From positions 1 to 56,801 of the IMG/VR virus record IMGVR_UViG_3300037504_000230: a stretch of 56,801 nt of DNA; one strand, 5' to 3'. The stretch comes from a virus. Position numbers and translations under genes: made by a program. A model generated the notes under the pieces. That model did no database searches. It was given only the letters and a program-made list of their open reading frames with translations, and was not told where the DNA came from. Below are positions 1 to 56,801 of the stretch, in pieces; within the stretch, counting starts at the first letter, position 1; each line of letters begins with the position of its first letter.

Positions 1-603
1 CGTCAGATTGCTCACGGTGGCCCACGAGAGGTTGCCGCCGCCATCCGTGGCCAGGACCTGGTTGGCCGCGCCGTCCACATCGGGTAGCGCCCAGATCTGG
101 TCGGCGGTCAGCGCCGGGGCCTCGAATCCGACATAATTGGAGTTGCCCACATCGTAGAAGCGCAACTCGCTGCCGCCACGCAGTTGCTCATTCCCGTTGA
201 GTATCAGCCCGCCGAATGTTGGAGTGTCTGTGGTTTCAAGGTCTTGATTGAGTGTACTGTTGCCGTTCAGTGTTAGTGTGTTAGTATTAAGGTCTACTGT
301 GCCGCCACTACTAAATATTAAGTCCGCATCGGGGAGTGTCAAGTCGCGGTCCGCTGTTAGCGCGGCGCTAATCGTTAGTTGGTCGCCGCCCGTAACATCC
401 TCGATAATGTCGCTTGAGGTAATAGAGCTAGAAGAATCCCAGACCGCTAAGCGTCCGGTGATGCCGTTGCCCGTCACGCCCGGAACGACGGTGCCGCCGC
501 CTCCACCCTCGCCGACTTGCCGCTCCTGTGTCAGTAACTGCTCTAGCTCACGGTCAAGCGCGTTTACCCGTTCGGTGAGTTGCGCCTCAAAGCGTAATGT
601 CAT
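1..603 (-). CDS. Tail fibre protein, N-terminal part (gene continues at the right end of the window)
   Basis: This is the 5' end of a long fibre gene read on the minus strand. It starts at ATG 603-601 and is still open at base 1. It gives about 201 residues: a short heptad-like N-terminus, a glycine-rich linker, then beta-rich fibre sequence. Codons from 216 down to 2 are the same as those at 56801-56587, and the frame continues there, so the full protein would be about 1286 residues (129 residues unique to this end plus 1157 from the right end). It overlaps the tail-tip gene by 17 bases. Assignment as a fibre rests on its repetitive DxxIxFDSS-like composition and its position after tape measure, Dit and tip genes. 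Confidence 0.8.
   Translation of the reverse strand, partial: MTLRFEAQLTERVNALDRELEQLLTQERQVGEGGGGGTVVPGVTGNGITGRLAVWDSSSSITSSDIIEDVTGGDQLTISAALTADRDLTLPDADLIFSSGGTVDLNTNTLTLNGNSTLNQDLETTDTPTFGGLILNGNEQLRGGSELRFYDVGNSNYVGFEAPALTADQIWALPDVDGAANQVLATDGGGNLSWATVSNLT
2..216. repeat. 215-base direct terminal repeat, left copy
   Basis: The sequence matches 56587-56801 with one internal difference (G at 89, A at 56674), which changes Ala to Val in the fibre protein. Base 1 does not match its counterpart. It lies inside the fibre gene and joins the two gene halves in frame. The simplest reading is overlap of a circular or circularly permuted assembly. A true terminal redundancy is the alternative. 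Confidence 0.9.
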
Positions 604-2503
604 TTTCGGCCTCCAGTCTTGCCTGTACCTGCTCCTCGCTGCCCTTAACGCTCAGGGCGACTGCGCGGATAATAGCCTCGAATTCATAATCGAGGAACCG
701 TGCGGTTACACGGTAGCCCCAGTCCCAGTCAATCCCGAAGCGCGCGTTCGCCGTGTCAAGAGGGATGCCGCCGAAGCGCAACTTAGGCCGCCCCTCGATG
801 AGCTTCTGTTTTCCTGTGTTATCAATAGAGTCGGGCGTGTTCTGTTGGCGTGCGTCCGCCCAGCCCTCACAGCGATTCCAGATCGAGGCCTTATAGCGTG
901 CCGAGTCTGCAACCTGGCGCACCGTCCGTCCCAGCCCAAGGCCGGGACCTCCGCTATAGATATAGTTTCGCTCATTACGATAGTCGAATTCCAGGAACGG
1001 CTCACTGAGGTTATTCAACTCCTCTGAAAATATAAGCGTCGTGCGGTCCAGGCCCGGTTGTCTAATCCGCGTTCGGAACTCAAATGAGATCGAGGAAGGG
1101 CTGATTCCAGCAACCTCGACGTCATAGAACACTTCATTGCCCGCCTCGCGAGACGCGCGCTGCAACGCCGGGAGCGCGCCGCCGTTAGCTAGTGTGAGCA
1201 CCTGGCGCCAAGGGACGCTCGTCGGCGTCGTTGGTCCCAGTGTCTGGTTGCTCTGCACGGTAAGTCGCCCTAGGGCGCGGCTGCCCTCCTCGGTGGCCGG
1301 ACTGCCGTCGTCAGAGAGGGCGAAGTCGACAATACCCTTCATAATATCATCGGTATTCTCGATTAACCCGCTCACGCCAGCGCCGATAGCGCCGATATAA
1401 TTTAGGAAAATGCCCGCAGTCTCGCCGCCGGGCGCAATATAATCAAGCCAGTCCTCTGGCGCGGTTGACGGATCTAGGTAGGCGACGTCTGGTAGGCCGT
1501 TGATCATCACATATATATCACCAGCCGCTATAGCGCCGCCCTTCGCTGCAGCCATTTCTCCGCCCGTAAAGTCTGCGCTCCCGGCCTCTAATACATAAAT
1601 GTCGCCTATCTCTACCGCCTCATTGCCATTAGCTAAGAAGCAGGCGGCCGACTGAAACGATTGGAGTATAGATTGCCCGGCGACGGTTTGCACACTAAAA
1701 TCGGGAACCTGGCGGATTTTATATAAATCTCCAGTTGCAATAGCTGCACCCTTCACGCCCGCCATAATACTGCCCGTGAAGTCATTGCTGCCGCCCTCCA
1801 GGACATAATAGTCATTGACACTCGGTATTGCGTTACCGTTCTCGGTATACAGGGATCCGCTGGTCATCGCGGTGCCAATCCCCTCGGCGGCGGTTTGGGC
1901 ATCAAAATCGATTTTATCAGTCACCTCAAAGATATCATCGATTGTAGCATTGCCGCCCTTAGCGATGGTCATTTCATTACCCGTAAAGTCGATAGGCGGC
2001 GACCCGGTGCCATCTACAATATAGCGCAGTCCGACGTCCGGGATGGCGTTGCTATTAGCGGTATAGAGCGCGCCGCTGGTAAACGCGGTCCCCAGCGTCT
2101 CGGATGTGTTAATCGTCACTTCTAATCCTGTCGGGAACGTGGCCCCCGCCGTGCCCGCGTAATTTGCCACAATCCGGCGCGTCAGTAAATGCTTAGGATC
2201 GAATCCCTCGACGTCCACGAAAAGGCTGCCGTTATCGAGACTAAAACGCCAGTAGCGGATAAAATATGCCTGCCAAAAGTCGAGGCTGCCGCCGCGGGGC
2301 GCGCGCCAGATTTGCACCATGACATCGCGGCGCAATAGGCGCGGGTCAAATGTTACGGGCATGCGCATCGCCAGCCCACCTACGCCGTCGGCGGTCTTAG
2401 ACGCGGTAAATTCTAGCACATTATCAATAATTGCTGAGGTGTCAAACGCGGCGATGCGCGCGCCTCGGTCATTCGTCAGGTATATTTCATAGCCGTCAAA
2501 CAT
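587..2503 (-). CDS. Tail tip / baseplate-like protein (ReqiPepy6 Gp37-like)
   Basis: 638 residues, starting at ATG 2503 where it overlaps the Dit stop. The first 130 residues resemble tail proteins that clamp onto Dit. The C-terminal 200 residues (FDYRNERN, then GIDWDWGYRV and FLDYEF) resemble the Siphovirus ReqiPepy6 Gp37-like family of tail-tip proteins. Between about residues 130 and 345 there are three degenerate copies of a 55-65 residue unit built on GT-A-TSG-LYT, Y-VL-GGS-DFTG and KGG-AIA-GDIY. This insert is probably a beta-structured decoration exposed at the tail tip. The function in host contact is inferred from position between Dit and fibre. Confidence 0.65.
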   Translation of the reverse strand: MFDGYEIYLTNDRGARIAAFDTSAIIDNVLEFTASKTADGVGGLAMRMPVTFDPRLLRRDVMVQIWRAPRGGSLDFWQAYFIRYWRFSLDNGSLFVDVEGFDPKHLLTRRIVANYAGTAGATFPTGLEVTINTSETLGTAFTSGALYTANSNAIPDVGLRYIVDGTGSPPIDFTGNEMTIAKGGNATIDDIFEVTDKIDFDAQTAAEGIGTAMTSGSLYTENGNAIPSVNDYYVLEGGSNDFTGSIMAGVKGAAIATGDLYKIRQVPDFSVQTVAGQSILQSFQSAACFLANGNEAVEIGDIYVLEAGSADFTGGEMAAAKGGAIAAGDIYVMINGLPDVAYLDPSTAPEDWLDYIAPGGETAGIFLNYIGAIGAGVSGLIENTDDIMKGIVDFALSDDGSPATEEGSRALGRLTVQSNQTLGPTTPTSVPWRQVLTLANGGALPALQRASREAGNEVFYDVEVAGISPSSISFEFRTRIRQPGLDRTTLIFSEELNNLSEPFLEFDYRNERNYIYSGGPGLGLGRTVRQVADSARYKASIWNRCEGWADARQQNTPDSIDNTGKQKLIEGRPKLRFGGIPLDTANARFGIDWDWGYRVTARFLDYEFEAIIRAVALSVKGSEEQVQARLEAENDITL

Positions 2504-4959
2504 TAGTCGAATCCCTTAAATTGATCGCGCCAGCGGATAAACGCCGTTACATCGGGCGATCCGCCGTCAATAAACGTGCTGATCGTATTGCTACCCGGCA
2601 GCAACGCAAACTCCACAACGTCACTATTAGCTAATAGCGCGCCAGGGCGTTTCCCGTTAAAGCTTGAGGTTACTGACTTGGCGCCCGGCGTGAAGTCGAT
2701 TTCTAACTCCTCGCCGTCAAGTATATTCTCGTCGTAGTACGTCGCCTTGGCCGTGCGCTCATTACGAATCCAGGCCAGCCTTGGCGCACTCCCCCCATCA
2801 CGTGAGAGATCAATCGTCGGGAATGAGCGCGCAGTACCATTAGCTACGGGGGCGGCGGTTCCGCCATAGTCGGCAGAGCCAGTGGTATTGAAGCCTACGT
2901 AAATATCGTAGTTGCCAGGCACGGTCGGATCTTGATTCGCCACCGCCACTGCGCTAATCGCTGGCGACCCAGGAAGCGAAGCATCCACTGGCGCGTACGC
3001 GCGCCCACGCCAAAGCGTTAGCCTGTCCACCGTCACGCTCCCCGCGTCAGTCATCTGCCCGCCGATTAGTAGCTCCCCGTTATCCGACAGGGCTAGCGCG
3101 CTCCCCGATGCGTTCATTCCGTCACCAAGTTGGTTGATAACGCTGCCATTCCAAAAGGCCGCGTACCGTGCGGTGTCACCCGCACCCGTAGAGGTGAATG
3201 AACCCGTGATATATACGCGCCCGCGCGGGTCTATCGCTAGCGCCGTTACCTCTTTGCTTCCCGCTAGCGTGAAACCCTGATCGAGTGCGTTCCAGCTTCC
3301 TCCGCTCCACCTAGCAATGCCGTCAAAGTCCGTCCCGGCCCCGCCGTCCTGGCTGAACGCCCCGCCCGCATAGAGGTCGTCAGTTGTGCGGTCTACGACC
3401 AGCGCCCGCACCATATCATCGAATCCGCTGCCCATCGCGCTATACGCCGCACCGTCCCATCTCACAATATAGTCAGAGTCCCCATCCGCATTCCAGTTCG
3501 TGAAGTCGCCACCGATATATAGGCTCCCCTTATTGCTGAATGCCAACGCGTAGACTGTCCCCGCGCCACCACCGGATACTGGCGACCAGCTCCCAGAGCT
3601 TGCATCCAGATAGGCTACACGGTCACCCGTCGCCCCGCCTAGATTAGAGAATGCGCCCCCGACGTAAATGTCGCCATTAGGCGCCTCGGCCATAGCGTAG
3701 ATCGCACCATTTACAGCGCCGGGCGACCCGACCGTTGACCAGGAGTCGGCATCAGGGTCGTAGGCAGAGATATAGTCTAGTGGCGCGCTGCCATTCCAGT
3801 TCGTGAAGTCGCCCGCGAAATACACGAGTTGATCACGTGCCGGGAGAATGGCCCGTACCGCGCTAATCGATCCCGGATTTGACACTAGATTAAGGTCGTC
3901 CCACTGCCCTGTGCTGCGGAAGCGCCCCGCCGCGTAATGAAAGACAGTCGCATCCTCAACGTCTAGCGTGGTAGAGCTTTCGAGCACGCTGTGCCAGTAT
4001 GGGTAGGGCGCAATAAAGCGTATAGGGACAATCTCATGAACGTAGTTGTCCATGCCCCAGTCGCCCTCTAGCCCGCCCTCATAATGGACTAGGATTTCTT
4101 TAACGACATCTGCACCTGTATACCACAGACGCACAGGCTGCCAGCCGTTTTTATCGGGCGGGTAACTATCATATTCTAGGATGCCCGTCAGTTGCTGGCG
4201 CGCCTGGTTGAGGTCACAATCCGAGGATGTCGCCTCCAGCGTGCCGACCAGCGTGCCGACCAGCGGCTGCTCTTTTGTGTTGCGATACTCAGATCCTGGC
4301 AGTAGCGCGTAGGTCGTCGTGTAGATATTGCGCCGCGTTCCGCCAAAACCAATAATCTCTCGCTCTTTAAAGGTGAAGTCGTAGTCAGAGCCCGGCGCAC
4401 TCAAGTCGACTAACACGCCACCCGCTCGACTATCTGCGCCACGCACTGAGCTGCTCTCATGCTCGCCGCCGGTCCAGTAGCAGCCCCCCTGATCGCCATC
4501 GCAGTAGGTTGTCCAGTGGTCTTTTTCCTCGAGTTGAATCATATCGATATATATTGGATTAGGAATAGCGCCTGACCATACGAATAGTAAAGGGTCGCTA
4601 CCAGACACCTCAGAAGAATCAATCAGCACGCCGTAGAGGCCCCAGTTGGCGTCAAGTTGCATAATCAGCGCTGGCGTCGAGTAGTTCGCTCCGTTATCCA
4701 GCGAAACATCATCACCTAAACTGGCAATGGACGCCGACCTCGCCGCAAAAGTTAAGTAATAATCCGCCGACCCATCTAGCGACTTCGTTATCCACTTCGC
4801 GGAAGTTCCACCCGCGAGCTTATACGAGTATCCGCCCCGCGCCGAGTAATCCGTGCTTCGCTCGACACCGATAAATTGAAAGTTCCCCGTTGTCTCTGCG
4901 CTCGGATTGAGCACGAGGTTCTCGGTCGCCTCCGGCACAATAACATGCCAGTGTCCCAT
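2503..4959 (-). CDS. Distal tail protein (Dit) with N-terminal binding-like domain and inserted beta-propeller
   Basis: 818 residues. Residues 10-160 (starting ENLVLNPSAET) look like a CBM4/9-type jelly-roll. About 170-340 and the last 100 residues carry the phage distal-tail (Sipho_tail) pattern, including RFIAPYPYW before the insert and VEFALLPGSNTI near the end. In between (about 350-720) there are six or seven repeats with a GGDFTNW/GGAFSNLGG signature about 50 residues apart, each ending in an xxRWDGxxW-like strand. This suggests a seven-bladed propeller inserted in the Dit core. The usual Dit is 250-300 residues, so this one is nearly three times larger. It is probably part of the tail-tip ring and may bind surface glycans. 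The fold assignment is by eye. Confidence 0.7.
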   Translation of the reverse strand: MGHWHVIVPEATENLVLNPSAETTGNFQFIGVERSTDYSARGGYSYKLAGGTSAKWITKSLDGSADYYLTFAARSASIASLGDDVSLDNGANYSTPALIMQLDANWGLYGVLIDSSEVSGSDPLLFVWSGAIPNPIYIDMIQLEEKDHWTTYCDGDQGGCYWTGGEHESSSVRGADSRAGGVLVDLSAPGSDYDFTFKEREIIGFGGTRRNIYTTTYALLPGSEYRNTKEQPLVGTLVGTLEATSSDCDLNQARQQLTGILEYDSYPPDKNGWQPVRLWYTGADVVKEILVHYEGGLEGDWGMDNYVHEIVPIRFIAPYPYWHSVLESSTTLDVEDATVFHYAAGRFRSTGQWDDLNLVSNPGSISAVRAILPARDQLVYFAGDFTNWNGSAPLDYISAYDPDADSWSTVGSPGAVNGAIYAMAEAPNGDIYVGGAFSNLGGATGDRVAYLDASSGSWSPVSGGGAGTVYALAFSNKGSLYIGGDFTNWNADGDSDYIVRWDGAAYSAMGSGFDDMVRALVVDRTTDDLYAGGAFSQDGGAGTDFDGIARWSGGSWNALDQGFTLAGSKEVTALAIDPRGRVYITGSFTSTGAGDTARYAAFWNGSVINQLGDGMNASGSALALSDNGELLIGGQMTDAGSVTVDRLTLWRGRAYAPVDASLPGSPAISAVAVANQDPTVPGNYDIYVGFNTTGSADYGGTAAPVANGTARSFPTIDLSRDGGSAPRLAWIRNERTAKATYYDENILDGEELEIDFTPGAKSVTSSFNGKRPGALLANSDVVEFALLPGSNTISTFIDGGSPDVTAFIRWRDQFKGFD

Positions 4960-7265
4960 TAGCTTACCCCCATCAGCGCCATAGCTGTCTGTGTGTCCTG
5001 TACCACGCCAGGTGTCGTGGCACGAGTATTGATCGTTTGATTAAAGTTGATCGTCTGATTGCGGTCGCCGCCACCACGCCCGCCACCCACCTCTGAGAGA
5101 TTGAGCTGTGTCTCCAAGCGCGGCAGATCAACCTCCGCTAGTTTACGCATGGCCTCTGAGGTGCCTAGGAACGCCTGCTCTAATTCGGACGGCGACTTTC
5201 GCTGCAACCATTGCGGCAGCTGGATCCCGCCAAGCTTATCGACAAGATTGCCGAGCCAGGAGATCGCGGACTTGATGGCCTCTGTCACCCACCCGATAGC
5301 GCCCGCAATTGCCTCGAAGGTGCGCACCCCGGCCTCAACAGCAGGCGGGATATTGTCCGCGACCCAGGTGATAATTTCCTTTAGTGCTGGCACCATTTTC
5401 TCCTTAACGAATTGCCATGTCGCGCCCATAGCGTTGGGTAGCGTCGTGGAGAAGAACGTACCGAGGGTTTCTAGCACGCTCTTTCCGCCCTCTGCCGCCT
5501 GCGGCAGTAGACTTCCTAGCCACGTTATAAGATCCGAGACTAGTGGCCCGAACTCTGAGCCGATATGCGTCACCAGGTCCATGATCACAGGTATGAGTTC
5601 GTTGCGGAAAAACCCTACGACCGCACCGATGGCCGCTGGTATCTTCTCGGCTAGCCATTGCGCGATATTCACAAACGCGGGTATGACCTTAGCTTGGATA
5701 AACTGCCAAACAGATTGTAGTGCTGGGACTAGCGTTCCGGTCCAGAACGTAGCAATGGCCTGCACGGCAAGTGGAATCTTATCAGCCAGCCAGTCACGCA
5801 CCATGCTAAAGACGGGCAAGATTTTGTCCTGGATAAACTGCCAAGCGGTTTGTAGCGCCGGAACCAGTGTCCCCGTCCAGAAGTTTCCCGCCGCCTGCGC
5901 TGCTACTCCGAGTTGGTCACGTAGCCAGCTCACTGCCAATTTTAGGGCGGGTACAATTTTATCCTGGATGAATTGCCACGCCGTCTGCATGGCGGGAACT
6001 AGCACCGCGTGCCATACCGAGGCGGCAGCCTGAATCGCTACCGGTATTTGATCTTTAAGCCAGCCTATTGCGCTACGTACAGCGGGAATCACCTTGTCCC
6101 GTAGGAACGCCGTTACCGCCTGGAACGCCGGAATGAATACGGCCTGGATAACCTGCTGGACTTTGAGCATCGCGTCGCCAATTTTCTTACCCGTCTCCCC
6201 GAATGTGAACATCAGCGTGTAACGCAGTACAGTCAGCGGGTCTAGTCCGCGACTAAGTCCCTCGCGGAAGCGGTCAAATATCACCGTAACTAACTCAATA
6301 GCGGAGGTTACTTTATCACGAATGAAGCTGGCGATAGCCGCGAAGACTGGCAATGCCTTCTTGCTAATAAAGGACCACACGCGCCCTAGCGTGCCGATCA
6401 TGTTTTTAAGGGCGGGCACAAGGCGGCCCTGGATAAACGGGACTAGCTTATCTGCGATGCGCTCCGCGAATACCTGTACTGGAGGCAGTAACTTCTCTAT
6501 TACGGGGATAAACGCCAGTCCTATTTGATCAGTCGTATTCTTAATGGTCGCCCGTAATTTAGCGAGACGTTCGGCGGCGGTAAGCTGGTCACTACCCATC
6601 TTTGAGACCATGTCACCGCCCGCCTCAACGGTGGCGTTAAGGAGGGCGAGTTGTTTCTCCTCATCGGTTAGTTCCTCTACGGTTTTGCCCAGCTTGGCGG
6701 CCATGGCCTCATTGGCCTCACCTAGTGACAGCACGAGGCCCGTATTATCGATCATTAGCGGTGAACTGCGCTTAATGCCGGCAACCAGACTCTCAAAGAG
6801 GAAGCCAACGTCCTCGCCCGTGGCCTTGCTCGCAGCGCGTGCGGTTTCTAGCAGTTTAGGGAGCGCCTTCCCAAACTGCTCTCCGAATTCGCCGCCCGCG
6901 CCCGTCAGCGCAACGTTCGCCTGGCGCATCAGCTCAAAATCGGAGATCGTGCCCTTTGCGGCTTTTTGCAACTCCGCCAGGGATACATTGGCCTGCTCTG
7001 ACATAGCCTCAAAGGCAGTACCAATGCCCTCCAGTGGGGTGGCCTTTATAGCAAGCCCCCCAAGCCCGACGGCCAAACCGCCTATAGCGACCCCGGCAGC
7101 AGTTGCTCCAGCGGCCGCAACCTTAAACGCGCCGCCTAGGATATTTTTAATGCCTGCGCCGAACTTACGCGCACGCTTCTTGCTGCGCTCTAGGCCCTCC
7201 GAGAAGTCCTTCGCATCCGCCGCCAGCTTGACGACGAGTTCCGCCAGCGTCTCTTTTCTAGCCAT
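4959..7265 (-). CDS. Tail tape measure protein
   Basis: 768 residues, rich in alanine and helix. The N-terminus is basic coiled coil (KKRARKFGAGIKN), followed by a hydrophobic glycine/alanine stretch at about 45-75 typical of tape measures. Residues about 380-580 contain tandem repeats of roughly 52 residues, each with WQFIQDKIVPAL and FWTGTLVPALQ blocks. These look like HEAT-like or helical repeats that set tail length. By the rule of about 0.15 nm per residue the tail would be about 110 nm. The ATG overlaps the stop of the chaperone extension (TGATG at 7263-7267). It spans the inside of the tail tube and helps pass DNA through the host envelope. Confidence 0.9.
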   Translation of the reverse strand: MARKETLAELVVKLAADAKDFSEGLERSKKRARKFGAGIKNILGGAFKVAAAGATAAGVAIGGLAVGLGGLAIKATPLEGIGTAFEAMSEQANVSLAELQKAAKGTISDFELMRQANVALTGAGGEFGEQFGKALPKLLETARAASKATGEDVGFLFESLVAGIKRSSPLMIDNTGLVLSLGEANEAMAAKLGKTVEELTDEEKQLALLNATVEAGGDMVSKMGSDQLTAAERLAKLRATIKNTTDQIGLAFIPVIEKLLPPVQVFAERIADKLVPFIQGRLVPALKNMIGTLGRVWSFISKKALPVFAAIASFIRDKVTSAIELVTVIFDRFREGLSRGLDPLTVLRYTLMFTFGETGKKIGDAMLKVQQVIQAVFIPAFQAVTAFLRDKVIPAVRSAIGWLKDQIPVAIQAAASVWHAVLVPAMQTAWQFIQDKIVPALKLAVSWLRDQLGVAAQAAGNFWTGTLVPALQTAWQFIQDKILPVFSMVRDWLADKIPLAVQAIATFWTGTLVPALQSVWQFIQAKVIPAFVNIAQWLAEKIPAAIGAVVGFFRNELIPVIMDLVTHIGSEFGPLVSDLITWLGSLLPQAAEGGKSVLETLGTFFSTTLPNAMGATWQFVKEKMVPALKEIITWVADNIPPAVEAGVRTFEAIAGAIGWVTEAIKSAISWLGNLVDKLGGIQLPQWLQRKSPSELEQAFLGTSEAMRKLAEVDLPRLETQLNLSEVGGGRGGGDRNQTINFNQTINTRATTPGVVQDTQTAMALMGVS

Positions 7266-7627
7266 CAGCCTCCTGCCTTGCGCACTTTAACGCCCCACAT
7301 CGCCGCGATTGCCAGCGCCCGCTGGATACGCTCCTCATCACTCTGTTGGCGCGCGTATCGCTTAATAGACTCGCCAATCATGAACTGGCGCATCTTAAAC
7401 GGCGGCTTCCCTTCCTCACGGCCCGCCGCGTTAGCCGTGACAGCGGCCAGCATCGCGGCGCGCGCATCCTCGCGCCAGTCGCCCCAGGGATCCTCGCGGT
7501 AGTAGCGCATCCAATCTCGCATAATGCGATGAGGCATGGCGGCGGCTAGCGCGTCCGGATTCACGATCCAGTACCCCGACGCCAGCGCAAGCCTAAATAA
7601 AAACTTGCGCTGCGGCGTCAGTTTTTT
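7265..7627 (-). CDS. Tail assembly chaperone, frameshift-only C-terminal part (gpT-like)
   Basis: This minus-1 reading frame joins the upstream chaperone at the slippery site 7621-7627. After the shift it reads KKLTPQRKFLFRLALASGYW and runs to a TGA overlapping the tape measure ATG. Its body (RDWMRYYREDPWGDWREDAR) resembles the minor tail protein T family. There is no convincing Shine-Dalgarno or ATG of its own. A GTG at 7564 is internal to the fused frame. The fusion would be about 225 residues. As in lambda gpG/gpGT, the fused form is expected to load tail-tube subunits on the tape measure. Confidence 0.8.
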   Translation of the reverse strand, partial: KKLTPQRKFLFRLALASGYWIVNPDALAAAMPHRIMRDWMRYYREDPWGDWREDARAAMLAAVTANAAGREEGKPPFKMRQFMIGESIKRYARQQSDEERIQRALAIAAMWGVKVRKAGG

Positions 7628-7941
7628 GCGTCACCCTCACTATCATCGGATAATCCGGATAGCTCCAGAATTGCCTCAAATATCTCCTGCAGCCCCTCGC
7701 TATATCTCGCGGGCACCTTGCGCACCTCGTCCGCCGTCAGCCTGGGCTTAACTAACCCGCGCGAAATCACGCTAGGCATAGCATTAGTAAATGCAACGAG
7801 AGCGTTGTCCTCATTAGCCAGCACGCCCAACTCTGTGACTTCTGTTGCTGATAGCTCTCGAATGGTTACGGCGTCCTCAAATCCAGACGGTGTCAGATCC
7901 TGCGTCTCAAATTCTTTAAGTAGATCTTTCTTATGTAGCAT
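7618..7941 (-). CDS. Tail assembly chaperone (gpG-like)
   Basis: 107 residues, starting at ATG 7941 behind a TTGGAGG Shine-Dalgarno. It lies between the major tail protein and the tape measure, the canonical place for the G/GT chaperone pair. The sequence is acidic and helical, with EFETQDLTPSGFEDAVTIRE near the N-terminus. The stop codon TGA (7620-7618) directly follows the slippery heptamer, so most ribosomes would make this short form. Function follows from synteny and frameshift geometry more than from sequence similarity. Confidence 0.8.
   Translation of the reverse strand: MLHKKDLLKEFETQDLTPSGFEDAVTIRELSATEVTELGVLANEDNALVAFTNAMPSVISRGLVKPRLTADEVRKVPARYSEGLQEIFEAILELSGLSDDSEGDAKN
7621..7627 (-). 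promoter_or_regulatory. Programmed -1 frameshift site A AAA AAC
   Basis: On the minus strand the zero-frame codons are GCA AAA AAC TGA. The heptamer A AAA AAC is a classic -1 slippery sequence, placed immediately before the zero-frame stop. Slipping back one base opens the frame of the downstream gpT-like sequence all the way to 7265. The position between the two tail chaperone frames matches the lambda G/GT arrangement. Confidence 0.85.
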
Positions 7942-7971
7942 TTATACCTCCAAGGGTTAAATTTCTGCTTA

Positions 7972-8439
7972 TTATGGACCAACGCTGTAATAGGGTACCG
8001 GTCGCCCATCAACCTTTGCGGCGACGTCGGCGGTATGCACGCCCTCAACGGGCGCGTTGGGCGAGAATCTAGTTACAAAGCCGTCGAAAATCCAGTAGAA
8101 CGTTCCGCCACCCGCGCAGATGTTATAGTCCAGCTTGAACTTAGGTTTGATGCACGGACCAACAGTCATGCTCTCATATAGCGACGTGCCGCCGCTGCCG
8201 CCATGTGGAACTAGTGAGGGGTCAAACACGATCGGGAAGCTAACCTCGCCCCCATCCGCCATTCCGGGGAAAAACGTCTTGAAAAACGACCCGCTGTCTA
8301 TATCGCGGTGTGACGCCTCAATGCTGTTTCGCGACGTTGATGGGCCGTCAAGGTCCTGCGTTTGTCCGATTTTGACCCACGAGGTGCCACCCGCCGGGTC
8401 CCAGTATAATGTTGACGGATAACTTGGATATTCAGCCAT
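7972..8439 (-). CDS. Major tail tube protein
   Basis: 155 residues with ATG 8439 behind ATGGAGGGATTTTATA. Beta-rich sequence with the core pattern expected for tail tube subunits: IEASHRD, a GGEVSFPIVFDPS strand pair and a C-terminal GFVTRFSPNAPV segment. It lies just upstream of the tail chaperones, the usual location. It directly follows the glycosyltransferase/sulfotransferase cassette, which makes it a candidate target of glycosylation (inference). Confidence 0.8.
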   Translation of the reverse strand: MAEYPSYPSTLYWDPAGGTSWVKIGQTQDLDGPSTSRNSIEASHRDIDSGSFFKTFFPGMADGGEVSFPIVFDPSLVPHGGSGGTSLYESMTVGPCIKPKFKLDYNICAGGGTFYWIFDGFVTRFSPNAPVEGVHTADVAAKVDGRPVPYYSVGP

Positions 8440-9014
8440 TATAAAATCCCTCCATATTTCTCATATAGTAATGATTGATCATGCCGCCACCACTCTAGAC
8501 GAGGCCTGTGCAATCCGTGCTGGCAGTAGACAATAGGCGCCCACATTGACAGCCAGCCTGACGCGCGCTGTAATGCTACCTCTGCCGCATAGTGAATAAA
8601 CTCTGTGTCTAGCACAACCTCAACGCGCGGGTGTATCAGCATACAAAATCCAGATAGGTGGTGCACCAACTGCGGGGGCCGCATATCGCCAGGGCGCCCG
8701 CTATTTTGCGGAGGCGTCCGACAGCGCCCGCTTGGCCCTACGAACCCGACGCGTAGTGGGTCGTGGTAGGCGTCGAGTGTATTTTTAAGTATACGCAACC
8801 AGTCGTCACTCATGGCAACATCGTCATTGAGAAACAGTACATAGTCGTGCGCGCTTACGTAGTCGAGGCCCTGCGTTGTCACCCACACCCACCCTCGTCG
8901 CCGCGTGTCTGCGATAATGTGATACACGGCCTCGGCGCCTGCGTTGGCCCGCACACGCTCAACGCACTGATGTGCATGGTCCGCATCTAGCGTCGGGATA
9001 ATGGCGCGGATCAT
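8439..9014 (-). CDS. GT-A type glycosyltransferase (family 2-like)
   Basis: 191 residues from ATG 9014, which overlaps the stop of the sulfotransferase gene (ATGA). The motif DYVLFLNDDVAMSDDWL (about residues 60-75) is the donor/metal-binding acidic motif of GT2-like enzymes, followed by FVGPSGR and a C-terminal WW-HD region. It is short for the family (usually 230-300), so the acceptor domain is reduced. It is translationally coupled within a four-gene sugar/sulfate cassette between tail terminator and tail tube. It probably transfers a sugar in the host cytoplasm, to either a virion protein or another acceptor. Confidence 0.75.
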   Translation of the reverse strand: MIRAIIPTLDADHAHQCVERVRANAGAEAVYHIIADTRRRGWVWVTTQGLDYVSAHDYVLFLNDDVAMSDDWLRILKNTLDAYHDPLRVGFVGPSGRCRTPPQNSGRPGDMRPPQLVHHLSGFCMLIHPRVEVVLDTEFIHYAAEVALQRASGWLSMWAPIVYCQHGLHRPRLEWWRHDQSLLYEKYGGIL

Positions 9015-9679
9015 TGCGTCACCAGGCCCTTGTCCAGCCACCCGATAGCGCCGAGGATATCCGCGCCGTGGATACCACAGAACTCAGCCAGGCTCTCGGT
9101 AACTGTCAACGGATACTCTAGGAGTGCCTCAAATCCCACCTCACACCACTGACCATCGAAGTCGCCGATCTGCGTATTAAGCGCATTCTGCCAATTTAGC
9201 ATTAGCTCCCGCGCCTCGTCGTCGCTAAGCCTAAATTGCCCGCCATAGGCTAGGCGGCTATGGCGCTGGATACTGTGCACCACGGTGTCAAAATCGCGGT
9301 ACACTATAACTAGGCGCGTATCTACCCCGGCCTCGGCCAAAAGCGGCGTGATATGGTGCAGCGTAAAGCACGCGCGCGGAGACTTAAAGCCCCACAGTCG
9401 CTGGCGACTACAGGACTTAATCAGCCTGCGGTAAGCCTCGCGGTGCTGACCAGAGAGTACGTGGGCAAAGCGCGTTGTATAGCGCCGACCCGCGACGGCC
9501 TTATGAATGCCTTGCCAGCGGCGGTCCTCATAATAGCCGCGCTTATTGAGGTGATCACTGACTTGCAGGTGATCCTTGCCCATGTTCACGCCTAGGCGGC
9601 GCAGGGTCCCTGCGACGGCGGATGTGCCTGAGCGAGGGAGGCCCAAAACGATAATACAGCGGCTTGAGTTCGTGGTCAT
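9011..9679 (-). CDS. Sulfotransferase family protein
   Basis: 222 residues. An N-terminal P-loop-like PAPS-binding motif GLPRSGTSAVAGTL (about 13-26) and the 3'-phosphate motif VIVYRDFDTVVHS (about 130-142) are those of PAPS-dependent sulfotransferases. LWGFKSPRACF in between matches the conserved KSP element. GGAGG precedes the start, and its ATG overlaps the stop of the GT4 gene. A sulfotransferase in a phage tail operon is unusual. It probably sulfates a sugar made by the neighbouring glycosyltransferases, with PAPS supplied by the host (inference). Confidence 0.8.
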   Translation of the reverse strand: MTTNSSRCIIVLGLPRSGTSAVAGTLRRLGVNMGKDHLQVSDHLNKRGYYEDRRWQGIHKAVAGRRYTTRFAHVLSGQHREAYRRLIKSCSRQRLWGFKSPRACFTLHHITPLLAEAGVDTRLVIVYRDFDTVVHSIQRHSRLAYGGQFRLSDDEARELMLNWQNALNTQIGDFDGQWCEVGFEALLEYPLTVTESLAEFCGIHGADILGAIGWLDKGLVTQ

Positions 9680-10641
9680 CCTAAAGCCTCCCTCACCGCA
9701 TCCCAGAACATCTCCGTGCCGCGCCCTATATCATCGGGGCGGTTCTCAATCCACCACAACGCACCAACGCGGCCCTCAACTTTTAGCTCACAGCCCGCAT
9801 ACCACGCCTCAGCCACCACGCGCCCAAACGACTCCACCCATGTCGGGCGCATGATAAATGCTTTGGCGCGCCCGTACCACGACGGCATATCCTGCGGTGG
9901 TACAAATCCGTGAAACTTGAACCGTGACGGCAGGCTGTCTAGGCGATTGCCCCTCACGATATCGCCCACGAATTCAACGCTCTGACCAGTACGCAGCCCA
10001 TAATCTACCGCAAAATGGACGCCCTTAGTCACACCTACACGCCCAACGAAGAGATTCTCGATATCACGATCTTCGGGCGACAGTGCGGCGTTACGGAACT
10101 TATCTGCCTCAATCGGTGGCGGAATTAATTCGACGGGTACATCCGGACCTAGTGGGAATCCAAACCACTGGAGGTGCGTCAGTGAGTTGAAAATCAGTAG
10201 CGCGCTGTTATCTAATAGCCAGCGCCTTAGTTCGTGGTCGCCGACCGCCCATGGGTCCCGCACCTGCTTGATTACGGGCCTTAGCGCCAACTCCTCAATC
10301 CAGCGCTTGTCATATTGCGTGCAATTCTGGATAATGTAGGCGTCGAGGTCACGCGGCGGGCGCTTGTTAGGTGGGCAATAAACCAACTCAACGTTATCGG
10401 GCGCCGCGTTGTGTAGTAGGCCCCAGGAAATCTCAGAGCCGCCAATGAATCCAGGATTGTCTTTAAGCCAGCCGATGCGTAGACGGTTAGTATCCGGCGG
10501 GGCTGTATCAGGCCTCGAATAGTCCGCGCTCAGCAGGCCGCCTTGGTCGCCAAGTCTAATAATTTGCCGGCCTAGCGCCGGAGCCATTGCTGTGCCGCCA
10601 GTATCTATAATCGTAAGCTCATGTGTTGTGCTCCCTACCAT
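9676..10641 (-). CDS. GT4-family glycosyltransferase (GT-B fold)
   Basis: 321 residues from ATG 10641, chosen because GGAGGTGGAGCT precedes it. A longer frame upstream overlaps the previous gene. Near the N-terminus are GWLKDNPGFIGGSEISW and IFNSLTHLQWF. The second Rossmann half has LFVGRVGVTKGVHF and the E-x7-E donor motif ESFGRVVAE near residue 275. These are typical of retaining GT4 enzymes using nucleotide sugars. It overlaps both neighbours, so it is co-translated with the other GT4 gene and the sulfotransferase. Confidence 0.8.
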   Translation of the reverse strand: MVGSTTHELTIIDTGGTAMAPALGRQIIRLGDQGGLLSADYSRPDTAPPDTNRLRIGWLKDNPGFIGGSEISWGLLHNAAPDNVELVYCPPNKRPPRDLDAYIIQNCTQYDKRWIEELALRPVIKQVRDPWAVGDHELRRWLLDNSALLIFNSLTHLQWFGFPLGPDVPVELIPPPIEADKFRNAALSPEDRDIENLFVGRVGVTKGVHFAVDYGLRTGQSVEFVGDIVRGNRLDSLPSRFKFHGFVPPQDMPSWYGRAKAFIMRPTWVESFGRVVAEAWYAGCELKVEGRVGALWWIENRPDDIGRGTEMFWDAVREALG

Positions 10642-11783
10642 AGCTCCACCTCCACCCTCTCGATAAATGGGCGCCAGCGCTGTTCCCATACCGCGTCATG
10701 GCCATAGCGCGCCTCCAGCAGCCCGCGTGACTCATTGAGCTCGTACATATCCCGATGCTCATAGTAGTATTCGAGCGCATTTAGAACATCAGGTACACTT
10801 GGTGTATCCCAATAATACTCTAATGATGGAATCCACATGCGCTGCGCTGTCGGCACCGTAGTACCATAGATATTAATTTCACCGTGAGCGTGCGCGTCCT
10901 GTGTAATCACCGGCACACCGCAGGCCTGCGCCTCTAGAACCGGAAATCCAAACCCCTCAGCCTTACTTGGCGCAAGCAGAACATCACTGGCCTGGTAAAT
11001 CTCGGCCATCTGATCGTCGCCGATACCCATATAAATAGCATCCTGAGGTGCATAAATCACACGCTCCGACTCAATTCCCAGGCGCTCGAAGTGATTCACG
11101 AAGTTCATACCATCCTGGATAGGCGTGAGCATCGTATGGATATAAGCATATGTATCTCCATGACTTCTCAGGAATGCCGATAGAGCTTGAACCACCTCCC
11201 CCCACGCCTTCCGACACGGAAAGCCCTTATTCGCGCCCACTGACGTAACAATGAATCCGTCTTGTGGTAAGCGCAGTTTACGTCTTAGTAACGCCTTTGT
11301 CTCGGCGTTCACCGGTTTGAATAACTTGAAGTCAAACCCCGGCGGCATGTACGTGTTAGCAATTCCCGCCCGTTCTAACTCATCGGACGCCCACATAGTG
11401 TACGTCGTTACATAGTCCGCGTGCGCCAGGCATTGTATCGCGCGCGGCGGAACGGGTACATTATCTAGCGGGAAATAGGCGATCCACGGGACTGGGATCA
11501 TGCGATAAATATCGGGCGGGAACGCCCATACATCGTAGATTGTCATCACGATATCTGCATTAAAGTGCTCGCACGCCGCCTTGATCGCGTCTACGCCCAG
11601 CCGCTTACTATGCGGCGGATATACAACAGTACCATGCCAGCGGATAGCGGCGCCACTAAGGCCGTGCTTGGCCAGAATCGCTACCTCATGTCCATCGGCC
11701 TTAAGGCGTGCTGTAATATCCCGCGCCTGACGCCCGTAAGCCGTGGTGTCCCACGGCGCATCAGTCCAGAGCAACCAGCGCAT
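10635..11783 (-). CDS. GT4-family glycosyltransferase (GT-B fold)
   Basis: 382 residues. The start MRWLLWTDAPWDTTAYGRQA resembles GT4 enzymes with an N-terminal acceptor domain. The C-terminal half has DVLLAPSKAEGFGFPVLEAQACGVPV, which contains the E-x7-E motif (EGFGFPVLE). It is the first enzyme of the cassette in transcription order, following a 66-residue coiled-coil gene whose stop overlaps its start. Length is normal for the family, so it is likely an active transferase. The acceptor is unknown. Confidence 0.85.
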   Translation of the reverse strand: MRWLLWTDAPWDTTAYGRQARDITARLKADGHEVAILAKHGLSGAAIRWHGTVVYPPHSKRLGVDAIKAACEHFNADIVMTIYDVWAFPPDIYRMIPVPWIAYFPLDNVPVPPRAIQCLAHADYVTTYTMWASDELERAGIANTYMPPGFDFKLFKPVNAETKALLRRKLRLPQDGFIVTSVGANKGFPCRKAWGEVVQALSAFLRSHGDTYAYIHTMLTPIQDGMNFVNHFERLGIESERVIYAPQDAIYMGIGDDQMAEIYQASDVLLAPSKAEGFGFPVLEAQACGVPVITQDAHAHGEINIYGTTVPTAQRMWIPSLEYYWDTPSVPDVLNALEYYYEHRDMYELNESRGLLEARYGHDAVWEQRWRPFIERVEVELW

Positions 11784-11983
11784 CAGTCATCGTCCTTTCG
11801 GTAAACGGGCATATCTACCGCTTTGGCCTGATCCTGTTCTAGCTCTGTGATGCGTTGTTGTTGCTCGTTATGCCTCACCACAATAGCCTGCACCGCCTGC
11901 TGTGCTTGGACATGCTGCTGGCGCGTGAGGGACACCTGTGATACAATATTGTCTATAAGTTGTACTGCTTGCTCAAAGTCCAT
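11783..11983 (-). CDS. Small coiled-coil protein
   Basis: 66 residues, start at ATG 11983 behind CTTGGAGGTTTAAA. The sequence is glutamine-rich, with heptads across residues 5-55, and predicted to form one coiled coil. No family recognised. Its stop overlaps the start of the first glycosyltransferase, so it belongs to the cassette operon. It could be a tail-associated peptide or a partner of the transferases. Confidence 0.7.
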   Translation of the reverse strand: MDFEQAVQLIDNIVSQVSLTRQQHVQAQQAVQAIVVRHNEQQQRITELEQDQAKAVDMPVYRKDDD

Positions 11984-12001
11984 TTTAAACCTCCAAGGGT
12001 T

Positions 12002-12673
12002 TCAATTTCTTAAATAATCAATACTAATATCTATGATTTGTCGATATTCATTTAGGCTATCCTGGCGCTCGGCGATGCGATTCTCAATATGCGCCCGCCC
12101 GATACAGCAGCAGGCGTCATCATAGCCGTTAAAGCAGTCGATCACGGCCTCGGCTAGCTCATCCGCGCCGTCGCCCCCGTAGGCGCCGGATGTAGTCGGG
12201 AATGACTGACCATAGCAGTCAAGTTGCACCGTAGATACACTGCGCCCGGTTGCCCGATCGTGCGTGCGGAAAATTGCGTCAGTGTCTGCGATGGGCACAT
12301 GGTATACGATTAGCGGGTACGTGGCTTTCTCTGGGACGCGGTCTGGGTAAATACTTGCGCCCACGATGTCGGTCACACCAGAGCACGCACGTAGTCTGCG
12401 ACTGACCATGGCGCGTAACGTCCCGCAAATCCCTACGACGGCGCTATCCGTAAACGAGTCAGTATCCTTTGTAGCCGTGATGCTGATGCTCTGAATGTCG
12501 ACCGGGCACGTAAACGAGTAGTCCGCCGATGTCGTGCCCTGGCCCGCGTCGGGGTCAGGCGACCACGTCAGCGTCACGCCAGGCTCGCCCACGGGCGCAA
12601 TCGTCGCCGTGAACGTATAGGTACCCGGCGCGTTAACCGTCGGCGCCGTGATCGTCACGCCAGTTAGAGTCAT
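12002..12673 (-). CDS. Tail terminator (DUF3168-like) with N-terminal Ig/PKD-like domain
   Basis: 223 residues. Residues about 1-80 look like a bacterial Ig or PKD-type fold (APGTYTFTATI and TSADYSFTCP). The remainder (LRAMVSRRLRACSGVTDIVG, IYPDRVPEKATYPLIVYHVP) matches tail terminator/completion proteins of the DUF3168 group. The ATG overlaps the stop of the beta-helix gene. Terminator proteins form the ring that closes the tail tube at the head-proximal end. The added Ig-like domain would decorate that ring. Confidence 0.7.
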   Translation of the reverse strand: MTLTGVTITAPTVNAPGTYTFTATIAPVGEPGVTLTWSPDPDAGQGTTSADYSFTCPVDIQSISITATKDTDSFTDSAVVGICGTLRAMVSRRLRACSGVTDIVGASIYPDRVPEKATYPLIVYHVPIADTDAIFRTHDRATGRSVSTVQLDCYGQSFPTTSGAYGGDGADELAEAVIDCFNGYDDACCCIGRAHIENRIAERQDSLNEYRQIIDISIDYLRN

Positions 12674-13644
12674 TCGCTGTAGTGGTTGTCCGAGAAGTTA
12701 GCGCCTAATGCCTGCGCTTGCGCTACAGTACAATCATAGGTCGCGGCGTCAGTAGCCGTCTCATACCAGTTATCGCACACGAGGCCGTCACACGTCGGTC
12801 CGCCAGCCTGATTAAAGTCGATAGCGTCAGTATAATCTATAAATGTGTTGGATTTATAGAGAAAGTTTTGCGGCGTCGCAGTTGATACATGCTCGATGCC
12901 GTTTATGTTATCCACGAAATGGCAGGCGACGACGTGGTTATGATCTGGGTTGTTGCTCGATGTGCTATCGAAAATAATACCGGCGTCAAAACCCTCGAAT
13001 ACGCAATTCTCGATACGATTATAAGATCCGGCCTGGAATTCGATACCATAATCATTACCCCACCAGTCCACGAAGCGGCAATTCTTAATGTAACAGAATC
13101 CGCCATTATAGGATCCGCCCTCCCCGTCGAAACACATTGCGCCCGCACTGTCGGAGCAGTCATCACTCTGGCCGCTGGCGGATGTGTTGCGTGTGACGAA
13201 CTCTAGGCCGATGATAGCACAACTCTCCTGAATTATGATAGTCGGCCCGGAGTCATAAGAGGCGGCGGGATAGGTGCTGAAACTTACTTCACCCTGCTGC
13301 CATGGATTCGCGCCTAGGTCGCTAGCGATAATTGTGACCCCGCGCTTATTAACGGTGATAGCGCTAGTCGGGTTCTCGGTGCCCGGCATACGAACTATAA
13401 TATCGCCGTTACCGCTAGTGGTGGCATTAATGCCTGCTTGAAGCGTGGCGAACGCCCGGTCTGGCCCGGTGCCATCATTGCTGTCGCTGCCATTAGTCGG
13501 ATCCACGAAAAATACATCACCGGTCCGCGTGGGCGGCATAAATGACGTAGTAATGTCGTTTACCCAGTCCTGCGGATCCCTCATCTGAAAATACCTGCGC
13601 AGCCAGGCCGCCGTGCGGACTGACCCTGCGGTTGCTACTGTCAT
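12670..13644 (-). CDS. Right-handed beta-helix protein inserted in neck/tail operon
   Basis: 324 residues. A short helical N-terminus is followed by FFVDPTNGSDSNDGTGPDRAFATLQAGIN, the entry motif of pectate-lyase-like beta-helix proteins. A run of short repeats follows with GIEF, NRIENCVFEGF, GIIFDSTS and NHVVACHFVDN steps. No obvious catalytic residues can be identified by eye. It sits between the neck gene (HK97 gp10-like) and the tail terminator, an unusual place for a spike-like protein, so it may be a neck whisker or collar appendage. It resembles the beta-helix protein at 51955-53331 in its entry motif. Confidence 0.7.
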   Translation of the reverse strand: MTVATAGSVRTAAWLRRYFQMRDPQDWVNDITTSFMPPTRTGDVFFVDPTNGSDSNDGTGPDRAFATLQAGINATTSGNGDIIVRMPGTENPTSAITVNKRGVTIIASDLGANPWQQGEVSFSTYPAASYDSGPTIIIQESCAIIGLEFVTRNTSASGQSDDCSDSAGAMCFDGEGGSYNGGFCYIKNCRFVDWWGNDYGIEFQAGSYNRIENCVFEGFDAGIIFDSTSSNNPDHNHVVACHFVDNINGIEHVSTATPQNFLYKSNTFIDYTDAIDFNQAGGPTCDGLVCDNWYETATDAATYDCTVAQAQALGANFSDNHYSE

Positions 13645-13645
13645 A

Positions 13646-14122
13646 TCATATTCCTCCTAAAATTATACTTGCCGTTTCATCAGCTATCACCTGCGCAGCT
13701 TTACGCTCCGCATTTCTGACGCCCGGTCTAAAATGCGGGCTCGCCGGGATAGTGTACGTCGTCGAAAGCGCCAACGCCTTCCACATGTCCTCTTTAGTCT
13801 CCGCGAACTTGGCCCAGAAGAATCGCCGCTGACGGTCCGTGATGCGCTGGCGTGGCAAGCCGAACTCCTGGGCGAATACGTAAGGCAATGGCCCTTCAAT
13901 CATGTGAACCTCGCGCGGCCCAACCTTCTGCACATGAACCGAGTTATACAATGCCTTGGTATCGATAAGGTCACGCGCCTGGATTTGGTCGCGCACGCTG
14001 TCGGCTAGTACCTCGCCGCCCGCCATCAATGCTGGCGTGACGGCCTTATCGCCTAACTTGCCCAGCTTACTAAGTTGGGCCGATAAATTATCTAATCCCT
14101 GTACCTCGGCCTGGCGTGCCAT
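13646..14122 (-). CDS. Head-tail joining / tail completion protein (HK97 gp10-like)
   Basis: 158 residues. The N-terminal helix QGLDNLSAQLSKLGKL, then VLADSVRDQIQARDLIDTKALYNSV and the C-terminal PASPHFRPGVRNAERKA match the HK97 gp10 family. Its position after the head-closure gene agrees. It acts where the completed tail docks on the head. Confidence 0.8.
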   Translation of the reverse strand: MARQAEVQGLDNLSAQLSKLGKLGDKAVTPALMAGGEVLADSVRDQIQARDLIDTKALYNSVHVQKVGPREVHMIEGPLPYVFAQEFGLPRQRITDRQRRFFWAKFAETKEDMWKALALSTTYTIPASPHFRPGVRNAERKAAQVIADETASIILGGI

Positions 14123-14490
14123 TATTCAATCCGCTCCAATTTTACATAGATGTGGTGAGATGTCGTTGAATTGCGCTTATATAGTTCCTCTACCGTCAGC
14201 GGGCCCGACTCAACCGACGCGCTGCCTCGCGTAAATACAATGTTCGTAATCCGATCCTCCTCTTGGATATCAGTGCCGGACGGCAGCATAAGGAACGGCT
14301 CCTCTAGCATCTGTAGCCCCGCGCCCTCATCCGCGATACGCTCTTGGTCCTCGACGTAGCGACATGAGAACGATCCAAGGTTTGAATACGTCCGCGTCGG
14401 CTCGCCCGTAAACGATGCATAAGATAGGCTCCCGCGCTGAATAATACAGGTGTGGATGTAATGGCGTAATAGGTGAATAGGCGTCGTCAT
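14122..14490 (-). CDS. Head closure / head-tail adaptor protein
   Basis: 122 residues, beta-rich and overlapping both neighbours by a few bases. Position (after the gp6-like adaptor, before the gp10-like protein), size and the pattern DRITNIVFTRG fit SPP1 gp16/HK97 gp9-like stopper proteins. Similarity is weak by eye, so the call is mostly from synteny. Confidence 0.6.
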   Translation of the reverse strand: MTTPIHLLRHYIHTCIIQRGSLSYASFTGEPTRTYSNLGSFSCRYVEDQERIADEGAGLQMLEEPFLMLPSGTDIQEEDRITNIVFTRGSASVESGPLTVEELYKRNSTTSHHIYVKLERIE

Positions 14491-14951
14491 TGATAGTCAA
14501 TCTCGATCTTCTGGTTGATGTCTTCGATGTCACGGCGGCTGATTACGTCAAATGACGCGCGCTTGACACCCCCCCCCGCGATTTCCGCTAGGTAGCCAGA
14601 GCAATCCATGGCCTCAGCCTGCTGCCCATAGAGGGACGCGCGTAGAGCGAACCCCTCTTTGCCCATATAGGCTACGCGCCACTCGCCCGCCACGTCCTCA
14701 GATTTAGTCTGTCGCTCGCTGACCGTGACCATATGCGCGGCGACTAGGGCGGCGATCTCGCAATAGGCGTCATTGCCGCCGCAGTCGCTAAGTTCGCCGA
14801 TTAGCGGCTCAGTGTAGAAGTACGCCTGATTGATGCGCAGGTTCAATTGCGCATCCGTGAGATTTGTCCCTGTAGGCGCGAGTATATCCGAGATATAGCT
14901 GGCGTCCACGCCGGAGCATAGCGCGGCGAACGTGGCGTTGATCGTCGCCAT
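14487..14951 (-). CDS. Head-tail connector adaptor (gp6-like)
   Basis: 154 residues, mainly helical. ATINATFAALCSGVDASYISD and LNLRINQAYFYTEPL, with EIAALVAAHMVTV, fit the DNA-packaging/adaptor protein family that binds below the portal. A nine-base C run (in the region 14569-14577) encodes a glycine stretch and is a possible sequencing or slippage hotspot. Start at ATG 14951 overlaps the stop of the 53-residue gene upstream. Confidence 0.6.
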   Translation of the reverse strand: MATINATFAALCSGVDASYISDILAPTGTNLTDAQLNLRINQAYFYTEPLIGELSDCGGNDAYCEIAALVAAHMVTVSERQTKSEDVAGEWRVAYMGKEGFALRASLYGQQAEAMDCSGYLAEIAGGGVKRASFDVISRRDIEDINQKIEIDYQ

Positions 14952-15112
14952 TACAGCGCCTCGAATTTCTCGCGGTTGGCGATATATTCCTCTTCGGGAA
15001 TTTCGCCTTCCATACCGGGCTTCAGGACAGTGGCTGGTTGACCGTCTTTTCCCTCGCCGGTTACATGCGTGCCGACTAGCACGCGGACCTTAACCTTCTT
15101 ACTCGTTGCCAT
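14951..15112 (-). CDS. Small protein between capsid and connector genes
   Basis: 53 residues, ATG 15112 with a perfect AGGAGGT six bases upstream and TAA overlapping the next ATG (TAATG). It begins MATSKKVKVRVLVGTHVTG and ends with acidic EIPEEEYIANREKFEAL. Short capsid-to-connector proteins of this kind are common in siphovirus head modules. No function is recognised. Confidence 0.75.
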   Translation of the reverse strand: MATSKKVKVRVLVGTHVTGEGKDGQPATVLKPGMEGEIPEEEYIANREKFEAL

Positions 15113-15131
15113 ATCTACCTCCTAGGGTTAT

Positions 15132-16166
15132 TTAGCAACTGGTCACGTGGGCGATGCCCGCGTTGCCAGCATAATCAGTCTTCAGTCGGGCGACTCCGGC
15201 CCACATCACTGCAAAGTAAACACGGCTCTGATCCGGCGCCTCCCAGCGCATATTCTCCATGCCCATCGCGACCAACAGGTCGATCACGTTGGCTTCCGGC
15301 TGATACCACACCATTTCTCCGGCTGGCATTAAGTCGTTGACCTTCACAAAATTGATAAAGGGTAGGTTCTCAATCACCTGCAAGGCGCTCATGCCCGTGC
15401 CGTCGGTGTAACGATTTAGCATCTCGATATACTGTGTGTTGGCGATATAGACATTAAATGGGCCATAGTAGCGATTGCCGGAGAGGGTTGTGAATACGCC
15501 CAGGAATGTATCTAGGATATTACTGATGGTCCCGAAGTCGCCGCCACCAAACGCGGCGGCAGTGCCCGTGGTACGCGCTGCTAGTGTACGCAGGCCAGGG
15601 ATCGTATTGCCGCCCACATTAACATCGGTGTTGCCGTTGATAATCGTGTCCTCAACCTTCTCGACGACGGCGACGGTGGCCTCCTCGGCCTCGGTGGTTT
15701 CGATGGGGCGGCCATTTAGGCTGTAGGTTTCTAGCTCGCGTCGCCCGAAATCGTAGGTCGTGTGGATGATCGGGACGGGCACCGCGTAGTATTTCGTGTC
15801 CGTGCGGTCACTGTCTACTGCGCTACCGAATTCCAACGTCACATCAGCCTCGATGCGTTCGGAGCTGACGCCCCACTCGCTCTCATATGCGCCGATGGGC
15901 CAGTCGCGCTCCAGGTTGGCAGGTGGTCCAGCTAGGTCGTCGAGTACATTAATGCGCTGGCTAACGCGGCGGGCGATAGCCTTGTCTAACTGGCTCCAAT
16001 CTTTCTCATTTAGATAAGCATTCCGAGTCAGATCGCCCTTAGCGTTGCAGGCGAGTCCATTGGCATTGAAGTACTCTGGCCGCCATACATGGTCCAGGAT
16101 GCTTTGGCGTGCCAGCGCCCAAGCATTCGCGGTGCTGAAAATACCTTTAGTCGTTTTCGCTCTCAT
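15132..16166 (-). CDS. Major capsid protein (HK97 fold, encapsulin-like)
   Basis: 344 residues, ATG 16166 after GGAGGAGAC. Sequence blocks RRELETYSLNGRPIET (E-loop/spine region), EKVEDTIING and the C-terminal VARLKTDYAGNAGIAHVTSC fit encapsulin-like major capsid proteins. It follows a protease/scaffold gene and a decoration-like gene and precedes the connector, the standard order. It is the main shell subunit. Confidence 0.8.
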   Translation of the reverse strand: MRAKTTKGIFSTANAWALARQSILDHVWRPEYFNANGLACNAKGDLTRNAYLNEKDWSQLDKAIARRVSQRINVLDDLAGPPANLERDWPIGAYESEWGVSSERIEADVTLEFGSAVDSDRTDTKYYAVPVPIIHTTYDFGRRELETYSLNGRPIETTEAEEATVAVVEKVEDTIINGNTDVNVGGNTIPGLRTLAARTTGTAAAFGGGDFGTISNILDTFLGVFTTLSGNRYYGPFNVYIANTQYIEMLNRYTDGTGMSALQVIENLPFINFVKVNDLMPAGEMVWYQPEANVIDLLVAMGMENMRWEAPDQSRVYFAVMWAGVARLKTDYAGNAGIAHVTSC

Positions 16167-16175
16167 GTCTCCTCC

Positions 16176-16673
16176 TCAGATAATCCGTACTTTGATGCGG
16201 GCGTACGTGGTTTCGCCAGAGTTATCGACGTCCTCGGCGGGGATACCCACGATTTCGTTATCCTGCAAATCTGTGCCCGACGCAACCAACACACCGCCCG
16301 CGCCATCACTCACAAGCTGGCTGACGCCCTCGACGGCGGTTGCACTGCCCGACGCGCTACCTAACAACATTAGGCATACGTCGCCCGGCGTCGCCTGGAT
16401 GTAGCGCACGCTCTCGCCGGCCTTATAGTAGATGTCGATGGCGGCGGACGTGGGCGACGCGGCGGTGTTCGGGTAGTGACTCTCAAGTGCCACGAGTTTA
16501 CCAGGTAAGAAACTACCGCGCGTTGGGTGCGCAATCAGGCTGCCGCTGTTATTTTTTAGCAGCATGCCCGGCAGGCAGCGAAACGAACTCGACCCGCGCA
16601 TTTCCAATTGGACGCGGTCATGAGCATCCGCCGACTGTACTAAAATCCTATGTTCCGTAGTCGTCCTTGCCAT
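16176..16673 (-). CDS. Capsid decoration/stabilising protein
   Basis: 165 residues, beta-rich (LIAHPTRGSFLPGKLVALES, IDIYYKAGESVRYIQATPGDV). The segment resembles the decoration-type proteins encoded just before major capsid genes in many siphoviruses. It probably sits on the outside of the shell. The call is by position and general character. No specific catalytic motif is seen. Confidence 0.6.
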   Translation of the reverse strand: MARTTTEHRILVQSADAHDRVQLEMRGSSSFRCLPGMLLKNNSGSLIAHPTRGSFLPGKLVALESHYPNTAASPTSAAIDIYYKAGESVRYIQATPGDVCLMLLGSASGSATAVEGVSQLVSDGAGGVLVASGTDLQDNEIVGIPAEDVDNSGETTYARIKVRII

Positions 16674-18508
16674 TATTCACCCTCCTCGCGCCCAAACGGA
16701 TCGGGGCGCTTATATTCATGCACACCTTCGGTCGTGTTAACCTCCAGCTTATTCGCCATGCCGCGCCCGCTGTAGTCGGGCGTACGCGCGTTTCTCTGGA
16801 CGGCTTGCGCGGCCAGCTGTTCAATTACGTCATCCGGTAGCACGCCCAGGGCCTCGGTCTCCATGTCGCTGTTGGCTACTATCGCCTCAAGCCACCCCTG
16901 GCGTTTCTCGGCGCGCTCACGCCGCGCGTTGACTAGAATCTCGGCGGCCTTTTCGGGACCGCCAACAGCCTCGGCAGCTTCGGTCAGCGCCGTGCATGCA
17001 TTGGCCATCGGCGGCTCTTCCTCTTCCATCCCTCCGCCGGCGGAGCCCGCCAGCGCTTCAATCAGCGACGTGAGTTTGTTAACGACGCCGTGCGGCAACG
17101 CGGTTAGCGCATCTAGCTCGTTATCGGTGAAGCTCACGCCGTACTCCTCCCCCAGTGTTCTGAATTCCTGTACTTCCATATCCCCCTCCGTATTGCCGTG
17201 TTCCTCATTAGTCACGGCGTGATTAGGTCTCAATCCCAAGGCGCGGAGTATGCGAACGACTGCATTAACACTGACATTCTCCTCCTCGCCCATATCAAAC
17301 TCGTCCTCAAGTAACCGGCGCGCGACCGCTTCCGCGCTCTCATATGTAGCCTGCGGTATATCCGCCTGCTGCCCGCGCCCGCTGATAACGGCCATGAGCG
17401 CATTCTCATTTAGCGCGCCGCCTGGCTCGACGACTGGGAAAAACGATAACTCCCCGAACGTCTCGGCCTCCGGGTCGCCCAGCAGGCTGCCGCGCGCGAT
17501 CTGATTGCGTTGCGCCTCAGTTAATTCCTCAACGGTATCTATACCGAAGTTATAATCCTCAAGGTCTGGCGCGCTCCACTCCTCGCTCGTAGTGCCGTTG
17601 TATGACGGCGTGCGCGCCTCACTTAATAGATTCGCTGCGTCAACTTTCACATTATCCCTCCTATTTGCCTCGCAAGTTCTCTGTGCCCAGTTGCCGCCCC
17701 ATCCTAGCCATGCGACGTATCCCGCGTCGCGCCACGGCTCGCCCTCGAATTCAGCGGCGACCTCGGCGTTCTCCTCATGCCGTGCAAATGCGGCCATGCG
17801 ACACACGGTATCTAGTGACAACGGTTCATTATTTGCCAGTTGGTTGGCGCGCGCCCACCCTACGCGCGTCATGCCTCGTATCTCGTCGGGATGTTCCTCT
17901 CGCCAGCGCAATACGCGCTTGGCGTTATTACGGGCCGACTCCGGCGCGCGGAACGTCTCCTGATTGACGCGCGGCGCTCCGCAGCCGTCAGCCCAAGAGC
18001 ACGCGCCTGTCTCGTTGAGGAGCATCGCTAGGTGGTCCGGCTTTAGGTCGCGGGCCACGCCTTCGTAGTCCTGCCCGTTATAGGTCCCGCCCTGGCTATC
18101 AAGCTCGCGCCAGTAACCAGTGGACACCTCGACGGGCTCGCCCCTGCGTAGGCGGCGGAGTAGCTCGCGGCCATCGGCGGTTTGTTGCGCCAGCTCTACG
18201 TCGATCCAAGCTTCGCCCTTGATAGCACCGTCGTCGAGGTAGGTGCGGTAGAAGTCGCCGACCTGCCATAGCTCCAGCGTGCGCGGATCATTGGCGCTGA
18301 TAAACGCCTCGCCCTGCTGTGGATGGCCTAGCGTGACGGGCCGCCCGTCCCAAGACCCGAACCCGCGCTCCAGCTCCTCAAAGGGAACGAACTCACCATT
18401 GAGTACCGCGTCGCCCTTGATGGCTACGACGGGCGCAACTAAGAACTCGCGACCGCGCAGGCGGTCTGTGCGGACCTTAGCATTAACGGTATTACATGTA
18501 AAGAGCAT
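16673..18508 (-). CDS. Capsid maturation protease (DUF2213-like) fused to scaffold-like region
   Basis: 611 residues. The first 185 match the DUF2213 pattern: FVPFEELERGFGSWDGRPVT followed by LGHP, and later PVEVSTGYWRE. The His and Ser in these motifs are candidates for the prohead-protease catalytic pair. Residues about 185-285 form a domain often found in phage head proteins (NAKRVLRWREEHPDEIRG, LDTVCRMAAFARHEEN, YVAWLGWGGNWAQR) of unknown role. The rest is acidic and helical (EEYGVSFTDNELDAL, GGMEEEEPP) like an internal scaffold. It would cleave itself and the scaffold during head maturation. The ATG has only a weak Shine-Dalgarno. Confidence 0.7.
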   Translation of the reverse strand: MLFTCNTVNAKVRTDRLRGREFLVAPVVAIKGDAVLNGEFVPFEELERGFGSWDGRPVTLGHPQQGEAFISANDPRTLELWQVGDFYRTYLDDGAIKGEAWIDVELAQQTADGRELLRRLRRGEPVEVSTGYWRELDSQGGTYNGQDYEGVARDLKPDHLAMLLNETGACSWADGCGAPRVNQETFRAPESARNNAKRVLRWREEHPDEIRGMTRVGWARANQLANNEPLSLDTVCRMAAFARHEENAEVAAEFEGEPWRDAGYVAWLGWGGNWAQRTCEANRRDNVKVDAANLLSEARTPSYNGTTSEEWSAPDLEDYNFGIDTVEELTEAQRNQIARGSLLGDPEAETFGELSFFPVVEPGGALNENALMAVISGRGQQADIPQATYESAEAVARRLLEDEFDMGEEENVSVNAVVRILRALGLRPNHAVTNEEHGNTEGDMEVQEFRTLGEEYGVSFTDNELDALTALPHGVVNKLTSLIEALAGSAGGGMEEEEPPMANACTALTEAAEAVGGPEKAAEILVNARRERAEKRQGWLEAIVANSDMETEALGVLPDDVIEQLAAQAVQRNARTPDYSGRGMANKLEVNTTEGVHEYKRPDPFGREEGE

Positions 18509-18514
18509 AAATTC

Positions 18515-19645
18515 TCACTTCTCCACAATCTCTCGGCTACCTATGGTATCAATTTCATAGTGGTAGCCAAACGTTGTTACGACAGCATCGTGCGTATAGG
18601 TATCATTCCCATCGCTCGGATCACGCCATAGCCTGAGCCCGATTTGCGCGCCAATGATTAAACTCCCGCCGCCAATAGTGCCCATATCTAGGCGCGTCTC
18701 TTGCCACGCACTGCCCGGCGCGGCCTGGGCTTGTGTCAGCGCCCCGCTACCAAAAAGTGTGCCTGACTCAAACATATAATAATCAATATTCCACTGGACG
18801 CTCCCGCTGTCACCTGTAGTAGGTGCCCAGTGGATGTGTGGTACTATATCGGCGTTTTGCTTGGCCTCATGCGGGTGCTCTGACCACGCGCTGACCTCTT
18901 CAGTAGTGTTCACGCCATCAAACGCTACAACCTCGATGTTAGTCCCGTTAATATCCGTGAGATCTGGCGCACCCGCGCCCTTTGTAAACTGCGCTGGGTC
19001 AAAATTCTTATCGCGCCATACGGTTGCGCTGCCATAGGCCGCATACGTCCCGTCGGGCTCGAATTGCGAGTAACTTGTGCCACCCGCAATATCGCCAAAC
19101 GCTTGGTTTCCGTCCAGCGCGACTAAAATCACGCCAACAGACGGGTTTTTACGAGTTACTTTACCGATGCGCACTGTGAAGTTTGGCGCATCCGGTTGCG
19201 AGTTACGCAAGCCGCCCGCCGTGGACTCGCTCAAGTAGAGCGTATCGCCCTCGGCATAGGCGTTGGTATTCAGCCCTCGTACAAGGCCAGCGACCGTGAT
19301 GTATCCATCAGTGTTATTCTCGATGTCCGCCGTCGCAACGCCAAGGATATTACTCGTCGTCGCGCCATTCGCCTGCGCCTTAGCAACCGTTGGTCGGTTG
19401 CCAGTTGCGCCGGTAATGTAAACAACGCTGCCATTCTCGATAGTCGCCCCGGTATCATTCCTGGCCTTGACATGCATCTCTTGCCCTACCTGCACCACGA
19501 CGTCAGAGACGTCCGTCATCACGGCTAGCGTGTTGGCATTGTCATCCCAGTATACACGCCCCTCAACGTGAGGCGGCGCGTTAATCTCGGTATCGAGTTG
19601 TAGCTGGCGGATCTCGATAACACGAACACCGTTGTCGACTGACAT
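18515..19645 (-). CDS. Virion structural protein, probable head fibre or decoration
   Basis: 376 residues. An N-terminal binding helix is followed by the widespread phage module GSVVYITGATGNRPTVAKAQ and YAEGDTLYLSESTAGGL, seen in head-fibre and appendage proteins. The C-terminal 180 residues are beta-rich (HIHWAPTTGDSGSVQWNIDY). It is transcribed with the late head operon between the 123-residue gene and the protease. Exact location in the virion is not known. Confidence 0.6.
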   Translation of the reverse strand: MSVDNGVRVIEIRQLQLDTEINAPPHVEGRVYWDDNANTLAVMTDVSDVVVQVGQEMHVKARNDTGATIENGSVVYITGATGNRPTVAKAQANGATTSNILGVATADIENNTDGYITVAGLVRGLNTNAYAEGDTLYLSESTAGGLRNSQPDAPNFTVRIGKVTRKNPSVGVILVALDGNQAFGDIAGGTSYSQFEPDGTYAAYGSATVWRDKNFDPAQFTKGAGAPDLTDINGTNIEVVAFDGVNTTEEVSAWSEHPHEAKQNADIVPHIHWAPTTGDSGSVQWNIDYYMFESGTLFGSGALTQAQAAPGSAWQETRLDMGTIGGGSLIIGAQIGLRLWRDPSDGNDTYTHDAVVTTFGYHYEIDTIGSREIVEK

Positions 19646-20016
19646 TACAACGCCCCCTCTTCAATTAGCGTCATCTCTGCGCCGTAAGTCGCTTGCCCTG
19701 TATTTTCCCACGCCCATATGATTGCATCACCACGACGCGGTGTGACATTGAAGTCATTTTCATCTAGGACGCGGCTTGTAATACCACCCATATCGCCAGA
19801 ATAAAGTACGGCGTCATAGTCCGCGCCCGTGCGGTGATCCAGCGTAATCGTAAGTGTATCGCCCTGCTGACCCGCAGCGTCTAGGTGGATCGTGAATGAC
19901 TTGAACGCGGCGGCTTGGTCTAGTGCGCCCGTCGTGTCTGACATCGCGGCAGAGCCCGTGGTCGTGTATTTGTGGATTACACCGCCGCCTATTTGACTGA
20001 CTTGCTCAGTTGCCAT
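19645..20016 (-). CDS. Small structural protein at the start of the late operon
   Basis: 123 residues. ATG 20016 is preferred over an upstream in-frame codon because TGGGAGGGATA precedes it and the upstream codon lies in a terminator hairpin. Beta-rich sequence (SFTIHLDAAGQQGDTLTITLDHRTG). Its stop overlaps the next start (19645). It is the first gene after the late promoter. No family recognised. Confidence 0.65.
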   Translation of the reverse strand: MATEQVSQIGGGVIHKYTTTGSAAMSDTTGALDQAAAFKSFTIHLDAAGQQGDTLTITLDHRTGADYDAVLYSGDMGGITSRVLDENDFNVTPRRGDAIIWAWENTGQATYGAEMTLIEEGAL

Positions 20017-20028
20017 TATCCCTCCCAA

Positions 20029-20069
20029 CAAAAAAAGAGGCCGTCCCCGCGTATGCGGGAATCGGCCTC
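20029..20069 (-). terminator. Intrinsic terminator in the leader of the late operon
   Basis: On the minus strand a stem GAGGCCG/CGGCCTC (20063-20069 with 20037-20043), with an inner CCCGC/GCGGG arm, is followed by a run of about seven U (20036-20030). It lies directly downstream of a strong promoter and just upstream of the Shine-Dalgarno of the first late gene. Confidence 0.85.
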
Positions 20070-20100
20070 CAAGGGCTTCGGTTTATTTAGCTACATTTAC

Positions 20101-20129
20101 ATTGTACCATACACGCCTACGATTGTCAA
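20101..20129 (-). promoter_or_regulatory. Sigma70-type promoter, likely late promoter
   Basis: On the minus strand TTGACA (20129-20124), 17-base spacer, TACAAT (20106-20101), with an extended -10 TATGG. A run of ten G (20143-20134 on the minus strand) lies just upstream of the -35 box. Transcription runs leftwards into the leader terminator and the head genes. Confidence 0.85.
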
Positions 20130-20146
20130 ATTACCCCCCCCCCTAT

Positions 20147-20380
20147 TCATATCACTGCACTCCCCAGGTGCTCCTCTACGTCATCGACTAAATCCCGCCA
20201 CCGTATCCGCAGTAACTCGCGGCCTAAGTCACGCGCGCGCTGGCCGTTGCGGTCCTTAAACTCAATATACGGTATACCGCAATGCACCACGACGCGCGCG
20301 CAGGTGCAGCCGTCGAGACGGATCATGCCGTCCGCGCGGATGTGGGCGTGTTCGATGGCTGTTGCGCGGCCGTCAGTCAT
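20147..20380 (-). CDS. Small protein after the portal gene
   Basis: 77 residues, start overlapping the portal stop. Contains MIRLDGCTCARVVVHCGIPYIEFKDRNGQR with a CxC and a separate Cys. It ends just before the late promoter region, so it is the last gene of the preceding packaging operon. No family recognised. Confidence 0.65.
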   Translation of the reverse strand: MTDGRATAIEHAHIRADGMIRLDGCTCARVVVHCGIPYIEFKDRNGQRARDLGRELLRIRWRDLVDDVEEHLGSAVI

Positions 20381-22356
20381 TAGAAATTCCCTCGCTTATC
20401 CATACGCGTGCGCTCCAAACGACAGTCACAATTCCAGCCACCACACTCTAGCACTTGTGTTTGCGGTAGCCATCCCGACCTCAGCCACTCGCGGCCCGTA
20501 TGCACCTGGCCGTCAAGGCGTAGGCAGTCTGCGCAGTGCTCGATTGTACCCCCTAGCCGCCAAACATAGTTTGCTTCCAGGTCGCTACGTACTGTCGCCT
20601 GATTCGCCAGCGCCATGGCGCTCATTAACCACAGTGTCACGCGCGCAGCCAGGGCTCCGGGTTTTACGTCACCCTCATCGTCTTCAAAGTTGCCCGCATA
20701 TATATCCTCCTTGAGACGCGGAACAGAATCCAGGTTGACCTGCTGGTATTTCTGAATCTCTAGCCAGTCATCATTATTAAGTTCTTGTATAGGCTTACCT
20801 GACGCACGGAGGTACAGCGCCAGCGAGACGCTACCGATAAGTGCGGTTAGCTCGTCCTCAAACTCCTCTTCTGTGATTTCGCCCTCGGCGGCGCGCTCGG
20901 CTAGGTCGGCCAGGTTGTCGCTATAGCCCGCCAACACCTCGTCGGCGCTGGCGTTTCCCGTCGTAGGGACAAATGGATCGACTTGGTTAACGCGCACCTG
21001 TAGGGCAATCTCATCCCGCTCCGGCTCCGGCGGTAGTCCTAACAGCTCGCGGTCCTCCTCGCGTGTAGATGGGTAGGAAACTAACGGATCGCGGGATAGC
21101 GTTTGTCTTGCCTCCGCGCGCGCCCTGATAATCTCGGCTTGCTCTTCATCGCTCATATCAATGATTGACGGCCAGCGCCAGGCGTCAGAGTCCTCATCAT
21201 AGGTCCCGACATCGTAGCTATCGGGCGGCTCTGGTAACGCGCCTATCCCGATAAGGCGATCAATGAATGGCCGCAGGATGTTTGGCTCGGCATGCGTCTC
21301 CTGTCGCTGCGCAATGTGGCCCGCCCACTGGCGCGTGTCCTCGCGCGCGCTCGCTAATTCACCCGCTGCGCTGCCGGTGAGGATGCGTTTAGGAATACGG
21401 GTTGCGGAACTTATGAGGTCCAGCTCACTATCAATATTTCCAGAGACGTCTGGCACGTTCTCTTGGCCGACATCCATCACATCCATGTTGCCATAGCCGA
21501 CTTTAATAAGGCGCATCATGCCATCAGCGTACTCCTGGATTGCGTCTAGGAAGTCGTCATTGTCAGTCGTTAGTTTATATCCCTCACCTGGCTTAATTAC
21601 GAGGCCCTTACGCATATTAAGCCACGCGGCCTCGGCGGCACCGCCGTGGTATTTGAGTAGGTCCACGAGATACATCAGGCATGATTCGAGGCGCGGCGTC
21701 CCATAGACCTCTGAGGTATCGCGATTCTCGGCAATGTGCAAGATGCGCGTCCAGTGGTAAACACCCAGCTCGCTATCACTGTCGCCCGCGGCCAGGCGGA
21801 TTTTATAGCGCTCTGGGAGACCATAGCGGGCGCTACGTCGGTCTTTATTCCACTCAATATTAACAACGTCGCCTTCCCAGAACGGGCGCAGATATAGGAT
21901 GTCGTCGGCGCCTGCCTGCTCTAGCGGGTCTGCACTGCCCTCACCCTCGGCTAACGCCGTGCCGACGATCACGCCGCCATACGACCCGATACCGCTAATA
22001 CGATCCGCACGACTTAGGACAGACCATGCGCGCAGGCGCTCAGATAGCTCACCCCATGCTCTGACAAACTCGGTATTAACTTCGCCGCCTTCTGTGATAG
22101 CAGGCGGACGCTTCCAGGTATCATCGGCAGGCAGCGAGACAATGGCATGCGCGATGCCACCCTGGCGATACCAGAGATAGTAGATGTCCTCATCGGGCGA
22201 CTTGTAATATCCCAGCGTGCCGAAATAGTCACGCTGTAGCCCATGCCCGTAAATGCCGTTGAGGTACTGCTGATATACGCGGCGGAATGAGTGTTCTAAG
22301 TTGGCAACTAACTCGCGCGCCCGCGCCTCCTCATGTGTAAGTTCTTCTACTACCAT
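20380..22356 (-). CDS. Portal protein fused to a MuF-like minor head domain
   Basis: 658 residues. The first 420 show the portal pattern (YYLWYRQGGIAHAIVSLPADDTWKRPP, then LDLISSATRIPKRILTGSAAGEL and DTRQWAGHIAQRQE) of the DUF1073-like portal group. After a linker the last 70 residues carry EHCADCLRLDGQVHTGREW, a WL-SGWLP element and CGGWNCDCRLE, the cysteine-rich end of Mu F-like minor head proteins. Normally these are two genes. Twelve portals form the packaging vertex. It overlaps the terminase gene by seven bases. Confidence 0.8.
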   Translation of the reverse strand: MVVEELTHEEARARELVANLEHSFRRVYQQYLNGIYGHGLQRDYFGTLGYYKSPDEDIYYLWYRQGGIAHAIVSLPADDTWKRPPAITEGGEVNTEFVRAWGELSERLRAWSVLSRADRISGIGSYGGVIVGTALAEGEGSADPLEQAGADDILYLRPFWEGDVVNIEWNKDRRSARYGLPERYKIRLAAGDSDSELGVYHWTRILHIAENRDTSEVYGTPRLESCLMYLVDLLKYHGGAAEAAWLNMRKGLVIKPGEGYKLTTDNDDFLDAIQEYADGMMRLIKVGYGNMDVMDVGQENVPDVSGNIDSELDLISSATRIPKRILTGSAAGELASAREDTRQWAGHIAQRQETHAEPNILRPFIDRLIGIGALPEPPDSYDVGTYDEDSDAWRWPSIIDMSDEEQAEIIRARAEARQTLSRDPLVSYPSTREEDRELLGLPPEPERDEIALQVRVNQVDPFVPTTGNASADEVLAGYSDNLADLAERAAEGEITEEEFEDELTALIGSVSLALYLRASGKPIQELNNDDWLEIQKYQQVNLDSVPRLKEDIYAGNFEDDEGDVKPGALAARVTLWLMSAMALANQATVRSDLEANYVWRLGGTIEHCADCLRLDGQVHTGREWLRSGWLPQTQVLECGGWNCDCRLERTRMDKRGNF

Positions 22357-23534
22357 AATCTGGTTACCTCCTTAAGTTCGCCGCTATCCAACAGCAACTC
22401 CGTCGCCGCCCATACCAGCGCATCGAGGCGGTTTGGGCTCGCGTTGCCCGGCTCCCACTGGCATAGCTCATCCTCTAGCGCATCGAAGGCGCCCACGTGA
22501 TGCGCACGCCCTTGCTCGTACAGCGCGGCTACCGGATCTGCTCTTACTGCCTTGCCGCGACTGGCGTGAACCAACTTCACGGGCACGCGGCCGTCAATGG
22601 TCGCAATCGTAGACGCTACCATGTCGCCACCATAGTTCGCCTCAGCCACCACGAGGTCGGCCTTCGCCTTGTGGTACAGCGTCACGACGGCGGAGGCCCA
22701 CTCGTTGGGCGTGCCGTGCAGCGTTGCATCCCCCAGGACATAGATTGCGTCGCCGTGCCGACCGGCGGCGATCACGCCCTGTGCATCGCCTGACTTGCTA
22801 CCCGATGGGTCCACACCCACCACGAGGCGTTCTAATCGTGGTGCCTCGGTAAGGCGCGTGCTGTCAATCCACTCGCGCTTCCAGAGCGCGCTAGGGTTGT
22901 CGGTGAGGAAATCCGCCTCGTACTCCTGGCGAAAGATGCGATGTAGCATCGTGCGTTTCGCGGCCTCGATCTCGTCGGGATCAATGTACGGGTTGTCGTA
23001 GGTGCTGAATCGCCACGACTGCCAGTCGGGATAGTCCGGATCCTGACCGCGCAGCCATAACTCGCGGAACCAATTAAGGCCGTGCGGCGTGCTGATAAAC
23101 AACGCGCCACCCTTGCGGTCTGAGAGTGCTGGCCTGAGCGCCTCGCGCCATGCCTCGGCCTTCATATAGGCGCATTCGTCCAGCACAACGAAGTTCAGGC
23201 CCTCACTACGCAGTGACTGCGGGTCGTCGGCGCTGCGCACTTGCACACTACCGCCCGTCGGGAATTCGACTTGACGGTCAACGATGCGCACGCGCGCGCC
23301 AGGGAACTGCTGCGCCAACAGGCGGATCCCGCGCCAACCGACTGCGCCGAGTTTATACGACGGCGCGACCCACCAGGCGCGGCCGCCCTCTAGTCCGACT
23401 TTGTAGCACAGCGCCTCGCCGAGGTAGCTCTTGCCGAAACGGCGCCCGCAGGCTAAGACCTTGAACCGCGCCGGATGCAACGCGACTTCGCGTTGTGCGG
23501 CGTGTAGCGGCGGTAAGGTGACATTAATCGCCAT
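22350..23534 (-). CDS. terL: Terminase large subunit
   Basis: 394 residues from ATG 23534 (an adjacent ATG at 23537 is equally possible), set behind GGGAGACA. A longer frame overlaps the small subunit and is not used. Walker A ACGRRFGKS (about 30-37), Walker B NFVVLDECAYM, coupling motif ALFISTPHG and RNase H-fold nuclease acids GVDPSGSKSGDAQG and the C-terminal NRLDALVWAATEL are all present. It is the ATP-driven motor and nuclease that packages DNA into the head. Confidence 0.92.
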   Translation of the reverse strand: MAINVTLPPLHAAQREVALHPARFKVLACGRRFGKSYLGEALCYKVGLEGGRAWWVAPSYKLGAVGWRGIRLLAQQFPGARVRIVDRQVEFPTGGSVQVRSADDPQSLRSEGLNFVVLDECAYMKAEAWREALRPALSDRKGGALFISTPHGLNWFRELWLRGQDPDYPDWQSWRFSTYDNPYIDPDEIEAAKRTMLHRIFRQEYEADFLTDNPSALWKREWIDSTRLTEAPRLERLVVGVDPSGSKSGDAQGVIAAGRHGDAIYVLGDATLHGTPNEWASAVVTLYHKAKADLVVAEANYGGDMVASTIATIDGRVPVKLVHASRGKAVRADPVAALYEQGRAHHVGAFDALEDELCQWEPGNASPNRLDALVWAATELLLDSGELKEVTRLW

Positions 23535-23967
23535 CATTGTCTCCCGGCCAGCGGATAACGATGTCGCCAAGGTCAATGGCGTGTTGGTCTGGAGCGTCCA
23601 GGCCCAGGTAGCGCGCCCTGCGGTCCATGATCTTGAGTACGCGGTCGACGGCCTTGTAGTCGCCGTGAACGTAGGCATCCTCCCAGAGCGACTTTAGCAA
23701 GTTATCCAGGCGCTCCAGCTCCAGTTGGCGCACGTCCTCGGCGGCGTCGTTGATCTCCGTGCGCAGTTTCTCAAGTTCGCGCTTCACGTCCTTATAGGCA
23801 TAGCGTTGATCCCAGCCGTTAGGTAGACGGCCCTTGAATTGTCGCTCCATGGCACGCGCGATCTCTGGATACGACGCGCCACCACGACGTAGGCGCAGGA
23901 CGTGCTCGCGCCGCTCGGCGGTTTCGAGTAAGTCGGACGTGGTGCGTGCCTTGTTCGGGTTAGACAT
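23524..23967 (-). CDS. Terminase small subunit-like protein
   Basis: 147 residues. An N-terminal helix-turn-helix-like segment (VLRLRRGGASYPEIARAMERQ) is followed by a long coiled coil (VKRELEKLRTEIND, LELERLDNLL). Overlaps the large subunit start. Architecture and place fit a small terminase subunit that recognises the packaging site. Confidence 0.75.
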   Translation of the reverse strand: MSNPNKARTTSDLLETAERREHVLRLRRGGASYPEIARAMERQFKGRLPNGWDQRYAYKDVKRELEKLRTEINDAAEDVRQLELERLDNLLKSLWEDAYVHGDYKAVDRVLKIMDRRARYLGLDAPDQHAIDLGDIVIRWPGDNDGD

Positions 23968-25129
23968 CTCTTACCTGCCCATGTTTACCGCACGCGCCAT
24001 CGTAAACGCAACGCGCCTCATGCGAGTCAAGCGCTGGACCAACATACTCGAATGTAATCGGCATGCGCTTGGGTATACGCCCAGAGAACCACTTGCCGCG
24101 CGCATGCGACGTTGTGCTGTGACGCGATCCCCTCCGCCTAAGCGCAGGCTTACTCTTCATGCGCCACTTTAGAGACTTGGCTCGACTGGCTATCACGCCA
24201 GGATGACTGGAGCGCGAATAATACCGCAGCCCGATACCGCGCAACACACTGCCCATATAGTGACTCAGCGCATTGCCAATCCCGACGCCCTGGAAGTCGG
24301 GAAGGCATACCAAGCGATGCTCGCGGCGGATGTGGTCTGTATCAGGATGCGGGAAATTAAGCACGGAGACAAACGCCACGGGCGAATCGCGCCAGAACGC
24401 GACGTAGAACCGCGATCCCGTATTTAACTCCGCGCTTAAATAGTGATGCTTCCTGAATAGTTGCCAAGCACTGTGATGCACGCGCTTAACCTCCAGCTCG
24501 ATGAGCGGGCGTCGGTGAAGATACCTCCCGCTATAAAATTCATTGGTGTGCGGCTGATATACCCAGTCCGGCTCAAGCCAGTCCAGGATGTCGTAATGAC
24601 AACTGACGGCGATGAACTTCTGGCCGCGACGACGCACCGTCTTAGCTATAGCCGCGCTTCCAATTTGCGCCACGGTGCGATCAACGACGCTGGTAAACTC
24701 ATCAACCACGGCCATGTCCTTATTCTCCGCCAGCGTGCGCGCTATCGTAACGCGAAATTGCTCGCCCGTGCTCAGTACGCGGTAAGGTCGCACCCATGAC
24801 GGCGGCGAAGAGAACCCCACACTGCTAAGCAGGCGCGTTATTTCCTTAACACTGATGTCCTGCGGGAACGCATCTAATACGCTTTTCCCTGCGGGCCAAT
24901 CCAGCTCGCCCGCTATATAGTCACCGAATAACTCACGTGCTACCGTAGTCTTCCCACTCCCCGACGGCCCAACAATCGCACCGACGCGCCAGTCCTGCGG
25001 TAAGTCAAACTCGACGCGCCACGTCTCGCGGCTGCGCTCCGAGGGCGGGACATCGAACAACCCTTCGAGTTGCATCACACGCGGCGTGCGCTCAACCCTA
25101 ACTTCTCTTACGATATTAGCGCTTGGCAC
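23960..25129 (-). CDS. ABC-type ATPase fused to GNAT acetyltransferase (COG2401-like)
   Basis: 389 residues from a GTG at 25129 behind GAGGG. The ABC half has Walker A GPSGSGKT (54-61), signature LSTGE (119-123), Walker B VVDE (141-144) and an H-loop His178, with no membrane segments. From about 215 a GNAT domain follows, with FRKHHYLSAE, REHRLVCLPDFQ and the acetyl-CoA motif QGVGIG (280-285). This domain order matches COG2401, ABC ATPase fused to a predicted acetyltransferase. HHYLS plus RLVCLP also recalls Mom-type DNA-modifying GNATs (weak). It is coupled to a ParB-like gene upstream and the terminase genes downstream. The substrate is unknown. Modification of phage DNA is a guess. Confidence 0.8.
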   Translation of the reverse strand: MPSANIVREVRVERTPRVMQLEGLFDVPPSERSRETWRVEFDLPQDWRVGAIVGPSGSGKTTVARELFGDYIAGELDWPAGKSVLDAFPQDISVKEITRLLSSVGFSSPPSWVRPYRVLSTGEQFRVTIARTLAENKDMAVVDEFTSVVDRTVAQIGSAAIAKTVRRRGQKFIAVSCHYDILDWLEPDWVYQPHTNEFYSGRYLHRRPLIELEVKRVHHSAWQLFRKHHYLSAELNTGSRFYVAFWRDSPVAFVSVLNFPHPDTDHIRREHRLVCLPDFQGVGIGNALSHYMGSVLRGIGLRYYSRSSHPGVIASRAKSLKWRMKSKPALRRRGSRHSTTSHARGKWFSGRIPKRMPITFEYVGPALDSHEARCVYDGACGKHGQVRDV

Positions 25130-25695
25130 GCTATGCCCTCCTCACCGAATCGCTTCAGTAGCTCAAGTTGCTCTTCTTCCGACTGGCACTCTATGAGTAT
25201 CAGCCACTGCTCTGGTACGATGTCCACGCCGCCAACCAACCCATCCTCCAGCGGCCCATCGCCCTCTAATCCTAAGTCGAATTCTAATTCCTTCTCCGTC
25301 CACAGTCCGGCTAGTAACTCCTCATCGGCCTCGCGGATGTCGGCTAACACATCCACGTCCCAGTCGAGTGACACCTCGCCCGTGCGGTTGTCGAGTAACG
25401 CCAGCCTGATGGCCTCGCGGCTACCGGCCTCGATGTCATCGCGCTGCACGATCACGACTTGCCGCCCGTCGGTGTGGACTACAACAGCGTCTTCGATACC
25501 GGCGTCAACGAGCGCCTGCTGCGTCTTGTTGCCGGCCAGCACCACGCCGTCGCGGGACACCACAAGAGAGCGACCCGCGCCCACCTCGCTGATGCTTTTC
25601 TCTAGCAGTTGGCTACCGCGCTCCGTGCCTTGATTGGCGTTATTCGGATCGGGCGGGAAGTCGGTTATGCGGCGGCGCTCGATCTGCTCAGTCAT
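25108..25695 (-). CDS. ParB-like domain protein
   Basis: 195 residues from ATG 25695 (GCGGGAGCC upstream). An upstream start in the same frame overlaps another gene and is rejected. ITDFPPDPNNANQG, VVSRDGVVLAGNKTQQALVDAG and ALLDNRTGEVSLDWDVDVLA match the ParB/Srx-fold domains common beside phage methylases and terminases. The usual GHxR motif reads GNKT here, so nuclease or CTPase activity is doubtful. It overlaps the ABC-GNAT gene by 22 bases, suggesting they work together. Confidence 0.75.
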   Translation of the reverse strand: MTEQIERRRITDFPPDPNNANQGTERGSQLLEKSISEVGAGRSLVVSRDGVVLAGNKTQQALVDAGIEDAVVVHTDGRQVVIVQRDDIEAGSREAIRLALLDNRTGEVSLDWDVDVLADIREADEELLAGLWTEKELEFDLGLEGDGPLEDGLVGGVDIVPEQWLILIECQSEEEQLELLKRFGEEGIACQALIS

Positions 25696-25909
25696 GCGCT
25701 GGCTCCCGCATGATCGGGCGCTTGAACGTATAGCGCAGCGCATAGCCACGTTTCCGCTCTATAGTGCTGACGGCTACCAACTCCCAACCATGACGGCCAG
25801 CGTCGCTGAGGAACTCAATGTCGTCAGCGGACTTCAGCATGTGCTTGCCGGTGTATTGCAGATACTCCCATTGCTGTGGCGCGGCAATCATTTGTGCTTG
25901 CATTGGCAT
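25688..25909 (-). CDS. DUF4177-like small protein
   Basis: 73 residues from ATG 25909, preceded by GGGAAGGA. The core WEYLQYT followed by FLSDAGRHGWELVAVSTI and YTFKRP is the DUF4177 pattern. Function unknown for this family. It overlaps the ParB-like gene by eight bases. Confidence 0.7.
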   Translation of the reverse strand: MPMQAQMIAAPQQWEYLQYTGKHMLKSADDIEFLSDAGRHGWELVAVSTIERKRGYALRYTFKRPIMREPAHD

Positions 25910-25913
25910 ACAA

Positions 25914-26426
25914 TCATCCTTCCCACTGCTCGCGCAGGATGCGCAAATCATCCTGCAGTGCTCTGATAATCGCATCCGTATGTTTCGTCATGTGCTCAAG
26001 TTGGCCCTCTAGCCGCATGGCATACGCGCGGTAGAACTCGCCGTCCTTGGCGCTGGTGTCCGGCGTGGTCGCGCGGCGGTCCCAGGCGGCCCAGGCTGCG
26101 TCTATGTGACCATGGACGGCGGTCTTAACATTGCGCCCGCGGCACCGCACGTAAATCAGGCCCGGTACACCGTCGGCGCATGCTGCCTCTCCGCAGAACG
26201 GGCAGCGTTTATGTGGCGGCCATTGCTCGGCGGCGGGTATGATGTCCTGGTCTACGCGGGAGAATCGTATTAAGAAATCCGACGGCCCTATACTGTAACT
26301 GAGGCCCTCGAATCCAATAGGGCCATCTAACGGCCTTACCTTAATCCTTCCTTCGTCCACATGGAGAACTTTAACGATGCCGCCCTCTTCATTCATCCAC
26401 ACTTGCCCAACTTCGACTCTACCCAT
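25914..26426 (-). CDS. Lar-like zinc-ribbon protein with incomplete zinc site
   Basis: 170 residues. N-terminal SH3-like segment (VEVGQVWMNEEGGIVKVL), then from about residue 73 a Lar restriction-alleviation-type ribbon KRCPFCGEAACADGVPG and IDAAWAAWDRRA. The second cysteine pair expected in Lar is reduced to one (VRCRGRNV). The C-terminus is coiled. A second copy with all cysteines is at 30872-31630. If it works like Lar it would modulate host restriction, but the missing ligands argue for altered function. Confidence 0.65.
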   Translation of the reverse strand: MGRVEVGQVWMNEEGGIVKVLHVDEGRIKVRPLDGPIGFEGLSYSIGPSDFLIRFSRVDQDIIPAAEQWPPHKRCPFCGEAACADGVPGLIYVRCRGRNVKTAVHGHIDAAWAAWDRRATTPDTSAKDGEFYRAYAMRLEGQLEHMTKHTDAIIRALQDDLRILREQWEG

Positions 26427-26940
26427 TAATCATCCCTCCGTAGCATCCATACTCCCGCATCACGTCCCGATACTTCCCGCAGCGCTCGGCGCATAGTCCG
26501 CCGCGATAGACGCATAGCGGGACCATGTGCGCCTGTAGCGCCTTGTCCGCATCACCCATCGCCTCGCGGACCGCCTCCCAGACTATCCGCGTATCCACCC
26601 ATGCGCGGTGACATAGGCGCATATGGCTAATATTGATAATGGCCTGCGCGTTGGCCCAGGCGCAAAGGTCGCGTAACTGTGGATAGGCCGCATCATGCCT
26701 AACGCGGTCCGGGCGCTGGGTGCGAACAAACCACTCGACGCCGATCTTGTGGCGCACGAGGTGCGTATGTACGCGGTTGGTTACGCCGTGGATCTCAATC
26801 CAGAACATCTGCGTCCGGATCGGGCTGTGGCCTAGCGCGTAGGCGTGTACTGGGTCCATATCCACGTCGTGGTAGGTCGTGGCGCTAAAGGCGTGCATCA
26901 TAAGGCTGTAAGGCGTGCATTTGTCAATCGTTACATTCAA
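26419..26940 (-). CDS. ThyX-like (flavin-dependent thymidylate synthase-like) protein
   Basis: 173 residues with ATG 26940 after GGAGGG. The motif FWIEIHGVTNRVHTHLVRHK then EWFVRTQR parallels the ThyX segment that carries RHRxxSxxxxSxR, and MRLCHRAWVDTRIVWEAVREAM parallels the AQWEIR region. Key serines are replaced (RHKIGVEWFVRTQR), and it is shorter than usual (210-250). It may be a diverged enzyme acting on another nucleotide or an inactive relative. It is read from a promoter at 26961-26989. Confidence 0.55.
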   Translation of the reverse strand: MNVTIDKCTPYSLMMHAFSATTYHDVDMDPVHAYALGHSPIRTQMFWIEIHGVTNRVHTHLVRHKIGVEWFVRTQRPDRVRHDAAYPQLRDLCAWANAQAIINISHMRLCHRAWVDTRIVWEAVREAMGDADKALQAHMVPLCVYRGGLCAERCGKYRDVMREYGCYGGMING

Positions 26941-26960
26941 ATTTCCCTCCTTATATCCTC

Positions 26961-26989
26961 ATTGTACCATAATCCATCTATGACTTCAA
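26961..26989 (-). promoter_or_regulatory. Sigma70-type promoter
   Basis: Minus-strand TTGAAG (26989-26984), 17-base spacer, TACAAT (26966-26961) with extended -10 TATGG. It faces the ThyX-like gene and the packaging genes beyond. Confidence 0.75.
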
Positions 26990-27096
26990 CTTTTCGCCTT
27001 CCGGCGCGCCTCCCGGCGATGCTGGCGGCGCATGTGTCGCCGTAGTCGCCAGCGCTTACGCTTGGGCGGGCGCCTACGGGAGCGGGATTTGCCCAT
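26986..27096 (-). CDS. Possible arginine-rich 36-residue peptide
   Basis: A 36-codon frame from ATG 27096 to TGA 26986 encodes a peptide in which about half the residues are Arg or Lys (starts MGKSRSRRRPPKRKRWRL). It overlaps the end of the holin-like gene by 23 bases and fills the gap before the promoter. No Shine-Dalgarno is evident. Basic peptides of this kind can bind nucleic acid, but translation is unproven. Confidence 0.3.
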   Translation of the reverse strand: MGKSRSRRRPPKRKRWRLRRHMRRQHRREARRKAKS

Positions 27097-27421
27097 TAGC
27101 TATCGCCGTCACAACTAACATAATCAGCGCCGCGACCAGGAGTGTAATTAAAATGCCCTCGACTATATTCAAGGCGCGCTTGAATATAGAGACTGTGGGC
27201 TGCATATCCGCCACCATGGCCTCTAACTCGTCAACGCGGATATTTGTGCACTTGTTGGCGTCCTGCAAGTGCCCGATGACGCGCGTTAAGTCACCGCGCA
27301 GCTCCTCGATAGCGCGCTCGTTGGCAGCAAAACCTGACTGTACCAGGGTCTCTAGCCGCGTTAAACGACGCTCCGTGCCCAGGTCGCCGGTTTGCGGGAG
27401 TGCTGGCGGCGGCGTGCCCAT
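27074..27421 (-). CDS. Holin-like protein with coiled coil and one membrane segment
   Basis: 115 residues from ATG 27421 behind CAGGAGCTAAT. A coiled coil (ERRLTRLETLVQSGFAANER and IEELRGDLTRVIGHL) is followed by a C-terminal transmembrane helix (VEGILITLLVAALIMLVVTAI). This is the layout of XhlA-like holin or membrane-associated lysis proteins. It directly follows the M23 endolysin gene (two bases apart). Confidence 0.6.
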   Translation of the reverse strand: MGTPPPALPQTGDLGTERRLTRLETLVQSGFAANERAIEELRGDLTRVIGHLQDANKCTNIRVDELEAMVADMQPTVSIFKRALNIVEGILITLLVAALIMLVVTAIANGQIPLP

Positions 27422-27422
27422 A

Positions 27423-27977
27423 TTAGCTCCTGTCGTCCCGCACCAGGGCGTTGACCTCATCCGCGCCGATATGCTCCATGAGCACGTCAACCGGATTTAG
27501 CCAGCCGTCGCCACTCAGCCACTCACGAGTATAGGCGCGGCTGCGCATGTCTAGGTGTAGGTGGTCGCCTGTGCGCCAGTCGGCAAATGCGCCTAGCTTA
27601 TCGCCTGGCCCGACGTGCTCGCCTACACGAACCACTGGTGTGATGTGTGCATAGCGCATCCACAGGTCTGGCGCGTGCCGAACCACAACCATACCGACGC
27701 CCGACCAGTTATCGGTTACGTAGGCGACGTGGCCGGATGTGATCGCATAGACACTGAGGCCCAGCGTGCGCTCAATGTCACCACGCCCGCCGATCTCTAG
27801 GTTGATGTCGATGCCGGTGTGGACGGCTGGGTTGTGGAATTGCGCAACGTACCACAGTCGGGCCGGATAGTCCCACACAGGCACCGGCAGGACCCACCGT
27901 GACTGCTGCTCTAGCTCGCGTTGGTATTGCCATAGCTCACAGAGTTTTTCTAGTTGTTCGCCTAACCGTTGGTCCAT
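27423..27977 (-). CDS. M23 (LytM-type) peptidase, probable endolysin
   Basis: 184 residues. An N-terminal helix is followed by the zinc metallopeptidase motif HTGIDIN (His and Asp ligands) and the HLHLD motif near residue 145, plus RYAHITP between them. These are the M23 active-site features. There is no signal peptide, so export would rely on a holin. Its product cuts peptide cross-links in peptidoglycan. The adjacent downstream gene is holin-like. Confidence 0.85.
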   Translation of the reverse strand: MDQRLGEQLEKLCELWQYQRELEQQSRWVLPVPVWDYPARLWYVAQFHNPAVHTGIDINLEIGGRGDIERTLGLSVYAITSGHVAYVTDNWSGVGMVVVRHAPDLWMRYAHITPVVRVGEHVGPGDKLGAFADWRTGDHLHLDMRSRAYTREWLSGDGWLNPVDVLMEHIGADEVNALVRDDRS

Positions 27978-28264
27978 TATTCCTCCAGTGCGCCATACCA
28001 GCGCAGGACATCCTCGGCGCGGTGGATAATAGGGATTGTGCCGCTGTCGTGGTTGAGCTGCTGTTGATCTGAGATCGGCGCGCCAGGGCGTTTTACCTCA
28101 AAGACTTGCCATTGCCCGCGCCAGTATACGAGAAGGTCGCCAGGACATTGCGAGTCCGGGACCGTGCTGATATCATATACGCCAGCACCGCACTGGCGCA
28201 ATGCATCCTCAATCACGGACTGGTTACGGTCGCGGCGGGCGTGCCAGTGCGGGCGGCCCATCAT
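27977..28264 (-). CDS. VRR-NUC-like nuclease
   Basis: 95 residues. The pattern RDRNQSVIEDALRQCGAGV, then CPGDLLVYW and QVFEVKRPG, is the PD-(D/E)xK fold of small phage VRR-NUC nucleases, with D and ExK in place. It may process branched DNA during replication or packaging. It overlaps the upstream gene by four bases. Confidence 0.7.
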   Translation of the reverse strand: MMGRPHWHARRDRNQSVIEDALRQCGAGVYDISTVPDSQCPGDLLVYWRGQWQVFEVKRPGAPISDQQQLNHDSGTIPIIHRAEDVLRWYGALEE

Positions 28265-28638
28265 TCCTCTACATCGCCGATATAGTCAACGTGTACATCG
28301 CCGATATAGTCAACGTGAGCATGCTCGCCGGCGACCGAGTAGATATGAAGCTCCTCTGACAGATTGACGCCGCCCATGCCAACATTTCCACTTGTGCTAA
28401 TGGTTGTCTCTGGAGAACTATTGAATATCAGTTCATCCGAGTCATTCGAATAAATATAAATAAGATCTTCAGACTCCTCAAATGAAACGCTGGCGTCCTC
28501 AATGCTCCACACAGGCGGCCATACAATGTCGTATCCTTGCGTGCTGTCCTCTTCGCTCTCCTTGGCGTCCAAAGAGAACGGGACCAATGCGGATAGCGCG
28601 CACAATCCGACCGATTTTAAGAATTTTCTACGATTCAT
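28261..28638 (-). CDS. Secreted protein with a twin-arginine (Tat) signal
   Basis: 125 residues from ATG 28638, after GAGGGGCGA. The N-terminus MNRRKFLKSVGLCALSALVP is a textbook Tat signal (RRxFLK followed by a hydrophobic stretch, then SLDA). The mature part is acidic and beta-rich, and contains SGNVGMGGVNLSEELHIYS, which recalls the GNVGIGTTSPSEKLHI element of tail fibres. It ends in a duplicated VDYIGDVH unit from a 24-base tandem repeat. The long upstream extension is rejected because it overlaps the zinc-ribbon gene. It may act outside the cytoplasm, for example in exclusion of other phages (guess). Confidence 0.65.
   Translation of the reverse strand: MNRRKFLKSVGLCALSALVPFSLDAKESEEDSTQGYDIVWPPVWSIEDASVSFEESEDLIYIYSNDSDELIFNSSPETTISTSGNVGMGGVNLSEELHIYSVAGEHAHVDYIGDVHVDYIGDVEE
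28270..28317. repeat. 24-base tandem duplication
   Basis: Two perfect copies (28270-28293 and 28294-28317) at the end of the Tat-signal protein gene, encoding the repeated HVDYIGDV. In-frame multiples of three suggest recent slippage. Confidence 0.9.
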
Positions 28639-28657
28639 TACTTCGCCCCTCATTACT

Positions 28658-28897
28658 TCACCCCAATTCATCGATTGCCTTTCCGCAATACGGACAGAAG
28701 TTCGCGGCAGTCTCTGGTGTAGCGGCGGCGCTATCAAATGCGCCACTATCACGCCATGTGATATCATCACTAGTGATATTATAGATCCATAGCATAATGA
28801 AACATTTCCCACATGACGGGCACTGGATAAGAGGGAATATATGCGAGAGGTAAATCCCAGCCTCAGTCTTGCCTTTACTTACCCATGCGGCAGTCAT
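28658..28897 (-). CDS. Zinc-ribbon protein
   Basis: 79 residues with two cysteine knuckles, CPSCGKC (about 26-32) and FCPYCGKAI (about 67-75), 36 residues apart. This forms a typical zinc ribbon. It is one of many small zinc-binding proteins encoded by this phage. Its start overlaps the stop of the preceding 57-residue gene. Function not known. Confidence 0.75.
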   Translation of the reverse strand: MTAAWVSKGKTEAGIYLSHIFPLIQCPSCGKCFIMLWIYNITSDDITWRDSGAFDSAAATPETAANFCPYCGKAIDELG

Positions 28898-29070
28898 TAC
28901 TCCTCCTCGTATGCCGCTGCGTCATTCTCGATAGCGCGCGCCATGCATACGTTACAGATAAGTTTCCCGTCGTGGTAACTATCGGTGTCCACCACGGACA
29001 GTGGGAGATCGGCGTGCTTGCAGATAAAACAGCGCTTCTCGTCACCGTAACGTTCGCGTTCTTCAGTCAT
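28897..29070 (-). CDS. Small zinc-binding protein
   Basis: 57 residues from ATG 29070 to TAA that overlaps the next ATG (TAATG). It carries CFICK near residue 15 and CNVCMARAIEN near 42, a CxxC...CxxC pair spaced like a ribbon, and an acidic tail. No Shine-Dalgarno is seen directly upstream, where a possible RNA fold lies. Confidence 0.65.
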   Translation of the reverse strand: MTEERERYGDEKRCFICKHADLPLSVVDTDSYHDGKLICNVCMARAIENDAAAYEEE

Positions 29071-29076
29071 AATTCA

Positions 29077-29165
29077 GAGAGGCGGGAGCAGCGGAGCTCC
29101 GCGCAAAGGAGGTGGGCCGATGTCTGCCCGTAAAAACGCAGTTCTCCACCCGCTCCCACACTCTC
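29077..29165. ncRNA. Possible folded RNA or inverted-repeat region between genes
   Basis: About 90 bases with no gene. GAGAG (29077-29081) can pair with CTCTC (29161-29165) and GGGAGC (29084-29089) with GCTCCC (29152-29157). Inside are a GCGGAGCTCCGC palindrome and a GGGC/GCCC hairpin (29114-29117 with 29126-29129). A plus-strand 21-codon frame with good Shine-Dalgarno also lies here. The fold could act as the leader of the 57-residue gene. Weak evidence. Confidence 0.3.
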
Positions 29166-29453
29166 TTACTCCCGTCGCCGCGTGATTAAATAGGCGCTCT
29201 GATTAGCGATTAGCGCCTCGATAGCCAAAAACAGCAAGCCCAACGCGCCGTCACGGGTGCATCTCACAGATTCTAGTACCTCGGCGCAGGCCAGGCCAAA
29301 AACGACCGCGCTCACAATGAGAATGAGCGCGCCCATAACGAGTTGTTTGTAGCCGGACGTTAGTCGCTCGAATTGCTCACGTAGTCCAGGAATGTAGGAG
29401 AACGCCAGCGATAACGCAACGCCTGCGATTGATGCCAATTGCTCTGAAGTCAT
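29166..29453 (-). CDS. Membrane protein, holin-like
   Basis: 95 residues from ATG 29453 behind AAGGAGGTGTGT. Hydrophobic segments at about 3-22, 37-59 and 69-90 (the second is VMGALILIVSAVVFGLACAEV) suggest two or three membrane helices with a basic C-terminus (RRRE). Size and layout fit a holin or small antiholin. It is the first gene after the promoter at 29483-29512. Confidence 0.6.
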   Translation of the reverse strand: MTSEQLASIAGVALSLAFSYIPGLREQFERLTSGYKQLVMGALILIVSAVVFGLACAEVLESVRCTRDGALGLLFLAIEALIANQSAYLITRRRE

Positions 29454-29482
29454 ACACACCTCCTTCGTTGGTTTACACCCTC

Positions 29483-29512
29483 AGTATACCATAGTTGTCA
29501 AGGGAGTGCAAA
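29483..29512 (-). promoter_or_regulatory. Sigma70-type promoter after a terminator
   Basis: Minus-strand TTTGCA (29512-29507), 18-base spacer, TATACT (29488-29483) with extended -10 TATGG. A terminator for the upstream ParM operon overlaps its upstream edge, so the lysis-related genes form a new transcription unit. Confidence 0.7.
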
Positions 29513-29547
29513 TAAAAACGGGCGCGTGACGTGAATCACACGCGCCC
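29513..29547 (-). terminator. Intrinsic terminator
   Basis: Stem GGGCGCGTG/CACGCGCCC (nine base pairs, 29539-29547 with 29520-29528) followed on the minus strand by GTTTTTATTT. It ends the operon carrying the ParM-like gene. Confidence 0.85.
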
Positions 29548-29567
29548 TGGCGCCGGTTAGAAGTCAG

Positions 29568-29894
29568 CTAACTGAGTAGGTCCGGCGGAACGTATGCCCA
29601 GTGGGTGTAGCGACACGCCCGCAGTAACCGCGCCATATCCCCCTGGAATGGACCGGCACAATGCCCTGCCCCTTTGCGTCGGTACACGATAATTCCCGCG
29701 TCGTAGTCCGGCATCGCCTCGTCCCACGTATGAAAGAATACAGCCCTGGATGTAAGTAGCGCCGTGTTTTTCTGGTCACGGCGGCGCAACTCCTCATTTT
29801 CGCGGACGAGACCCTCGACAAACTCGACGTGCTCTGGGAATAATACACGTATCAACCGAGTCTTCAGCCAAGTCTTGATACATACCCTCCACAT
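29568..29894 (-). CDS. Protein of unknown function
   Basis: 108 residues from ATG 29894 with TAAGGAGGTATGAT upstream. N-terminal amphipathic helix (MWRVCIKTWLKTRLIRVLF), a short coiled coil (HVEFVEGLVRENEELRRR), then a mixed domain. It follows the ParM-like gene closely and ends before the terminator. It might be an accessory factor of the ParM filament, but no ribbon-helix-helix motif is visible. Confidence 0.6.
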   Translation of the reverse strand: MWRVCIKTWLKTRLIRVLFPEHVEFVEGLVRENEELRRRDQKNTALLTSRAVFFHTWDEAMPDYDAGIIVYRRKGAGHCAGPFQGDMARLLRACRYTHWAYVPPDLLS

Positions 29895-29895
29895 A

Positions 29896-30885
29896 TCATA
29901 CCTCCTTATCCTTGAATACATGCTCTATCGACTTCCAAAACCCTACGGCGTTCGCCGCCCACGGGTTTGTCACCAGTCTGCTATTGGGATGCCATGCCCG
30001 TAACCGCGTCAATATCGCCGATGCGCCACCGCCGCTCACAAGGTGATGTCTGACGCTGGCGCGGTCACTCACCTTGTTGTCTAACTCGGCGATAACTAGC
30101 GTGCTAAGCGTGTCTAGCGCGGCGTTAATCGTTTTTACCGCGCTGACCTCCTTATCGTAAACCGTGAACGTCTGACGGCGACCGACTAGGGCCGCCTCGG
30201 CGCCCGCGTAGTCCAGGCGGCGCCCGTGGTCGCTGGCGAACACTTGTATTGAGCGCACGATGTCGCTCATGCCGTGCTCGATGCTGCCAGACGAATCGCC
30301 GACATAGCGCACACCAGCGCCTTCGTAATGGTCCACGGTCGCGAAGTCGGTTGTATACGTGCCGATGTCTGTTGCAACTGTTCGCCCGCGCAGTGGATGC
30401 GACTGGCCCTCATCGTCTACTGTGACGCTGAAGTAGCTCCCGACCGGCTGTGGCAGAATTAGCGGGATAGCTACGCGTACATCGTGCTCCGTACCGTTAT
30501 ACGTGAATCGATAGCGGCCCTCAAGGTCGCGGCGCGCCGCTGCCTTATTTGCATCGTTATAATAGAGCGTTGGAAGTCCGACGCACAGCGCGACATCACC
30601 GCGTATGCCTAGCCTACCTAACGCGGTTAGCATCAGGACCCGCATGAGGTGCGCATCCCGGCGCTCACCGAAGTGCATCAGCGCATCGGTAGCGGCCTGC
30701 TCGCGTGCGTAGTCGCCGATAAACCACGACTGGTCGCCGAGCGCTAGGGTGTCGCCGCCGTTACCTAGCGTGAAGTGGATGTCGTGGGCGGGCGCGGCGG
30801 TGGACGGGAAGTGCACGAGGCGCTTGCCGTCGTATGCCTTGACGTAGCCGTTGCCGATGTCAAGGCCGACTTTAGTCGTTGTCAT
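29896..30885 (-). CDS. ParM/Alp-type actin-like ATPase
   Basis: 329 residues from ATG 30885 (AGGAGG seven bases upstream). A longer frame upstream is rejected. Phosphate-1 motif GLDIGNGYVKAYDG (about 7-20), phosphate-2 motif VATDIGTYTTDF (about 165-176) and adenosine motif LVSGGGASAI (about 285-294) mark the actin/Hsp70 fold, close to plasmid and phage segregation actins. It would polymerise with ATP to move DNA or organise replication. No adjacent ParR gene is evident. RHH proteins occur at 42375, 46893 and 48680. Confidence 0.85.
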   Translation of the reverse strand: MTTTKVGLDIGNGYVKAYDGKRLVHFPSTAAPAHDIHFTLGNGGDTLALGDQSWFIGDYAREQAATDALMHFGERRDAHLMRVLMLTALGRLGIRGDVALCVGLPTLYYNDANKAAARRDLEGRYRFTYNGTEHDVRVAIPLILPQPVGSYFSVTVDDEGQSHPLRGRTVATDIGTYTTDFATVDHYEGAGVRYVGDSSGSIEHGMSDIVRSIQVFASDHGRRLDYAGAEAALVGRRQTFTVYDKEVSAVKTINAALDTLSTLVIAELDNKVSDRASVRHHLVSGGGASAILTRLRAWHPNSRLVTNPWAANAVGFWKSIEHVFKDKEV

Positions 30886-31630
30886 GGCTGACCTCCTCTG
30901 TCGGGCGCAGGCGCAATGTATCGCGCCAGTCAATACCCAACTCATCCAGTGGGATAGTAGTGGAGTAACTCACCTCACAGGCCCGCGCGTACCACGTCGA
31001 CTGCGTCGCCCTCGGCCTCTTTGAGCACCACCACGCCCGCCCATCAGCATCAACCGACCATGCCACCGCGTCCTCCGGTGCCTCATCCCAGTCGGGTGCG
31101 TACTCGCCAAGCGGGTCCTGGCGCACCGTTACCATGCGGCAGCGGCAGTTCGTAAACGGCCAACCCGATACGCCAAGGCGGGTTGGCTCATCAGCTGCCC
31201 GGCGGTCCCACGCGGCCCAGGCTGCGTCCAGCCGGCTATAGACGGCGGTCTTGACATCACACCCGCCGCAGCGCACATAGGTCTGGCCTGGTATACCATC
31301 GGCGTATGCTGTTCCTCCGCAGAACGGACAGCGCTTATGCTCGTGCTCACCTAGTGGATTTGCGCTCTCCAGTGCTTCGATCATCGCAGCCTCGACCTCG
31401 TCAAGGCGCGTCTGGGCGCGGAGTAACTCAACGGCAGCCTTGCCTAGCCTAATATCTATACGCAGAGCGTAGTCCATAACCACGCTGATATTATGCGTTA
31501 TGGCCCTCGCGTCTTGATCCTCCATTGAATCGGCCAAATCTAGAACAGCGTCCTTCATGTCGCCAGTATCGGCGCGCACTTTAGTCAGCGCCATTTGCGC
31601 GTCGGACATTGCGTTCTGTGTTGCGCTCAT
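30872..31630 (-). CDS. Lar-like zinc-ribbon protein (intact site)
   Basis: 252 residues from ATG 31630 (CTGAGGTCCTAGGT upstream). The helical N-terminal half is followed by a Lar-type ribbon KRCPFCGGTAYADGIPG, YVRCGGCDVKTAV and LDAAWAAWDRRA, with all four cysteines. It is closely similar to the ribbon at 25914-26426. The C-terminal 80 residues (TNCRCRMVTV, WSVDADGRAWWCSKR) have extra cysteines and tryptophans. Lar proteins alleviate type I restriction. The role here is inferred. Confidence 0.65.
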   Translation of the reverse strand: MSATQNAMSDAQMALTKVRADTGDMKDAVLDLADSMEDQDARAITHNISVVMDYALRIDIRLGKAAVELLRAQTRLDEVEAAMIEALESANPLGEHEHKRCPFCGGTAYADGIPGQTYVRCGGCDVKTAVYSRLDAAWAAWDRRAADEPTRLGVSGWPFTNCRCRMVTVRQDPLGEYAPDWDEAPEDAVAWSVDADGRAWWCSKRPRATQSTWYARACEVSYSTTIPLDELGIDWRDTLRLRPTEEVSHDND

Positions 31631-31644
31631 ACCTAGGACCTCAG

Positions 31645-32043
31645 TCACCGCCCACCTCCCCGCGCGTACAGCCACGCCTCAGTCAGTTTGCACCAGCGGT
31701 AGGCCGCGCGCTCATCAGCCTCCCATCCGGCGGCGTCGCGACGCACCGTCTTCAGAAGGTCACGTAGCGCCCTAACATCACCGTCACGCTCGACAACGAG
31801 CGCCTCCTGCGCAGTGCGCTCGGCGGCGTTCTTGCCGTTGATATCGCCGTTCTCATATGCGACGGCGATGGCCATGGCCTCGGCGCGCTCTAACGCCTCC
31901 TCGACTTGCGCTAACTGGACATGCCCATCCTGCGCCGCCTTTATGGCGCGCTCATAATCTGTAGCTAGCTCCCTAATATAGTCGAGGGTCACACCCTCGG
32001 CAAGTTGTCCTTCTTTACTTAATACCACTCTTTGCTCCATCAT
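31645..32043 (-). CDS. Helical protein of unknown function
   Basis: 132 residues, mostly alpha-helical with alternating charged residues (YIRELATDYERAIKAAQDG, ALRDLLKTVRRDAAGWEADE). It lies between SSB and the Lar-like gene. A paired ATG-ATG start. No family recognised. Confidence 0.65.
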   Translation of the reverse strand: MMEQRVVLSKEGQLAEGVTLDYIRELATDYERAIKAAQDGHVQLAQVEEALERAEAMAIAVAYENGDINGKNAAERTAQEALVVERDGDVRALRDLLKTVRRDAAGWEADERAAYRWCKLTEAWLYARGGGR

Positions 32044-32083
32044 TTCTCCTTATCCCTCCCACCCGCCCTATTTTAAGATTTAC

Positions 32084-32476
32084 CTAAAATGGAATTACTC
32101 CGTCGTCTCCATAGTCTTTTTCGTAGTCGTTGTCATCTAGTTCCTCAGGTGGCCTCTTGCCACCCAGGAACTTGACGGTGTAGGCGCTGACCTCATACGA
32201 GGCGCGCGCCTGCCCATCGTTGCCGGTCCAGATACGCGGTCCGCCCGTGGACTTATCCGGCGTCAGGCGGCCATCGACTAGAACGAGGCTACCCTTACTC
32301 AGATACTGATTACATGTCTCTGCCTGGCGGTTCCATGCGCTGACGCGGAACCAGGTTGTCTCGTCCTGGCCCGTGTTGGCGGCCACGCTGAGCGTTGTGA
32401 CAGGCGCACCCTGGGCGGTATAGCGAAGCTCAGGGTCGCGGCCTAAATAGCCTACGATTGTGATTTTACTATACAT
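32084..32476 (-). CDS. ssb: Single-stranded DNA-binding protein
   Basis: 130 residues. OB-fold pattern from MYSKITIVGYLGRDPELRYT through TWFRVSAWNRQAETCNQYLSKGSLVLVDGRL, and an acidic tail ending DDGVIPF, the SSB C-terminal partner-binding motif. AAAGGAG precedes the ATG, itself just downstream of a 10-base-pair hairpin. It covers single-stranded DNA in replication and recombination, next to the ERF gene. Confidence 0.95.
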   Translation of the reverse strand: MYSKITIVGYLGRDPELRYTAQGAPVTTLSVAANTGQDETTWFRVSAWNRQAETCNQYLSKGSLVLVDGRLTPDKSTGGPRIWTGNDGQARASYEVSAYTVKFLGGKRPPEELDDNDYEKDYGDDGVIPF

Positions 32477-32487
32477 AATTCTCCTTT

Positions 32488-32514
32488 CGAGGGCGGGTTA
32501 ACAGCCCGCCCTCG
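32488..32514 (-). promoter_or_regulatory. Hairpin in front of the ssb ribosome-binding site
   Basis: Perfect inverted repeat CGAGGGCGGG/CCCGCCCTCG (32488-32497 with 32505-32514), seven-base loop, with AAAGGAG a few bases beyond the 3' arm on the minus strand. There is no U-run, so it is not an intrinsic terminator. It may protect mRNA or control SSB translation. Confidence 0.65.
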
Positions 32515-32543
32515 CATTGTAGTTCTCATCATCCACAGGTTTA

Positions 32544-33317
32544 TTACCAGGCGGCCGGCGCATCTGCCGAAGCCTCATCAGGTTGGTTCTCGCCGTCACC
32601 CACATCCGGTCCGGCGGTGGGAGGTTGCGACATTACCGCCGCGTACTGGTCTAGCAACGAATGCGCAACCGCCTTACTGCCATCGAAGTCCTTCACACTC
32701 TCAACGTCCAGGGCCTCGTGAACTTGGTCGCGGCTGAGGCCGATCTTCTTCGCATATGCCCAGAACTTCTTACGCACATTGTCGTGTGTAATCCAGTGGG
32801 CCGGCTTGGACTTCGACTCCTGCCCTTCCTGTGGTGGAGGCGGCTGCTGCTGGCGTTTGTGTGGACGTCGGCGTTGCTGGTTACCTTGTGGCGCGCCGTC
32901 TGTGTCCTCATCAGACGCTAGTCCCAACATCGCCGTCAGTGCGTAGCGGCGCGCGTAGGTGATAGCCGCGCCGAACTGCTGAGCTGCGGACGACTTGCCG
33001 CTCAGCGTCGTCGGGACGATCTCTGTATGACACGTGAGTGTTTGCCCACTCTCGTGCATAAGGATTGTCACAAGGTCGCTGCTACCGACGACTAACTGCG
33101 CAAACGCCAGTCCGTGCTCCTTCAGGGTTGGGCGCACGGCCTCAACCACGCTGGCGAGGGTGGCGTACTTGTAATTATATCCACTAGCGTCTTTCCCGAT
33201 GGTCGGGAACTCCGCCTGTGCCGCAATTAGCGCAGGTATGATCTTATCCCGTTCCGCACTAAACGGGCTCGACAGCATACTTATAACCTCGCCTGTATTC
33301 TCATCATATTGCATCAT
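32544..33317 (-). CDS. ERF-type single-strand annealing protein
   Basis: 257 residues. KIIPALIAAQAEFPTIGKD, YKYATLASVVEAVRPTLKEHGL and AAQQFGAAITYARRYALTAMLGL are the conserved ERF-family blocks. A Q/P-rich linker (about 150-185) and a C-terminal helical domain follow. It anneals complementary single strands and pairs with the neighbouring SSB in recombination. Confidence 0.9.
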   Translation of the reverse strand: MMQYDENTGEVISMLSSPFSAERDKIIPALIAAQAEFPTIGKDASGYNYKYATLASVVEAVRPTLKEHGLAFAQLVVGSSDLVTILMHESGQTLTCHTEIVPTTLSGKSSAAQQFGAAITYARRYALTAMLGLASDEDTDGAPQGNQQRRRPHKRQQQPPPPQEGQESKSKPAHWITHDNVRKKFWAYAKKIGLSRDQVHEALDVESVKDFDGSKAVAHSLLDQYAAVMSQPPTAGPDVGDGENQPDEASADAPAAW

Positions 33318-33318
33318 T

Positions 33319-33708
33319 CTACTCCTTTAGCAGCCCTTTAGCTGCCATAAACTCATCAACTGACCCGTGCTCCGCTCTTATAGTTCCTGCGGCTGGCGTA
33401 TCCCCTAGTGCGTCATTATCCTCCAGCGTATCAAGCATCTTGTCGAGGGCGCGCGCAAACTTACTCGCGCTGGCGCTCTTAGCGCTAAACTGCGCCGCGA
33501 ACTGGCGCGTGAAGTCGAGGGCCTGCATGCCGATATATTTCAGCGGCACCCCCTCGCTGTCGGCGTCAGTAATGTGAAAAACGAACACGCGCGCCGCGTT
33601 GCGACTAATATTAAAAACGTAGTTAATGCCGGTCGAGGTGTCAAATGCCTCAACCTGGCTAACGTCCAACTCCTTAAGATATCGCTCACTCTCTGTTACT
33701 ATCAACAT
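33319..33708 (-). CDS. Protein of unknown function next to ERF
   Basis: 129 residues with GGGAGGCAATACGG before ATG 33708. A beta-rich first half (NYVFNISRNAARVFVFHITDA) and a helical second half (SASKFARALDKMLDTLED). It is co-transcribed with ERF and SSB from the promoter at 33746, so a role in recombination is possible. Confidence 0.65.
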   Translation of the reverse strand: MLIVTESERYLKELDVSQVEAFDTSTGINYVFNISRNAARVFVFHITDADSEGVPLKYIGMQALDFTRQFAAQFSAKSASASKFARALDKMLDTLEDNDALGDTPAAGTIRAEHGSVDEFMAAKGLLKE

Positions 33709-33745
33709 CCGTATTGCCTCCCTTTGTTCTCGCTTAGTTGTCTAC

Positions 33746-33751
33746 AGTATA
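33746..33751 (-). promoter_or_regulatory. Probable promoter -10 element (phage consensus)
   Basis: Minus-strand TATACT lies within GGTATACTGTAGACA, matching the boxes at 46779, 47744 and 47825 (TATACTATAGACAG). No good -35 is seen. A CACGTGA word lies about 45 bases upstream, as in the control region near 47.9 kb. Confidence 0.5.
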
Positions 33752-33812
33752 CCTCGGCGTCACGCGAATATCTATGTCGAATGTCCATATCTCACGTGAC
33801 GTTCGTCTCTAT

Positions 33813-35210
33813 CTAGCGCTGCTCCATAAACGCCTCGCGAATGCGGACCATGTCCTCGCGGCGCATGTCCAGCAGTTGCGCCGACTCCGTGAACCAGAAG
33901 GGTACTTTTTTACCCTGGCCTAATCCGTACCTGTCCTTAAGGACCACGAGGATCCATAGCCGCTCGAACTCCTCTTGCGACAGTGACGGCGGGCGGGACA
34001 TCCCGGCCCGATGCGGTCGCCAGATTGCCATGAGGCGGTCCGCGTTCTGCTCCGGCCCGCTAGTCCCATAGCTATCACCGGGCTGCGGCAGAGCGTTCGG
34101 GCGGGCGCGCAGTCGTTTGTCGCTCATCTGATGTGGAACGATGATCTCGGTCCGCAGGCGTAGGGCGCATAACTTTAGCTGGCGTAGGATCTCGGCGAGG
34201 TGGTAGTGCATCTCACTGCGGCCTGTGTCGCCCTTCACGAGGCCAAGGTAGTCCACGCCCCACATAGCGACGGGGTCCGGCCCACGCGCCTCACGCTCCA
34301 TCGTGGCGATGATCTCGCTGATGTTCTGCGACGGGTATATCGAGATCGGGTACTCGCGGATCTCGCTGTGCCAGTAGTATAACCGGCGCAATTTATCATC
34401 CGGGACGTGCCCGCTCTCAGCTTCCCATGGCGTGATACCGGCGGCCTGTAATAGCGCGCGCTCCGCTAGGGAATCCTCGCTCATCTCCAGTGAGAATATC
34501 CCTACACGGCGGCCTGTCTTGGCGACATTGAGCAATGCCAGCCATAGGAACGCCGTCTTGCCGTCAGCGGGCAATCCGAGAACAACGGATAACTCGCCGC
34601 GTTGTGGATACCAACCACCTAGCGCACGGTTGAGGTTGGCCCAACCAGTGTTAATGCCGCGCGTCTCGGTGCGCAGGTCAATTGGATTCTTGATATTCTC
34701 CTCGATGCGCGCCAGTACACGGTTTGCGGACTCTCTGATCTCGACACCCTGGTCGCCCGGCGATGCCTCACGTAGGTTCGTAGCGGCGTTGTTCAGCGCC
34801 TCACCGATGGGCTTCTCGGCATTAAACGCATCGCGGCTCAACGCCTGCGCGGCGTCCAGCGCCCGACGGCGGAGGGTGTAGTCGCGCAGGCGGTCCTTGA
34901 GTTGCTGCGGATTAGCATGGTATAGCAGGCGGTCATTCATGAGGCCACCCACGAACGCCATGCCCCCCACACGCTCCAACTCGCCCACGCGATCCAACTC
35001 ATCGGACAACGTGACGAAGTCAATGCGCTCACCGCAGTCGACTAGCATCGTGATAATGTGCCATAGAATACGGTGGCGCGCCTCAGTAAAGTCGTCGGCC
35101 TCGATGGCGGCGGGTGGCGTCAGTAGCGCCATGAGCTGTTGTGTATCACCCGCTAAGGCGAGGGTTAGGACTTGACGCTCCAGGTCAACGTTAGTTAGCG
35201 TTGGTTGCAT
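33813..35210 (-). CDS. DnaB-type replicative helicase
   Basis: 465 residues with GGAGGATCTAAATA before ATG. N-terminal helical domain (1-150), then RecA-like core with GELSVVLGLPADGKTAFLW (Walker A 212-219), GIFSLEMSEDSLAERAL, a Walker B-like VDYLGLV and QMSDKRLRARPNA. These are hallmarks of DnaB. It unwinds the fork, probably loaded by the initiator at 39049-40005. Confidence 0.9.
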   Translation of the reverse strand: MQPTLTNVDLERQVLTLALAGDTQQLMALLTPPAAIEADDFTEARHRILWHIITMLVDCGERIDFVTLSDELDRVGELERVGGMAFVGGLMNDRLLYHANPQQLKDRLRDYTLRRRALDAAQALSRDAFNAEKPIGEALNNAATNLREASPGDQGVEIRESANRVLARIEENIKNPIDLRTETRGINTGWANLNRALGGWYPQRGELSVVLGLPADGKTAFLWLALLNVAKTGRRVGIFSLEMSEDSLAERALLQAAGITPWEAESGHVPDDKLRRLYYWHSEIREYPISIYPSQNISEIIATMEREARGPDPVAMWGVDYLGLVKGDTGRSEMHYHLAEILRQLKLCALRLRTEIIVPHQMSDKRLRARPNALPQPGDSYGTSGPEQNADRLMAIWRPHRAGMSRPPSLSQEEFERLWILVVLKDRYGLGQGKKVPFWFTESAQLLDMRREDMVRIREAFMEQR

Positions 35211-35406
35211 TATTTAGATCCTCCCATGTTCGAACTCTGTCAGCATTCGGGCAGCTATAGCGCGTACAAATATAGCGCCAGTTCTCCATCCGTAGCAGCT
35301 TCGCGCCGCAAGCCGGACATCTGTAATAATGTCTACGCTCGCCCCACGCCCGCGCCTTGCCTGAGATCAACTTGGCGAATGCATCAACCAGCCTCTCATC
35401 CATCAC
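35191..35406 (-). CDS. Zinc-ribbon protein
   Basis: 71 residues. CPACGAKLL (about 30-38) and CTRYSCPNADRV (about 47-58) form a ribbon. Its 3' end overlaps the helicase start by 20 bases. Function unknown. Confidence 0.65.
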   Translation of the reverse strand: MMDERLVDAFAKLISGKARAWGERRHYYRCPACGAKLLRMENWRYICTRYSCPNADRVRTWEDLNNATNAN

Positions 35407-35684
35407 TTACCATCCCGCATCCATAAGCGCAGCCGCCTGACATCGCGCTCCTCTGGGCAGTCACCCTCTGTATCGCATAGTTCTATCACGCTCAGCGAAT
35501 ATACATCGCCGATGTATATTCGCTCGCCATCCAATGTGAATTCCTGCGCCGGGCCGTTCGTCGGCTGCGTGAACTTCATTGCCAGAATCGGTATAATCCT
35601 GAACTGCGGCAGGTTCTCGCAAATTCTACGGCCCTTCCATCCGACGCATAGTCTATATTTATGGTTTTCGTTTTTCTCGTACAT
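35403..35684 (-). CDS. Small protein of unknown function
   Basis: 93 residues, ATG 35684 after GGGGAGGTAAACG. Beta-rich, ending CPEERDVRRLRLWMRDG. A similar end, PPEERDIGRLCKWLR, occurs in the nucleotidyltransferase at 36001-36606, suggesting a shared interaction motif or duplicated tail. Confidence 0.6.
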   Translation of the reverse strand: MYEKNENHKYRLCVGWKGRRICENLPQFRIIPILAMKFTQPTNGPAQEFTLDGERIYIGDVYSLSVIELCDTEGDCPEERDVRRLRLWMRDGK

Positions 35685-35985
35685 CGTTTACCTCCCCATG
35701 GCTACCCGCTAGCCATGCCATGTATAACTCCCACCGGCTCTCTGCATTAGCTACCCGCCACCTGTAATGGTTAACGCTCGCTGATGCCGCCTCTCTCTCC
35801 TCTTTCAGTAGACAGGAGTCACGATACTCAATGGCGTCATCGAGACATGCGCGCGTATGGGCTAACTCGTGCAGCGCTCTAAATGCCGCCTCAAATAAGG
35901 CGCGCTCTCGTCCCTCTAGGTATTCCAGATACGCCTTATCGTGATCCGTCATCATGGCCATAGCCATGCTGTGCTCCTTCATCAT
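35659..35985 (-). CDS. Small helical protein
   Basis: 108 residues, mostly helical (AYLEYLEGRERALFEAAFRA), with paired ATG starts after GGAGG. No family recognised. Confidence 0.6.
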   Translation of the reverse strand: MMKEHSMAMAMMTDHDKAYLEYLEGRERALFEAAFRALHELAHTRACLDDAIEYRDSCLLKEEREAASASVNHYRWRVANAESRWELYMAWLAGSHGEVNDVREKRKP

Positions 35986-36000
35986 TCGCCTCCTCGCCGT

Positions 36001-36606
36001 CTAGGCCCATGGCGATGACCTCACCCGCAGCCACTTGCACAGCCGTCCGATATCACGTTCCTCCGGCGGAAATACAGGCAGACCGATGGCAGCGAAGAAA
36101 CTTTCCTCCGTGGGCGTGGGGATAACCTGCCGTCCTTGCGGTGTCATCCTCCATAGGTCGCCGTCTCGCATAAACATATCCGTAGGCATACAACCTATGG
36201 CCCACTCCGCGTCGCTTCGTGTTACGACGGCCCGCATAAAATCAGCGGAGCCAGTGCGCAGCGCATAAATGAGTCCCCAGTTATCACGTTCTGCCCGGAA
36301 CAGCTCGATAGCCACGCCGTCCTTAACGAGACGCTTATACTTCGGGCCGTTTCGCTTAATGTGGCTATCGAGCTCCCAGTAACCACCCCTAATGAGGTGG
36401 GTGACCCTCCCCTCAGTCGCCGGGACCTGCGCGACCTCGAATAGGTTGACCTCCTGCTCCTCATAGAGCGGAACGTACACGATTTCGATGTCCTTCACCT
36501 CCGCCTTGAGGCGCCGGATGCTACCAGCGATTGCTATCTGCTCGCAGGCGGCCCCAAAGTAGTATATGACGTTGCGCGCGATTTGTCGCGCTCTTTCTAG
36601 CTCCAT
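36001..36606 (-). CDS. PolX-like nucleotidyltransferase
   Basis: 201 residues with GAGGAGGTAAATA before ATG. IAIAGSIRRLKAEVKDIEIVYVP (about 25-47) has the GS motif and acidic pair of polymerase-beta superfamily enzymes, with a further acidic VAIELFRAE near residue 98. Similar compact proteins in phages are annotated as PolX-family polymerases. It has no lyase or finger domains, so it could add nucleotides or act as a repair enzyme. No replicative polymerase is recognised elsewhere in the window. Confidence 0.7.
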   Translation of the reverse strand: MELERARQIARNVIYYFGAACEQIAIAGSIRRLKAEVKDIEIVYVPLYEEQEVNLFEVAQVPATEGRVTHLIRGGYWELDSHIKRNGPKYKRLVKDGVAIELFRAERDNWGLIYALRTGSADFMRAVVTRSDAEWAIGCMPTDMFMRDGDLWRMTPQGRQVIPTPTEESFFAAIGLPVFPPEERDIGRLCKWLRVRSSPWA

Positions 36607-36625
36607 TATTTACCTCCTCGCACTC

Positions 36626-37165
36626 CTAACCTTTAAATATATGACATCCTGCACAAGACTTCTCTGGCTTGCGCTCACAAATCATCGGGCCGTCCGCCAT
36701 ACGGCAGGTATATAATGCCCACGCCGTATACATGCCATTCTTAGTCGAGGGGCTATACCACGCTGGCAATGTCTCTATCCCAACCTCGCGGGCTGCTAGC
36801 CAACGACGGCGGTTGAGGCTTACGAGATCGCCATCCTTATTTCGAATTACGATAATCGGCGGGGGTCTGTGACCCTCCTCAAACCACTGCACGTAACGCA
36901 GTGTGCTAGCCATATTGATCGCGTTATCCCAGCCCCCCTCTTTAGGGTAGCAGTCGGCTACCTGAATCTCAACGAGGGTCATCACCTCACCTAGACTCTG
37001 GTCCCACGCCCAATTATAGCCGGGTGTATAGTCTATCCGCTCAGTGCGCTTCTCATGCTCACATCTAAATGGCTGCGCGTCCCACGTCGCGGCGGCTCGC
37101 TCTAGGTCTACGTTCTCGCGGATCCAATCTATAGTCGTAGCATCCGCCTGTTCAATTGTCAGCAC
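36626..37165 (-). CDS. ParB/Srx-fold protein with C-terminal cysteines
   Basis: 179 residues from a GTG after GGAGGTAAACG. TPGYNWAWDQSLGEVMTLVEIQ and PPPIIVIRNKDGDLVSLNRRRWLAAREVG match the ParB-like fold, with the GHR motif altered to LNRRR. C-terminal MICERKPEKSCAGCHIF may bind metal. It lies just after the ribonucleotide reductase. It is the third ParB-fold protein in this genome. Confidence 0.65.
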   Translation of the reverse strand: MLTIEQADATTIDWIRENVDLERAAATWDAQPFRCEHEKRTERIDYTPGYNWAWDQSLGEVMTLVEIQVADCYPKEGGWDNAINMASTLRYVQWFEEGHRPPPIIVIRNKDGDLVSLNRRRWLAAREVGIETLPAWYSPSTKNGMYTAWALYTCRMADGPMICERKPEKSCAGCHIFKG

Positions 37166-37205
37166 CGTTTACCTCCTCATTCCTAGTTTCCTCTATTCTA
37201 CCAAC

Positions 37206-37249
37206 GACGCCGCGTTCGCTAAGTGACATCTATCCACGAACGCGGCGTC
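37206..37249 (-). promoter_or_regulatory. Perfect inverted repeat downstream of the reductase gene
   Basis: GACGCCGCGTTCG (37206-37218) pairs perfectly with CGAACGCGGCGTC (37237-37249), 18-base loop containing GTGACATCTATC. No U-run follows on either strand, so it is not a standard terminator. It may be a protein-binding site or an mRNA end-stabilising stem. Confidence 0.75.
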
Positions 37250-37256
37250 AAATGTC

Positions 37257-38672
37257 CTACTCCGGTAAGTCGATTTCGCACGACTCGCATGGCTGGCCCT
37301 GGCGGCTGCCGTCACGGTAGACGCTGATAGCCTTAAGTCCGCTAGCGTGCGCGTAGCGGAACAGATCGTCCACGTCCGTCGGTGTCGAGTCGTGCGGCAG
37401 CGTGACGGTATAGCTGATACCGCCGTCTACATACCGCTGCCAGGCATGGATATGATCAATGTGCGCACGATGACACATGCCTAGATACTGCGCATATTGC
37501 TCTTTATCATACAAATCCATGTAAATAGACGGCGAGCAGTTAACTAGCCGCCCAATGTGGCCGTTAGGCGCCAGCGCCATGAGCGAGACGTTGCGCCTGT
37601 GGTGAGGGCGATAGCCGCCCTTCTCGCGACCTAGCGCCTTCGACTCCTCTATCGCCGCACTCATAATAGTCGCCGCGATCTCGCTAGCTAGCGCATTGGC
37701 CTCTTGGCTGCCATAGCGTAGTCCGGCCAGTTGGTATATCTCGTTCGCGCCCATCACGCCGATCCCGATGCGCCTCAGGTCCTCGGCGCGCTCGCGGAGT
37801 TGTGCCAGCGGATACGGGTTGACCTCGATCACGCGGTCCAAAATGCGCACAGCTAGACGTGTCACGCGCTGTAGCTCAATGAAGTCCATCCGTGCGTCTA
37901 TGAGGTTGGGCAGCACGAGGCTGCCCAGGACGCACGAGGCATACGGGTAGCCTGGGTTCTCGGCGCAGACGTTGACGGTCTCGATAGGTCCATACTCGCG
38001 CATCATTGGGTTCTGAGCGTTAACGTTGTCCAAAAACACGACGCCCGGCGTGCCGTTTTTCCATGCCTGCTGACAGATCGTCTGCCATAAGTCTGGCGCT
38101 ATACTGTCCGGGACGTTGCGCAGTGACACCGAGAGATTGAACACGCTAAAGTTGCCGTCACTGTCCTTGATGCGCACCCACTGCTCAGCGTCTGGGTGAT
38201 GTGCGGATAGTAGGCCCATCAGACCCGACGGTTTACCAGACCGCGAGCGTCCGATCATGGCGCCCGTGATGTCGAATAGCTCTAAAAATGACACGGGTCC
38301 CGTCGGGCGCCCGTTGATGCCTGTGCCGTGGTAGATGCGCTTCAGCGGCGCGGACGTACTTGCTGCCAACTTGCTGAATTCCAGCCCAACGCCGCCGCCA
38401 CCAGACTTGAGGATGATCGCCGTCTCCTTGGCGGCCTGCCAGATGCCCTCCACGCTGTTCGCGACTTGTAGGTTATGGCAACTGACCATGTTCAAAAACC
38501 CTGGCGCGTTGCGCAGGATCGGCGTGGACGGTAAAAATAACTTGCGTGACACGGCGTCCAGCGTCTCGGCCTGCCAGTCGGGCTCCATCATCATAGCGAC
38601 GCGCCCGGCCACCTCTAGCCATTGGTTCTCTCCGCGCTGGTAGTAATATGATTCGTTATTCTCGTGTTTCAT
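37257..38672 (-). CDS. nrdJ: Class II (adenosylcobalamin-dependent) ribonucleotide reductase
   Basis: 471 residues with AGGAGGATTTTACGA before ATG. FLPSTPILRNAP, Cys65 (VSCHN), the catalytic NVCAENP (N234, C236, E238), Cys247 (ASCVLGS) and the C-terminal CESCE (C462, C465) are all present. It is about 200 residues shorter than most class II enzymes. It reduces nucleotides for phage DNA using B12 and a thiol donor, so the host must supply cobalamin and a reductant. There is no NrdI or NrdB. Confidence 0.9.
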   Translation of the reverse strand: MKHENNESYYYQRGENQWLEVAGRVAMMMEPDWQAETLDAVSRKLFLPSTPILRNAPGFLNMVSCHNLQVANSVEGIWQAAKETAIILKSGGGGVGLEFSKLAASTSAPLKRIYHGTGINGRPTGPVSFLELFDITGAMIGRSRSGKPSGLMGLLSAHHPDAEQWVRIKDSDGNFSVFNLSVSLRNVPDSIAPDLWQTICQQAWKNGTPGVVFLDNVNAQNPMMREYGPIETVNVCAENPGYPYASCVLGSLVLPNLIDARMDFIELQRVTRLAVRILDRVIEVNPYPLAQLRERAEDLRRIGIGVMGANEIYQLAGLRYGSQEANALASEIAATIMSAAIEESKALGREKGGYRPHHRRNVSLMALAPNGHIGRLVNCSPSIYMDLYDKEQYAQYLGMCHRAHIDHIHAWQRYVDGGISYTVTLPHDSTPTDVDDLFRYAHASGLKAISVYRDGSRQGQPCESCEIDLPE

Positions 38673-39052
38673 TCGTAAAATCCTCCTGATGTATATGCTC
38701 TAGTTTCTCTTCTGTGTTGCCATAGCTCAATACAGTCGTCTGTCACCAGCCAGCGCCCGTGCCCAAATGGACACCACGCAGCCGTGAGGTGCCCGTCACT
38801 GATTTCGCGTTGCACCTGCTGCGGTGACAGCCCGACTAACTCACTAACCTCTGGGACAGTGCGCGCATGGATGCGTGGTTCCCGTAGCCAGCGCGCAACC
38901 GTGCCCTCATTCAATAACTCCAATGTCTCGGCTAGGCGTGCGCCTTCAGACGCTAGCCACACGGCGGCATCCTCATCACCGCGTATGGCCTCGTGGGCCG
39001 CCATAGCGATGGCGAACGCCCACAACTTGCGTGCCGAGATACGGGACCTCAT
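38669..39052 (-). CDS. Helix-turn-helix DNA-binding protein
   Basis: 127 residues from ATG 39052 (a GTG six bases upstream is possible). The C-terminal part (TVPEVSELVGLSPQQVQREISDGHL, then HGRWLVTDDCIELW) is an excisionase/MerR-like winged helix. The N-terminal half is helical. It sits between the initiator and the reductase, and could regulate this cluster. Confidence 0.65.
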   Translation of the reverse strand: MRSRISARKLWAFAIAMAAHEAIRGDEDAAVWLASEGARLAETLELLNEGTVARWLREPRIHARTVPEVSELVGLSPQQVQREISDGHLTAAWCPFGHGRWLVTDDCIELWQHRRETRAYTSGGFYE

Positions 39053-40005
39053 ACCCACCCGTCATCGTCTGCGAACACGGCGGCCCGTTGCTCCCGTTGT
39101 GCCTCACCCTCGCGTTCACGTGCGGCCCGCACACCACGCACGGCGTTGGTAAACGACTGCGGACGGGACGCGGCCCGTTTGTAGTCGCCGCTCCACTTCT
39201 CCATAGCGTGACGCAGTCCGGCCTCTAGGACAGCGAAGTCGCCACCCGCCTCCTTGAATAGCTCCGCCAGCCCTGCCCGCCAGTGTTTAAAGTTGCCGCC
39301 GTTACACTCAAGGCGCGTGACCTTGTGTAGCACCCAGTCGGCGCGCCTAAGGTCAAATGCGTCCACGCCGTCTGTGAGGCGGTAGTCGCGTTTGCCAAGG
39401 TTATAGTCCATCCACGGATCCTCGCCTTGACTACGGGCACCGGCGGCTAGGATGACAGCCTCGCGGGCCTCGGCGTCTGTGAAGTCGACGCGCTCTGGAA
39501 GGTCGGCAGGTGGTAGCGTAGAAGGCCCGAAGGCGTCGTCGAGGTCGTCTTGCGGAGAGGTGGTGTCGGCGGAGGCGGGTGCAATGTGTGCTGTGGTAGT
39601 CTCTGTAGTAGTCTCTGTTAAGGAATCTGAAATTTCTTCAGAATCCATTCTTAAAAATTCTATAAACCGTTTAGTAAATTTTTCATAATCGAGGCGGTAG
39701 TGGACCGTAGGCGCACCGTTAGCCTTCTTTAGCTTGGTTTCTAGTATGCCCATGTCCTTCAGTTGGTCGGAGAACTTACGCACTTTATACTGACTTAGCA
39801 TAAGTTCCTCTTCCCATTCCTCATAGGACTTATAGAACCAACCGGGCGTGCCGCCTCCCTTGTCGCTCCAATAAATCACTTGCGATAGAAACACGCCGCC
39901 TTCTAGATCGCCCATAAACTGACAGAAGGCGCGCGGGACGCCGATGACGTTCTGCTGGCCCGCGAAGTGTGAAATCAATACCTTGGCTGTATCGTAGTTT
40001 CCCAT
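39049..40005 (-). CDS. Phage replication initiator (winged-helix, DnaD-like organiser)
   Basis: 318 residues. A winged-helix N-terminal domain (VFLSQVIYWSDKGGG, WEEELMLSQYKVRKFSDQL, then GILETKLKKANGAPTVHYRL) is typical of phage replisome organisers. A low-complexity linker (120-170) is followed by a helical DnaD-like C-terminal domain. It probably binds the origin and loads the DnaB-type helicase. Confidence 0.75.
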   Translation of the reverse strand: MGNYDTAKVLISHFAGQQNVIGVPRAFCQFMGDLEGGVFLSQVIYWSDKGGGTPGWFYKSYEEWEEELMLSQYKVRKFSDQLKDMGILETKLKKANGAPTVHYRLDYEKFTKRFIEFLRMDSEEISDSLTETTTETTTAHIAPASADTTSPQDDLDDAFGPSTLPPADLPERVDFTDAEAREAVILAAGARSQGEDPWMDYNLGKRDYRLTDGVDAFDLRRADWVLHKVTRLECNGGNFKHWRAGLAELFKEAGGDFAVLEAGLRHAMEKWSGDYKRAASRPQSFTNAVRGVRAAREREGEAQREQRAAVFADDDGWV

Positions 40006-40006
40006 G

Positions 40007-40303
40007 TCATTTACTCCTATCTAGCAACTTATACTTTTCCCATAACTCTAGCCATCGCTCCCTTAGCGATTGGCCCGGCTTACGCGCCTCACAGCACTCT
40101 TTAAAGAAATCCCTAGCATAGAATCTCCCGCGTTGTGGTGGCGGGTATTTTTCCTCTTCGCAGTCTGCGACTAGCGCAATGATGCCAAATAAATCCCGAA
40201 ATGACGGCACCCAAGTTGTGCCATTGTTAAACAGCACTTTAACCCAGTGCTTACCGCCATATTTACCGAATTCCTCTTTCGTGATCTCTTTTATTTTAGC
40301 CAA
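40007..40303 (-). CDS. Small protein upstream of the replication initiator
   Basis: About 98 residues if started at TTG 40303 behind GGGGGAACG. An ATG at 40339 is an alternative but overlaps the methyltransferase gene further. Sequence contains KIKEITKEEFGKYGGKHWVK and a helical end (SLRERWLELWEKYKLL). No family recognised. Confidence 0.55.
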   Translation of the reverse strand: MAKIKEITKEEFGKYGGKHWVKVLFNNGTTWVPSFRDLFGIIALVADCEEEKYPPPQRGRFYARDFFKECCEARKPGQSLRERWLELWEKYKLLDRSK

Positions 40304-41507
40304 TCTCGTTCCCCCACGCACGCCATCCCTCTCGTTCATTCCTGGCGAAAAGTTCAATATATGGGCCTTCGTAGCACCGCTCTATGTCAGCGTAGACACC
40401 ATGCGGTTTCGCGCTATGTCGCGTCACATCGGCCTCTATGATGCTGTCTAGCTTTTCGCTAGGGTGCATACCCGACCCACGCACGCCGATTAAGAGCAAC
40501 TCATGCCGCGTGCGCACAAACCATCCCATACCAGGCGCGCGGCCCTTAACCCACACACGACTGGCCTTATACTCGAATCCCCATGTCTTCATAACTTCCA
40601 AGGCTTCTGGAATTAGTGGTGATGTAGCCCATAAAAAAAGCACGCTGCGATCCATTGCTAAGTCTCGGATCGGTAGCATGCATAATTCCTTTTGACTCAT
40701 AGTTGGGTAGTGACTCTCCGCACTCTGATTGAATCCGCTGTTGCTATATTGCCATGGCGGATCCGCGTACAGTACGCGGTATTTCCCCGTAGGCGGTTCT
40801 GGTTCTGGTATGCTGGCGCGTTGCCGCTTCTGGATTTCACGTTTAGCGCTTGCAGGCGAACGCTTGCCACCCACCACCTCTTTAATGAGGTCTGGATTAT
40901 CGGGCGCGGCCTCGGCTAGTTCTACGGTATCTTTCTTAGTCAGCCTCACATCCGCGCCAAGGATCGCGTCACGCGCCCCCGGCCCTGCGACGCTGGCTAT
41001 ATTGTCCACTGCCTCAGCGTAATCGGCGTCGCGCCTAACCGTGGGCGCGCTCACCCCGGTTTGGGCTGCTATGCGGTCGGCGGTGTGTAAGCTCTGATCA
41101 TTTTGATCAGAGCTTTTCCCCTTCATGGACCCTGCCTCATGTGGGCTTTTCTTTTCCTCAGCATACAACTTCCCCCTTAAGTACGCGCTCTGCTGCGGCG
41201 TCAGGTTCCGTCGCCCCAACTGGTTCAGGATCACCCACCGTTTCGCAGCCTCAAGTCCTGGCAATGAAACGGTAACGATCTGGTAATCAAGCCCATAGTT
41301 TTTCGCAATGCCTAGCCGGTTATGCCCGTCCAGGATCGCGCCGCGCTCACGCCACACCACAAGCGGATCGCGTATACCCTCACTGAGGATGTTCGCCTTT
41401 AACTGCTCATGCTCTGACTTGCGTAAAGGCGGTATAAGTTCCTGAATCTCGGTAACCACGGCGGGGTGATCGCCGAGTACTTCACCGGTGTCCCTGTTGA
41501 CTATCAT
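40296..41507 (-). CDS. ParB domain fused to MT-A70-type adenine methyltransferase
   Basis: 403 residues. Residues 20-110 hold a ParB domain with an intact DGHNR motif (60-64). A helical linker with a helix-turn-helix (TADRIAAQTGVSAPTVRRDADY) follows. From about 240 an MT-A70 domain has YADPPWQYSNSG (DPPW at 249-252) and LFLWATSP. It would methylate adenine N6 in DNA at sites bound by the ParB/HTH region, for protection or for replication control. No cognate restriction gene is nearby. Confidence 0.85.
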   Translation of the reverse strand: MIVNRDTGEVLGDHPAVVTEIQELIPPLRKSEHEQLKANILSEGIRDPLVVWRERGAILDGHNRLGIAKNYGLDYQIVTVSLPGLEAAKRWVILNQLGRRNLTPQQSAYLRGKLYAEEKKSPHEAGSMKGKSSDQNDQSLHTADRIAAQTGVSAPTVRRDADYAEAVDNIASVAGPGARDAILGADVRLTKKDTVELAEAAPDNPDLIKEVVGGKRSPASAKREIQKRQRASIPEPEPPTGKYRVLYADPPWQYSNSGFNQSAESHYPTMSQKELCMLPIRDLAMDRSVLFLWATSPLIPEALEVMKTWGFEYKASRVWVKGRAPGMGWFVRTRHELLLIGVRGSGMHPSEKLDSIIEADVTRHSAKPHGVYADIERCYEGPYIELFARNEREGWRAWGNEIG

Positions 41508-41863
41508 GCGTCACCCCAATCGTACTGGCCCCATAAAACATCCCATAAATGTGTTTCGTTAATAGCGAGATTAAACACTTCTACTGTCCTCTCGCTCGGA
41601 TCTTCTTTTGAGAGTTCGTTAATTATGCCGTCTGCCCATGCCGAAATATCACTGCCCTTAAAAATCATAATCTCAGGAGCCCCGTCATGGTCTACCGTGG
41701 CTACTACGCAATCACCATCAATCCACTCTCTCTGACTAGGATATCCACCATGGAATTGGAATCTAGCATCATCCAAGTCGCACAGGAACACATCAAACAT
41801 AAGCCTATAATTCTCCCTCAGTGAGTCTAAGTCTTTAAGATTCAAGTCTTTAGGCCATAACAT
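41504..41863 (-). CDS. Protein of unknown function under a structured leader
   Basis: 119 residues if started at ATG 41863, which has GAGGAGG upstream. An upstream extension to 41995 is open but crosses the inverted-repeat region and has no Shine-Dalgarno. Acidic protein with FQFHGGYPSQREWIDGDCVV and PEIMIFKGSDISAWADGII. First gene after the 42.0 kb leader. No family recognised. Confidence 0.6.
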   Translation of the reverse strand: MLWPKDLNLKDLDSLRENYRLMFDVFLCDLDDARFQFHGGYPSQREWIDGDCVVATVDHDGAPEIMIFKGSDISAWADGIINELSKEDPSERTVEVFNLAINETHLWDVLWGQYDWGDA

Positions 41864-41898
41864 AAATTTACCTACCTCCTCATGCTCATAAACATAAA

Positions 41899-42026
41899 AG
41901 CGCCCACTTTCAGTGAACGGTTTAGCGGCTCGCAGTAGGTTTTTACGCATGTGTTTCGTTGGCGGGACACATGCATATAACCGCAAACCGCCCACTGAAA
42001 AAGGGCGCTTCGTTTTTACCTACTGC
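41899..42026 (-). ncRNA. Pseudoknot-forming leader RNA (candidate riboswitch or regulatory RNA)
   Basis: On the minus strand, arms B (42010-41993 with 41916-41899; 16 of 18 matched), C (41990-41981 with 41928-41919) and D (41974-41967 with 41954-41947) nest. Arm A (42026-42018, GCAGTAGGT) pairs with 41940-41932 (ACCTACTGC), which lies inside that nest, so A crosses B and C. The two copies of the A strand are each flanked by AAAAACG or CGTAAAAA. It lies between a promoter and the start of the 119-residue gene. It does not match a riboswitch class that I recognise. Confidence 0.7.
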
Positions 42027-42078
42027 TGCCTGTTAAATTACCTCGGCGTCAGGGCCGCCACTCCCCTCCACCACCTCT

Positions 42079-42106
42079 ATTGTACCATGACTCTCGAAAT
42101 TGTAAA
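42079..42106 (-). promoter_or_regulatory. Sigma70-type promoter for the structured leader
   Basis: Minus-strand TTTACA (42106-42101), 16-base spacer, TACAAT (42084-42079) with CATGG before the -10. Transcription would begin near 42070 and run into the folded leader. Confidence 0.65.
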
Positions 42107-42114
42107 GGGTGGCA

Positions 42115-42342
42115 TTACACCACCCTAAACGCCCGACGCTTGACGCCCAACCGGAACCGCCTCCCCTCAGCTACCTCGAACGTCGCCTTAGTCGTCATGC
42201 CGTGGCATGACGGACTGCGCTCCAACGACGGCGTCCCATAGCGCTCGCGCATCCTCAGCAGCGCCTCGGCCATGTCGGCTACCGTGCACTGCGACGGGAC
42301 GGCGGTTGCGCCGCCGGGAAAGTCGATGCGGCGGTAGTGCAC
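42115..42342 (-). CDS. Small basic protein of unknown function
   Basis: 75 residues from GTG 42342. The frame stays open upstream towards 42397 without an ATG, so the true start could be a rare codon. Contains CTVADMAEALLRMRERYG and a basic end (FRLGVKRRAFRVV). It ends just before the promoter at 42079. Confidence 0.5.
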   Translation of the reverse strand: MHYRRIDFPGGATAVPSQCTVADMAEALLRMRERYGTPSLERSPSCHGMTTKATFEVAEGRRFRLGVKRRAFRVV

Positions 42343-42374
42343 GAGATCCGGTAGGTAGCGGCTGCGCCAGTACT

Positions 42375-42650
42375 CTACGATGCATTGTATGGCGCACCTC
42401 CTCTCCTCAAAAACCGTATCGCCTCGGCCAGCCGCCGCCCTTGCTGCGTCGTCAGCCGTCCTTCGTCTAGCGCGACCATGCCTGCATCTATAATAGCATT
42501 GGCCTCAGTGGCGCTGCTAATACTCGTGCCGTCCGGCAGGGCGTCCGTGAGGATGGCGACGACGGCCCCGGAGCGCGTGAGGTTATTACGTTCCGCATAG
42601 GCGTCAAGACGTGCGTAGAGATGGGCGGGCATACTGATAGACCTTATCAT
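42375..42650 (-). CDS. CopG/RHH-like DNA-binding protein
   Basis: 91 residues. MIRSISMPAHLYARLDAYAERNN followed by TRSGAVVAILTDAL is the ribbon-helix-helix pattern. The C-terminal half is helical. Its start overlaps the ASCH gene stop. It is a candidate regulator or ParR-like partner for the ParM protein (unproven). Confidence 0.65.
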   Translation of the reverse strand: MIRSISMPAHLYARLDAYAERNNLTRSGAVVAILTDALPDGTSISSATEANAIIDAGMVALDEGRLTTQQGRRLAEAIRFLRRGGAPYNAS

Positions 42651-43003
42651 AGCGCCACCACCTCGAAAAAGCCAAGCATACCCTTCATGGGATAAAACTC
42701 ATGCTGGCGTGCCTCACTCAGCATGAACCCGTGCGGCCCCATAAACCACGGCGACGCACTCTCCTCAACGACGTCTACCAGCTCGACGCTGCCGATGATA
42801 CCGCCGCGCGGATAACTCGACGGCGCGGGCAGCGATAGTCCGATCTCTGACTGGACCCATGCATAGCCCTCGTGATCGAACTTGAGGCTAGCATGGACCA
42901 GGAACCGCCCACGAAACGACGTGCGCCATGTGCGGTTCTCGATATCCTTGTAGCCCCTGGCGATTAGCGTCGCCCAGGGTTGTCTAATTGCCAGCGCCTT
43001 CAT
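42647..43003 (-). CDS. ASCH-domain protein
   Basis: 118 residues from ATG 43003 (GGGAGGCTGCT upstream). MKALAIRQPWATLIARGYKDIENR, RFLVHAS and GGIIGSVELVDVV are the classic ASCH signature. These proteins are thought to bind RNA or modified nucleosides; some are ribonucleases. In phages they often occur among early genes. Confidence 0.85.
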   Translation of the reverse strand: MKALAIRQPWATLIARGYKDIENRTWRTSFRGRFLVHASLKFDHEGYAWVQSEIGLSLPAPSSYPRGGIIGSVELVDVVEESASPWFMGPHGFMLSEARQHEFYPMKGMLGFFEVVAL

Positions 43004-43239
43004 AGCAGCCTCCCTTGCCTCAGCGCTAGCGCCGCGTCTATGCGCTCCACCCGCCACTTGAATGGGCGGTAAAACTCCGCTAACTCCTCAGTTAAGCCCT
43101 TGCGTTCGCACTCCTCGACGAACGACAGGGCCTCGGCGCGCCAGCGCGCCAACTGCTCGCGGATAAAGTCCGCGTCGTTAGATGGGTTGCGTAGTGCGCG
43201 GATGAGGAAGTCCACGCGCTCGTTTATGCTACGCGTCAT
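43000..43239 (-). CDS. Small helical protein
   Basis: 79 residues from ATG 43239 (GGAGGAGGTTGGTC upstream). The long frame extending above this start is a shadow of the next gene. Helical throughout (ERVDFLIRALRNPSNDADFI). Function unknown. Confidence 0.65.
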   Translation of the reverse strand: MTRSINERVDFLIRALRNPSNDADFIREQLARWRAEALSFVEECERKGLTEELAEFYRPFKWRVERIDAALALRQGRLL

Positions 43240-43765
43240 GACCAACCTCCTCCAGGCACTCGCGGTGCCCGTAGGTTGCTGACCCATCGGGATACCAGCC
43301 CCATGTCCGTCCCCAGGTCTCCGGGGCCTCATACCAGTCCACCATGTCCAGCAGGAACCGGTGCTGGTCGTCGCGTGCGTAAACCGTGTCGCACCGCCGC
43401 CCGCAGACCTCGCAACTACCGTAACGGTCACTACCGTGTCCGGTGTTGCGGATATGGTAGCGGCGCGTGCCGCCGTCGCTGTATGTCCAGGCATCGAGGG
43501 TTGCCCAGCCTCGCGCCGTGTGATACAGCCGGACGACGCGTCCGTCGCGGGAGGCCCGGAGCTTAATGATATCGGCGGACGTGAGCATGATCTTACCGCC
43601 CGTACTGAGAATGATAATATCATTGCCATCCTCATGGACTTTCTCGCCCGCGAAGACTTCCCTAATATCGCGTATGTCATACGCCACATCGGCTTGCGCG
43701 CTCGTGATACGCACCGTCTCGCCCTCTAGTCGCTTGAGGGCGGCCATAACCTCTTGCCTATTCAT
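43229..43765 (-). CDS. Zinc-binding protein, paralogue 1
   Basis: 178 residues. The N-terminal half includes a beta-rich domain (NDIIILSTGGKIMLTSADI). The C-terminal half has a metal site: CEVCGRRC, then GWYPDGSATYGHRECLEEVG. The C-terminal domain, including YSDGGTRRYHIRNTG, is duplicated in the next gene. Function unknown. Confidence 0.65.
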   Translation of the reverse strand: MNRQEVMAALKRLEGETVRITSAQADVAYDIRDIREVFAGEKVHEDGNDIIILSTGGKIMLTSADIIKLRASRDGRVVRLYHTARGWATLDAWTYSDGGTRRYHIRNTGHGSDRYGSCEVCGRRCDTVYARDDQHRFLLDMVDWYEAPETWGRTWGWYPDGSATYGHRECLEEVGHDA

Positions 43766-44066
43766 TGCGCACCGCCTCAGATGCGTGCAGACCGGACGTC
43801 CATTCCTCCAAACAGCGCGGGTGCCCAGTGCGGTCCGGCTCGACTGGCCCCCATCCGTAGCGCTGGCCGCGCCTAATAAAGTCCGCGTGGCGATGGGCGT
43901 CTAGTTTGTACTGCACCCAAACACGGGCACGGTACACATGCTCACAGTACTCGCCGCATATCTCGCATGGCCCCAACTTTCCACTATTCCATCCGGTCGG
44001 CTCGATGACGTAACGGATCTGCCCGCCGTCTGTATACTTTACCTCATTCTCAATTAGCTGTAACAT
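43758..44066 (-). CDS. Zinc-binding protein, paralogue 2
   Basis: 102 residues from ATG 44066 (AAGGAGGAAACG upstream). YTDGGQIRYVIEPTG, CEICGEYCEHVY and GWGPVEPDRTGHPRCLEEW repeat the C-terminal domain of the preceding protein, so the two arose by duplication. It lacks the N-terminal domain. Confidence 0.65.
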   Translation of the reverse strand: MLQLIENEVKYTDGGQIRYVIEPTGWNSGKLGPCEICGEYCEHVYRARVWVQYKLDAHRHADFIRRGQRYGWGPVEPDRTGHPRCLEEWTSGLHASEAVRNE

Positions 44067-44259
44067 CGTTTCCTCCTTGTTCCCGCCAGCCTGGCGGGTA
44101 TAAACGCTGTAATGCTGGCGGCGCATCCATCCAGCCACGATACACCGCCAGCCGCTCAATTAGTTCACGTTCGTGGCCCTGCGCGCGTCGCCACGCCTCG
44201 CGTAACTCCTCTTGGGAGAGGTGACCGTATGTGCGCAGGGCCTCCGCCGCGTAAGTCAC
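44050..44259 (-). CDS. Small helical protein
   Basis: 69 residues from a GTG overlapping the preceding stop (GTGA). HLSQEELREAWRRAQGHERE and ERLAVYRGWMDAPPAL suggest a helical bundle. No family recognised. Confidence 0.55.
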   Translation of the reverse strand: MTYAAEALRTYGHLSQEELREAWRRAQGHERELIERLAVYRGWMDAPPALQRLYPPGWREQGGNDVTAN

Positions 44260-44573
44260 CGGCGTTTCCAGCCGCCGTTTCCGGTAGCGCTATAATACAG
44301 GCGTGGGACGACGGCTCGCTGCGGGCGTTTGCGCGCGACGATTTTTGCTATAGCCTCGCCGCGCTCGTCATCACACGAGAGCAGCACGCCGTCGCCGATG
44401 CCGACTACCCGGCTGCTGCCCTCGCACTCGACCACGTCAGCGCTCAATACTGGACGTAGTAGCATAAGGAGCATCCGGGCATTCAGGCGCAACTCGTCCG
44501 TATCATGGTACGTCTGCCCGCTGGCGGCCTGCTGTAATGCCGTCAAGTCTGATAGGTTCACCGCCCACGGCAT
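44256..44573 (-). CDS. Small protein of unknown function
   Basis: 105 residues from ATG 44573 (TGGAGGTGAAACT upstream). Middle region beta-rich (VVGIGDGVLLSCDDERGEAI), C-terminus basic. The upstream extension overlaps the membrane peptide frame and is not used. Confidence 0.6.
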   Translation of the reverse strand: MPWAVNLSDLTALQQAASGQTYHDTDELRLNARMLLMLLRPVLSADVVECEGSSRVVGIGDGVLLSCDDERGEAIAKIVARKRPQRAVVPRLYYSATGNGGWKRR

Positions 44574-44656
44574 AGTTTCACCTCCACTAGCCACACCAGC
44601 GCCCATGCGGGCGACAGGCAGGCTAGGATTGCGATTAAAAATAGAATCCACATCAT
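44558..44656 (-). CDS. Small hydrophobic membrane peptide
   Basis: 32 residues from ATG 44656 behind GGGGGTAGA, starting inside the stop of the zinc-ribbon gene (ATGATG). MMWILFLIAILACLSPAWAL is a transmembrane or signal-like segment followed by a charged end. It overlaps the next gene by 16 bases. Short phage membrane peptides are common as lysis or exclusion factors, but function is unknown. Confidence 0.5.
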   Translation of the reverse strand: MMWILFLIAILACLSPAWALVWLVEVKLCRGR

Positions 44657-44937
44657 TCTACCCCCAACATTACACAGTTCCCATCTTCAACTACGAAAAG
44701 CCGCCCACACTGACAGCATCTCATGAATGACTTCCATTTCGTGCAACCAAACGGATCGCGCGGCGTCCTCCCCTGCCACTTGTCGTAATTGAATATCCAC
44801 TCCTGTGGCTCGTCGCCACAGCAGTGCCTACCGCAATCCGGACAGATGGCTGTGAGTCCCTCTATCATTAGATAGTTCTCATGTTTCCTCACTACGTCCG
44901 CAAGTTCTTTGCGGATTTGCTCGTCAATCTTCCCCAT
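44653..44937 (-). CDS. Zinc-ribbon protein
   Basis: 94 residues from ATG 44937 (GGAGGAAAGTGAG upstream). CPDCGRHCCG and CCQCGRLFVVEDG form a ribbon. Function unknown. Confidence 0.65.
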   Translation of the reverse strand: MGKIDEQIRKELADVVRKHENYLMIEGLTAICPDCGRHCCGDEPQEWIFNYDKWQGRTPRDPFGCTKWKSFMRCCQCGRLFVVEDGNCVMLGVE

Positions 44938-44938
44938 C

Positions 44939-45292
44939 TCACTTTCCTCCTTCGGCGCGCCGCTCGAACTTAGCGCACGCGCCCTCAATTATATTGGCAG
45001 GCGTGACGGCGGCATATAACCACCACAGCCAGTGCCACGCCTGTGCTACATAATAGCCCACGTCGCCCCACTCTCCGGCGACATCACCGCTGGTCACTAC
45101 GGCCCCGACAACCTCAGATAACTCGCCGCGCTTCCAGCCGATGCGCGGCGTGCCTGGCCGTGCCCAGTCCCGGCACTCTTGGATGAGTAGCTTGCGGAGC
45201 GCCTTGACTGGCGTCGCGGGCCGCTCATTCCGTGAGGCCGCTATCCTGCGCGCGGCCTCACGGAGACGGGAGCGGCTGCAACTATGCGTCAT
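44939..45292 (-). CDS. MazG-like NTP pyrophosphatase
   Basis: 117 residues from ATG 45292. The region ELSEVVGAVVTSGDVAGEWGDV contains ExxE and ExxD (ELSE, EWGD) about 15 residues apart, the metal-binding pattern of all-alpha NTP pyrophosphatases. An end ANIIEGACAKFERRAEGG gives the Lys-Arg tail often seen there. It could clear unwanted or alarmone nucleotides, as MazG-type phage enzymes do. N-terminal basic region unclear. Confidence 0.65.
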   Translation of the reverse strand: MTHSCSRSRLREAARRIAASRNERPATPVKALRKLLIQECRDWARPGTPRIGWKRGELSEVVGAVVTSGDVAGEWGDVGYYVAQAWHWLWWLYAAVTPANIIEGACAKFERRAEGGK

Positions 45293-46028
45293 AGCCGTCA
45301 TCCTCGACCTCAGCAATACTCAGTCCCTCGGCCTCTATTGCGCGTAGGCGTTCTAGAGTGTCCGGCGCCCGGTAGCACGCCGGTGGATCGTCGTCCTCGA
45401 TCTTGATCCATCCGATGGCGCCATCGAATTCTGTGTCGCCATCGAATTCTGTGTCGCCATATGGATTCTGCTGGGATACCACACCCACGTGGCCGCTACC
45501 GTATGCGTGTAACTGCTCGCGCGCATACGAGAAGTCGTACTCGTGGATTTCCGCCTCTTCTACGGAGGCGTCAGGGCCATCAAAGTCCTCTGGGAAGTTC
45601 TCCCAAATCCGCTGGAGTAGCGGCGGGAGGTCTCCTATCCAGACGTTGACGGCGAACGGCTCGCCGTCGAGTTCGTCTGACATGCTGACATGAACGCCAG
45701 CGACTGTCGGGTAATCGCGGAGCTCTGGATCCCGCTCCTCGATTACCCGGTAGTCACGGCATCCGCTCATGCCCATGCGGACATCGACGGCGAAGCGGTG
45801 CTCGCGACCCTGGTGGGCCTTTGTGGCCCCATCCGCGAATTCGCAGCCTAGGGCGCTGACGACCGCACGTAAGACGCTCACGTGCGGCGCATTGCCGGTG
45901 AGGCGCTTGACCTTCAGGCGCCCAGACTGCGCCTCAAACGCAACTGCTATGCGGCCTCGCATAAAATAATAGCCCGAATCATCCTCAAACATCTTACCCC
46001 AATTAAAGTGCTTTACGAACCCCTTCAT
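45282..46028 (-). CDS. Protein of unknown function with tandem duplication
   Basis: 248 residues. ATG 46028 has AAGGAGGAATACG upstream. Contains a perfect 18-base tandem repeat (45420-45455) encoding GDTEFDGDTEFDG. The acidic C-terminus ends VEDDGYDA. It follows the first copy of the 79-base repeat. No family recognised. Confidence 0.65.
   Translation of the reverse strand: MKGFVKHFNWGKMFEDDSGYYFMRGRIAVAFEAQSGRLKVKRLTGNAPHVSVLRAVVSALGCEFADGATKAHQGREHRFAVDVRMGMSGCRDYRVIEERDPELRDYPTVAGVHVSMSDELDGEPFAVNVWIGDLPPLLQRIWENFPEDFDGPDASVEEAEIHEYDFSYAREQLHAYGSGHVGVVSQQNPYGDTEFDGDTEFDGAIGWIKIEDDDPPACYRAPDTLERLRAIEAEGLSIAEVEDDGYDA
45420..45455. repeat. 18-base tandem duplication
   Basis: Two perfect copies (45420-45437 and 45438-45455) in frame in the 248-residue gene, adding GDTEFD to the protein. 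Confidence 0.9.
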
Positions 46029-46051
46029 CGTATTCCTCCTTATTCATAGTC

Positions 46052-46130
46052 TTTAACTCCCCTCCCGCTTTCCCCGGACTTGGGACCGGCCTCGGTGCGG
46101 TTAGAGTCGGCCCTTGCGGGCCAGGACTCT
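46052..46130 (-). repeat. 79-base intercistronic repeat, copy 1
   Basis: Identical to 46415-46493. On the minus strand it starts with a stem AGAGTC-CT-GGCCC-GCAA-GGGCC-GACTCT (GNRA loop). A GC-rich fold follows, closed by CCGC/GCGG, and ends in GGGAGGGG. It fills the gap between the stop of 46131-46379 and the start of the 248-residue gene. It is probably a structured mRNA element. Confidence 0.95.
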
Positions 46131-46379
46131 TTACCCAATAAGCGCCTCTTGCACCGTCAGATGTGCCTGCTCTTCACTAGAGGCTATGACAAAACCATTC
46201 CACACAGAGTAAGGTGAGCCGGGAAGATCATAAACGAGAGTGTTAAATTCCCTCATTTGGACTAAATCAGATTTAGTGGGATCCTCTTTAGCAATAAATG
46301 CCTCGATCCTATCTTCTAGCAACCGACTTACACTGAAATAGTACCACTTTAAATCATTAACTTTATGTTGGCATTGCAT
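46131..46379 (-). CDS. Small protein of unknown function
   Basis: 82 residues, ATG 46379 with AAGGAGAGAACG upstream and a GGGCC hairpin before that. Sequence WYYFSVSRLLEDRIEAFIA and YSVWNGFVIASSEEQAHL. Its stop codon directly abuts the 79-base repeat. Confidence 0.65.
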   Translation of the reverse strand: MQCQHKVNDLKWYYFSVSRLLEDRIEAFIAKEDPTKSDLVQMREFNTLVYDLPGSPYSVWNGFVIASSEEQAHLTVQEALIG

Positions 46380-46392
46380 CGTTCTCTCCTTC

Positions 46393-46406
46393 GGGCCTCC
46401 CGGCCC
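46393..46406 (-). promoter_or_regulatory. Leader hairpin, copy 1
   Basis: Minus-strand GGGCC-GGGA-GGCCC, immediately before AAGGAGAGAACGATG. It is one of three variants of the same leader. Confidence 0.7.
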
Positions 46407-46414
46407 ACTTTAAG

Positions 46415-46493
46415 TTTAACTCCCCTCCCGCTTTCCCCGGACTTGGGACCGGCCTCGGTGCGGTTAGAGTCGGCCCTTGCGGGCCAGGACTCT
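46415..46493 (-). repeat. 79-base intercistronic repeat, copy 2
   Basis: Perfect copy of 46052-46130, placed between the stop of 46495-46722 and the leader hairpin of the 82-residue gene. Conservation with no mismatches is striking in a non-coding stretch. Confidence 0.95.
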
Positions 46494-46494
46494 C

Positions 46495-46722
46495 TTACCT
46501 TACAATAAATACCCCCTCTCGGAGTGTCTCTAAGTGCTCCCCTACCAGCAGGCTTTGTATAGACTCGGCTGCTTCCGCGTCACTCCTGCCGGAGACGTTC
46601 TTGATCACGTCACCAGCGCGCGGCCTCGTTTCCGCGTATTGTGGCGCTGGCGTTCTTACGTTAGCTCCCCGTGAAAATTTCCCCCATCCGCCACTATGCT
46701 CTCCTGCGTACTCCAGCTCCAT
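46495..46722 (-). CDS. Small protein of unknown function
   Basis: 75 residues from ATG 46722 (AAGGGAGAGAACG upstream, hairpin before that). Contains GEHSGGWGKFSRGANVRTPA and AESIQSLLVGEHLETL. An upstream extension in frame is rejected as it crosses the promoter. Confidence 0.6.
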   Translation of the reverse strand: MELEYAGEHSGGWGKFSRGANVRTPAPQYAETRPRAGDVIKNVSGRSDAEAAESIQSLLVGEHLETLREGVFIVR

Positions 46723-46736
46723 CGTTCTCTCCCTTC

Positions 46737-46751
46737 GGGCCTCTGTGGCCC
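46737..46751 (-). promoter_or_regulatory. Leader hairpin, copy 2
   Basis: Minus-strand GGGCC-ACAGA-GGCCC before AAGGGAGAGAACGATG. The loop differs from copy 1 while the stem is kept. Confidence 0.7.
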
Positions 46752-46778
46752 TGATTAGTTTTATCCTCAACTGTCTAT

Positions 46779-46784
46779 AGTATA
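46779..46784 (-). promoter_or_regulatory. Promoter -10 element
   Basis: Minus-strand TATACT within GTGGTATACTATAGACAG, the same as at 47744. Faces the 75-residue gene. No good -35; upstream lies the 77-base operator-like repeat. Confidence 0.6.
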
Positions 46785-46787
46785 CCA

Positions 46788-46864
46788 CGCGCATGTATAA
46801 ATCACGTGTAAAAAACCTATCAAACATGTATAAAATAGCCGTTTCTTGTATAAGTTTTTATACA
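46788..46864. repeat. 77-base duplicated operator-like region, copy 1
   Basis: Identical to 47834-47910. It holds repeated TGTATAA and inverted TTATACA words and CACGTG boxes, all upstream of leftward -10 elements. Likely binding region for a phage regulator or segregation/origin protein. Confidence 0.9.
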
Positions 46865-46892
46865 CGTGACATCTGTCACTTTGGGTCCCGGC

Positions 46893-47276
46893 CTATACCG
46901 GATACCCGTCGGAGCGGCGTTCTAGCCACTCCTCGACCTGCCCCCGCTCTGCCTCGATGCAGGTCGGGCACATGCATTGCCCAAGCTCTGTTGGCCTGAA
47001 CTCGGACCCACACCAGAGACATTCCCTAAGACTGTCCCGGTACACGCCCAGCGCAGCCTCCACGACGGCGCTCATAGTCGTGACCTCGGCCTCGGCCCGC
47101 TCCTCAACGAACGTGCGGGACGCCTGGCTTACGGTCACGTTAAGGTGGGCCTTGGTTTGCCGCCCGCGCGCCTCATTGTAGCACTCGCGGGAGCAGTAGA
47201 CACCCTTGCCGTCAGCGTGCTCTGACGGGTAGACATCGAACTCGACGCCGCAATTCTTGCACTTGACACTCTTCAT
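46893..47276 (-). CDS. RHH-like region between two zinc ribbons
   Basis: 127 residues from ATG 47276, which overlaps the GNAT stop (TAATG). N-terminal ribbon CKNCGVEFDV...YCSREC, a middle segment (HLNVTVSQASRTFVEERAEA, SAVVEAALGVYRDSL) with a ribbon-helix-helix look, and a second ribbon CLWCGSEFRP...CMCPTC. It may bind the operator repeats nearby (inference). Confidence 0.65.
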   Translation of the reverse strand: MKSVKCKNCGVEFDVYPSEHADGKGVYCSRECYNEARGRQTKAHLNVTVSQASRTFVEERAEAEVTTMSAVVEAALGVYRDSLRECLWCGSEFRPTELGQCMCPTCIEAERGQVEEWLERRSDGYPV

Positions 47277-47689
47277 TATACCCTCTTCCACATGAGGACG
47301 CCTAATGGCTCATCCCCATAGTAGCATTCATCTATCTCAAATCCCACCTTTTCCCAAAACCCGACCGCGTCGGATGCGGCCAGGAGCTTGAGCCACCATC
47401 CGTTCTCCTCGGCCAGATCGATGAACGCCCTGGCCATCTCCGTTCCGATCCCCTGGCGTCGGCTTTTGACAGCGGCATTTAGAATTTCCAAAACGCCGCC
47501 ATCTTCATCCAACTCCGCGGTAGCAATTGCTACCAGCTCGCCCGCTACGGTACGCTTCGTATATAGGTATACATCATACCATATACCTTTAACTGCATCG
47601 GCAGCCTTATCCTCAGCGTATCCCCAGTCACTACCGATCTCATTTTTTAAAGACTTAAACCTCTCTGGTTTATCAACCATTTTCAACAT
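47276..47689 (-). CDS. GNAT-family N-acetyltransferase
   Basis: 137 residues. ILNAAVKSRRQGIGTEMARAF (acetyl-CoA motif RRQGIG) and LLAASDAVGFWEKVGFE are classic GNAT features. First gene of the leftward early operon, under the promoters at 47744 and 47825 and with leader hairpin copy 3. An early acetyltransferase could modify a host protein. Confidence 0.85.
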   Translation of the reverse strand: MLKMVDKPERFKSLKNEIGSDWGYAEDKAADAVKGIWYDVYLYTKRTVAGELVAIATAELDEDGGVLEILNAAVKSRRQGIGTEMARAFIDLAEENGWWLKLLAASDAVGFWEKVGFEIDECYYGDEPLGVLMWKRV

Positions 47690-47705
47690 CGTCGTTCTCT
47701 CCTTT

Positions 47706-47719
47706 GGACCTCCCGGCCC
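47706..47719 (-). promoter_or_regulatory. Leader hairpin, copy 3
   Basis: Minus-strand GGGCC-GGGA-GGTCC (one G-U pair) before AAAGGAGAGAACGACGATG. Kept pairing despite base changes supports an RNA function. Confidence 0.65.
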
Positions 47720-47743
47720 TGTGTTTTATTCTTAACTGTCTAT

Positions 47744-47772
47744 AGTATACCATACTATAGAAAATAGTCCAA
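47744..47772 (-). promoter_or_regulatory. Leftward early promoter
   Basis: Minus-strand TTGGAC (47772-47767), 17-base spacer, TATACT (47749-47744) with extended -10 TATGG. Start of the GNAT operon. Confidence 0.8.
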
Positions 47773-47824
47773 TGGACAAATGTCACTTAGTTCGTATTAC
47801 ATCTGTCACTCCCTAACTGTCTAT

Positions 47825-47830
47825 ATTATA
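47825..47830 (-). promoter_or_regulatory. Second leftward promoter -10 element
   Basis: Minus-strand TATAAT in TATAATATAGACAG, matching the other early boxes. Lies next to the 77-base operator-like repeat. No clear -35. Confidence 0.5.
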
Positions 47831-47833
47831 CAT

Positions 47834-47910
47834 CGCGCATGTATAAATCACGTGTAAAAAACCTATCAAACATGTATAAAATAGCCGTTTCTTGTATAAG
47901 TTTTTATACA
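47834..47910. repeat. 77-base duplicated operator-like region, copy 2
   Basis: Identical to 46788-46864. Then 47911-47945 adds a second TTATACACGTGACA that is found fused directly in copy 1, as if 23 bases were lost between TTATACA repeats. The intergenic stretch 47690-48079 holds the leader, two leftward promoters, this repeat and two rightward promoters. Confidence 0.9.
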
Positions 47911-47993
47911 TCGGCTGTACAAGCCCTTATACACGTGACATCCCGCGTCGTTTTAGCGACATCCGACACGTGCGCAGGCGTGGCGGCCTATGC

Positions 47994-47999
47994 TATAAT
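47994..47999 (+). promoter_or_regulatory. Upstream rightward promoter, extended -10
   Basis: TGCTATAAT with a poor -35 (TGCGCA, 17 bases upstream). Possible second start for the plus-strand operon. Confidence 0.45.
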
Positions 48000-48014
48000 G
48001 AGGGAAACAGTGAC

Positions 48015-48043
48015 TTGACAGCGTTTATATATTGCTATATAAT
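48015..48043 (+). promoter_or_regulatory. Rightward promoter of the plus-strand operon
   Basis: Perfect consensus TTGACA (48015-48020), 17-base spacer, TATAAT (48038-48043). Start of transcription near 48050. Confidence 0.9.
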
Positions 48044-48079
48044 GAATATATGGTAATATATAAGCGTGAGGGAGGGAGC

Positions 48080-48397
48080 TTGACAATAAATAGCATCGGT
48101 CCGGTATACCGGCGTGGCCAGGAGCACGCCGACGTATTCGCTGCCTACGGGCAGCAGCCGCGCGGGTCCCGCGGGACATGGGTCCTGGAGACGCTGGCCC
48201 TCGGTATGCGCGCCAACGCTAGCGTGCCCGACGCCCGACCGCAGCGTGACGCCAGCGAGACAAAACGCCTGGCCGCTGCCGTTGCCGACGAGCTAGAGGC
48301 ACGCGGGCTAGTTATGGCCGCTGACGGCGGGCAGGGCGAAACCTCTGGCGAGGGCGACGCGGCGGACGTATATGGAGGGATGTTCGATGAGCTCTGA
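48080..48397 (+). CDS. First protein of the plus-strand operon, unknown function
   Basis: 105 residues from TTG 48080 behind GAGGGAGGGAGC. An ATG at 48050 is close to the expected transcription start and lacks a ribosome site. Sequence TINSIGPVYRRGQEHADVFAAYG then SETKRLAAAVADELEARGL. No family recognised. Confidence 0.6.
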   Translation: MTINSIGPVYRRGQEHADVFAAYGQQPRGSRGTWVLETLALGMRANASVPDARPQRDASETKRLAAAVADELEARGLVMAADGGQGETSGEGDAADVYGGMFDEL

Positions 48398-48638
48398 GTA
48401 CTGGCGACGTAAGGCGCAGCTATTGGAATTCAGTCTGCGCCTGGCGATTGAGCAATATCTGGAATTGGAACGCCTGGCGCGCGCGGCGGCGGAGCGCATC
48501 TACGCCAACGGGTCTGGCTATGAGGAATTCGACGCGCTGTTGGACTATTTCGCACCGCTAACCGATAAAAGCGGGAGCGTCACAGGCGGTAAAAACGCCG
48601 GTTTAGATGAAAATGACACACACCGTTTTAACGGTTAG
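48387..48638 (+). CDS. Small helical protein
   Basis: 83 residues from ATG 48387 (GGAGGG seven bases upstream), overlapping the previous stop. Helical (YWRRKAQLLEFSLRLAIEQ). Function unknown. Confidence 0.6.
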   Translation: MSSEYWRRKAQLLEFSLRLAIEQYLELERLARAAAERIYANGSGYEEFDALLDYFAPLTDKSGSVTGGKNAGLDENDTHRFNG

Positions 48639-48679
48639 CGGTTAGTGGGTATATTTTTAGCATAAAAGGAGGTGTATTT

Positions 48680-48874
48680 ATGTTTAGAGTACGCAAAGAC
48701 AATCGGAGAGAGGCGTTCGTAACAGTGCGTTTAACGCGCCAGGAGCGTGAGCGTCTAAACGAGGTAGCGCGTCAGGCAGGGTACAGCCTGAGCGACTTCA
48801 CCCGGCGCGCGTGGGCGATGTACGCAGAGCGTGTGCGGTCTAAAGGCAAGAGTGCGGAGGTTAACGAGCAATGA
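48680..48874 (+). CDS. Ribbon-helix-helix DNA-binding protein
   Basis: 64 residues with AAAGGAGGTG before ATG. AFVTVRLTRQERERLNEVARQ and YSLSDFTRRAWAMYAERV form a MobC/CopG-like RHH fold. Small proteins of this type occur in relaxosomes and plasmid control. Precedes the membrane and FtsK-like genes. Confidence 0.8.
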   Translation: MFRVRKDNRREAFVTVRLTRQERERLNEVARQAGYSLSDFTRRAWAMYAERVRSKGKSAEVNEQ

Positions 48875-49188
48875 AAAGATCACTTGCAACACTCTGGGTC
48901 ATCGGCTTACTTATAATCGCCATCACCCTGTCCACGGCCTATGCATTCCGCAATACACCCGCCAGCGTCACGGCACGCGGGCAGGCGGCTATCGACTACG
49001 CGGCGGCGTCAGCTATCCGCTCCGACACGCTGATGTCGTGGGCGCTGGTAGCCGTGATGCTGCTGGCTATAGTTATAGTGCTGGTCGAGTTAGTCGGCGT
49101 AATCGTGGCCGTCGTGTGGCTGCTGCGTGGCCGCTGGCAACAGGACGAGCAGATACAGCGTAAGTCTACAGTCACGCGGGAGTCGTAA
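48871..49188 (+). CDS. Membrane protein with two helices
   Basis: 105 residues. MKRSLATLWVIGLLIIAITL is an N-terminal membrane or signal helix; a second long helix spans 55-87 (WALVAVMLLAIVIVLVELV, GVIVAVVWLL). The tail is charged. It overlaps both neighbours and may anchor the DNA pump in the membrane, like Spd/TraB-type accessory proteins (inference). Confidence 0.7.
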   Translation: MKRSLATLWVIGLLIIAITLSTAYAFRNTPASVTARGQAAIDYAAASAIRSDTLMSWALVAVMLLAIVIVLVELVGVIVAVVWLLRGRWQQDEQIQRKSTVTRES

Positions 49189-50609
49189 TGCTAGCGTCCC
49201 TCGACCCGCGCTATAAAGAGAAACGGCGACTCCTGCAAGAGTTGGCCGACTACCTCAACGGCGCTATGTCGTCTCGTGGCCCGTTCCGCGGCCGCACGCC
49301 GTTCCCGACCCTTGACGCCCTCCGTCCGCCGCGGACCGTGATCGGCCCGCGCGTGGGCGAACTGCGGGTTTACGTCGGCGCGCATGCAGAACGCCTGCAC
49401 CGCACCTTAACCAAGTCCGGCCTTGCTAACACGCGCGCCATTTTCTCAGAAGTGGGCGCGTGGGACCTAGAGGGCCGCGATCCGGAGGTGGTCTGGGACG
49501 GCGACGCCCTCGTGCTCCGCGCCACGTGGCCCGACGCGCTGCAATTCAACGACATCCCACTGCGGGTCGCTGGCCGCGTATCCGGCATGCACCCGTCGTC
49601 TGGTCGCGCGCTCATCGTGGGCCTTAGTCACACCGAGGTCGTCGCCGTGGCCCTAGATGACACCGCGCCACACGCACTCATCGGCGGCATCACAGGCTCC
49701 GGTAAGTCCTGGCTGCTCAACTCGATAGGCTACCAACTGAGTCAGGATCCACGCGCTCGGTTCGTACTTCTGGACGGCAAGGGTGGTCAGGGTATCGGTA
49801 ACCTCAATGGCCTACACGGCCAAGTCGGTCCGGTGGCCCGCACGGACGAGGCGCAACTTAACGCGCTATGCTGGACGCTGCGCGAGGTCAACCGGCGCAA
49901 TGAGGCCCTGGGCGATGCGGCGCTGGGTAACGGCGACGTTACGGACTTCGGTCCGATCTACGTCATTTACGACGAGTTCCAGGCGCTACTCAGTAGCAAC
50001 CGCGACGCCGCCGACATCGTGCGCGTGCTGGCGCAAGAGGCGCGCTCCGCGAACGTGCACCTCGTGTTTGCGACGCAACGTCCACGTGAGGATATGTGGG
50101 GCGGGACGGGCGCCAAGTTCCAATTCGACATCCGCATTGCATTGCAACTCGACGAGTACGGCAGTCGCATGGTCCTAGGTTCCGGGCACTCTATGAGCGC
50201 CACAGGCCTACTGGGCAGCGGTGACGCCATTGTCGCCGCAAACATCGAGAACTGCGCAACCCGCATCCGGCGCGTACAGTGCTGCTATGTACCGTCTGAG
50301 CAGATCCGCGAGCGCACGCGGGATGAGAACGGCAACCCACGCCACGAACTTAAGTTTACACGCTGGCCCGACTTCGATGCCGGACAGTTCCGCGAGGACG
50401 CACGCGGTGCGCGCGCGCAACCGTTCACGCGAGAGGAGTTGGCTGTCGCTGTGCATATCGCCTGCGAGGGCCACGGGTTCCCGACGGCAATGGATGATAT
50501 GGAGGCCGCCCTGGGTTATCGTATGGGCTCTGGGCGCTTCGAGAGACTGAAGGAGGCCGGTGCTGATATGCTGGCCGTGATGAGTAAATTAGAGGAGGAT
50601 AAATCATGA
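49188..50609 (+). CDS. FtsK/SpoIIIE/TraB-type DNA translocase
   Basis: 473 residues. Walker A GGITGSGKS (166-174), Walker B IYVIYDEF (D262, E263), HLVFATQRP (291-299), then LLGSGDAIVAANI, all diagnostic of the FtsK/HerA motor. There are no N-terminal membrane helices, and the neighbouring genes supply them. A C-terminal helical domain (420-470) may bind DNA. It would pump double-stranded DNA, either in segregation, virion or plasmid transfer. It is on the opposite strand from the phage structural genes. Confidence 0.9.
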   Translation: MLASLDPRYKEKRRLLQELADYLNGAMSSRGPFRGRTPFPTLDALRPPRTVIGPRVGELRVYVGAHAERLHRTLTKSGLANTRAIFSEVGAWDLEGRDPEVVWDGDALVLRATWPDALQFNDIPLRVAGRVSGMHPSSGRALIVGLSHTEVVAVALDDTAPHALIGGITGSGKSWLLNSIGYQLSQDPRARFVLLDGKGGQGIGNLNGLHGQVGPVARTDEAQLNALCWTLREVNRRNEALGDAALGNGDVTDFGPIYVIYDEFQALLSSNRDAADIVRVLAQEARSANVHLVFATQRPREDMWGGTGAKFQFDIRIALQLDEYGSRMVLGSGHSMSATGLLGSGDAIVAANIENCATRIRRVQCCYVPSEQIRERTRDENGNPRHELKFTRWPDFDAGQFREDARGARAQPFTREELAVAVHIACEGHGFPTAMDDMEAALGYRMGSGRFERLKEAGADMLAVMSKLEEDKS

Positions 50610-51244
50610 GAGGGATATGGGGCCCTGGGCCTTACCAGTCCCAGTCGCGACAGACGGAGATCGGGCAAGTTATCGCGCAAGCCGCCGTCGCCGTGCTGAT
50701 GCTACTGGTCGCGGGCGCGCTAGCGTGGCTGCAAGCGCGTGTGTTAGGCATTGCGTTCGGGATGCTGCTGTTCGCAGCGGGCCTCGGTATCGCGGGCTGG
50801 CTCATTTATAGAGGCGGCGGCGGGAGCCCGCCCAACGCTATGGCTACTACTGCCGCTGTCGTGCTATTCATAGTCGGTTTGACGCTAGCGTTATGGCCGC
50901 CGCGCTCGCTCGGCACCTTGGCTGAAGGGCGATTATGGCTAGTGACCCCGCGGCCGTTAGCCGGGCTCGTGAAGGTCGCTAGTTTCGCCATGCCTTACAG
51001 TGCGGTGGCGTTGCTGAGCACGGTCAACCTCGCGGCTATCGGCATTTCGCTATTAACGGCGTTACGCCTCGTGGTCGAGGTCGTGTTCCCGAATTTGCTA
51101 AACAGCATCCGCGCGCTCGGCGGGCGGTTCACGGGCCTGGGTAAGTGGTGGCATGGTATACGCTATCCCAGCGACGCCGACGAAGAGGATGACGGTCCTG
51201 AGTCGGGCGGGATCCCGCGACGTGGGACGAATGTCGCGGGATGA
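50606..51244 (+). CDS. Multi-spanning membrane protein
   Basis: 212 residues overlapping the translocase stop. About four or five hydrophobic helices (QVIAQAAVAVLMLLVAGALA, GIAFGMLLFAAGLGIAGWLI, TAAVVLFIVGLTLALW, YSAVALLSTVNLAAIGISLL) and an acidic cytoplasmic tail. Possible partner of the FtsK-like motor. Confidence 0.7.
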   Translation: MRGIWGPGPYQSQSRQTEIGQVIAQAAVAVLMLLVAGALAWLQARVLGIAFGMLLFAAGLGIAGWLIYRGGGGSPPNAMATTAAVVLFIVGLTLALWPPRSLGTLAEGRLWLVTPRPLAGLVKVASFAMPYSAVALLSTVNLAAIGISLLTALRLVVEVVFPNLLNSIRALGGRFTGLGKWWHGIRYPSDADEEDDGPESGGIPRRGTNVAG

Positions 51245-51296
51245 CGTGACGGTCGGCGAGTATTTAGAGGCATGCAACGGAGGTGATTCCGACTAA
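51231..51296 (+). CDS. Possible 21-residue peptide at the operon end
   Basis: ATG 51231 to TAA 51296 encodes MSRDDVTVGEYLEACNGGDS. It overlaps the membrane protein gene by 14 bases. The remaining 51297-51399 holds no clear gene. Confidence 0.25.
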   Translation: MSRDDVTVGEYLEACNGGDSD

Positions 51297-51399
51297 CCTT
51301 GCACGACTGGCGGCCACGGCCAGCAACGATCCCTAGCCCGCAGTGGCGGCGGGTATTAGCGGCTTATGTAATGTAAGCTAGGCGAATAGCTTAAATTTT

Positions 51400-51431
51400 C
51401 CCGGCAGGCTATCTACACCTGCCGGGTTTTT
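51400..51431 (+). terminator. Bidirectional intrinsic terminator between convergent operons
   Basis: CCCGGCAGG (51400-51408) pairs with CCTGCCGGG (51418-51426), followed by TTTTT on the plus strand. On the minus strand the stem is followed by AAAATTT, weaker. It ends the plus-strand operon and the wrapped late operon. Confidence 0.85.
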
Positions 51432-51433
51432 AC

Positions 51434-51958
51434 TTAGCTAATCGTCACGAACGACGAGGGCAATCCCAGTATGTCCGCGTCGCTCTTCAGCCTCACCACA
51501 TACGTGCCCGCACCCGGTGTGCTGTTATCCGCTAGCGGCCCGACTTCAGTAAACTCCTGGTCTCCGGCGTCCCACGAGAACAGCATAGCCGTGTAGGCGT
51601 CGCCCGGATCATCCACGCTCAGCGTACCGCTATCATTATTCACGCCCGGCCAGTCGGATCCGCCATAAGTCGGCATGGGCGGACGCCCCGCCGCCACCTG
51701 ATCTCTGATCTCAGGATCGTACATCCGCGCATCCGACGGGATCTCGCGCATTAACTCACTCAGCGCCTGCGGGCTAATCACAAATCCGAGACTGGCATAC
51801 GACTCGACCCGCAGCCACCCCGGCCAACTCGACCTGTCTAGCGCCTCCAGCACGCACCGCGAATCCTTCACCGTCACGCTCTTCAGCTCTGCACGCCAAG
51901 CGTTCAAGAGCCCCGCCGCGACCGCCTGTATAAGTTCCGTCCTCAGTTCCTCACTCAT
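51434..51958 (-). CDS. Late structural protein of unknown function
   Basis: 174 residues, last gene of the late operon. Helical N-terminus (MSEELRTELIQAVAAGLLNA), a small beta-rich end (GTYVVRLKSDADILGLPSSF). Overlaps the beta-helix gene by four bases. Probably a fibre accessory protein or chaperone. Confidence 0.6.
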   Translation of the reverse strand: MSEELRTELIQAVAAGLLNAWRAELKSVTVKDSRCVLEALDRSSWPGWLRVESYASLGFVISPQALSELMREIPSDARMYDPEIRDQVAAGRPPMPTYGGSDWPGVNNDSGTLSVDDPGDAYTAMLFSWDAGDQEFTEVGPLADNSTPGAGTYVVRLKSDADILGLPSSFVTIS

Positions 51959-53331
51959 AACTCCTCCTCAATGATAAGTTTCCCTTGGAATTTGATACTA
52001 AATACCCTCTTGCTTACCTCACCTCTTTCATATGCGCCGATGTCTGGCGCTGCGCTACGCTGCCGCCCCCGGATGTCATCGCGCGGCATGTGCGCCGAAT
52101 CCGCCATGCCTAATGCTGCGCTCGCAGGGCCCGGCCTACCGCACTCGGCTAGCGCAAGGAATGCCTCGCGTATTGTACTGTATCCTCCGGCAAATCCGTT
52201 GCCCAGCCAGCGCGGGACGGCAAGACTATCCGGGTCCGGCAATTGCGGATCGTCGATAACGCGGCTGGCGTCGTCACCCGCCTCTAGGAACGCGCTGTCG
52301 CTAGTCGGGAATGGCTGGCCGCTATTATAGAATAGATTATTATCAAAATGCACGGGACTAGCCTCTGACGACGCACAGCACGAGAAGTCGCCCATGTTAC
52401 CAATGGGGTCCGACCAGGTATTGCTACAGATTTCGATGTACTCGCTCGGCTGGTTATCGCCCACCTCGAATATTGAGAAACCAATCTCGCTGGCGTCCAG
52501 TGGCCCGACAACTGTATTGGCACGGATCGTAATATTACGGGATCCACGTACACAGAACGGCGACCGCATTCTGTGACTGCCACACCCTAGGAGTAGATTA
52601 TTCTCAATAATCACGCCGTCAGCCTCCCACTGCGCAATGCCATCCTCGCCGATTAAGATAAAATGCTTATGCGGTGCGCCTTGGTAGCTCATAAATATAT
52701 TGCGCCTAATTTTGATGTCGCGCGGTGGCCCGTCGTGTGGTCCTGAATTTTTAACGACAATAAATGAGTAGGCGTTCGGCGTCTCGCGTCCACTAGCCGC
52801 GTAGTCATTAAAGAAGACGTTGTCTTGGATAGTGACGTTCTCGCTGTTGTGGTTTACGTCGATGTGCTCATCGCTGGGCCCTTGATTATAGAAGATATTG
52901 CTCTCAATAACGATGCTCCGCTGGCCTCGCCCGCCTATTTTCACGAGGTCATTATTGCGCACATCGTGAATTATATTATTGCGCAGCGTGATATCGTTAC
53001 CGGATATGAATACACCAAATGGATTGTCTGAGTCGCCGCGTGTGATTTCGAATCCCTCGACAATGATGTTGCGCGCCTCAGTATATAGGCGCACCACGGC
53101 ATGCTCATAGTCCGTTTCAATCCGCGCGTGATAGGGATGCTCTGCTCTAAGGCGCAGCGGTGCGCTATATGCGCTATTAATCCATAGCGGATCACGGTAT
53201 ATCCCATCTCGCACAATGACAGTCCCGCCGTCCGGGACGAGCGCCTCTGCCGCGTGATCAATCGTTGCCCACGGTGCGTTTGCGCTACCGTCATTATTAT
53301 CATTGCCGTCAGTTGCTACGTAATACGTCAT
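51955..53331 (-). CDS. Right-handed beta-helix protein, tail spike-like
   Basis: 458 residues. TYYVATDGNDNNDGSANAPW and TVIVRDGIYRD are the entry of pectate-lyase-like/DUF1565 beta-helices. A run of steps follows (NIIVEGFEITRG, ITLRNNIIHDV, SIVIESNIFYNQG, NVTIQDNVFFND). It follows the tail fibre and may bind or cut a surface polysaccharide. Catalytic residues cannot be assigned by eye. Confidence 0.75.
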   Translation of the reverse strand: MTYYVATDGNDNNDGSANAPWATIDHAAEALVPDGGTVIVRDGIYRDPLWINSAYSAPLRLRAEHPYHARIETDYEHAVVRLYTEARNIIVEGFEITRGDSDNPFGVFISGNDITLRNNIIHDVRNNDLVKIGGRGQRSIVIESNIFYNQGPSDEHIDVNHNSENVTIQDNVFFNDYAASGRETPNAYSFIVVKNSGPHDGPPRDIKIRRNIFMSYQGAPHKHFILIGEDGIAQWEADGVIIENNLLLGCGSHRMRSPFCVRGSRNITIRANTVVGPLDASEIGFSIFEVGDNQPSEYIEICSNTWSDPIGNMGDFSCCASSEASPVHFDNNLFYNSGQPFPTSDSAFLEAGDDASRVIDDPQLPDPDSLAVPRWLGNGFAGGYSTIREAFLALAECGRPGPASAALGMADSAHMPRDDIRGRQRSAAPDIGAYERGEVSKRVFSIKFQGKLIIEEEL

Positions 53332-56300
53332 GCTGCCTCCAATTCCATAATGCGATTTTCCAGTTGAATAACGCGCTCAAATAGCGCTCTCACGGTATCA
53401 ATTGTGAGTTCGCTGATGCCACGCAACGACATCATATAGTTACCATCACGGCCATAGCTGATTACGCGCGTTTCCTCTAAAATAGGCCGTGCATATTCAA
53501 TGAATTGCCCGAAGCGATCACGCAATCCTGGCACCATTTGCGCACGCAATCCGTGTAGCAGTGCGAGGTCATCGTAGTCATCCCAGTCATTTTCTGTGAC
53601 GCTACCCGCAATGTAGATGTCACCGTTGCCTTTAAAAACTTGGCGTGCATCACCGTTATTTGTGATGGCGACAATATTTGCATTATTACTCAACGCGGCA
53701 ACGCCCGTGCCATTCTTTTTTGAACCAGTTAGCTTGATTGCGCCGTCCGCGCCATCATCATCAGCCGTGCTTTCACTTTGGCTGATTGCTAAAACCGTCA
53801 CGCCTTCCGCAACCGAGTTTCCGCTAATGCCATTAATTTCTAGCCCGCCGCTTGGAATTGCCTTTTCGATTGCGCCGAAAATGTCCGTTTCCGTGCGTGT
53901 CGTGATGCCGTGTGCTACATCGGTTGAGTCGCGGAAGGCTAGAATTTGATCATCGTTTCCTTTCTGGTCGATTGTGATACCGATAGTCATATCTGAGTTG
54001 GAGCCAGAGTTGATATACCAAGAATGATCAATCATAAAGGCATCTTCGCTCTCGTCCCATTTTGCGGTTGGCGTGCCCGTTACATTCACGGTCCACAAAT
54101 TAATGTCGCGGTCAGCAGCGTCGCTACTGAACTCAATACACTGCTCAGATGTATCACCTTGGTCCAGGAAAAGTACCGGTTGCGCGCCGGTGCTAGAGGA
54201 TTGATCGACGTGGAGCTGGCCAGATGGCGATGTTCCGCCGCCGAGTATTATGTCGCCATTGGGGTCGAATAATGCTGTGATCGTTCCTGCACTTCCGCGC
54301 TTTATAATTAAATCACGCGCTGCCAAATCTGATTCGCGATATGTAATTACAAGGTCCTCATCAGAATCAGTAATTATTGACGCATCTGTACTCCCTGCTC
54401 TTGTGAATAATATTCCGCGTGAGTTATTGCCGCTAGTGGCCACCTCAATATAATTATCGGTAGTATCAGCATCACCGCCGACTTGAAGCAGGTTGCCTGG
54501 TGTAGCGCCGACACCGGCATAGCCGGATGAATTAATGCGCACAACCTGCGATGTATTGCCCGACTCAATTCTGAATACATCAGTGCCGGTTGTTTGGTCT
54601 CTGATGAAAAAATCATCGCCGATATCCCCACGCATGCCTGCGTACCATTTTTGAGCACTGTCGTTTTCGTACCAAATATAAGATGTTGAATTTGCGCCAG
54701 TCGCCTCAAGCTTCAAAACAACATTTGTGTTTTCTATTTCAAATATCGTTGCTGGCGATGTAGTTCCAACACCAACTCTGGATACATTTGTAATCTCCAA
54801 ATAATCATTAGTAGAGTCAAATTCAATTGTCGGCTCGCCTGCGCCGCCAGTGATTGACGCACCATCCGCCATGTCAATATCGGAGCCGGATAGCACATTG
54901 AGAGAATTGGCCGTCATCGTAAAATCCGCTGCGCCCGCAATCACATACTGGATTGTGTCGTCTGCACTGGCGTGGAGATAGGTATCCGCATCAGTGTCGA
55001 TGATTAAATCGTTGCCATTCAGATCAATATTTGAGCCGCTGGCGCACTCAAATTTGTTGGCTGTGAAAGTAAAATCGGCGGCAGATGCAATCACCACGTC
55101 AATGTCATCGTCGGCATTTGAGATAAAGCCGCTATCATTGTCGTTGTCAAACACGATACTTTGGCCTTGCATTTGTAGTTGTGTTTCAAATACAATATTT
55201 GCGCCAAATGTAGCGCGGAGTACATTATTGGAATATAATTCTATCTCACCCTCTGAGGAATCGAAGATGATATAGGTATCGCCACTCACGCCAACGACGC
55301 CGTCGTCAGGTACAAATAAATCCTCTAGCGTAATTTGTCCGCTGGCGCTGGTTTGCAGGATTGTATCTGTGTCTGTAGTCCCGTCTGAAGTTGTGGTGAT
55401 CGCGTGCGCGTGCGTTGCCGCGCCAACGGTATTAGCCGTGCCGGTCGTGAGTGTCGTCGGCGTGCCTAACGTGAACGTGCGGTTGGCGCTGATGTCACCG
55501 CCGCCTGTAAGCCCATTCCCTGCCGTGAGTGTCACCGAGGTATGGTTGATGTGTTCGTTCGCCACAAACCCCACGAGGCTATCGTGATTGACGGTATCGC
55601 CGCCGCCGCTTTCGTGCGTGCTTGCATGTGCTGGTAAATCGCCGACTTGAATTGCACTTGGAATATAGCGCGTACCATCACTGCGCAGGTATGAACCTGC
55701 GCCGGGGTCGTCGGCGTGAATGATTCCTTTGCCAGTTGGCAAAAGCAAATCGCCCACTTCTATCGTAATATTACCGCCAGATGCAATCGTGAATGATTGT
55801 ACATCATTAGGCCAAAATGCGATATTTGCTGTTGTGCCAGTTACAATATTCAATCCAGCACTTGTGTCGCTATTTGCAAATATTCTAGCTGAATCAGCAA
55901 TGGCGCTTCCGGCTGTAGTGTATCCGGAACTAAAAACATCAACGAGCAATCCTGCCGCATCCGCCAGTAACCTGAGTTGTATTCGTGCCGCCGTGTCGTT
56001 TGTCGCATTCTCGCCTTGTAGAATAGTAGCGGCGTTTTGATCGCGCCGTGCCACAAATATAGATCCTGGCGCAACAATACCTATGCCAAAATTGCAATCG
56101 CTAAAATACGCATAATCCGTTGCGCCGCTGCTATCAAATCCAAGGCGTGCGGTCGCTGCGCTGTTGCCGATCCAGTCTGCATCTTCTACCGTTATGCCGC
56201 TGATACCAGAGAAGGCGAAAGTTCCGGCCGCGTTGACGGTCAGGAGCTCATTGCCGCTTATCCCGAACTCAGTGCCGTCCTCGCCATAGAAGTCCGACGC

Positions 56301-56801
56301 CGTAACGCCGCCGTCGAATTGCCCATTCCCATCACTATCAATCCGCGCGACCTCGGCGCTGCCACTATCAAGTACACGCACACGGTCAGAGCCGCCAGTA
56401 TCGCCGAGGTGCGCATTAATATATCCGCTAGAGGAGTCGAATTCTATCCGCACATCGCCACTGCGTCCAATATACGTATCATCATTCTCCAAAATAAGGT
56501 TGCCGCTGTCGTCGAGGGTGACGGCGCTATCCTGTATCGTATCTGTGCCATCCCAGCGGGCGATACGGTTATCGGTACCGAGACCGGTCAGATTGCTCAC
56601 GGTGGCCCACGAGAGGTTGCCGCCGCCATCCGTGGCCAGGACCTGGTTGGCCGCGCCGTCCACATCGGGTAGCACCCAGATCTGGTCGGCGGTCAGCGCC
56701 GGGGCCTCGAATCCGACATAATTGGAGTTGCCCACATCGTAGAAGCGCAACTCGCTGCCGCCACGCAGTTGCTCATTCCCGTTGAGTATCAGCCCGCCGA
56801 A
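53328..56801 (-). CDS. Tail fibre protein, main part (gene begins at the left end of the window)
   Basis: 1157 residues, open at the right edge and continuous in frame with 216-603 at the left edge. Repetitive beta-structured fibre sequence with many short IEFDSS/DLIIDTD units, SRVGVGTTSPATIFEIEN (a GIGTTSP-type fibre motif) and a C-terminal coiled coil (IDTVRALFERVIQLENRIME). A TTG near 56750 looks like a start only because the gene is cut. Base composition is locally more AT-rich than the rest, suggesting mosaic origin. It probably recognises the host surface. Confidence 0.8.
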   Translation of the reverse strand, partial: FGGLILNGNEQLRGGSELRFYDVGNSNYVGFEAPALTADQIWVLPDVDGAANQVLATDGGGNLSWATVSNLTGLGTDNRIARWDGTDTIQDSAVTLDDSGNLILENDDTYIGRSGDVRIEFDSSSGYINAHLGDTGGSDRVRVLDSGSAEVARIDSDGNGQFDGGVTASDFYGEDGTEFGISGNELLTVNAAGTFAFSGISGITVEDADWIGNSAATARLGFDSSGATDYAYFSDCNFGIGIVAPGSIFVARRDQNAATILQGENATNDTAARIQLRLLADAAGLLVDVFSSGYTTAGSAIADSARIFANSDTSAGLNIVTGTTANIAFWPNDVQSFTIASGGNITIEVGDLLLPTGKGIIHADDPGAGSYLRSDGTRYIPSAIQVGDLPAHASTHESGGGDTVNHDSLVGFVANEHINHTSVTLTAGNGLTGGGDISANRTFTLGTPTTLTTGTANTVGAATHAHAITTTSDGTTDTDTILQTSASGQITLEDLFVPDDGVVGVSGDTYIIFDSSEGEIELYSNNVLRATFGANIVFETQLQMQGQSIVFDNDNDSGFISNADDDIDVVIASAADFTFTANKFECASGSNIDLNGNDLIIDTDADTYLHASADDTIQYVIAGAADFTMTANSLNVLSGSDIDMADGASITGGAGEPTIEFDSTNDYLEITNVSRVGVGTTSPATIFEIENTNVVLKLEATGANSTSYIWYENDSAQKWYAGMRGDIGDDFFIRDQTTGTDVFRIESGNTSQVVRINSSGYAGVGATPGNLLQVGGDADTTDNYIEVATSGNNSRGILFTRAGSTDASIITDSDEDLVITYRESDLAARDLIIKRGSAGTITALFDPNGDIILGGGTSPSGQLHVDQSSSTGAQPVLFLDQGDTSEQCIEFSSDAADRDINLWTVNVTGTPTAKWDESEDAFMIDHSWYINSGSNSDMTIGITIDQKGNDDQILAFRDSTDVAHGITTRTETDIFGAIEKAIPSGGLEINGISGNSVAEGVTVLAISQSESTADDDGADGAIKLTGSKKNGTGVAALSNNANIVAITNNGDARQVFKGNGDIYIAGSVTENDWDDYDDLALLHGLRAQMVPGLRDRFGQFIEYARPILEETRVISYGRDGNYMMSLRGISELTIDTVRALFERVIQLENRIMELEAA
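56587..56801. repeat. 215-base direct terminal repeat, right copy
   Basis: Matches 2-216 with one mismatch (A at 56674). Ends exactly at the window end inside the fibre gene. Confidence 0.9.

Follow-up and report, generated by a model that had tools for sequence, protein, structure and literature searches.

Two interleaved hairpins in the leader of an early phage operon: a possible transcription attenuator

The leader and the genes around it

The window, that is the whole stretch of DNA analysed here, corresponds to a viral record of 56.8 kb, and the leader of interest is found on its minus strand. The upstream operon ends at a terminator-like hairpin recognised by direct reading (GGGTGG-TGTAAT-GCCACCC, 42107-42125, minus strand), which overlaps the stop codon of the ORF at 42115-42342. 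It is followed on the same strand by a sigma70-type promoter at 42079-42106, TTTACA-16-TACAAT with the extended -10 TGG (10 of 12 matches). From this promoter a leader of about 210 nt runs to an orphan gene of 119 residues (41504-41863, minus strand), whose ATG at 41863 is preceded by the Shine-Dalgarno sequence AGGAGG (41875-41880, minus strand). The orphan gene opens an operon that also contains, on the minus strand, a ParB-like/MT-A70 methyltransferase gene (40296-41507) and the gene of a DnaD-like loader (39049-40005). The first-pass annotation placed a pseudoknotted RNA of no recognised class just past the promoter and ahead of the ribosome site of the 119-residue gene, and both boundaries agree with the sequence (TTTACA-16-TGGTACAAT at 42106-42079; GAGGAGG and ATG 41863).

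The 119-residue protein has no homologs in phages, plasmids, viral contigs or genome contigs. The single match, in L082, lies inside an unrelated protein and is a chance one. Nor does the protein match any family, which bears on the question of an RNA- or ssDNA-binding repressor of the T4 gene 32 type, and an AlphaFold model of a 148-residue version is uninformative (pLDDT 37). Its reading frame is open upstream to 42021, through the whole hairpin described below, and the codons of 41864-41950 are coding-like (P ~0.02 given the open frame). None of the upstream starts in this frame is preceded by a Shine-Dalgarno sequence. The protein may have a longer N-terminus, or may have had one ancestrally.

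Over much of 39450-42150, which spans the loader, methyltransferase and orphan genes, the G+C content is 0.43-0.53, compared to about 0.6 in the surroundings; this stretch is possibly an exchanged module. Other long imperfect inverted repeats are found at 48554-48642 and 45702-45755, with arms of 29 and 22 nt. A similar motif (LPDVDGAANQVLATDGGGNLSWAT) is encoded at both ends of the record (1-100 and 53328-56750), indicating that a repetitive gene is interrupted by the ends of the record.

Interleaved arms and competing folds

Along the minus strand the element consists of four arms in the order a-b-a'-b'. Arm a, GCAGTAGGT, lies at 42018-42026 and is complementary to arm a', ACCTACTGC, at 41932-41940. 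Arms b (41979-42011) and b' (41897-41930) are the 5' and 3' halves of a long terminator-like hairpin of 32 bp with one U.U mismatch and one bulge, so that the 9-bp helix a/a' crosses b/b'. An inner hairpin, TATGCATGTGT/ACACATGCGTA (41944-41977), is common to both folds discussed below. Immediately 5' of arm a is the motif TTAACAGGCA (42027-42036), and behind b' is a U-tract, TTTTATGTT (41891-41899), which is weak in the window; most related elements have a U-tract at the same position, and it is strong in most of them. The whole element is about 135 nt long. The helices contain five non-Watson-Crick oppositions, and four of these are G.U when read on the minus strand, which mildly favours an RNA read from this strand over a DNA palindrome.

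The pairing exceeds what shuffled sequences give, in agreement with the earlier description of four arms, one of which crosses others. The minimum free energy (MFE) of the minus strand has a z-score of -5.2, reached by none of 200 shuffles. Of the shuffled sequences, 0.1% contain a perfect 9-bp helix joining the 5' flank to the bulge (P ~0.001), and when the whole element was shuffled 300 times, crossing helices reached at most 6 bp. No Rfam covariance model matches the leader above its gathering score, in line with the proposal that it is of no recognised class. Blastn against phages gave nothing, and a covariance model built from the single sequence retrieved only the leader itself. A pattern of the exact arms, GCAGTAGGT-N-ACCTACTGC, has 20 matches in viral contigs, about the number expected by chance, and none of these has the architecture.

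Nearest-neighbour prediction gives -65.6 kcal/mol for the fold with the long hairpin (fold B) and -58.3 kcal/mol for the fold with a/a' (fold A). Besides a/a', fold A contains the inner hairpin, a short hairpin within arm b and another within arm b', the latter formed by 41919-41901. Fold A is itself unexpectedly stable. When the long stem is forbidden, controls in which the long hairpin is retained with its pairs permuted and the flanks are shuffled have a mean of -41.7 +/- 4.1 kcal/mol (P 0.001 for the real alternative fold). Shuffling only the flanks never matched it (0 of 600), and permuting only the stems did so in 0.3%. In the growing transcript fold A is computed to be the MFE structure until about nt 170 (3' end ~41904) and fold B from nt 175 (~41899), and the predicted barrier along the direct path from A to B is about 29 kcal/mol.

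The linkers between a and b and between a' and b' are 6 and 1 nt. By a geometric estimate, made without a 3D model, linkers this short cannot accommodate both a/a' and a 32-bp b/b' unless a large part of the helices opens. On predicted structure, therefore, a/a' and b/b' look like mutually exclusive, successive folds. Of the pseudoknotted leader suggested earlier, the structured leader RNA and the crossing complementarity are retained, while a standing pseudoknot is not.

Related elements in other phages

Related elements were searched for by architecture only, that is a, b, a' and b' in order. When 1.27 Mb of loci were searched in this way there were three outliers, namely the window and two contigs from the methyltransferase scan. 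A survey anchored at promoters, in contigs picked by proteins related to those of the window and with score and thresholds set after the window was seen, gave 14 of 1,884 promoter-like sites with a score of at least 26, representing 10 distinct believable elements; shuffled sequence downstream of promoters gave 2 of 18,840. The rate is 7.4 per 1,000 at promoters versus 1.05 per 1,000 at random positions, and many of the random matches are the same elements. Five control phages with 356 promoter-like sites had one match at 26, with a weak b arm, and none at 28.

Besides that of the window, believable elements are found in G039 (L012, +4402), G043 (L021, +2307 and +4799; L192, +11031), G044 (L020, +44, +1818 and +3339), G008 (L203, -13001), G007 (L205, +10102) and G003 (L194, +10563), and in contig L035 (-4089). 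L224, L033 and L057 contain believable elements without a clear promoter call. Among 14 tabulated elements b/b' is 19-33 bp, and the linkers are 0-26 nt (a to b) and 0-16 nt (a' to b'). In all 14 a/a' is complete in the MFE structure before b' exists, and in 13 of them b/b' wins at full length. Most related elements have a strong promoter upstream, a U-tract right behind b' and a ribosome site a few nucleotides further on, with no second promoter seen between U-tract and gene; the G003 element and one or more of those in G044 are without a good U-tract. The predicted transcription start coincides with the beginning of arm a in several relatives. Three leaders in G044 (L198, 9006-8877, 10509-10390 and 12283-12160) have in common a second crossing helix formed between the arms, of the GTTAGTGA/TCACTAAC type, and two of them also share the ribosome-site region TTTATAAGGAT.

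The genes behind the elements are diverse. Methyltransferases of the MT-A70 family encoded at 40296-41507 in the window also follow an element of this design in contigs G043, G044 and G039, and in G044 a DnaD-like loader related to the one in the window is also found downstream. Other elements precede HNH/primase, replication proteins, an RNA ligase and tRNA-Met; apart from the methyltransferases and the loader, these names come from reading the translations. The tRNA-Met(CAT) gene (L192 11159-11282, G043), which comes directly behind an interleaved leader, has an intron-like insert of 47 nt and is found only with the intron option of ARAGORN. Directly 5' of the ribosome site of the RNA-ligase-like gene in G043 (L021 2453-2615) there is an almost perfect inverted repeat, roughly 30 bp long, around some 110 nt of further hairpins, with a predicted fold of -90.5 kcal/mol, which could be a second RNA element.

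The arm sequences are unrelated between elements, mostly even within one phage, and the complementarity of both helices is nevertheless retained. Two elements of G043, sharing part of arm b, are the exception. The leaders of the window and of G007 have TTAACAGGCA at the same place before arm a (P 0.004 for the 5' flank) and share a TTTnTGTTTAT stretch after b' (P 0.04), while their arms are not similar (P 0.6); in a hand count five of seven aligned a/a' pairs are changed on both sides. The similarity of the flanks is suggestive of orthology, short of proof. The related elements are too divergent for a formal covariation test of the R-scape type. Lacking conserved arm sequence, the element escapes RNA searches based on homology and is picked up by a search on structure alone.

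A proposed attenuator and its alternatives

In this early operon the leader element may well be a cis-acting transcription attenuator composed of two interleaved hairpins. Rather than a rigid knot, it is probably an on/off leader of a type not recognised so far. It lies downstream of the promoter and upstream of the first gene in the operon, and the predicted energies and order of folding give two exclusive folds, the earlier of which blocks the terminator hairpin. Termination, read-through, the direction of control and the signal are contributed by the model, which would work as follows. After the polymerase leaves the promoter, a would pair with a' first, with b caught in the loop (fold A). 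Once b' is made, the longer b/b' hairpin with its U-tract, an intrinsic terminator (fold B), could form only by breaking a/a'. Whether transcription stops or reads through would then depend on whether a/a' lasts until the U-tract is passed, and the output of the genes behind the leader would be set by whatever frees or occupies arm a or alters the speed of the polymerase. Candidate signals are an RNA acting in trans against arm a, polymerase speed and a factor associated with the polymerase. The free variation of arm a makes it unlikely that a single sequence-specific protein reads all the copies. In most elements a U-tract is followed within a few nucleotides by a ribosome site, with no second promoter, and expression must thus come by read-through. 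Control at the level of transcription is further favoured by the element that has a tRNA, and no ribosome site, behind it.

RNase III acts in phage leaders, and the 32 near-perfect base pairs of the long hairpin might be a site for this enzyme; alternatively, a 5'-terminal a/a' hairpin could protect the transcript, as such hairpins do in other phage leaders and as the position of arm a at the predicted 5' end in several relatives would allow. A role in processing or stability is rather unlikely, as it accounts neither for the interleaving of the arms nor for the surplus stability of fold A nor for the U-tracts behind b'. We consider a translational switch slightly less probable still. Here a' would act as an anti-Shine-Dalgarno on GGTAGGT in fold B and be masked by arm a in fold A. 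GTAGGTAAA is present in arm a and again at the ribosome site, which gives a' two possible partners, and the 20-nt linker makes the pairing sterically possible. However, a 6-bp match of this kind is expected in about 10% of shuffles, enforcing the nested pairing costs 16 kcal/mol relative to the MFE, and no such match was noted in the related leaders, one of which precedes a tRNA. There is a similarly small chance that the promoter, the structured RNA and the terminator make up a stand-alone small RNA gene of about 130-180 nt acting in trans. The layout agrees with this, but a few nucleotides separate the U-tract from the ribosome site of the following gene, with no other promoter seen, the arms differ between copies within the same phage, and a search of the rest of the contig for complementary sites gave nothing clearly above chance and no long targets.

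A genuine H-type pseudoknot, in which both helices are present together and a protein or a ligand is bound, is very improbable. The crossing complementarity is indeed above chance, but the two helices are not expected to coexist in the window, nor in several relatives where linkers of 0-8 nt face stems of 27-33 bp, and a conserved core is lacking along with an Rfam match. The same lack of a match, and of a sequence core evident among elements of the same architecture, speaks against the ribozyme or ligand riboswitch suggested in the first-pass annotation, whose third option, a phage regulatory RNA, is where the element belongs. We see hardly any likelihood that the stretch chiefly represents the beginning of a longer protein-coding gene, with incidental pairing. 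The open frame and its coding-like codons would fit, but they are outweighed by a perfect AGGAGG before ATG 41863 and none at the upstream starts, by the pairing statistics and by the recurrence of the architecture ahead of unrelated genes.

The attenuator proposed here resembles those in the rep leaders of plasmids pIP501, pAMbeta1 and pT181, where a long replication-gene leader has a terminator hairpin decided by competing pairing (for pIP501, PMC4981023). There the trigger is an antisense RNA from the opposite strand, whereas the element described here belongs to a phage and no antisense promoter is seen within the window leader; three relatives have weak candidates. The expression platforms of fluoride and ZTP riboswitches likewise set an early fold against a later terminator, and there the early fold is a pseudoknot and strand displacement takes place during transcription (PMC11077080, PMC10085676). 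Unlike such riboswitches, the phage leader shows no conserved aptamer core, and its two hairpins interlock and share no strand. The put RNA of HK022 is also a cis-acting leader RNA in early phage transcripts, and it suppresses termination (PMC9378689). However, put adopts a specific RNA-polymerase-binding fold and affects terminators farther downstream, while here the terminator is inside the element and arm sequence is free to change; the absence of conserved arm sequence argues against identity with put, as far as sequence comparison goes. The pseudoknot in the T4 gene 32 leader shares the crossing pairing upstream of a ribosome site, but it is about 28 nt, bound by gp32 and translational (PMC535899), compared to about 135 nt and a terminator-like 3' end here. 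No description of the interleaved two-hairpin design was found in the literature searched, where absence carries little weight.

It is quite possible, though more tentative than the reading of the single leader, that the elements form a hitherto undescribed, sequence-independent class of phage attenuators. Two interlocking hairpins would then provide early promoters with a switch that is both topological and kinetic, and each genome would carry several independent copies whose arms drift while staying complementary. If so, the same folding switch would stand ahead of replication, methyltransferase and tRNA/RNA-repair genes in a group of uncultivated phages.
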